DNA of 64,000 nucleotides, from the NCBI RefSeq assembly GCF_021134715.1, contig NC_060017.1, positions 5,332,001-5,396,000 on the forward strand, in the 5' to 3' direction. Numbering within the stretch: position 1 is the stretch's first letter; the number at the start of each line of letters is the position of its first letter. Under the pieces are notes generated by a model, which was not told the origin of the DNA, ran no database searches, and worked only from the letters and a program-made list of their open reading frames with translations. The stretch comes from Daphnia pulex (taxonomy: Eukaryota > Arthropoda > Branchiopoda > Diplostraca > Daphniidae). Shown here piece by piece: positions 1 through 64,000 of the stretch. A program made the translations under genes and the position numbers.

Positions 1-3000
1 CTCACAGGTGGTTAGCGCCCATCGATGCAGCCCTGCCCTGCCCCCTTCGTACCCGAACTGACCAACCACCAACCGGTGGGAAATAAAAATGTTTTCTTCT
101 TTCGAAAAAAAAAAGTAGTGCACACCCGCGGTTTATCCGCTCGCTATAGCACTGTGTAAATAAATGTACTATACACTGGATAGACATGAAATGTTAATGG
201 GCGCGTAATATCGCGGAGCTCACACTTCCGCTTTTGACACACGGTCGGCCATCATTAAACCCCCCTATAATTACTCTATAATATTTTGTTTAGTAAAAAA
301 ATAAAATGTATACGATGGGCTTTCTAAATAATTCGAACCCTATCATCATTTGCTGGTTTATAACTTCTTTTCATCGCGTCGAATTTCGATCTATTTTTGT
401 GTGATTCAGATCGATAGTTATTGTGAGTTATATGATGTCTCGGGTTACTTGGACTAGATTTCCATGTACGTACGTATGAGGGAACTCCCCGACGCCTCCA
501 AACTTTGTACACTTTGATGATGCCACATGAAAAGGCCAATGGCTGCCAATTTGTGCTCCTCCTTAAATAATAACACGAGTCGTACTAACAGACTTAGGCG
601 TTCCCCTTCGCCACCAGCTCCAGCTCCAGTGTTAACGAAGATGAAGGGGTTGCCATCCTCCTACCATCGACGCATGTTTGTCGCGGTTATTTGGTCGCGA
701 GGGGGGCTCGTCTATATCCTTTTGTATCTGTTTGCCGTACAAGCTGACTCAAAGCTTGTTACCGCTTACACTACACACATCGTCTAAAATACAGCTGCCA
801 GCAAGGGGGGTGAGACACACACAACCCGTTGGAATATTGGTACATATAATAGAGACTCGGCTGCCATCGTTTGATCGCATTAAAAAAAGAAATCACAAGG
901 TTTTTCGTGTATGTGTGCGCGCATCTGTCGAGAGATGAACTAGTTCATTCAGCGCACCAAATGAGGCCCCGCGCAAACAACCGCCCACCATTGACACTTT
1001 GGCGATAGAATTTCCCGTAGTCTACGGGTTTGTGTGCTGTGTGTTTGCCCCGGGTATTTTCGATAGACACGCCCATATTGCTCCTCGGTGATCTTCGTCA
1101 ATCGGCTCCTTACTCGAAAGAAAAAATTAGGAAAAACCTCAACAGATGACAGATAACACTTTTGCATTCGATAATAGATCTCTATTTCTGTTCATGTATC
1201 AACTGTTTTTTACTTAAACTAGACAATCAGCAGGGCGCATCTGTGTGGAAAAGGGTTGATCTCATCTCTCTCAGACTATTTTAGGAGGGGGCTGAATTTT
1301 TATTATTTTTAACGACACCAAAAGATTGGCCGGACGAATATAAGCCAAAAAAAAGGAATAAAGAAAAAGGGTGGAAAAAAGTGTTTCTTTATAGTTTTGG
1401 CTTTTCAGGAGGCGCTGCTATAATTTATCGATACAATTATTATCATAATTTGAGGGGACTATACGAGACAGGAGACGCCATGTAAGACGAAGACCTAAAA
1501 AAAAGTAAAAAAAAGAGAATGGGAATAAAAACAGAGGCCCACCAGCGATGAGAGAAATGAGGTGCCGAATGCAACAGCTCCAGCAACACACATCACTGAT
1601 GTACATGAAAGAGAGAGAGAGAGAGCACCGTGTGTTGTCTATGTGTGGGGGGCACCCCGAAGAGAGTGTGGGTCCGACCCCGACTGCGCCAGCCCAAGGT
1701 GTACAACCGAGCCCCGAAAAAAAGGAAACTAAAAGGCTTTATATATTTTAATGTCTAATATTCCTTTTCCATATCCAGCCCTGTTGCTCCTGACTGAGAC
1801 ACTGTCATTGTTTCAACGGTAGGAGCTGTGAGCTGTATAGCCTCCTTGAGCGCGGTTCCCCGCTGGCCTCTACCCAAAAGTTTCAACTATAAGAACCCGG
1901 CCGTTTTTCCAACTCTCCCATTTTCGATTATCTTTTTTTTCTCTCTTCCACCTGTATTAAATATATAGTCTACTGCTCTCTTGTGTGTGTGTGTGTATTC
2001 CTAGTCTATAATATTAGAGGCTATTAGATAGACCCGGGCGTCCGAGCCTTGAGAAAATAGCCGATACCAACAGGAAGAAAAAACACCAAAAAGGAATGAG
2101 CTTTTAATCTTCCATTTTTTTTTTCGTTTCGGCTGAATTTCCCTTCATCTCATTACTGTAACATTAAGGAGAGAGCCCAGCATCCTTTTAAAAAGCTGTA
2201 TATTTTCATCACATCTTTTCCCGCTCCCGCTCATCGAATGGGAAGCTGGCTGCTTATACACCATCGTTTAGTGTCCAGGTATCCCCAGCAGGGCTTCCAT
2301 TTTTTCTTTTCTATTGTTTTTAGATTCTCTTTTCAGCTTTTTTGGTGATAATAGTGTATATTATATTAGACGCCGGCGATCGGCAGCTGCTTGACGAAGC
2401 TGCCGTGCATTTGCCGCGATCGAACCGTAATATGCTGATGGGCCCCAATAACAAACGAGAGGATATAGCCGGGCCGAATAAAAGACAAAGACTCGATTTG
2501 AAAACGGAAAAAAAGAATCGATTTTGCATGATATAACAGCGGGGTTTATAGTTATTAAGAGAGCCACTGTTCTCTACCATCAAACAATGGCCGTGCGGAG
2601 AGAGAAAAGCTTAAAAAAGCTAAAAAAGCTAACTGGCTTTTATATAGTCTCGGTGGAGGTGAAACGATCAAACGGCCGATAACTGTAAAAGAAAAAGAAT
2701 AAGAATATCTACCGAGAAGAGAAAGAATTGTATATAAGGTAGTACCTATAGTATATACAACGTTATAACAGATATAAATCCTGACCGCCTTTTCCAGCAG
2801 CACACGGTAGTGGCGTGATGGCCGAACGAGAGCCTTTCATTAGTGAATCAGGTGGGAAAAATCGTCGACTCTTAACGTCAAACATCTTCCAACGCATTTT
2901 CGGTTATCTGCTGTTGATTATATTTTGAACACCTTCCAAATTCATTCGATGTACTATTCTACTGGACTCTTGTGGACTTCCTTCTTTTTCAAGGCAACGC

Positions 3001-6000
3001 CCTTTTTCACGACCTTGTGAACAATTCCAAGCGTTCCGAATTTTAGTAGAATCAACTTCGTATAGGACGGACGATGGTGAATAGAAAAGAAATGAACGAT
3101 TTGAGCATTTGGGTATAGGTATGTGTAGTCTGCATTGTTATTTCCAAGTCTAATGAGATGACATCACACATTGTCGACTGCTGGGAAGAAGAAGAAGCGA
3201 GAAAATAAGTTCCCTTTTTGCTTTCTTTCTTTTTTCTTTCTCTCTCCGCTCGTACACGATCGGTTTGGTCGGGTGGCGCGGCCTCGAATGTGAACATAAT
3301 TGCCAACAGATTGCTTTCGATTCAAATGTCTCCTGGCGTCTTCTTCTTCTTCTTCTTCTTCTTCTCCCCTATCGCTTGAAAAATCGCATCCCAACTCCAA
3401 AGTGACAAAGTGTGGGCGGCTCTTTTTGGGATAGTTTCTATCGCCTGCTCTTCGGCGTACCTCCTCAGTCTCTCTCTCTCCGGGAAAGGAGAAGAAATAT
3501 CATGTCATTTGTCAATGTTCCAGCAAAAGCTTTCTTATACAGTCTGTATACTGCACTGCTGTATAATATACTACACCGAAGCCGTCCAGGCCCTTATGTA
3601 CGTTACCGGCATTATAAACAACATCTCCGACGAACGCACTTTGTATATTACAACATTTATTCCGATATTATTTAGTCTGCCCGTTTTTGGATCGCCATAT
3701 CCATATTTTTCGTTTCACTTGAACTCTTTTTTTTTCTTTTACGTAATATTATAGGCTCTCGGTTATCTTTCGTTTTTGAATAATAGCGCACACGCCGACG
3801 ACTAATGTAAATAACGCGAATGTCCATATGGAGGAGAAGAATAACTGCGTGACGCAACTTTTGACTCTATGTACACCTTTTTGGGGGGGAGGGTTTATTT
3901 TTCTTCTTCCGCCATCAAAAGTAACAAAAGTTAAAAGAGAAAATATTTTTTTTGTATTTTATTTTGCATTTAAAAGAAGATAAAAAATAGTAAACGAGTT
4001 AAAGGGGGGGTTTGTGCCCGTCTCTCGCTTATACGGCCGTAGAATATAATAATAATAATAATAATAATAGCATTATATAGGTGCGTGTGTGTGTGTATTT
4101 ATAATACAGTAGATATGTTTTTTGGGGTATTGTAGGAGAGCAGCAGTGCGATGGTTATATGTTGGCCAGGTGTCGCGTCCGCAGTAGATATTTGTCCCCC
4201 GCTGGAGTTGCTCGGCCAACCTGCTGGGGGTCCCCTGGTAAAGTCCAACACGTCCCGCTTCTTCTTCTTCTTCTTCTCCTACTTCTTCTTTCAACTCCCA
4301 GGAAAGGAAAAGAAAAAATAAGTAAAGAAACGGCTCTACATGGAGGAGGATATTTATATATATATATCTATCTGAAATGCAGTTCCATTTCTTATGTATC
4401 CTTATATAAGAGAGCGAGTAGGCTATATACCGCATAGCCGTTTTCTTCGTCTTACATGCGCGATGCGACAGCTCGGCTGGGCGTCTTCTATTCCACAACA
4501 CAAACTTTTCTTCTTCTTCTTCTTCTTCTTCTTTCTCCGTGAGAGCACCGACCGCAACCGCTGTGTATTTCTTATCATAAAATATATATTTTTATTTTTT
4601 TTGGAAAGGAAAGAAATAGTAGAAGTAGTAGTATAGTGACTTTTATACAAGTCAGAAGAAGAAGACAAAAATTGGAAATGTGCTGTGGTGTTCCACAAAA
4701 ACAAAAAAAAAATACCGAAATTCCGCAAATCAAATAATAAAAAAAGATAAGATATGGTCTGCTTAGCTCACAAATTTATATATATAATACACATACACAC
4801 GTTTGACTTGAATTGCTGATGTGTTGGGCCCGCAAAGACGGTCTGTGGAAAACTGCTGCTGCTGTCCCCGGCGTGAAAATTTTTCGGCCGCGGGCCTCTG
4901 CTCGTGTGAGTCGAACGCGATTCGTGACAAACTCAAATCGGATAATAGCGAAGAAGAGTTTGGAATTGGAACAATGACGAACCGCATCAACAATGTTTTT
5001 TTTTCGCATCACCTTTTCACCTTTTCTGACGTCATTATCACAGCCAAATTTTACCGAAAAGAAATGACATGAAATATTGATCAGAACTTTCCCCGTTACA
5101 TTTTTTTACATCATCGGAGCAAAATTGCATTTGAGAAATTTAACAAAAAATGTAATTGCATAATGTATATAAGTCCGGCATATGTAGTTTAGAGTATATG
5201 TATAGTCAAATGAATCAACTAGGAATTTGATTGCACATCCACGAGACGACCAGCAGCTCTGTGCTCTGAATTCTCTCAGCAACTATGCGAGATTGCACCA
5301 GTTAGTGTCACACTTGGGGGTTAGCCCCAGCGGTCCGCGATTATTTATCGCCGAGGCCACCCATCAGCAGCAGCAGCAGCAGAAGGTCCAGCAGCATCGG
5401 TCGTGTTATTACGTTCTTATTATGGCTATCAGAAAAGAAAAGAAACAAAAATAAGGAGCTTGGCACACAACTTTGTGTGTAATTGAAAAGAAAAAAAAGA
5501 TCGAGAGAGATTCCAGAAGGGGGAAAAAAGAAAAAAAATGCTAAACAATAAGGACATAAAATAGTCTTTAAAGTGGGCACGGCTTCATGGCCCATAAAGG
5601 TGTCGAGTTGACAGGGTACCTCTGGCCGTTTCGGACCAATCAGCGAGCCCTAATAATAGACACACACACACATGTGTGTGTGATGCATAAATAGGAGCAA
5701 GATTTACAGTTCATTGATGAATTTTCGCCCATTTTTATATTTTCCCTTCAAGTGGCTGCTGCACCACACGTTGGAAACAATGAGCGGCACCAGCACAGCA
5801 GCGCTTCTCTGCTGCTGCCAGTATAATACGCGTGCTGCGTTTATAATGGAAAGAAAGTCTGTGATCCACTCTCGTGACAATGTGTGGTAGGTTCTTTCTT
5901 TTCAGCTTTTTCGAAAGTGTCGATGAGATTTTCCCGACGCCAAGAAGTTGCTGCTGCTCGAAGAAGAAGAATATCTAATCCTTTGTCTCTTTGCTGATCA

Positions 6001-7680
6001 ATCATAGATTTTTCATCCGGACTGAAAAGGGAGTCGAGTATATAAAAGTCCTCACGAGAGAAACCAAGCACGGACATTTATTTTCTATAAGTTCCACCAG
6101 CATATGATGGGCGGAGAACAAGAGATTCTTATATGTATAATGTTCAGTTGCTGCTGGGTGTGACTATTGGGTGTGTACATACATTTTCGGCGAGTGTATA
6201 CGTATAAGTACAATGTAATAGGAACGACAAGTCGATTATATTGTTCTCCCTCTTTCATTTCATCGCCTGGGATCAATCGCGCCACACTCTCTCTTATTGC
6301 CACCAGCTGAAAACGAGAAAGAAAAAAGTCAAGTGTCTCTATACTGACGACTACATATGCACGATGGATTAATGGAGGTTTTCTGACATATTGACGGGAA
6401 ACATCATGTTGGAAATGAATAGGGATCGGGAATAAAGAGGATCATCTGAATAGAAAAGGGGGGCGTGTGCTACATATATAGCAAGCGCCAAGTTTTGATT
6501 TCCCTCTGGTCATATAGATCTAAAAGAAATAATAAATACAACATATATAATGTACTAAACATTTGGAAAAAATAGGGAGAAGCCGGAGCAACTTGTATTG
6601 ATTGATGGCGAGCGGGACTGCTGTGTGAGGAGGAGGGGGGAGAGAGAGAAAAGAAGGGCGATGGATGGGAGAAAAGTCATGAAGGACACGACTCTACACA
6701 CCAAGGTTCCTGTGTGTGTGTGTGTTAGCAGCGAGGAGCAGCCAGGACATAATCAAATCACGAGGACCTACCGAGCATGAAAGACTTGATTTCAGCGCGC
6801 TCGCTCTCGTCTATCCCTCACAGTGTGCTAGTATAGCACAGCACCTTTATAGAGTATAGATCTTTTGGGGGGGCTCTCGTGTTCAGCATAACCGACGAGT
6901 CCATGTAGAGCAAAGCAGCAGCTCATGATGCAAACAGAACATGTGTGTGTGTGTGTGTCTACACGGAGAGAAAAAAGGGCGAATAAAAGAGAGAGAGTCC
7001 CTGCGCTCGTGTTTGTCTATTTCTATAAATCTATTCAGTATATATATATATATATATACCTATGGCGTGTTGATCGAAATCCACTTTGCTCTCTTTCTAT
7101 ATAGTATATGTACTCCCCGGTCGACGACGTTGGCTGTCTATTTGCTTGACTTGCTCCACTGCTTGCTCCTGTGTGTGTGTATAGCCCAGTATATAATGGC
7201 CTAACAAAGTTAGAAGATGCCGGCTATATCCTATACGTTGCTGCTTTTATAGACACAAAACACACAGCCAGCCACGGCACGGACTGGAGCCAGCGACAAT
7301 AAGAGCGGAAAAAGCTCTTGAATGGACACATGATTTTTGCAGGGCAGATAGAACCCCCACTCCCTTTTTCTCTCTATGATGTAAGGTAGTATACAGAGAG
7401 AGAGAGAGATTCTATGTAGGCCAGTGTCCTCTTTTTATATGTTCATTTCTTACAAAAAAATATCAATAATAATTTAGAGAGAGCTGGGCCTAGTTCTCCT
7501 GCTGGTGCAGCGCGGCCTCAACATCCATAGGCCCCCGGAATTTTATCGTAACGGCTGCGAAACAATAGCGGATACAGTGAGTGCTATATAGTGGATCAGA
7601 TTTGTCGAGTTGATGCAAACAAGTGTATACAACAGAGAGACCGGTGCTTTATAGCTCAGACTTTCATATGAGCGAGGCGT
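1..7680. other. Non-coding, microsatellite-rich region
   Basis: I see no convincing gene here. Open frames are short, lack domain-like composition and have no consistent splice partners. The stretch is dense in simple repeats: GA near 1609-1626, TTC near 3339-3365, 4258-4290 and 4507-4533, AAT near 4046-4069, CAG near 5365-5382, GT near 6711-6724 and 6942-6958, and TA near 7038-7058. It also has many T- and A-runs. The texture matches the long junctophilin introns further right and differs from the AT-rich DNA after 48.5 kb. It is therefore plausibly intron or upstream DNA of a gene extending left of the window. That is inference only. Confidence 0.55.
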
Positions 7681-8976
7681 GAATCAGAAAAAAAGTTGGA
7701 AGGAAGGAGAGTGTTGTGTTGGGTGTCGGGTGACGGTGAGGAGGGATTGGATTAATTGAGCGGATCAAAGAGCTCACAAGCGACATCACTGCTGCCGGTG
7801 GCTGAACTATACGCGAACTCGGCTCATCGCTTTGTAGATTCCGGTCGACAGGCGGCGATCAAAACAGAGGAGGAAATCGTGTCAAAGGGAAAGAAATAGA
7901 CAGCGCAACCGGCAGGCAGCAGAGCGGCAATTGGATTAGGTAAATACAGGAGGGGGGACGCCTCCGTAAATATATGGATGTTATTTTTCAGAGGTTTTCC
8001 GTGATTTATTATGTACCTCCATAGGATTATTGCTTTCTTTCTGGCTCAGCAATGGATAGAAGTGCGTTCAAAATTCAGTTGTAGTTACAATCTTGAACAA
8101 AATTGACAAATCGTTAGCCGGAATAATGTCTGGAAATAGCATACAGAAAAACCTTCCAACTTATAAACCTGAACTAGTAAAATAGGATCATTTTTTTTTG
8201 TTCAATGAAAAGCAGGCAGTTGCGACATCTGATGGTCGTTCTTTTTACTTTTTTGTTACTGCCTAGCGTCGGCACTTGGCGGTAAAATCTAGGTTTTTGA
8301 TTTTTTAAATCTGTTCCAATGTCAGTAACGTGCGTATTATCATAATTGCTATTTGCTAATCATAATAAACTAATCATAATTTCAACCCAAACCTTTATTC
8401 TATAAAACATTTCCTCTTAATTTTCGCTATAGACTCTAGGTTTGACTTGTTCTTGTCTCTGCTTCGTTAAAATTCATTCATTCACCTTAACGAGATCTTT
8501 CTCTCCACAAAAAAAATGTAAATGGATAGGGAGAATTTGTTAATTTTCTAATCACTAATTCAATGGCCACACAAATTGACAGACAATTTCTTCCCGGTTC
8601 GTTTGGGTTTGGTTGTTCACGTAAAAACTGAAGCGTGAAAACACGCGGGATCCGGGAGGTAACATTTACATTTTAAAAATGGACACGAACAAAGGGTTGA
8701 TGCTTATTTTTTTTCAATTATTTTGTTGCGAATTTTATTTGCAATTTGCATTTTGTTGTGGACAAATTTACAATATATTTTATATTTTGGTTCCATATCG
8801 TCTCACACAAATTTTAAAATCTGGCAACCTATTTTCGCGCCCAGTTATTAGGGGAAAGGCTGGGAGTGGGGAAAGAGAAAGAAAATATTTTTCTCAAGGT
8901 TTTTTCCGTTGACGTTTTAGCCTTTTAGGGGCATTTTGAGGTTTTTCACTGTATTTTGTTAACTGTTTTCTCCATC
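7681..8976. other. Intergenic region before the LRR gene, possible untranslated exon
   Basis: The piece near 7681-7939 is less repetitive and ends in a donor-like site (ATTAG|GTAAATAC near 7940), so it could be an untranslated first exon, but I cannot say of which gene. The rest to 8976 is AT-rich and must contain the promoter of the LRR gene. A CTCF-like sequence, ACCATCAGATGTCGC when read on the minus strand, lies near 8222-8238. I see no tRNA or other RNA gene. Confidence 0.35.
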
Positions 8977-10760
8977 ATGCCTCAGCCGAAATGGTACGGA
9001 AAATCTCTTGCGGGATTGTGTATGGACAATATCGTTGACAACATGGAGAAGTGGACGGCATCGCGTAGTTCAGAGCTCGTTTCTTGTCATTTTTATCATC
9101 TGCGTGAGTATGAAATAGTTGGTTATTGTTATTACTGTTATTTTATTATGCTATTTGGACTGCTCACAGCTTATCATTGTCTGGAGTACATGACTGAAAA
9201 CCACTGTCTAACAGAGGACATGTTTGATTTACTTTTAAACCCACACACGAAAGTTCTGGATTTATTAGATTCATATTTATTACCAGATTTTTCACCCGAA
9301 AGAAATCTTCGCATTTGTGGTTTGGCATCGGTCAGATGTTCGGTAATAATTAATTCAGCAATATTATAGAAGTAAATTTATGTATAACTCTTTGCAATCA
9401 CAGCAACTAACTACACTGAAGATTAATGAAGGCTGTCAATATTATTTAAATGAAAAAAGAAATTCAAAAATGGAAGAGACTTTTTCTTCCATGTTGCAGC
9501 TTTTCGAACACCTGCAGATTCTTGATTTGTCTTTCACTATATATGGTGCAAGCTGCATGCTAAATCTTGGATCAACTTGTAAACCAAAAATAAGGTAGGG
9601 TCCCCTTTTAAGAAGTTAATTGATTGTACACATATTTCATATTTTTTCCCCTAGCGAGTTGCTAGTCCAACGCTGCCCTGGTGTTACCGATTCCGTAATG
9701 CAAGTTTTCTGCAACGGTCAAAGTTCCCTTCAAAAATTATCAGTTAGACAAACGGCAGTGACTCTTATCGGAATTAGATTTGCTATCGAACATTTGCCAG
9801 AGCTGGAAGAATTAGATTGCGACAATGATTCTGATATCCTCAACGTTTTTCGTAGTATTCGTAATGAAAAGAGAGAATCAAAAAAATTTTCTTTGACCAA
9901 ATTGTCTATGTTTGTGCACGACAAAGTCCCCTATGAAAAAGGTAGCGTTTCATTGATGGTTGACATGTGCCCGACGCTCGTCGATCTTTTCCGTATTGGT
10001 TACGGCGAAGAATTTACTAATGAGGAGTTGTTAGGTAAGAAAAATCTGAAATGATGGTTTTCGAATGTGTATGGAAATTAAATGCAATTTTATTTCAGAT
10101 TTTCGAGAACTTAAACTAATAAAAAGTCTCACAATTTCGGATGAATCGTCAATCTGTTTTCGTGGCGGAGTACTTCCTCTTCTACAAGCTCGTGGTCTTA
10201 CACTTGAAACATTAGCTTTATCCGTGGAAGTAACGAGTGAAGAAGCTTATGTCATCATCGAGTGCTGCCCGAATATTCGCGATTTGACACTTGTTTTAAA
10301 AAGTAATTATCGGGAAACTCCTGGACCGGTGGTAGATGGCGTCTACTCTTCTTATTGTTCCCCAAAGGAAGTAATTCCATTAAGGAAGCTGGAAGAAATC
10401 TACCTGTCTAACGATATCTTTTTCGCTATTTCACGCGAATTATTGCTATTGCTTTTGTCTTCCCCTGCTCTTACATATGTTTGCATAAGAAAGTGTTTCA
10501 CTCTTGATGACCAAATCATTGAGGAAGCTTTCACTAAAAACAAATTCAAGTATTTGACCATATTAAAGTTTCTCGATTGTTCTAATGTGAGCCAGAAAGG
10601 TATCGATTTCTTCCTGAACGAAACGAATCCTTTGTGCTACATTTATGTAGAAGGCTGTGGAAATGTGAACTTTGATCGGTTGAAGATGATGGTAAAAGAG
10701 AAGCACTGGAATATCAAGTTTTTATATAATGATGAAGATGATGAAGATGTGATGCAGTAA
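8977..10760 (+). CDS. Leucine-rich-repeat protein, uncharacterised
   Basis: I read five exons (8977-9103, 9170-9342, 9404-9594, 9655-10034, 10099-10760) joined at GT-AG sites with introns of 60-67 bp, giving 510 residues. The N-terminal part, with the shape SLAGLCMDNIV then a Trp, a Leu-Pro step and a VLDLLDSYLLPDF stretch, resembles the start of F-box/ZER1-like LRR receptors. The rest alternates Leu-rich strands and turns such as LQILDLS, CPGVTDSVMQVF, LEELDCDN, CPNIRDLTLVL and LTILKFLDCSNVSQKGIDFF, the Cys-containing LRR subtype. The C-terminus is acidic (DEDDEDVMQ). There is no signal peptide or membrane segment, so it is probably cytosolic. By analogy it may be a substrate adaptor of a ubiquitin ligase, but no F-box is evident. 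The start is the first ATG in frame after a run ending TCCATC. I am sure it is an LRR protein and unsure of its role. Confidence 0.82.
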
Positions 10761-11403
10761 GACAATGCGATCCAATATTTTTTACGTTTCGTCCTTTTTC
10801 CTGTCTAAATATTTATTTCCTTATGTTTATATACTATATGCTTTCACAAAATGCTCACCTACAAGGAAAAATAATGATGTTTTTGTCATACAATTCTTTA
10901 TCTGGTATACACGAGTCAAGGTTAAATAGTCGAGGAATTCAATATGTGTCTAATCCGATAATCATGCCTCGGTTTCCGGTTTCGGCATAGCTTGAAAAGG
11001 CAAAACAGAGAAGACGAAAATAGTTACTCTTTTCTTTCCGCTAGATGCCACTGACATAAATTTGTTTTTATTTTGGTCGAAGAACTGAGTGTATATGTAA
11101 CATTTTGTAACAATGCACCTCGTGGACGGATGGCTTCCGAAAACAACTCAATCTAAGATTTTTAAGTTAATTTTATTCAGTAGCAGTCAGTAACTAGTTA
11201 TTAAAAAGAGTTTATTTTCCATAAGTGTGAAAACTGTCCATTTGCCAATAATCAATTGATTTTTTTCTGGACTTGCTCGAGGAATTCTCACGCAATCTCT
11301 CTCACGTTACTATTTCTAAACAATATTGACATACTGCAGGCCTTTACTATGAGGATGACGTGACGGCTCTCATAAGGATGTGACGTCTTTGTGTTTCTCA
11401 ACC
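10761..11403. other. Spacer between LRR gene and adhesion GPCR
   Basis: This holds the 3' end of the LRR gene and the promoter of the next gene on the same strand. It is AT-rich, with a GCTAGATGCCAC sequence near 11038-11053 resembling the recurrent CTCF-like motif of this window. I see nothing else here. Confidence 0.4.
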
Positions 11404-14400
11404 ATGTTTATCAGGAAACCACCATTAGGCTCTGGGGACGCCGCCAAAAGCCAAAGCTCCGGGTACATTCATCAGTTTCTCAAGATGTGCCTTTACGGAC
11501 TGGTCGTCGTCTTGACAGCCGTTTTATTTCGAGTTCACGGTGAAAAGTTTCACTGCGAAAATGGGCAACTTTTTTGCCATTGGACCCGATTGGCCCCATC
11601 CAATTGGACTACAGCCTATGGAGATTGTACCCGAAGCGGAGGCTCGCTTATTTTTTCTCAACACTCAGCCGTAAGTTGATGCGATTCTTTTATCGAGTAA
11701 TGTCCTACGCAATTTCCAAGTATTTTAACCATTTCTTCCTTGATTTTTTACTTAGTACATCGAAGAATGGATGTCAAAAATGAATATCAGCATTTCCAGT
11801 GGAAGAGTGTGGTCCAGTTTACATCGCATTAATCACCGTTTCCAGTTGCTTCATGATCAGCCGGGTAAGTTTCGATGAAAATCTCCTTTCTTCATCAGTT
11901 TAACATTTGACTTTTTGTGTTCAGCATTCGTACCTATCGCAGCATCCGAATGGGTTCCAGGACATCCTTTACCACGCCAGTGGTCCGAAAAAAGGGATTG
12001 CGTCGTTGTTAACCACCGGATGCTCTATGAATCGGTAGACTGCAACTCTTCTTTTGCGATCATCTGCGCCATCAGTATCAACAGGAAAAGCCAGCTGAAC
12101 AATCTCGGTGAGTGACTTCACCACATAGTTCCGTTATTGCAGCACCACATTTTAAGCAAAAATTTTTAACCTTTATGAAAATAATGTTATTTTCTGTTAT
12201 TTTTAACCTTTAGCTTTATGTAAATAATTGGCTTTATTTTGTTTAAGTTCTCCCTCACGGGGATCTGCAAGTCAGACTGGTGATCGACCCGAAAGTCTAT
12301 GAGCAAAGAATCGTGACAAACAACTTGGAAATCGAACGAAATGAAACAAATTTGATGCTCAAATGTAAAGTCACCTATCATGGGTCCCGGAAATTGGAAT
12401 ATTCATGGATAAAAGATGGCGTTTTCATGGGGAATAGCGATTCGGTTTGTCATTAAATATTATAGTTATTAATAGTAGAATTGAATCGTCATTCTTGCAA
12501 ATTCTACATTTAACATTTGCAGGCTTTGATTCCTGCCACGGTTCATGACAAAAGTAAAACTGTATCGGAAGACGCCCTTTATCAGAAGCAAGGCACTTAC
12601 CAATGCCAGGTCAAAGCATTTGGCGAGGTGCTAGCAACGCCTTCCAATGCAATCATTGTTACGTATCGCAAGGTGTTGAACGCAGTTGTTTCAATTTCCA
12701 TACTCAAATCAGCCAAAAATGCCATGAGCATTGATGCAATTATGGGAAAAGTGCGGGATTTCATTCACGAGGTAGGTTACTGAAACAACAAGAAAAATTC
12801 TTTCATTGATTCTGAATATTTCCATTCGCAGAATGTTCTCGAGGATCACTTAAAGTTGAGTGATTTCGAGACGTCTTGGGACCCCTTGTATTCTCTACCC
12901 ATCAGCCCGAACGAAATAGAATACCGGCATTCGCTGTATGTTGACATTGTCAGGCAATATCCGGTAAAAAGAAAAATGTCATAACTGCCTCCGTAACACA
13001 AACTTACCTTTAACTTATTTATCTTAGGATGGTACCTTCTTTCACATAATGGACGTCATCAGTGACAAAGTCAACAACAACCAGCAACTACGTTCTCTTT
13101 CGGGAGCGGAAAAAATAAGCGTCAAGTGGACGACTTATTGCCCGAAACATAACGAGACGATCACCATTCCACATTCTTCAGAGATTTTTCAAAATTTTTG
13201 GCCGCCTTCTTGGGTCACTCCGAATTTAAATCCGATCAGTGAGAAGTTGTTTTGCATCCAGGATAATAACAAAGTCGAATCGCTGACAGACCGGCAGTGC
13301 CTACCAGACTTTTCAGAAGGTGCTTCGTTAACGCCGTTAAATCTTGAGGTAGATAATTTTGCGCATTGTTATGATAATCGATTCTTGAATTAATTTTCCA
13401 AATGGTTTCAAAAGAAATGCAAAAGGGTAGTCACACAACCCGAAACTCGTTGTCGACATGGCTACCAATGGCTGGAGACTACGCAAGTATGTTTCAAAGT
13501 AACCGAAAACGGATCTTGGCATGAAACGATGTCCGCTTGCATGAACGATTGGCCTACTCATGACATGTTGTCCGTCGATTACACAACTCACCATTCCGTC
13601 ATTGCCCAATACCAACACAACGAAGGAACGCCGCAAGACATGTGGTTGCCAGTTCGTCGCTCGTCTATTTACGGCCCATTACTATACTATTCTTCAGTCA
13701 ACTATGGTATTTTCTTCTTTTTGGTCTATATACTTGAATGGCTAACAGATATTATTCATTTTTCCAGGTCCAGAAGGAATCAGCTTGCCGAGCACGGTCG
13801 AACGCTTCACAAATCTTACAACGGATGAGGATGAATGTGTGTTATTGACGAAGAATTCCAACAGTGAAGTGGTACTTTGTTCCACTAGAGCGATACCAGC
13901 GGTCTGCGTTTATCGGCCTAGACGTGGTGCTGAAACAGTGGCATCCAACAACTTGTGCTCACCACCTTGGTTCGGTTACATAATCCAAGGAGGGCAACTT
14001 ACGTGCTTCTCGCTACTTCAAAGTGTGTTACCTATGAACTGGGAGCAGGCGGGTCTAAACTGTCGTTACCAACACATTGAAATGGCAGCAAATGTGTCCA
14101 TGGCAACGTTCGAAAATGCGGGGAAAATCCATCAATGGAATGCTGTCCGTTCCAGTGTATACCATACCGGTACTTCGCAACTCAAATCGGCATGGATTGG
14201 GTTATTCTGGTCCGAATCCGACGGAAAGTTCTGTTGGCTTAACTCTGAGAAAAATTGCGCATTTCAACACTTTAACTGGCATCCATCAGCTAACTGGACA
14301 GACGGTCGCTTTGGCATTATTTCGAATGATACCTGGGATTTGCTGCCCAGTTCTGAATTTCGTCATCATGTCCTTTGCCAAGCTGTGATCGATTTATCTG

Positions 14401-17297
14401 TGATTCAAAATATCAGAGTAAGTCATACTCCTGACGAATTTGTGCAAGTACAATTGATGCAGGACACACATAACTATCTTAATCTAATGCCAAACTTCTT
14501 CGCCAACTTGACGGAACTCTTTTCTCTCGGTTGGAGACCGTGGATTTTTGGTGTCCCACCGGCGACAGAAGTTGGAATTCAAGTCAATTGTTACCTAGAT
14601 GGAGAAATGATTCAAACGATCAATCTCTTCCCAGATGGTTTTTCACTTCGGCCCAATTTCAGTGTGGCCAAAGTTCTTCATTGCGAGAGTTGGGTGGGTT
14701 GGCCACGTCGATTCGTTCGCTCCGAGCCCGTTATCGTGCTACGACCGGACAATTCTTTCGTATACGTGATGATGTTCGACGTATTAGACGGTCACGAATT
14801 GCAAGTCGATAATCCAAACAACTCCATCAATTTTCGACCTGACCCCCTGACGGACCTCAGCAAACGATTAGAGAGACTTGGAATCAATGGAGTCACCGTA
14901 CAAGTTACCGGCCATCGATGGTGGAGCTACAACCAAACGAAGAGTATTCTAGTACGCGCAATGATTACTAGCAGATCGAATAATCAACAGAATTGGCCAG
15001 AAATAATGAAGAATGAGTTCCTCTTACAAGAAGAGAATCAATTGTTCTATCAGCTGACACACATCAGGAGTGCAGAAGTTTGCGAACAAGAAACTTTCAC
15101 AGTTCTGTCCAAAGGAACCACGGAGTTGCTCAATGTAACTTGGAATGAAGTCCCGATTGGAATTGCGTCAGAATCTTCTAATCCATGCGAAACTGTAACC
15201 GGCTACCCAATTTTACGAAGATGTATCGGAAATCCCAACACTGGAGCCATTTGGGAACCTTTTAACGTAAAATAATTTTGTTATAAGCTTATAAGGCAGT
15301 GTAGTTGGACGCTTTTAAAGATTGCTAATCATTACTTTACAGGAAGAATTTTTGAAATCTAATAATGGCAGTTGCAGACCAGCGACAAATTTACTTACGC
15401 AACTGAGAAAATTAACGGATGACGTTACAGAAAATAATACCAACCCATCGAGCGCTTTAGGTAGACTGAGTGAAATCGCGGAGACTAATTGGACAGGATC
15501 ACCCCATAACGGACCTTTTGGGATTGAAATTGGCCAGGCCGCTCGACTACTCCACGCAAGCGTTCAGCGGATTCCGGAACCTACAGTGCGACAATTTAAT
15601 GATGTTTCGAAAACTTTAACAACGGTTAGCTATCAGACTTGTGATATCAAATTACCAAAATTATTAAAAACTATTAAATTTCTTTTGTACAGATGTTGGC
15701 GTCAAGTCAACTTGGGCAAGCACAATTTTTATCAGGAGTGTCGAACTCTTTGGTGGAAAGCCTAGAGCAAGTTATGGGACACGTTATCATACCAAATGGT
15801 CAGGACAGCGTGGTGTTCCAACATCCAATGATGTCGACAGAATCCATCCTGAATCCGTTACATGTCGTAGGATACGGGGCTAACGTAGCCAAAAACAGTT
15901 TGGAAGTCCAAAACGGGTCTCGAATTCTTCAAAACGATTCAAAAACTAATTTAGAGGAGGAGCTGGTTAATAGAGATATTGCCATCATTCTACCAGTGGA
16001 AGAAATCCGTAAACGCCAAGGTCTCAGAAGATCAGACACTAGTTTACGACTTTCCTTCAGCGTCTTCGCTAATGGCGATCTCTTTGATGCACGGCCTTTC
16101 ACTTCCATTTTTACGAATGAAGAATCCACTTATGTAGTAGACAGCGCAATTATCGTAGCACAAGTAGGTAATTTAATTATTTCCAACCTGACTGAAAACG
16201 TCCGAATTTTCTTCCGTTCACGATCTCAGCATAACCAGTCGGTCATCCCAGTCTGCGTCTTCTGGGACAAGTCATCCTCCGGTGGTTGGTCTCCATTTGG
16301 TTGCCAGTATACGGGTAGGAATCAGGATCTGTATATTTGCGAATGCAATCATCTAACTCCGCTAGCCTTACTTTTCCCTTACTTTGATAAAGACAAGACG
16401 ATTGATAAAGATCACCGAATCGCCCTCAGTCTTATTTCTGTTGTAGGATGCGTCGCTTCAATGATCGGTCTTTCCCTAGTTATATTAACATTTTTCCTAT
16501 TTAGAAAATGGAGGAAATCTTTAGGAAACAAAATTCTTTTTAATTTCTCGTTGGCTCTCTTCTGTGTGACCGGTTGCTTCCTCTGCGCTGGTTTAGTGAC
16601 GTTTGATCACAGAGTGTGTAAGGCAACAGCAGCGTCGATGCACTATTTCCTTTTAGCTTCTTTTGCATGGATGGTAGTGGAAGGGATCTATCAGTATCTC
16701 CAATACGTTTTGGTTGTTGGAGCGCAAAATTACAAATCCTGCTTCATGAGAAGGGCTAGTCCGCTGGCATGGGGACTTCCTGTATTACCCGTTCTTGGAA
16801 TTTTCATCTACGATCCAAACCTGTATGTTATAGGCGAGGAATTCTGTTGGTTGGAACTTGAGGCCTTTTATTTCACAGTTTTGATACCCATTTCCATTAT
16901 GCTGATGTTCAACATCTTCATTTTTATTGGTGTTCTCAAAAGCGTATTTTGCATACAAATGCGGATAGACCTCAGGACATCTCAGTCTGTCAAGACAAGA
17001 TCTTGGTATCAGTTTCGCATGGCTATTTGTATATTTTTCTTGCTAGGTCTGACTTGGATATTTGGATTTGTATCGATTGGCGATGCTCGACTCGTTTTCG
17101 CATATCTATTTTGCATTTTTAATTCACTGCAAGGATTTGCTATTTTTGCTTTCTTTGTTTTGCGGGAGAGGAACGCTCGTAAACTGTGGTTTGAATTCGC
17201 CCGAATGTGCAGTGATTCAAAAATAATTAATAGTGGTAAAACCCCTCCGAATAGTCGATCCTCAGACTATGTACTGAAACCTATGTCCAGATACTAA
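11404..17297 (+). CDS. Adhesion G-protein-coupled receptor with C-type-lectin-like and Ig-like ectodomain
   Basis: Eleven exons (11404-11670, 11756-11864, 11925-12107, 12248-12444, 12523-12771, 12832-12963, 13028-13348, 13415-13706, 13768-15266, 15343-15624, 15693-17297) give 1,711 residues. In order: an N-terminal hydrophobic signal (an in-frame Met at 11485 would give a more usual signal peptide); C-type-lectin-like region 1 at about 51-185; an Ig-like fold at about 187-320 (Cys, SWIKDG, GTYQCQV); lectin-like region 2 at about 490-580; lectin-like region 3 at about 647-783 (WIGLFW, FNWHPSANWTDG, VLCQA); a long GAIN-type region; the GPS with paired Trp/Cys and CNHLT (cleavage expected between Leu 1398 and Thr 1399); seven helices at about 1420-1665; and a short tail. 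The family self-cleaves at the GPS and signals through a tethered agonist. The ligand is unknown; the lectin regions suggest glycan or matrix. It is convergent with the next gene, 200 bp away. A polyadenylation signal AATAAA lies at 17401. Confidence 0.93.
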
Positions 17298-17400
17298 AAC
17301 ATGATTATATCTGTCTTCATTATGTAACACATCTATTCTTGTTATTCTCATCTAGATTATCTTGCTTTTTTAGCTTTTGTAGAAAATTACATGGTATTGT

Positions 17401-17406
17401 AATAAA
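17401..17406 (+). terminator. Polyadenylation signal of the adhesion GPCR
   Basis: AATAAA lies about 104 bp after the receptor stop codon. It faces the opposite-strand AATAAA (reading TTTATT at 17459-17464) of the convergent RAB5IF-like gene, so the two 3' ends sit within about 60 bp of each other. Confidence 0.6.
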
Positions 17407-17496
17407 AGAAAAAAAAATAGATTTACTGGTTACTTGTTATGCCAATAGCAAGGACAAGTTTATTTCACTTTTGAAAAACTTGTTAGATTGATTATT

Positions 17497-18106
17497 TTAA
17501 TGATGAAGGCCTGAGTAAATTATTGTCCAAGTCACCTTTAATAAAAGAAAAAAAATATTTGATATGGCTTCACATTGTTCACACTGAAGTCCTACAAATT
17601 TTGTGTACTTACAAGAAAACCTGCAAAAGAGGTCATAAATCCTTCTTTTGTCAATTCCCAGACACCACCATACTCCTCTTCATCAATGGACTGGAAGGAA
17701 GTGAAGTAAACATACAAAATACCGGCATTTGCTAATGCAAATCTAAAAATTCAATCATAAATCATTAATGGATGCACACAAGCATGATTTGTTGAAGTGA
17801 AAATACTCACAGTGCGAGACCAATAAAGCCTTGTAAAGAAAACACCCCCCAAATAAGACCTAATATTACAGCTATGATTTGTCGAGCCCAATAGATAACA
17901 TCAAGGAATTCATCCTAATTTAACAAAGGAGAATAAGAAATTCAATTAGCTACCGGTTCTTCTGGTAGGATTACTCGTGCATTCTTTTAAATCTTGATTA
18001 AACGTGATTACTTATATTACTATACCTTATCGGGCCACTCGGAATTTTTTGATAACATTCGATTCCACACTGATGGAAGTGAAGGTTTATCTTTTTTGGT
18101 TTGCAT
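17497..18106 (-). CDS. RAB5IF: RAB5IF/RCAF1-like small membrane protein
   Basis: Four exons on the minus strand (18106-18026, 17914-17811, 17742-17613, 17535-17497) give 117 residues, close to the family's usual 120-140. The N-terminus is basic (MQTKKDKPSLPSVW), followed by SEWPDKDEFLDVIYWARQ. A membrane segment follows (IIAVILGLIWGVFSLQGFIG) continuing into a second hydrophobic stretch ending YVYF. Then come DEEEYGGVWELTKEGFMTSF and a last hydrophobic segment VTWTIIYSGLHH. The order and wording match the RAB5-interacting factor family (RCAF1, C20orf24), reported to act in mitochondrial respiratory-chain assembly and in membrane-protein biogenesis at the endoplasmic reticulum. The last exon is only 39 bp and was placed because it restores the family's C-terminus in phase. 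The gene is head-to-head with the ENTR1-like gene. AATAAA on the minus strand is at 17464-17459. Confidence 0.88.
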
Positions 18107-18369
18107 TTTAAATTTGGCTAAATGAATAAAAACGGCTGGGAAGATGGTACACAACACAACACACTGTCAATTGAGAAGGAAGCAGAGAAGCAGACTAATC
18201 AAATGGAAATGTAGCAGACTGCATTTCATGAAGCCATTTATAAGCGCATTTTTCAGTTGTTGATAATGAATCCCCATAGATGGTGCTTATTTGTTATTAG
18301 TTCTACTACTTCGACAACAGCGGGGTAGAAAGAAAGAAGAAGAAAAGAAACAAATTAATTGAAAAAAAC
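18107..18369. promoter_or_regulatory. Divergent promoter between RAB5IF-like and ENTR1-like genes
   Basis: Only 263 bp separate the two outward-facing start codons, so transcription of both genes must start from this interval or from leaders inside it. I see no TATA box. The ENTR1-proximal part is purine-rich (AAGAAAGAAGAAGAAAAG). Both products belong to membrane and endosome biology, which makes shared control plausible but not shown. Confidence 0.55.
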
Positions 18370-20309
18370 ATGGATGCTGGTGATGTAAAAGAGACGAGTG
18401 AAAGTACTGAATCCAGTGATAATCGCGATCCCAACAATGAACAGAATGAAGGAGCGATTGGTGGATTTGCAAACCCGCCGGTCAGTTCGTCCACAGGTAA
18501 ACACAACACCATTTGCAATCTACGTGATGTACGAGAGAACTTTAAGAACATTATTACATGTTCCCTCTTTATTTCAACAGAAATTAGTACCAAAATTGCA
18601 ATTGAAGGAATAGAATATTCTCAGATTTTGTATACATTTTCAAAATATTTGTGGTGGTGATTGCCGTTATTCCATATTCAACTAATTAAGCTCTTGTTTA
18701 CATGAAATTAATTTATGGGAAATAAAATCCATCTCTTGTTGATTAATTTACAGGTGCAAGGGAGGATAACCCATTCTCCTTTAGGCATTTTTTGAGACGT
18801 ACTCAGAATACTGGCCCAAGCCCCCAACCAGATCAACACAGAATGTCAGAAGAAGAGTTTGAAGCCAATCGATGTGGAGGGGCAAGACCAAAGACCAAAG
18901 CAAGAAATTCCAGACATGGATTGGAAAGTGATGTAAAAAGTCCCTGTGGACTTCCTGACTTTGTTCAAGATTATCTTGGAGTAGAACATGATTTGAATTC
19001 AACCAACTACTTGAATGGATACCATGTTCCAGATCAGAGTTTTGGAAGCAATCCAACTTCATCCGACAGTCCATTAGATCTTCCAAGAAGTCACAGCCCC
19101 ATACATGCAGCTGGTATAACTTTTTCCTCTCACCTTCCATTGCTCAAAGATAGCTCACAGTTGTTTATTTCACAGGAGCTATGCCAATACCGTTGGATAT
19201 AGCAAATTTTGCTTCGTCACACGTAGAAGATGATGTTGAACATTTGGGTACACTGGATTTAGCAAATTTGAATTCTTCTTTGATTCTCAATGATCTACAA
19301 CCGCACGAAGAACCAGTCCTTCCTGATGCTGCACAGGTAGATCTTACTATGAGTGCTTTTCATTGTAGAAATTTTGAATAATTATAATTTGATTGCTTCT
19401 TCTACTAGGCGCATGAAATCAACAATAACGAGAACGTAAACAGCCTAACACAACTACCTGATTTTCTCTCCGACGGCCCTATGCAATCCGGTCGAATAAA
19501 CCAAGAAACGATAGCTTCACACGAAACTTCCCCTGGAATCCAGCTCGCTCCTCACAGTTCTGTAATGGAGGAAAACGCACGATTGCGACAGCAACTAGAG
19601 ATGAGTACAGCTAATGAACGGATGGCTTTAGCTCGGTAGGCGTAATTAGTAATCTTATTGTACATTTCATTACTAAGAGAAGAACGTCCCTGTTTTGTGA
19701 TAGAATTGAGCGGCTTGAAAGTCTTTTAGAAGAACATCGCAGAAGGGAGTCGGAAGAGACTTCATCTTTGGAGCGATCCATGGAACAGATAGAATCAAAT
19801 TTGAAAATCGCCACGGTATTCGTTATATTTATTTTATCGTGAGCCATTGATAATTTATTTATATCCTTATATAGCAACGTGCCGCGCAATCAGAAAGTCA
19901 AGTCGCTCAGCTGAAAAAAGAAAATCGACGACTTCAGGTAAGTAACTTATTTCTATATTCTAAATTAAAGTTTTTAAATGAATTGGATTGATAAAAAAGG
20001 ATGAAGTAAAGAGCTTACAAGAAGCCATTCGCCTACAGTACAATGAGGAAACTAGTCCGAGTCAATCGCGAAGCCTGAATCACACAGCACAAGAGTTGCA
20101 TACAGCTGCCAATAGTGCTGAAAGATCAATCAGGTAATATACAGTGTAATCCTGATCAACCATAAACATTAGTTACCTAACACAACAAATCCCTTGCGAC
20201 TCGTAGAGATCTTTTGGCTGGTGTAGATCATCTACGCGTTGTAGCAGCGGCGTTACAGAGTATGGAGCGTATTGAAGAAGTACGAACAAAAAGTGACCGA
20301 GACAAGTAG
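18370..20309 (+). CDS. ENTR1: ENTR1/SDCCAG3-like endosome-associated trafficking regulator
   Basis: Eight exons (18370-18496, 18754-19113, 19176-19336, 19409-19635, 19704-19815, 19875-19937, 20000-20133, 20207-20309) give 428 residues. The N-terminal quarter is acidic and disordered, then a short conserved block DNPFSFRHFLRR of the type seen near the start of ENTR1 (SDCCAG3). A second block has GLPDFVQDYL. From about residue 280 the protein is coiled coil (ENARLRQQLEM, RIERLESLLEEHRRRE, QVAQLKKENRRLQ, DEVKSLQEAIRL), ending in a Leu-rich helix LAGVDHLRVVAAALQSMERIEEV that resembles the family C-terminus. ENTR1 proteins work on endosomes with retromer-type sorting and in cytokinesis and cilium-related trafficking. 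The stop lies 317 bp from the convergent ATMIN-like stop. The assignment rests on the NPFSF block plus the coiled-coil tail, so I hold it less firmly than the neighbours. Confidence 0.75.
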
Positions 20310-20568
20310 TAGACGATCACTGTAAAGCCATTATTATACGAAATTGATCTCGCATAATCGGTTGTCTCCTACATTTGGTATTATTTTTGCTCCTCTTTTA
20401 TACCAAGGATATTCCGCCCGCAGGATTTAACGAGCAATTGTTTGTTTCGTATCTGCCTATCGCCTAATATGATTTGTGTTATTTTCTACTTTATTAATCT
20501 CCCTACTACATGACAGATAAATCTTGGCACACGCACACGCGCGAAAATATATATATCTTCCATTCCAC

Positions 20569-20574
20569 TTTATT
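20569..20574 (-). terminator. Polyadenylation signal of the ATMIN-like gene
   Basis: TTTATT on the plus strand reads AATAAA on the minus strand, about 53 bp beyond the ATMIN-like stop codon. Confidence 0.5.
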
Positions 20575-20626
20575 CGAGACAGAAACTTGATTAGGTATTT
20601 ACATATCATAAGTTTTGATTCATTTT

Positions 20627-21885
20627 TCAATCAAAGATTTCCATTGGGTCGGTTCCGGCATCTTCAGAGTTTTGTTTCACGAAGAACGAGCCTATTCTTC
20701 GCTCACCGTGGCATTCAGGAACGTTACTATCGTCGATGAAAAATGAGGACAAGAGAGTTTGCGTTTCCGTATGTGCCAACTCAGTTGTGTCATCGTCACT
20801 CATTTCATTCCACGGGGTTTGGGTTTGTATATTGCATAGATTGAAAGGTCGCAAAACTGCGTCTTCATCAACTGTTTGAGTTTCGGCACCTATAAGACCT
20901 AACCATGGGCTGCAAGGGTTCTGTGGCGATTCAGGATTCAAGACCACGTTAAAATCAACTTCCTCGGTTTGCGTACCAAAGTCTTGAATCTAATACCGAG
21001 AATGATATAACCATTATTTTAAATTTAAAGTGATAACAAAAATGAGATGAGCTTTTTACCTTTGATTCCATACTGTTTGTTTCCTCCTGAACTGATGAAT
21101 TCAACCACACATCATATATGTTGTTGTCTGTTTGAGTTGAAACTTCCCTTTTTTCAAACAGTTGACTTGCAGGAGCAGTTAAAGCTAGTTCACTTAAAGC
21201 AACAGCAGCTGATAACCTGCTGAAAACAGCTGCATCCATTAAATGCATTGAACAAGCCTGTGTTCCTTTTTCAGACAAGCTTTGAGATTTGAAGAAATCC
21301 TTTGAAATTTGGCTGTTTGAATGCAAAATAATCACTTGTGACCCAGCAGAAAAATTGATTGATACTGAAGGTGCAGTGGTGAGGGACTGAATCTGATTTC
21401 CATTATTTGTAGAATTTGTTCCTATTGCTCTATCATTATCAAAAATATATATATTTATTAGGTTGAAGTGAAACATGCAAGTCAATTTCAGCTGCTATAT
21501 TTATTACCTTGGTGTAGGACCTAAGGGATGACTTTTCCTCTTTGCATGAGTCAAAAGTGCTTCATTACTCTTGTACACAACACCACAAGAGCATTTGAAT
21601 TCCCTGCCACAATAACTCATATGGCTTTTCTGAAGAGTGGTTGTGCTGAATTTTTTGAAGCATTTTTGGCATTCATATATTTTCTTATTATGTACTTTAT
21701 CATAATGCTGCAATAGAAAATATATTTTGTGAAAATGTGAAAGAGAAGCTTTAAAGCAAGGTTTTACTATAGATGTTTGTTACCTGTTTTAAATACCGAT
21801 ATTTCTGAAAATACGATCGCGAACCTTCGCTGTACAGGCAGTCCGGGTACTTGCAATTGAACCGTTTCTCAGTGGTCTCGGCCAT
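20627..21885 (-). CDS. ATMIN: ATMIN/ASCIZ-like zinc-finger transcription factor
   Basis: Four minus-strand exons (21885-21784, 21707-21508, 21429-21060, 20989-20627) give 344 residues. The first 105 hold three to four C2H2-type fingers: CKYPDC with a distant HYDKVH, then YECQKCFKKFSTTTLQKSH, then FKCSCGVVYKSNEALLTH. The remaining two-thirds is disordered and carries repeated TQT motifs: VSTQTD, FGTQTE, AETQTV, IQTQTP and TETQTL, plus a variant GTQA. Zinc fingers followed by a TQT ladder are the signature of ATMIN/ASCIZ, an ATM interactor. It activates the dynein light chain LC8 (DYNLL) gene and is bound by LC8 at the TQT sites, giving negative feedback. It is shorter than the vertebrate protein (over 800 residues), in line with compact insect versions. 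It is head-to-head with the MDC1-like gene. Confidence 0.9.
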
Positions 21886-22182
21886 TTATTAATCTCCTAC
21901 AAAACATTCAATCAATTGAATTAGTAAAATGAGGCGACATTAACGATTCAGAGGATCCAAAAGACCAAAACGTAGCCCTTGTCTATATTTTATCGATAGA
22001 GCATAATGGAGGCGATGCCGCAATGGAGGCTTTGTGTTTCTAGTTCGTCTGCTTGTTTTGAAACGATGCGAGAAGAGCATGGATTTGTTCAGCGCGCGCG
22101 GGAAGTGAAGTTCAATATTTTATCGAAATAATAAGTGCAAAAAATTGGTATTGAAAGTTGTGAAGTACAAAAAAAAAAAAAA
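21886..22182. promoter_or_regulatory. Divergent promoter between ATMIN-like and MDC1-like genes
   Basis: The 297 bp between the two start codons must drive both genes. It contains the 8-bp palindrome TATCGATA at 21991-21998, the core DRE bound by DREF in insects and typical of replication and housekeeping promoters. It also contains GCGCGGGAA at 22096-22104, which resembles an E2F site. There is no TATA box. A run of about 14 A residues lies directly before the MDC1-like ATG. Confidence 0.65.
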
Positions 22183-25100
22183 ATGTGTGATTCAGAAGAT
22201 GATTTAAGTTCTATGTCTACTGTCCCATATGAGTACGACGCATCTGACTGCTCAGATAGTATATATGAAAAAGAAACTCAAGCCATTGGAGAACTCGAAA
22301 ACGTGGAAGGGAATAAAGGAAAGTCACTAAAAGATAATAGATGCAACTCTGAAATCGAAACTGTGCTTTATGGTGGCCCAACACAGCCATTAAAATTAAA
22401 GGATTCAGGATTAAGATCTAATTCTTCAATAACTGTGGGGCAATCTACTTCATCAGAAACAAAACAGATTGTTGATTCAGATTGTGAAACAATACCAGAA
22501 TCTCCTTTTATAATTATGGATGATGAAATTGATTTCCAAAAACTAAATTCAAGACCAGCCAGTTCTGCAAGTTCACTTACGGATGACGACAGAACTCAGC
22601 TTCTTCCTCTGGTGCATCAAGTGAACACTTTTAGTAGCACAACTCAGCCAAATTGCCTAAGTCCTGAGATTCCCCTATATGAAGGTCCAACACAACGACT
22701 ATTAATCAAAAGTCACATCACACCAAATTCTTCACAAGAAGACGTTGCTTATGCTTCAAAAGCTGGACAAAGCATAGACATATCTGATTTTGATACTCTT
22801 CCTATATCTCCAAATTATTATCCAGAAGTACCTTCTCCAATTGGCAGGAGAGGTAGTCCAGAAGGAGAATATACCAGAAGTGAAACTCCCATGTATGATG
22901 GCCCCACTCAACCCCTGCCAGTTAGGCATAATACAAAGTTGACGGAATGTACAACAAGCGAAACTCCCATGTATGATGGTCCCACTCAACCCCTGCCAGT
23001 TAGGCATAATACAAAGTTGACGGAATGTACAAGAAGCGAAACTCCCATGTATGATGGTCCCACTCAACCCCTGCCAGTTAGGCATAATACAAAGTTGACG
23101 GAATGTACAAGAAGCGAAACTCCCATGTATGATGGTCCCACTCAACCCCTGCCAGTTAAGCATAATACCGAGTTGACAGAATCTACAAGAAGTACAACTC
23201 CCATATATGATGGCCCCACTCAACCTTTACCAGTTAGGTCTAAAACCAAACCAAATTCTGCTCCTAAAGAGACTTCATTGACAGGTAAGAAAAGATAAAC
23301 ATCCCACAGATTCACATATACATAACCCAAATTTTTTTTTTTAAATTTATTTTGCAGAATCTATTCAAGATGTACCATCTCCAGTCAGGAGAACAAGTGC
23401 TTCAAGTGATATGGAAATTGAAGAAGATGACAGTGATCAAACTCAGGTAATTCCTGACTTGATACATTCTTTCGAACGAGGCCCTTCCTCCGCTGCTACA
23501 GTCATCACGGACGCTGAAAACGATGAGCTATCAGATTGCGAAACTTTACCTTCCTCTCCTGTTCACCATCTGAATTCCACGGTAGAAATCCCTTCTACGC
23601 AGAGTACGGAGGATAAACGTCCGCTCCGAGGGGGAGATGTTTGGGGTGCTTTGAAAAAAGTTGACAACTGGGATTCTGAAACTGCTGACTCGTGTCCTTT
23701 ATCCCCGGATCTCTTCGATGTTTCTTCACCTTGTCCCGAGCTGGACACTGTTCAAAATTCAACCGTCGAATCTGAAAAAGATAAAAATGACGGTTTAAAT
23801 CCAAGCAATTCAAGACGTGATCCTACCACTGAAATGGACCGAGCAACGATACCAGAATCGCCCGTCTTTGATTTCTACGATTCTCATAACGAACAGGCAG
23901 ACGATGAGACGCAAGTCCTTTCTCCCCCTGTATTCCGTGATCAAGGATCGCCAGCCTTTGTCGCCGAAACTCCATTCGTTCCCCATACGACGTCTGGAAG
24001 GGTCTCCGAGGAGATGCCCATTGTGGCCGAAACGCCTTTTGTGGTTGATGACTTTGAATCACCATTAGTAAGCGATGAAACCCCACGGAAAAAAAGGAAA
24101 ATTGTTCGACGATCTGGCCATGCTTGCCGGCAATTGTTGCCTGAGAAAAATTTATCCATCGATCATAGAACATCTACCCCGCAGGATATGGACCTAGAGT
24201 CAACTAAAGGGGATGAAGCGATGCCAATCGATGACGCCGCCTCCGTTGAAAGTGATTTTGAACTCACTTTTGCTTCGCATTATTCGCCACTGCCCACACT
24301 AGCAGCATCCGCATCATCTACCGAGCCTCCTTTTGTTGGCTTCGAAGCCATTGAAGTGGAAGTTCCAACCACTCATTTGGAGCAAATTCGGCAAGTCATT
24401 GACAACGATCAAATGGAATCCGTGGAAGAAGGAAACGCCGCAGAAAAGGTTTCAGCTCAATTACCACCGCCTGCAGCACCAGTAGAGACCACGGCAATAG
24501 CTGGCCCTAGTACTTCCAAATTACCGACTCCTAGGCGGTCTTCTCGCAGGCCTGTCCCCAATACCAGAAGAACTTTTGATATTTCCGAGCCAAATCAGGA
24601 ACCTGTTGCGATTAAGAGACGACCAGGCAGACCTCCCAAAGCAGCAAACAAAATCGAAATACAGTCTTCCAATGAATCGGATGCTTCTGAACCTGTAACA
24701 GCGATTAAACGACGGCCGGGCCGGCAAGCCAAGGGAATAAAAGTCGGAGTAAAGTCATCTGAGGACAATGTTTCTGAACCAGTTGTTACAGCAAATACAC
24801 GAAAACCAGGCCGGCAAGCTAAAGGATTAAAAGTGGAAGTCAAATCATCCGATGAAGATGCTTCTGAACCAGTTGTTACAGCGATTACACGAAGACCGGG
24901 CCGGCAAGCTAAAGGATTAAAAGTGGAAGTCAAATCATCCGATGAAGATGTTTCTGAACCAGTTGTTACAGCAGCAGTTAAACGACGTCCTGGTCGACCA
25001 CCTAAAATCGAGGCTTCGATTCCGAAGGAGCCCAGTGAAACCATGAAACCAGTTATCCCAAAGGCATCTACGTCGGTGCTCTTATCTGATGCAGCTGAAT

Positions 25101-26304
25101 CGAGTGAAGAAAACCGAGCTGCAAACTTACGGACCAGCCGAAAGACTCGCGTTGGACGAAAAGAAAATGATGCGGCAAGTGTCAGTGTTGTTGAACCCCC
25201 GACGTCCCCACTGTTGGCCAAAAGGAAACAACGAAACCAAGTCAAGAAAGAATTGGCAGACGGTTCACTTCTTGAAAGTGCCTTGAATAAGACAACAGTT
25301 GCAGCGCAGCGTCGAAGTAGACGTAGCGTCAACAACAATAGGGACGACTTGTCCGTGACATCCTCCGTCGGATCCAGTTCACCTTCAATCACAGAGGCAA
25401 CGCGCAGGCGGAAACGAGCATTGGCGGGCCAGGTAATAAAACAATAAACTGTTTCCCTTGGTTTTATTAAAATAATATCGGAAATGGTTTCGCATAGGTT
25501 CGAGTTCTCTTCACTGTCATCAATGACGACGGCGAACACGGCAAAATTGTTGAAAGTCTGGGTAAAATCCGCCTTTAATATTTATGTCGTTGTATCCGGT
25601 TTACTTACTTTTTTCTGATTTGTTACTCTTTATAGGGGGTCGTGTTGTCACGACATTTAAAGATTGCTCCGTCTTGGTTACAGACCGCGTTCGCCGTACC
25701 CTCAAGTTCCTTTGCTGTGTCGGTCTGGGCACTCCTATAGTTGGTGTGGAATGGTTAACCACGTGCCGTACCAGTCGAAAGTTTGTTGGTAATAAGTTTA
25801 ATGTCGGAAATGTTCATAGCGTCATCTCGTGTTGATGACGTTATTATAACTTCTTTCTCTCTTTTGTGTGATAATTTAGATCCATGGCTTCACTTGCTCA
25901 TCGACAAAGCGGGCGAAGAAAAGTTTGATTTCAAACTTTCCGCAAGTCTCGAAGTCGCCAAAGAGACCCCCCTTTTGTCCGGCTGGATTTTCCACGCCAC
26001 TCCGTCTGTGTTGCCAAAGCCGGTTGAAATGCAAGGTACCACACTGTGCTAATCTCACACCATGACACGTCCACTCACTTAAAAGTTTGGGCTCCTAGAA
26101 ATTGTCGAGTCTTGCGGCGGAATTTATTTCGAAGAGAGCGACAATTCGGTAGACGACAACAAGATCGTCATCAGCTGCGAATCAGACAAGCAACTGTGGC
26201 CCAAATGGAAGAAGCGATGCGCTACACTGGTCGACAAAGAGGCTATCCTCAGTGGCGTCCTGCAGCAAGTCTTCGAGCCGGACAAATTCAAGTTGGACGT
26301 CTAG
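22183..26304 (+). CDS. MDC1: MDC1-like DNA-damage checkpoint mediator, no FHA domain visible
   Basis: Six exons (22183-23284, 23358-25432, 25498-25561, 25636-25788, 25880-26035, 26099-26304) give 1,251 residues. The C-terminal 190 or so residues form a tandem BRCT pair: VRVLFTVI, LGGRVVTTF, VTDRVRRTLKFLC, VGVEWLTTC, LLSGWIFHATP, CGGIYFEES and LSGVLQQVFEPDKF. This reads like MDC1, whose BRCT pair binds phosphorylated histone H2A.X beside DNA breaks. The rest is disordered: five 26-residue repeats with YDGPTQP, a recurring SD-x-E-T-x-P-x-SP motif, a QTQV site, and five units with a basic RRPGRPPK-like (AT-hook-like) core. The TQ sites fit ATM/ATR phosphorylation. MDC1 and fly Mu2 usually start with an FHA domain; none is visible, and the ATG lies directly after the shared promoter. 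The start is the first in-frame ATG, after a poly-A run. Confidence 0.9.
22885..23236 (+). repeat. Five tandem 78-bp coding repeats (TQ cluster) in the MDC1-like gene
   Basis: Units start at 22885, 22963, 23041, 23119 and 23197. Each encodes about 26 residues beginning TPMYDGPTQPLPVRHNTKL. Units 2 to 4 are almost identical in DNA, and the fifth has diverged. Two older copies of the core (YGGPTQP and YEGPTQR) lie upstream near 22370 and 22680. The near identity points to recent expansion or gene conversion. Confidence 0.92.
24599..25005 (+). repeat. Five coding repeats with AT-hook-like cores
   Basis: Units begin with GAACC(T/A)GT at 24599, 24689, 24776, 24866 and 24956, so the period is 87-90 bp. 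Each encodes SEPV-x-T, a basic core RRPGRPPK or RRPGRQAK, and an acidic Ser-rich spacer such as VEVKSSDED. The first and last cores keep the classical RPGRPPK form, while the middle three have RQAK. The expected role is binding of the DNA minor groove. Confidence 0.85.
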
Positions 26305-27600
26305 ATGGCCCAAATCGTATCAAACGCCAACTCGAAACGTTTTCCCATAATATCGACACTTTCTCCCGCTTCCCCTTCCCGGATTTTTCTTTCCAGTTGA
26401 TAATGGTATTATATAGTCCTTCTATTCTTAATATTTTTGGTTCTCTTTTTTTATTGAGCCTTGTACTACACTCCCAATGTGTTCGTTAATAATTCTGTCG
26501 TGTCTTAACGAGAAGGAGAAGAAGAAAGGTACAACAATACTTTGATTAAAGGCTTATACTTATGATAATGATGTTCTTATTATGTAGAGGGTAAGACAAG
26601 GGAAGAAGCCTTCGTAACAGACGACGTGTCTGTTGGAAAACTAATCGCCTCGGACTATAGGCGATGCCAACCCGAACTTTGCGTTCCCAAATACCCACAA
26701 AGCACATACAACAGAGAGAGAGAGAGCGGGGAACATGTGTACTGTATAGAGACACAAAACGAAGCGAGTTTCGCGTCAATCCTTTGTTAACGGGATTCTA
26801 TCGAATAGAGACAACGAAAGATGGTCGAACGTGACACGAAGACCCACCGAGCGGCTTTGCGTCAGAAAGCGGAAGGTGGAAATGGATTGGGGGTGGTGGA
26901 TTGGTTTGGCAGAGCGGGTGGCCGGTGGCTGTGTGACGGTACCCTTAGCATGCTGCTGTGTGCTATAATATGCTGCCTCACGCTTACCAAATGTTTTATA
27001 ACCAACGACGTTCATACCGCGGCTCACCCATCCACCCCACCGGCATAGGGAATAGTGGCGTGGGAGTTAGGATAGGACGGCCCTGTTGTGTTGTAGTGGA
27101 TCATTTCCAAGGGAGGGTCGTCAAGTTTCCATGGAAACCGTGATCTCCCCTTTTTCGTGCTGTGATGGGTACACGACGTACGTACGTAGACTCGGAACCG
27201 CCTACAGAGAGACTAGCCACTTCGACCCAGCACCAAAGGCAGCTTTTAGAGAGTAGTAGTGTGGTTTAAGCTAGGTGGATACCCTATTCCCGGCACGCAA
27301 AGGCCGGTCACCTCATTGAACATGCTCAAGTCGTTATTGATATTTGTCGACGCTCCTCTTTTCTTATTTAATACTGACGTATTCCCCTTGTTATTCTCGT
27401 TCTGTTTGTTGTGACAACTTTTTTTATAGCCACCACTTTTGTCCGGAACGAACTCGATTGGCGCTCATGACCACACTGTCAATTCTATTAACGTAAAAAG
27501 TAAAAGCAAATGAGGAGGCTTTGTGCACAGGGCTTCTAAAAATTCCCAGTCCCGCTTCTTATTCGTCTAAACCGTTTTTTTCTTCCTTTTCTTTTTTTTA
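26305..27600. other. MDC1-like 3' flank and spacer
   Basis: This holds the 3' end of the MDC1-like transcript. A possible polyadenylation signal ATTAAA lies at 26545-26550. After that the sequence is unremarkable and low in open frames of coding character. A short TACGTACGTA palindrome is near 27177-27187. Confidence 0.35.
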
Positions 27601-48479
<20,879 letters not shown>

Positions 48480-50239
48480 CAACAATGAAAAAAAAGAATA
48501 AAAATAAAAAATAGGTGACATGTTTTTTTATCAATTGGAATAGCTGCTGCTCAAACCAATCCAAGTTTGACATGGCAAAGAAAAATTGGTTTTATGCGAA
48601 TGAGGACGAGAGAAAACCTACAAGTGATTCTTTGAAAACGTTTGAGTGAACTTGATTGCCTTGATTAGATATGATGCTGTTTTCAATTCCCCACTCCTTT
48701 TTCCTCTCTGTTTTTAGCCCTTTGATCACTGACATGTCCATAAAGCTGTAAAAATTGAAACTGTGGGAGTTTCTAATCTAAAAGCTTCTCCACATACCAA
48801 GAGAACTTTTCGCGCTCTAGAACGAAATAAAATTAATTCATGTTTACCCAACAGGGCAACGATTAGTCACTGGTCTTTTTAAATTGGGAGACTTGACGAC
48901 GAAAAGGATTGATAGGATTATTGGATTTTTATTGCAAGAAAGAGCCGAGAGGACGAGAAAAGATTTTAAAAGGTGGCACTTTCCCCACATACAGTGTACT
49001 TGATGCTAATGAAACGACAACACAAATTGTGACATTTTGTTTACTTCATTCTTTATAGTCATGTTGTTTGCCTGAATTTTGTTATTATTTTAATATTTTG
49101 AAGGAAAACAAAAATAATCCTCTCGTCGCCAAATGCAGTTGCATTTCCCGACCATCAGATGGCGTTTGTTATGAATTTTTTGAACGCCACATTTTTAGAA
49201 AAAAAAAATCATTTCTTTTGTAAAAAGAAATTTTCAAAGTATTGGTGAATTTTGAAGTCGCGCCACACAAGTCCAAGGGTTAGTGCCTTTTTTTCAATCT
49301 TCACGTACATAATTTCTGTCTGTCTAGTCCATTTGCTCTTCCTTCTTTATTAATGAAGTCAATTTCGGTCATCGAGTGATCGAATGAAACTACGCGTTTA
49401 AAGTATTTTTTGAGAAAAAAAAACCCACACACGTTATGTGTCAGCAAAGAGTAGATGAGCTACGGCCGCAGTAACGGTCGATTCCTTTTCACACTTTGTT
49501 TAATATGACATGAATAAAGCCCAGCATAAAAGCCCACAATTTCATTGTATGAAAATTATTTTGTAATCACGCTGAGACCCTTCCCTTTGGTCTTCTCTTC
49601 GGTTTTAGTTTGAGGTTTTTGTCTTCTTCTGATATAATCCTTTTTGATTTGTTTTAAATTTCATGTCCACCCTCCTCCCCCCTTTCTCGTTTCCCTTTTC
49701 TTTATTTTTCACGGACTCGGTGACATCAACAACCGGAACTTATATTATATCGATCATTTGTAATTTTGTATACGAAATCCAACAATTGGCTTTTAAATTG
49801 TATCATATGAAATTTGAGAAAAACAAAACAAAAAGTATACCCGCCCTAGTCTCTGAATCCTCTTCTGTTACAGTCTCTGTTTGGATTCATTGGAACTTTT
49901 GCATAAACAGTTTAATCTTTGACCTTCTTTCCAGTTTGAAATCATCAGAACTTGACTTGTTTGTTTCCTTTTCTTTTTTACTTGTTAAAAGTTTTTTGTT
50001 CTCTTGATTTCTCTTTTTCTTTTGCTGTCAAAATGAGCGTGTTACCAGTAACCTGGCCCCAGCGTTTGTGTTGTCACTTAATTGATGATCATTACTCTCC
50101 TTTTTTTCAAACCAGCCTTTTTTCTGTTTTTTTCTGTCTCGGTCGTTCACACAATTCATTCTATTCTGTGACTGGATCCCTCTCTTTTGTTACCCAATTA
50201 TTCTAGCTCCAGATCCACATCCGTTCATTTTAATACCTA
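48480..50239 (+). other. Junctophilin 3' UTR and flank
   Basis: AATAAA occurs at 48497-48502, only 18 bp after the stop codon, and again near 49514, so both short and long 3' UTRs are possible. A sequence matching the CTCF core (CCATCAGATGGCG) is at 49152-49164. I see no gene. Confidence 0.45.
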
Positions 50240-50465
50240 TAACTCAATTTGTTAGAGATGAAGAAAAAGAAAGAGGATAAAATAAGAAAACGGGCGAGGA
50301 CGAAGAGGAGAAGATGTGAATACAAATTTGTGAGATAATAATAACTTTCACACATAGTTAAATTTACTTGAGTTATGTATTTCTATACAAGCGCATTCGA
50401 AGCACAAAATTTATATCCATCGCTTTTACTTAGTTAAAATATTTTCCCCTGTCTCTTGGTTCTTC
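50240..50465. repeat. Orphan copy of the secreted-family 3' flank (copy 1 of 3)
   Basis: The segment from AAAGAAAGAGGATAAAATAAG to the GCGCATTCGAAGCACAAAAT region is closely similar to 57480-57670 and 62405-62605. In the other two places it lies directly downstream of a secreted-family gene; here no gene copy follows. It looks like the leftover of a deleted or never-completed duplicate. Confidence 0.75.
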
Positions 50466-50786
50466 TTTCTGCATAAAAAGTCTATAAAAAGACGGTCTAC
50501 CGCCACCGGAACTGGAGCATCAATAAAGGTTGGAAGGTATGCTGAAGTGCTGAAGTGGCGTGATTTTTTTCATAGGTGGTACATTCTATACTAGACTTGT
50601 CATGTCGATCTCGTATCTGGTAAGGCTTTTTCTTTATTCGAGATTCTAACACAAATTTTTTTTAATACACTTAAAATATTATTCGTTAAGCACGCTTACA
50701 CCCCATTCATATCGCTCAAGGGAAAGTCCTGAAATCCCCCACCAGGTGCCACTGCAGTTTAATAACAACAATGGCTGCCATGGTTA

Positions 50787-51509
50787 GTGCACGGTTAGCT
50801 GTCTTTCACGTTTCGATTGGTTGCGATGCAGTACTTAAAGTGAACTATTAAACATTTCAAAAAGTTTGTTAAGTAGCAAAATGTGGTAAAGCAGATTAAG
50901 TGTGAAACCAACATTACAGGTATTTAGCTTAGTTGATTTAACAATTTGTATTTCTTTATTTCCTTGAGTTGCAATCTCACACTTATCAATTCTTTAGATG
51001 TCTGATTTTTTTTAAACAGTGAGATCCTTGTGAATGGAAAACATCATGATCGACAGGCTATTCTTTTATTGCAAGAAAGAGAATTATGATTGAAACAAAT
51101 GCAAAATATCCAACTGGAATTCCCTTTGTATTCATGGTGTAAGTCAACAATAACAGTGCACGGTTAGTTGCTGTCTTTCACGTTTCGATGCAGTATAAAG
51201 TGAACTATTAAACATTTCAAAAAGTTTGTTAAGGAGCAAAATGTGGTAAAGCAGATTAAGTGTGAAACCAACATTATAGGTATTCTGCTTAGTTATTGAT
51301 TTAACAATTTGTATTTTTTTATTTCCTTGACTTGCAATCTCACACTTATCAATTCTTTTGATGTCTGATTTATTGAAACAGTGATATCCTTGTGAATGGA
51401 AAACAGCATGATCCAGGTTGTTCTTCAATTGCAAAGAAAGAGAATTATGATTGAAACAAATGCAAAATATCCAACTGGAATTCTCTTCGTATTTGTTGTG
51501 TAAGTTTTA
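50787..51509. repeat. Tandem duplication, two units of about 355 bp
   Basis: Unit 1 (50787-51143) and unit 2 (51156-51509) share long stretches, such as AAAGTGAACTATTAAACATT and GCAAAATGTGGTAAAGCAG, with small indels. Near the end of each is a piece that reads like a decayed exon (EILVNGKHHD in unit 1, DILVNGKQHD in unit 2) followed by GTAAGT. Unit 1 carries a stop, and unit 2 loses frame. Confidence 0.85.
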
Positions 51510-51890
51510 CTGTAAGTTGTAGGCCCTACCGTAAAGTTTATACTAATTCTTTTTACTTCTTCTTTTGATCATGATCAGAATTTTGGAAAATATTCTTTCC
51601 AGAGAATAACACCTTAAAAGAAAGAACTGTGGTTGTGATAATGTAGCAGCATTGCGTGAGTATTAGGTTTATTATTACCCATTTTTGTTTGGTATGATTT
51701 TTTCTTATTTTATTATAAGTCTTATTTAGCTAGAGCAGGGATCCTTTTCATTTTGCTGTTTAAAATTTTAAACATCTCTTGTTTACAAGGCTAGACGATG
51801 GCTTAGATCGTTTTTCATCAGTCAGAAAAAAACAGTAGTGTCACTGTTTCAGTTACTTTACTTTACGCAATTCTAAAGACATTTATCGGC
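51280..51890 (+). repeat. Left arm of a long inverted duplication
   Basis: Segments here match the reverse complement of 55250-55765 in the same order. Examples are the GTATTCTGCTTAGTT block, the TACTAATTC block, a GAAAATATTCT block, and the block CTAGAGCAGGGATCCTTTTC followed by a TTGTTTACAA piece and CACTGTTTCAG. Similarity is patchy, so the duplication is not recent. Confidence 0.75.
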
Positions 51891-52299
51891 TGTTAACGTT
51901 AGATAATTTTGTGTGATAACTGACAGTAAGCCACAAAGCTCCCTTGTTAGACTTTGGTAATTTGCTTGTCTACTTTCGGATTTTAAAGGAGTTAGTACTT
52001 AGTACTTCATTTAGTACTTATTAGACGCCCAAAAGAACTAACAGCCGAATGTTCACATTCGGCTTTTTCCTGCATTTATCCTGAATTAATTTCCTGAATT
52101 TTTCCTGAACTACAGGATATGGCATAAGACAACAATTAGTGCATATTCTTGATTTGCTGATTTGATTCAATATTTTTGAAGTGCTCTCCATTGTTTTTTG
52201 TTGACTTGTTTCTCTACGCCTAATAATAGCATCATGCTTGTTATTGATTATGATTGTTCTTGTTATTGATCAAATCCTACTTAAATCTCCTTTTAGGTG

Positions 52300-52677
52300 A
52301 ATCTGTCGTCGCCATTCCATAGACTGGCCCATTGGGATGGTGAAACTGAGGAGAAAACGCTGAAATTCAAGATGTTGATGTAGATAAATTAAAAGTGCAT
52401 ATCTGGGCTCCCTTCTTTTCTGTGGCCCCGTTTCCCTAACTAACCACTAACCAACGCCCGCCGGTGGTCACTCACCCGCTGTGAAACCAGGAGGAGGGGA
52501 GGGCTCTGGTCGAACGGGGACTTGGAAGGCGCATGATCCGACGAAAACTTTTAGAGGGTCATGAGTCTAACCCGGAAGCCTAGTAGTGACTAATCGCTCC
52601 CCAGTAAAACTTGCCTCGCACTCTTCTCTCCTCTTCCATTTCCAGGTAATCTCCCTGGATCTACGCCGACACTGCAT
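52300..52677. other. GC-richer island with coding-like and SINE-like pieces
   Basis: Directly after an acceptor-like CTTTTAG at about 52292-52298, an open stretch encodes NLSSPFHRLAHWDGETEEKT and then stops, which could be a lost 3' exon. 52430-52660 is clearly GC-richer than its surroundings. Its reverse complement has GGTTAGTGGTTAG and CCGGGTTAGACTC, vaguely like Pol III A and B boxes. A dispersed element is possible; I cannot name it. Confidence 0.3.
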
Positions 52678-53194
52678 GTGTGAGTTTTGGCAAGCAATCC
52701 GCCACCCAATTTGACAAAAAGTGATAGTTTGTTTTCATGGAAATTGCGTCAGACGGTTAAAAAATTTCTAGTTCAACAATCTCATGTAGAAATTTGCATC
52801 TAGTCTACTGGTGCACTTTGCGATTCTTTAAGCTTTATCAATTTATGTCATGTGTTAAAAGCAATTGTGGGTAGCTTAAAAATTGAACTAATTCGCTTTT
52901 TCAGAATAATTTGAAGATAGATCACAAGAAAATCTAAAAACAACAAAGTGATCTAAAACCAAAATATTCAGAAAAAGTTAGATCAATGTTTTAGCTACCC
53001 ACAATTGCTTTTAACACATCACCTAAATTAATCAAGCTTAAAGAATCACAATTTGCACCAGTAGACTAGATGCAAATTTCTACATGAGATTATTGAACTA
53101 GAAATTTTTTAACCGTCTGACGCAATTTCCTTGAAAACAAACTACCACTTTTTGTCAAATTGGGTGGCGGATTGCTTGCTAAAAAGCCTCGCAC
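52678..53194. repeat. Long hairpin: about 248-bp inverted arms with a 22-nt loop
   Basis: Left arm 52678-52925 and right arm 52948-53194 are inverted copies. They match over blocks such as GGCAAGCAATCCGCCACCCA, GCAATTTCC/GGAAATTGC, GTCTACTGGTGCA and AAAAGCAATTGTGGGTAGC. The ends are GTGTGAG and CTCGCAC. No clear target-site duplication is visible. It fits a foldback or MITE-type element, and if transcribed would give a long double-stranded RNA stem. Confidence 0.85.
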
Positions 53195-55249
53195 AAAAAA
53201 AACTGTCTTGAACCGGACGCTCTGTTTAATGAATTGTTTATTTTGTTTGTGTTCCAGAATAAATATAGTTGACACAATATTTATATACAATGACATTTCA
53301 TTTATTTATATATATAGATGGTTATAGATATACAACAATTGTGTGGTTTGATGTTGGAGATTGTGGGGTTTGAGGAATGGATGTAAGTGGATGTGGGATT
53401 TGATGTTGGTGTTTATGGGGTTTGAGGAATGGATGTGTAAGTGAGGAAGGTTAGATAGGTTAACAACAGATTTTATCACTAAGTATTGCGTATTCATTAA
53501 AAACACACCTCACTTCTTTTAGTAAATGATAATCAAATATCCCACCCCAACTTCCTCCTCATTCCCCAATCGCGGACATGTTTATTATTTGTTTGACATA
53601 AACCTCCCCGTATTACTTTTTTTTTGTTCCTTCTCAAAATATAAAAGGTAAACTGCATAGACACAAATAGCAATTAAACACAATACTGAATGCAACTTCT
53701 GTAGCACAAAACCAGCACCTTGGATGCACAAGGAACAGCAACTTGATGCAGATATCTTTCACCCCTGTCATAGGCTGCAACAACACGCCACATTGGACAG
53801 CAACACCACTGCTATGTAAACATGAACCTATAACCAAAGTAAAATTAATCTTCAGCATCATTGGAAATGCTTTATGAAATTAAAAAAAAATATGCTACAT
53901 TATATTACTTCAAATATTCAACCCAAATATTATATGGCAATATTAACTGATACCTATCGTTGAAACTCAAATTTACATGAAACTAAATTACTCATTTAAG
54001 ATTTAAATACAAAATTAATTTAAACTTTAAAGAATACTCTACTGTGGAACAAATAAACAAAACTTCTTTCAGTATCTGCCTTTCTTGCTTAAGGAAATAG
54101 CTGTTGACTTAACACCCAAAATGTTAAAAACTAACCAATGAATGCAAAGCTTAATCACATTTTAATTGTAAAATCTAAACTGGATAAGATTGTCACCTTC
54201 AAAAAGTGTATGTGTTCATGATGTTCACAGCAAAGGTAAATGCGACTTCCTTGCAGCCTGCACGATTGGATGGAAGTCCTAGATTGGATGGTTGAAGTTC
54301 CTTTTATCAAAAGGTGCCTGCAATCAAACATTACAAATGTTATTATCCAAATATATTTCAATCAGTTTAATTGATAATTTTACCATTCTTAACATTGTAC
54401 AAGTAGAATGTTACTCAGCTTCTCGAAGTGGTGGAAAATATGGTCTCCAAGTCTTAAAGCATCAAAATTCATCTACAGATAAAAAATTACATTTAACACT
54501 TTCACTTTCAGGCACTTTCACTGCACGTGAATAGAATTTAATCGAATCAATACCAAGAATAAATAAATAGCAAGATCACCAACCGCCAACCCGAACCAAC
54601 TAAAACCCATCACAAATTCTAAAAAATGCCTAACAAATTACAAATAGCAATCAAGCTAATTAAGCTAACATCAAAACCCCTAACAAATAAAAATGGCGAC
54701 TCTTTCTCTCAAAAGCTTCAGCTGACAAAAAAACAAGAAAAGGGTAAGGGCTTAAAAGGCTAGCCTACGCCCAACAACTGAAGACAAACCTGGCCACCAG
54801 ATGTCATCTTCAAGCCAACAACAATAACAATTTTAAAAAAATTATTACGACTTAATCCATCAGGGGAACTTCACAATTTGATGAATGGACCAATTTACCA
54901 AATTCGTCAATCACTTCAATCAGGCTCTGAGCAGAGCGACTGATTTGGTAGTGGAGGACACGGAACCAACTGCAATTTACTTTGATTTCATCTTCGCTCA
55001 ACGCCTTCTAGAGTTGAGCAGCTTCTGGGTTGCAGGTTGCTACTCTCGTCGACCATCTTCGCTCAATTTTAGATTACAAGTGATTCGTATCCTGAGTGTC
55101 AGAGCACACGAAATAGCGTTAACTGGATGAATTCTTCCTGCACTGTTTTATGGCATAACAAAATTGACGTTGACGAAGAATTCATCGATCATTTTTCATT
55201 CAGTTTTGCAAACAAAAAATAATTGTGTATAGTAAAAGTTACTGAAACA
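53195..55249. other. AT-rich spacer inside the inverted duplication
   Basis: Apart from the minisatellite I see no supported gene. One 81-residue open frame at 54885-55130 (+), starting MDQFTKFVNHFNQALSRATD, has coding-like composition but no recognisable domain and no splice partners. A CTCF-like CCACCAGATGTCAT lies at 54794-54807. Confidence 0.4.
53325..53460. repeat. Minisatellite, two units of about 60 bp
   Basis: Two units share TTTGATGTTGG, a GTTTGAGGAATGGATGT block and GTAAGTG, with few differences. The sequence is strongly G/T-biased on the plus strand. Confidence 0.7.
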
Positions 55250-55765
55250 GTGAAACTAATGTTTTTTGAACGATGAAAACAATCTAAGCAATCGTAAAGT
55301 CATCTAGCGTTGTAAACAAGACATTTTTTAAATTTAAAACAGTAAAATGAAAAGGATCCCTGCTCTAGCTAATCGAGACTTGCTAAAATTACTAAAATTA
55401 GAAACAAAAATAATAACAAGCGGAAAAATTAAAAAAAAAATTACACTCACGCAAAGACGCAATATTGTTACGCAATATTGTTGAAGATCGCAACCGCAGT
55501 TCTTTCTCCTAAGGCGTCATTCCCTGGTGGACAGAATATTTTCCATAGTTCTGATCATGACCTAAAGGAGAAATAAAAGGAATTAGTACAAACTTTACAA
55601 TAAAACATACACCATATCTATGCAGGAAATTTTAGTTGAATATTTTGAATTTGTCTCAGTCTAAATTCACTTCATTTACAACTGCTAATAGAAGAACAGT
55701 CTCTTAGAAGTTAGAAGTTGAGGAATTTTTAAAAATACAAAGTATTAAATCAACTAAGCAGAATA
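55250..55765 (-). repeat. Right arm of the long inverted duplication
   Basis: This is the reverse-complement partner of 51280-51890. The arms enclose about 3.4 kb that includes the hairpin element, so the hairpin sits inside a larger inverted structure. Confidence 0.75.
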
Positions 55766-57269
55766 TTGTAAATGTAGGATACAGATGATAGATGACCTGC
55801 ATTCTTCTTTTCTTTAAGTTCAATTTAAAACTCACTTTAACTGAGCAAAATTAAATTGGATTTTTTTTAAATTCATTTAGAAATTTTAATTACAGGCCTA
55901 CTGCTATTAAATGCTTTGAAAAGCTTTGGCAAAGCATTTGCACCTGCAGCTCATCTTTTTTACTCAAACAAACCTGAAATAGACAGAAATATTGAAGTAG
56001 AATATATCTGCGTGCGGACGAATTTTATTTTTCATTAAAAATGCTGTTGTTTTAATCTAAAATATTTTACCTCGGCTAATCGTAGCCATTCATCGGCATC
56101 TTGAGGAGATAAATATGCAGCTATCAAAGATAACTGGTATCACTTTTCATACTCTCCAAGGTCCTCATAGAACATGCTTAATAATGCTTGTTTAATTTAA
56201 AGTGGGCCTGAATGACCTAGAAAAAAAAGACATTCAGGCACAAATTTAATCGACATTCAGGCCCTGGGCCTGAACTGTTACTTTTTCATTGGATGGTGCC
56301 TAAAACAGACATTTCTAAAAGACGTTAGAATATGACAGTGATTGATGATTTCTGAGTTTCTACTTTCTAAGGCCATAAATTAAGCGCTGTTTTACAGTAA
56401 GAAAAAGAAACAATAAATATTATGAGAAAATAATCAGATTGTAAACACAATAACAAGTGACTTCCTGGCTATTACAAAAGAGTACTGATATTCACTTAGA
56501 ATATCATAACTACACATTTTGGCAGTTTCCCCATTCCCCTGCCAAATGTTGACAGACAAAAGAGGAAAAAACTAATTTGCAAAAATGTGGCTTTTGTAAG
56601 TAGTAAGCTCGAAGTAGTGTATGTTTATAATTTCACTCAAATGAAAAACAGAAAAAAAATGAAATATGTGGGACCAATATAATACGAAAATATCAATATA
56701 ATATTACATTTCTAAGATTTTTTCTAGGACACTAAAATGGTTCCTGAGTTGTAAACTGGGTTATAATTGGATATTGTCCATCTAACTATTTTGAATGACA
56801 ATCCACTTGAACTTTACGTTGAAATAGTAACGATGCATAATGGAAAAATGCTAATAAAGAACTCAAGATGTGAAGTCTACTATTCAAGCAACCCCATTTA
56901 CCTCTGGCTGATATCCTGCATTCATACCGTACGTTCACATTTCGCAAGCTCTTTTCGTCCTTTTCGTAAATTTATTCAAAAGCTTTCTTTCTTTTCCTTA
57001 CACAACAAAAATATTACTTAAAAACTCTTCTCCACCTTGTTATTGAACAATTTTAACCTTACCTTACGAACTTTTGATGTAAACGTCTTTTGTTATCCGT
57101 GGGTCTTGTTACTGTAGGTTAACACACACGGAAAGTACCGTTGACAATCCAAAATCCAAATCATAACGTGGTCACCAACCGCCATATTTTTTCAACGATA
57201 GTAAAGAAGGAGACAACAGTTATTCATGTCTGGCCTGCCGCGAGATGGAGCAGCACGGATTCATAGCTA
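55766..57269. other. AT-rich spacer, no gene seen
   Basis: Short open frames only. A small inverted motif built on CAGGCCC and GGGCCTGAA occurs near 56205-56275, where CATTCAGG is repeated. Nothing else is supported. Confidence 0.4.
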
Positions 57270-57690
57270 GACGTTTACGCCATCTAGGGTGGGGTATTCG
57301 AGTCTAAAGTTTACCAAACCATTAACGATTAACGGTTTTTTGGACACGCTATTGTAACCTATCCATAACCTTCAATAAAATAAAACAGTTGACATATTTT
57401 TCGTACATGTAGTTCAAATTAAGATCAGACAAAAATCATTAGTTTCTGTCGGTTTAGTCCATTTCGTTTTTTTTCTTCCTCCCTCATAAAGAAAGAGGAT
57501 AAAATAAGAAAACGGGCGAGGAGAAGAAGAGAAGATGTGAATCATACAAATTTATGAAATAATCACATCGATAAATTCACCTGATTTATATTTCCATGCG
57601 AGCGCAAAGCACTACAACTATATCAATTGCTTTTTCAACTGTATTTACTAAGATAAGGATCGGGAATTGAAAGGGAAATTGATAACATAT
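57270..57690. repeat. Duplicated flank, copy 2 of 3
   Basis: This is similar to 62200-62625 along its length: CGCCATCTAGGG, ATTCGAGT-TAAAGTTTAC, GACGCTATTGTA, AGTCCATTTCGTTTTTTT, GGATAAAATAAGAAAACGG, and ATGCGAGCGCAAAG. It lies downstream of secreted-family gene A as 62200-62625 lies downstream of gene C, so gene and flank were duplicated together. Confidence 0.85.
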
Positions 57691-57914
57691 TGGTCTGTTT
57701 ATTTCCAAGGAATCTCAAGAACATGTTATTCATTCCTTTAAAATTAATTAATTATTAATTAGTTATCGCCTTAAACTTCGGTGCCTTAGTTCATGGACAT
57801 CGGTTAATATGCGAATAATAGAAACTTCTCGCTTGTCCACAGATTTGAAAAGCGCTTAACAAGTGTTAAAACTACTTGCTTGAGAGCAAATCGGAGTTGA
57901 CCGAGACGTAGTAG

Positions 57915-58542
57915 TTAGTTAGTTACTGTAGAAGTAGTTGTTGTCGTGTAACCATAATACAGGAAATATTTTGGATCGCCTACAATCATCGGCCGACGAA
58001 AGTATGGATTGTAGTTGTTATTAGAGGAAGAACGTTGACCGATTGTGGATCGAAGTTCGTATAATGGAAAATCAGGACGCCAGTATGCAAGCTGAGGATC
58101 AGGTTTACGTTCTTTCCTGATTATCTCGGGAACACTTGTTGCTTCAACTCTGTAAAACAAAAAACTGAATCTAGCAAATATGTCGAATTAATGTTTACTT
58201 TTTTACTCCTTACTCGTTTACAGGAGATGGTTCAATATTTTCGTCGTCCTCTTCAAGAGCCCTTCTTTTTCGACCAGTATTGCAGGTTGCAGCGGTCGAT
58301 ACAGTGCATGTCGTGGTTGTTGTTGTGGTTGTCGTCGTAGTTGTTGTTGTAAGTAAAGAACCGAATAAAAAGCGTTTGCCATTATAAGCTAAATTTGGGG
58401 TCCGGCTATCAGAGATTGGATAGTAGTTTGGGTATTGATCGGTTGGGTTTGGATAAAAACTGTCGTCAAAGTAAGGCTGATATTGAGCCTTTCCTTGAAC
58501 TATCACAACGTAAACAGAAAACAAGAAAATGAAGAAACGCAT
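57915..58542 (-). CDS. Secreted Thr/Tyr-rich family, copy A (C-terminus frameshifted)
   Basis: Two exons (58542-58214, 58149-57915) joined by a 64-bp intron. I do not recognise the family. An N-terminal signal peptide (MRFFIFLFSVYVVIVQGKA) is followed by QYQPYFDDSFY and more Tyr/Pro-rich sequence, 14 consecutive Thr, a Cys pair in CTVSTAATC, the polybasic site GRKRR, and acidic LEEDDENIEPSPV. Exon 2 gives VPEIIRKERKPDPQ, YELRSTIGQR, NPYFRRP and another Thr-rich stretch, then stops. The paralogues end in a conserved Cys tail. Here that tail exists at 57906-57856 (STPICS to FNTC) but in another frame, after an AACT-repeat insertion. It is probably secreted and possibly cut at the polybasic site. 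The function is unknown. Confidence 0.78.
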
Positions 58543-58640
58543 CTTGTTTTTAAAACTATAGGTACTTTTGTCGGAATTCAGACAGTGGCTCACTGAAATC
58601 TTCAGCTGAGACTGCCAAGTTTGCTCTGCAATCGCAGAAG

Positions 58641-58648
58641 TTTATATA
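58641..58648 (-). promoter_or_regulatory. TATA box of copy A
   Basis: CAGTATATAAAC on the minus strand, about 100 bp before the start codon. The same 12-base context occurs before copy B. Confidence 0.7.
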
Positions 58649-58649
58649 C

Positions 58650-59462
58650 TGTTCATGACGTGGACAAAAGACCAATTTATGAACGATTCCAACTCCTTTT
58701 TGGTTAGTTTCACATCCTGTATTTTATATACGCAATTTTCTCATTTGAAATGAAATTATAAAAAAATCGTGTCTTAAGCCGAAGGCTAAAAGAAGCTTGC
58801 ATTGCTGTAAAAACTTATAATAGAACTAACTGTGCGACCGATTACTTAGCGACATAGCCTGAGGAACAATCAGCAGGAAATTAATTCCTTCGCCCTTGAA
58901 ACTTTACTACACACATGTAAACACTTTTTTTTTTAATCGTTTAAATGTATTAGGGCACGGTTTTGGTTAAATAAAAAATAAATAAAATATGTACGTGTTT
59001 CAAGATTAGCTGTTGTAACGAAATTAGTTAACGCAATTAATATGACTGCAAAATATTTGCATTCGTATCATTTGCGTTTGATGAAGCCTACAACTGCACA
59101 GCCTACGTACGCTGAAATTAAACATAAATTTCTCCAACATAACAACTGAAACCAACATGCATTATTTTTATTTCTTGTCTCATCAAGTAGATTTATACCG
59201 TATTGAACCTCTTCAAAATAGCTGTGAGGTAATCAAAATCTTCAGTCTTCGCCTTAATTGACCTTATTATTGATTGTTTTAAAATATTATAAGTGCTGTG
59301 TATATTTCCATGCAATCTCTGAGCACAAAAAATTATCCATTCGATTTTTTAACTCTTGAGAATTCTTATACGTGCTATCGCCTTAACACTTTCGTCATAA
59401 GTAAGTAATGGAAACAAAATCACACATCTTTTAAGTCAGAAAACAGTGTTAGAATGCGCATT
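58650..59462. other. Spacer between copies A and B
   Basis: AT-rich upstream DNA of copy A and the 3' end of copy B. I see no gene. Confidence 0.45.
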
Positions 59463-60144
59463 TTAACACTGATTGAAACCGCTGCCCGACGAACAAACTG
59501 GTGTCGACCTGGAAGTTACAGTGTAGGTATATGTAGTTGTTGTCGTGATGAAACCAATAGTATAGATTAAAAATCTTGGATCGGCTGCAATTACTGGACG
59601 ACGAATGTAAGGATTGTAACTGTTAGGAGAAAGGCGTTGGCCGATTGTTGAGCGTAGCTCGTAATACGGATAATCAGATTCACGCTCGAATGCCTCTTGA
59701 GGATTTGGTATGCGTTCCTTCCTGTTGACATCCATCTCCGCAAGTTCAGTAGTTTCAACCCTGGTGCAAGCAAATATTGAGTCCATTTAGGTGCTTAAAT
59801 AATCGGAAACTTTTTCGACTTGTTTTGTACTTGATTACAGGAGAAGGATCGACGATGTCATCATCGTCTTCTAGAAACCTTCGACGGCGACCGGATGCAA
59901 GGCAGGCAACATTAGTGTAAACCGTACAGGTAGTAGTCGTTGTTGTTGTTGAAACTGTCGTCGATGTATATCCATATAAAAAGCCCGGTAAAAAGCGATT
60001 CTCGTAACCAGGGTTTGGGGTTCGACCTTCTGCTACTGGATAGCTTGGATATTGATAAAAACTGTCATCATAGTAAGGCTGATATTGAGCCTTTCCTTTG
60101 ACAATAACAATGCAAAAAGTTAATAAAGATACAACAAAACGCAT
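59463..60144 (-). CDS. Secreted Thr/Tyr-rich family, copy B
   Basis: Two exons (60144-59831, 59760-59463) with a 70-bp intron in the same phase as in copies A and C, giving 203 residues. It has a signal peptide (MRFVVSLLTFCIVIVKGKA), then QYQPYYDDSFYQYPSYP, RTPNPGYENRF, a Thr-rich tract, CTVYTNVAC, the polybasic GRRRR and acidic FLEDDDDIVDPSPV. Exon 2 has VETTELAEMD, RKERIPNPQ, YELRSTIGQR, NPYIRRPVIAADPRF, a second Thr-rich tract, and the tail STPVCSSGSGFNQC. There are four conserved Cys in all, which could form two disulphides. The start is the ATG of MRF; a GTG four codons upstream was discarded. This and copy C appear to be the intact members. Role unknown. Confidence 0.83.
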
Positions 60145-60248
60145 CTTAATATACACAAATTCTTTTGTTTTCTTTACTATTATGAACTCAAACTGGTTTG
60201 CCGAACGTTGGTATAGCGACTGTAGATTTTGCTACGGAATCGGGGATG

Positions 60249-60256
60249 TTTATATA
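60249..60256 (-). promoter_or_regulatory. TATA box of copy B
   Basis: CAGTATATAAAC on the minus strand, about 105 bp before the start codon, in the same context as copy A. Confidence 0.7.
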
Positions 60257-60259
60257 CTG

Positions 60260-62199
60260 CAGATGATACAAGTAAAAACCTATTTGCGGTTTACTTTAAC
60301 TCGTATTTTCTTGGTTCAAGAATTCACTTCCTGTGTCCGCTATTTTCTCATTAGGACTGAAAGCGCCATTGGCAAAATTAAATTCAGAAATTAGTGTTTT
60401 TTACGTTGTTGAATCACTATATTGCTGCTATTAACTTATTATGCGGTCGATTAAACATTAGAAGTCCGTTCTATACAGCTTAATTCTCATCGTCTCTCTG
60501 TAACTGGTACTGGATCCAGAGAATTTTAAATTTTAGGAAAAGCATCATATAGGTACTGACAAAACAATTTAAAAAAAAATACGAATATTTACGCCCAAGG
60601 ACAAAAATAAGCATCGTGATGGACCCTATTGACTGAAAAACTGTTATATAGACTTTAAATGCTTTCCAGCAGTGTTTCTATAGGCATTATTTTATTTTGC
60701 AGTCAATTGTTGTTTCCCTATGGCTCTGTGAAATAACACCAGTCTTACCGAATAACCAGAATCGAACCTAACCGTAAAAATTCGATAACCATATAACGAA
60801 CAACGCGTGAATTTTTTAATATAAAATTAGTAGTAAGAGATGGGACAAATAAAACCCAATTTTCCACTACACTTTTTAAAATAAAATTTCCACAAAAAAG
60901 GTTGACCTAACAAATCAGATTACCTGATAACATATAGTTAATCACAATTCAGTTAGCATTAACATATTGTAACTTCTTTAGAAATGATCTAGTACAAAGA
61001 GCATAGTCACAGTCCCATACTAGTTAGGAGCCAATAATGTTACATCTATTACTCTGTTTATAATCATAGCAATTCGCGCCAGCACTCACTAGGTGTCTCT
61101 ATGCAGTACAGTAAATTTTAAAAATAAACAATTACCTTATACAATTATCGTATTAGATAAAATGTGAAATCTTGATGATGTCGCCAATGTGGAATCTTGA
61201 TGTTCTGATAACAGTCGGCGACTTGCTTTACATCGGCAGACTCGGGGAACACCCGGGGTCTCATGGCACTGCAACTGCCGTAGAAGCTTCAAGCTTGCAC
61301 GTATTTCTTCGTAATCGTGATTCGTGAGTCTTAATCGATCTCGTTTGTTGTCGTAGTTGAAGGCTCACGTTTGATGAGGCACACACTCGTAGATCGACTT
61401 GGATTCCGATTCATAACGCCAACACATCGACTATGAAATCAATCTCACAGCCGATATAGAATTGTGGGTCATGGTACGGCTTCCGGCAAAAATTGGCTAA
61501 TTAAAACAACGGCTGGTGCATCGCCCTTTCCGACTGCGGTAGCTGATGACCCAGCGGATGCGAGACTTCCAACAGACCGGATAAGGACTTGCTCACTGAG
61601 CTAAGCTGAAGTTTTACAGGCGCTAGTAAATGAACCAGCAATGTAGTGTTGATGCCAGCAGAACAATTTAACTGGTTTACTGTCCATCGACAGTTCCATT
61701 TTTTTTCCAACAAGTCTTGAATACTGTTCTGTCACTGTCACACACACACACTGCAGCAAGTTGGGCTAGGGCCTGTGCTGAAGTTGGCTCTGATCTGATT
61801 GGGCTTTGGGCGTTACCACGAGCAGGTGGCACGATCGCAAAACCTTCATCCTTCGTGGTCGAAACTGCTATCAACTTTACGAAAACACACACAACCCAAC
61901 GGGATAACTATTTTATTTTGTGTCACTGTAATGTGTAATTATTCTCTTGTATGTTGAAAAGAAGTGGTATTCTAGGTGGGACTCAAGTCACACACCACGG
62001 CTTGCACTGCTGTTTTCGTCAATGTTTTCGTACGGCACGAACTTTGACGTTTTGACGACACCCATCCGACGACACTCAGAAAAACCCAACGTAGTCGCCA
62101 TTTTTGTTTTCAACAGAAAAGAAAGATGGCCGGCATGGCCCAAATCTTCACAGTTATCCATGACTGCCGCTAGACGGCGCGCATTGCTTTTCGCAGACT
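60260..62199. other. Spacer between copies B and C, no gene seen
   Basis: AT-rich to about 61170, then a GC-richer stretch (61190-61900) with several short open frames but no domain. I looked for a decayed fourth family copy and found none that I can support. CACACACACA lies at about 61740-61751. A Pol II unit here is possible but unsupported. Confidence 0.4.
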
Positions 62200-62625
62200 T
62201 TTTCGCCATCTAGGGTTGGGCATTCGAGTTTAAAGTTTACAAATCGTTAACGACTTAACGGTTTAAGTTTTTCGGATTTCGGAGACGCTATTGTACCCTA
62301 TACATAACCTCTAATAATTGTTTCGTACACAGTTGGAATTATGTACAATTATAGGAAAAAAATTTACTGTTTCCATTTGTTTAGTCCATTTCGTTTTTTT
62401 CCTCCTCCTTCACTAAAGAAATCTTGAGGATAAAATAAGAAAACGGACGTGGACGAAGGCGAGGAGATGAATTGACTAAAAAATTATGAGATAATCACAT
62501 AAAAATAAATTCACTTAATTTATATGTATTTTCATGCGAGCGCAAAGTACAAAATTTAGATCCAGCGCTTTTTCAACTGAATTTACTAAGATAAGTATCG
62601 GCTATCGCCTTTAAGTTTCGTTACT
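62200..62625. repeat. Duplicated flank, copy 3 of 3
   Basis: Partner of 57270-57690, lying directly downstream of copy C. It starts at CGCCATCTAGGGTTGG and runs to TTTACTAAGATAAG near 62597. Confidence 0.85.
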
Positions 62626-62670
62626 ACGGTAAATATTATAATTCATTTGCAATGCCAATTGCTATGTGAT

Positions 62671-63317
62671 CTAACATTGGTTGAATCCACTTGGCTGAGA
62701 ACAAACAGGTGTCGATCTGACGGTGGTGGTAAACGTTGAGGTGATAGGTCGGAAGAATAACCGTGGATCAGCAATAATCACTGGCTGACTAAGGTATGGA
62801 TTATAATTGGCAGAAAGATAGAAACGATGGTCGAACGTGGACTCGGGCACTCCGTAATCAGGAGAGTCGCGCCAGTATGGCAATTGCGGATCAGCTTTGC
62901 GATCCTTCCTGATGGAGGGTTCCATCTCGGCAAGCTGTGTGACCTCGATCCTGTTTAAACAGCAAATCAATCCAAATTAATTTAATTTAGAGAAAAACTC
63001 CAATAATTGAAATCCTGAACTGACTTGTTGACTGGACTAGGTTCGATGGAGTCGTCATCGCTTGTAAGAAATCGTTTGCGGCGGCCAGCGCAAATCACAG
63101 CAGTGTAAACCGTGCAAGTAGTGGTGGATGTTGATGTCCTTGCATAAAGATTCCAGAAAAGACGGCCACCAGGAATCAAGTTTGGAGACGGAATAATGTC
63201 AGTGTCAGGATAGTAGCTTGGATGTTGATACAAGCCGTCGCTGTAGTACCGCAGATATTGGGCATTTCCCTGAACTATTAAAGCGGAAACGGACAATAGG
63301 AAAACGAAAAAATGCAT
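62671..63317 (-). CDS. Secreted Thr/Tyr-rich family, copy C
   Basis: Two exons (63317-63025, 62950-62671) with a 74-bp intron, 190 residues. A signal peptide (MHFFVFLLSVSALIVQGNA) leads to QYLRYYSDGLYQHPSYYP, a shorter Thr tract (TSTSTTT), CTVYTAVIC, the polybasic GRRKR, and FLTSDDDSIEPSPV. Exon 2 has IEVTQLAEME, RKDRKADPQLPYW, NPYLSQPVIIADPR, a Thr-rich piece and the tail STPVCSQPSGFNQC. It is the most diverged copy: the YELRSTIGQR block is replaced by VPESTFDHR, while the Cys pattern, the polybasic site and the tail are kept. This suggests constraint on those parts. Role unknown. Confidence 0.83.
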
Positions 63318-63402
63318 AATTTCGTACAGATTATGTTCTCAGCTATAATATTCAGAATCTCGTCTCCAACAATTACTGGAGATTTAGCTGAGATGCAAGG
63401 CC

Positions 63403-63410
63403 TATATATA
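63403..63410 (-). promoter_or_regulatory. TATA box of copy C
   Basis: GTATATATAGG on the minus strand, about 86 bp before the start codon. Its flanks differ from those of A and B, in keeping with the greater divergence of copy C. Confidence 0.6.
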
Positions 63411-63419
63411 CCTATGAAC

Positions 63420-64000
63420 TTTATTTACATAGATGATCGACGTGATAATGCAAAATCACTTAGACCGAAAATCACTAGAAATTAACTGTCATCTTTGTTT
63501 GGCCGCTTATTCACGTGTACTTTGTACTCAGATATTGAGTTTACATAACACAGAACTTGGTTTCTTAAGCTAAAAGACGTTAATAAAATATTTCGAGTTC
63601 TTGTCAGCAGTCAAGAGTGTTGGGCAATTGCGGATGTGCTTTGTGCTGAAAAACGCAGAACTCCAATGTCCTTGAAAGTAAGCTGATTATCGCACCTCTC
63701 ACAGAAGAAGGAGAATCAAAGTTTGAAAAAAATTCGGACCTAACGACCGAAATGCAAGAAGGTGATATGTATAATAATAATAATAATAATAATAATAGAA
63801 ACGACAGAGGAAAGAATATGAGTATTAATTTTCTCACGGTATCTCGCCAGAGATTATATCAATGAATTTCACACGAGCATGTGTGCAGTTTAACAACATT
63901 GGTTTGTGTATTTACTACCATTCTGCAGTCTCTGAGTACAGAACAATTTCAATTATTAATTTTTACTGGGTAAGTGCTGATTATGTGTCGGTTAGGATGT
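63420..64000. other. Upstream flank of copy C
   Basis: AT-rich with an (ATA)n microsatellite at about 63768-63796. No gene seen before the window ends. Confidence 0.45.

Follow-up and report, generated by a model that had tools for sequence, protein, structure and literature searches.

What do the three small clustered genes on the minus strand of a 64,000-nucleotide stretch of the Daphnia pulex genome (contig NC_060017.1; hereafter the window) encode, and how far does their family extend? A preliminary description of the sequence reported three paralogs coding for small secreted Thr/Tyr-rich proteins. Once rebuilt from the sequence, these are three two-exon genes spanning exactly positions 57856-63317 (minus strand). 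The three models all have an exon 1 ending in phase 2, and they contain the AQY start, the Thr run, the Cys pair, the GR(K/R)(K/R)R site, and the DPSPV/EPSPV block as described. Gene C (62671-63317, minus strand) comprises exon 1 (63317-63025), a phase-2 intron of 74 bases (63024-62951), and exon 2 (62950-62671), and encodes an intact protein of 190 residues. Gene B (59463-60144, minus strand) is likewise intact, with exon 1 at 60144-59831, a phase-2 intron of 70 bases (59830-59761), and exon 2 at 59760-59463 encoding together 203 residues. Gene A (57856-58542, minus strand) is built of exon 1 (58542-58214), a 64-base phase-2 intron (58213-58150), and exon 2 (58149-57856); an in-frame stop after 187 residues, within the second Thr run, removes its Cys tail, and the STPVC-x4-GFNQC tail is present only in B and C, as claimed. 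The identity to C is 52% for B and 51% for A.

The protein layout can be followed along gene B, all features lying on the minus strand. The signal peptide, assigned by inspection, covers residues 1-19 (60088-60144), with a predicted helix at residues 2-19. The Thr run is followed by the first Cys pair, C-x7-C (residues 73-81; 59902-59928), and by basic site 1, GRRRR (residues 85-89; 59878-59892). Basic site 2, R-K-E-R (residues 118-121; 59712-59723), is located in exon 2 and had been missed, and the second Cys pair (residues 194-203; 59466-59495) forms the C-terminus. The computed charge is -7.2 for the acidic spacer, and -2.3 and +0.7 for the two chains. Upstream of the genes, TATA boxes are found on the minus strand 93 bases before the ATG of C (63405-63410) and 112 bases before that of B (60251-60256), followed downstream by the initiator-like CCAGT and ACAGT, respectively; that of gene A (58643-58648) lies 106 bases before the ATG, and no initiator matches at the distance set for it. 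A recent segmental duplication includes gene A: the segment 55199-58553 (no strand assigned) is 94.6% identical to G000:C1 about 2893619-2897000, where a sister of gene A without the truncation is located, and the match extends to the end of the locus examined.

The array extends beyond the end of the window, and in Daphnia pulex the family to which its genes belong numbers at least several dozen secreted proteins. Searches of its own genome (133 Mb, 13 contigs) return 72 family loci on five contigs, 67 of them at E<=1e-3. Clustering and paralogy are as first described, while the count of three genes was too narrow for a family present on several chromosomes. Two clades are well supported, and a third (clade III) has the same layout. 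Most members share a signal peptide, a Thr/Ser run, a Cys pair, (G)RRRR, an acidic spacer, a phase-2 intron, a second Thr run, and a second Cys pair, the layout and the intron phase being common across clades. Chain 1 has a Tyr/Pro-rich head in clade I, followed by an R-[FL]-[FL]-like motif, the Thr/Ser run, and the Cys pair; it ends in (G)RRRR in most members. Chain 2 displays another R-[FL]-[FL]-like motif, a Thr run, and a Cys pair after a second R-x-x-R site. Comparison of the two Thr/Cys modules as profiles yields a probability of 25.6% over 15 columns and is partly circular, the modules having been chosen by the same anchors (R-[FL]-[FL], Thr run, Cys pair), and an internal duplication is not claimed. 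Blind best-scoring splice models place the intron in phase 2 in 36 of 44 cases, the other eight, B included, taking a different phase and several phase-2 models removing conserved blocks. In a set of 30 models picked by eye for retaining these blocks (28 of the 44 plus the hand-typed B and I_5411), the intron is in phase 2 in 28/28 of the selected models.

Regarding processing, the preliminary description proposed one polybasic cleavage-like site in a secreted protein. The window's genes do combine a signal peptide with R-x-x-R sites at conserved places, as in convertase-processed preproproteins, and their products are probably cleaved at the polybasic site; the sites, however, number two. The counts come from 31 models chosen by eye, namely 30 of the 44 plus the hand-built B (15 of clade I, 16 of clade II). 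A second furin-type R-x-x-R site, encoded in exon 2 after the intron, is present in 14 of the 15 clade I models (2.7 expected by shuffling) and in 10 of the 16 clade II models (1.8 expected), and the acidic spacer may therefore be excised, leaving two chains. The bare count of site 1 barely exceeds shuffling (clade I, 11/15 against 7.1; clade II, 16/16 against 10.5), since this stretch is Arg-rich. To judge from these motifs, most family members are apparently cut at two places after export.

The conservation around these elements argues that the genes did not arise by chance. As first noted, the regions around the basic site and the cysteines are the most conserved, and this holds over nine clade I copies: conservation reaches 0.77 for (G)RRRR, 0.75 for the Thr run, 0.68 for the first Cys loop, and 0.69 for the Cys tail, against 0.37-0.59 for the nine other stretches of the same copies. 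Within the window's subgroup, eight copies are untruncated (B, C, four neighbors past the window, and the copies at 2.89 and 7.53 Mb), and all of these keep the layout, two of them without the Gly of the basic site. The ratio dN/dS between copies, a check suggested at the outset, ranges over 0.13-0.42 for those 33 of the 36 pairs whose dS is finite, well under 1 and not neutral, these ratios being rough because dS exceeds 1 or is saturated in 34 of the 36 pairs.

The proteins had been said to match no known family, and library searches bear this out. Pfam analysis of six proteins reports matches only at E values of 0.02, 0.16, 0.79, and 7.7, each scoring under its cut-off; NCBIfam returns no match for three proteins, and the PDB no relative of gene B. 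The hit at E 0.79, of one clade II member with the new-glue family PF21827, is at chance level (9.9 bits, where the cut-off is 31). AlphaFold predicts no globular fold for exon pieces of the three window genes (mean pLDDT 46.3 and 45.5), which is weak evidence because its input was three sequences per exon. Pattern matches in viral contigs (174) and in bacterial and archaeal genomes (113) include none confirmed as relatives. Six family peptide strings retrieve no paper from the open PMC literature, and among the papers listed there by broader searches none describes such a family, to judge by title and the start of the abstract. Passages of one report mention over-represented paralog families, some of unknown function, in predator-induced Daphnia pulex, with no sequences in those passages (PMC4514973), and the abstract of another counts about 10,000 of 30,550 putative water flea proteins without known relatives (PMC3584848).

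Our best guess, offered tentatively and at somewhat less than even chances, is that this large, genome-multiplied family encodes secreted preproproteins processed into extracellular-matrix or mucus proteins. A furin-type convertase of the secretory route would cut both sites, and the acidic spacer, which might keep the chains soluble until export, would leave. Two Thr-rich chains would remain, either bonded to each other or each with a small disulfide loop of its own at the end. They could be O-glycosylated or β-structured and would assemble in an extracellular layer, e.g. mucus, the surface of the cuticle, the lining of the gut, or a covering of the egg; amidation of the chain ends may be added in clade II. 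The family has the Thr/Ser-rich secreted segment of mucin-like proteins, and a matrix or mucus protein would suit the lack of a predicted globular fold in the exon pieces. The common layout and intron phase, the second R-x-x-R site, the conserved basic run and Cys loops, the low dN/dS, the TATA boxes, and the acidity of the spacer also speak for this reading; the patchy presence of site 1 and its count close to shuffling speak against it. Several known systems bear comparison. Drosophila new-glue proteins are, like the family, small, secreted, Thr-rich, and encoded by clustered genes, but they are not known to combine two convertase sites with two Cys pairs. Insect vitelline membrane proteins are coat proteins processed by convertases at furin-type sites with removal of a propeptide, features predicted here too, but their Cys and repeat layout differs and Pfam reveals no relation to them in the six proteins scanned. 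Arthropod cuticle proteins also form large tandem families of secreted proteins with Tyr/Pro-rich stretches, whereas the same six proteins contain no Rebers-Riddiford-type, cuticle, chitin-binding, or other matrix domain.

The matrix reading has to be weighed against three accounts of functional products. Peptide-hormone-like precursors, releasing peptides with a disulfide loop and a C-terminal amide, perhaps also the conserved clade II GLFY(N/D)(D/E) spacer peptides, to act on receptors, are unlikely in our view, and clade II provides the case for them. There, Gly directly precedes the basic run in all 24 of the distinct first chains. The distinct C-termini that are genuine number 22, and 18 of them end in G + K/R, where shuffling of 24 rows, two of them unrelated ORFs, predicts 0.41; these ends are a possible amidation signal, and GLFYDD/GLFYNDDE repeats lie between the basic sites. 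Such ends fit signaling peptides better than matrix proteins and count against the matrix reading. However, C8:3603981, a further clade II member outside the filter, continues beyond its GKK, and G + K/R ends are found in 0/18 genuine C-termini of clade I (five further rows being unrelated or exon-1 ORFs) and 1/3 of clade III. Among the first chains captured by our script, 4/13 of clade I (I_5401, I_7527, I_6914, and I_7759) and 3/8 of clade III lack the Gly; in the window, the first chains end in Gly and basic residues and the C-chains do not. Crustacean cardioactive peptide and CCHamide, short amidated neuropeptides with a disulfide ring encoded by few genes, likewise carry a Cys loop shortly before Gly and basic residues, but in this family the loop stands at the end of a long Thr-rich chain and the paralogs number dozens; hormone genes are not known for long Thr runs or for so many divergent copies. 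Insulin-like two-chain hormones display a six-Cys A/B pattern, whereas here two Cys pairs follow the signal peptide. The basic sites could instead be structural and the mature protein one uncut mucin-like chain, an improbable arrangement to which the merely predicted status of the cutting and the absence of a polybasic run at site 1 in at least five clade I ORFs (C1 5403608, 5405880, 5408198, 7757830, and 7764221) lend some weight, as do the four clade I chains without its Gly. Yet 24 of the 31 models have R-x-x-R ahead of the (A)DPQ block or of the segment that corresponds to it, and the six remaining clade II models all have an R-x-R-R site in exon 1, leaving I_5397 as the sole exception.

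Convertase-released defense effectors, secreted peptides that duplicate and act against microbes or parasites, are quite unlikely: tandem arrays, many dispersed copies, possible disulfide loops, and TATA promoters agree with this role, but the chains of gene B, for which alone charge was computed, are not cationic, the six proteins scanned match no antimicrobial Pfam family, and the pairwise dN/dS averages indicate no positive selection, although single sites could be hidden. We would also put forward, with little confidence, an unrecognized superfamily of roughly seventy loci in which a convertase would remove a conserved acidic linker by cutting on both sides of it, both chains would have a disulfide loop at the end, and one clade would be amidated at each chain end, serving as a lineage-specific extracellular signaling or coat system. 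The second R-x-x-R site and an extent far beyond three genes are new relative to the preliminary description, and some 70 loci absent from the libraries searched now fall into one superfamily with a common processing plan, a single handle for functional work in place of many separate orphans. The predictions that follow from it, namely two cut sites, two Cys pairs, and amide ends in one clade, are testable in proteomes. Finally, we give hardly any credence to the view that these are chance ORFs or decayed copies. Individual copies do decay, as in the truncated gene A, in C1:7261398-7261875, where exon 1 is broken across two frames, and in C5:2969094-2969360, which contains four stops, but frames and splice sites are conserved and dN/dS is not neutral. 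The promoters point the same way: TATA boxes are expected in strongly regulated genes, and one lies upstream in 41 of 44 models, compared with 32% of 4000 random 300-mers.

The three minus-strand paralogues A, B, and C (window positions 57856..63317) are real genes, lying exactly where the preliminary description had placed them, according to gene models rebuilt from the sequence. In each, a short phase-2 GT-AG intron of 64-74 b separates two exons, and the encoded protein opens with a signal peptide and a Tyr/Pro-rich head, continues through a Thr run to a Cys pair, and then reaches a basic site followed by an acidic block. The Cys-bearing tail is present in B and C; the stop of gene A falls within the second Thr run, and its tail is absent. 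Over nine clade I copies, conservation does peak at the basic site and the cysteines, as had been proposed, with the Thr run also among the highest (basic site, Thr run, both Cys pairs). On the 3' side of each gene's stop codon (at about 57761-57776, 59375-59386, and 62601-62615), similar words around AAGGCGATA were noticed by eye, which could be shared 3' UTR elements.

Judged from sequence, A, B, and C belong to a larger superfamily of secreted, Thr-rich proteins that carry two Cys pairs and, mostly, two predicted convertase-type sites. A gene B query of the Daphnia pulex genome itself (133,188,837 bases, 13 contigs), in which the window is C1:5332001-5396000, extends the array beyond the window end by four further copies, all complete and on the minus strand, that reach about 5,401,300; it also matches copies at 2.89 and 7.53 Mb. 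Six plus-strand relatives come next along, from 5,403,600 to 5,415,000. When additional members from the plus strand, clade II, and clade III served as queries (the relatives form clades I and II, with A, B, and C in clade I, and a likely related clade III), matches appeared on the same contig, C1, at 6.90-6.92, 7.26-7.29, and 7.76 Mb, as well as on contigs C8, C7, C5, and C10. The family tally, with only the best candidates scored, reaches 72 places (67 with E<=1e-3), which are loci and not proven genes, since some are broken and Thr-rich sequence may inflate scores. This tally is manual, with E 0.01 as its upper limit, and excludes weaker matches such as C3:8619189 (E 8.8) and C7:2682100 (0.16); C1:6907575 is counted from the profile scan alone.

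A tree of 30 models, rooted at its midpoint only and with 11 of its 27 inner branches open, divides clade I (14 rows) from clade II (16 rows) with a support of 97/94, and places A, B, and C in one group of nine (99/98) together with their four neighbours and the copies at 2.89 and 7.53 Mb. Clade III, located mainly on C10 and C7, has in common with part of clade I both its order of parts and a QFPIxPS block lying ahead of the intron. In five of six clade III genes inspected by eye, one gene having been entered twice, the intron likewise sits at the matching position, behind the second base of a codon. Because the direct sequence link is weak (best E 0.004), clade III is likely, but not proven, to be kin of clade I. 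In clade III loci L061-L065 (C10) and L066 (C7), the signal peptide is apparently on a separate exon, and some carry long Thr/Ser arrays; further matches occur on C10 around 15.85-15.89 Mb.

The preliminary description recognized a single polybasic site. This site (site 1) is indeed present in A, B, and C, but a second one in exon 2 (site 2, R-x-x-R) had been missed. Site 1, mostly (G)RRRR, comes after the first Cys pair. Some members lack it, no polybasic run being present there in the clade I ORFs at C1 5403608, 5405880, 5408198, 7757830, and 7764221, and it appears in the 6911039 ORF only beyond a long Ser/Thr insertion. Its frequency compared with shuffling (11/15 against 7.1 in clade I, 16/16 against 10.5 in clade II) is a weak test because the stretch is Arg-rich. 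Site 2 occurs in 14 of 15 clade I models, whereas 2.7 are expected by shuffling, and in 10 of 16 clade II models, where shuffling predicts 1.8. The six remaining clade II models exhibit instead an R-x-R-R ahead of GLFYND in exon 1, and II_7258, among the ten with the exon-2 site, has an additional R-N-P-R in exon 1. Only one of the 31 models, I_5397 (clade I; K-I-T-R), has neither the exon-2 motif nor the exon-1 substitute. Between both sites, the gene B stretch is strongly acidic (charge -7.2). The two sites and this acidic stretch lead us to propose that a convertase would cut at both sites, the acidic spacer would leave, and two Thr-rich chains would remain. In the clade II spacers of L045, L046, L049-L055, L057, and L058, basic sites flank a recurring peptide of the form GLFY(D/N)(D/E) or GLLY, strongly similar from copy to copy.

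Gly followed by basic residues is a signal for C-terminal amidation. In clade II, Gly immediately precedes the basic run in all 24 distinct first chains, and Gly plus Lys/Arg ends 18 of 22 distinct genuine C-termini, against 0.41 expected by shuffling 24 rows (the script returned 24, from which two unrelated ORFs were set aside). A further member outside the filter, C8:3603981, continues past its GKK. Among script-captured first chains, Gly precedes the basic run in 9/13 of clade I and 5/8 of clade III; this count missed gene C (CAGRRKR), C1:6913357 (LGRRRR), and C1:6911039 (AGRRRR), all Gly-bearing, as well as the five clade I members devoid of site 1. Gly-basic C-termini number 0/18 genuine in clade I and 1/3 in clade III.

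That A, B, and C match no known family holds: no relative was found in Pfam for six members, in NCBIfam for three, in the PDB for gene B, or among viral and prokaryotic sequences, and the open PMC library returned no description of such a family. AlphaFold, run with three sequences per exon, predicts the signal-peptide helix alone with any confidence. An extracellular coat or mucus role is tentatively ranked as the most likely, followed by a peptide-signal role, which seems rather improbable. Daphnia commonly has orphan families of this kind, which limits the surprise; the common two-site plan and the amidation-like ends lift this family above a mere list of unknowns.

Substitution ratios and promoter motifs, like the conservation pattern, are signs of function. 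Among nine clade I coding sequences, dN/dS is 0.13-0.42 in 33 of 36 pairs, the three others being saturated, with dS above 1 or saturated in 34. In the promoter test, which covered clades I and II, 41 of 44 models have a TATA[AT]A box no more than 300 b ahead of the start codon, as compared with 32% of 4000 random 300-mers drawn from these loci. A TATA box with an initiator-like motif at a set distance is found in 17/44 (14/20 in clade I, 3/24 in clade II) against 2.1%.

Window positions 55199-58553 match the 2.89 Mb locus of C1 with 94.6% identity, and this match, which reaches the end of the fetched locus, may extend further. The locus holds an untruncated sister of gene A (dN 0.049 and dS 0.117 up to A's stop). 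Gene A is therefore one partner of a recent segmental duplication, the one that lost its tail. Segments 62196-62595, 51531-51872, and 50266-50339 show about 75-91% identity to flanks of the 2.89 Mb copy, and are possibly a dispersed repeat or a shared 3' flank.
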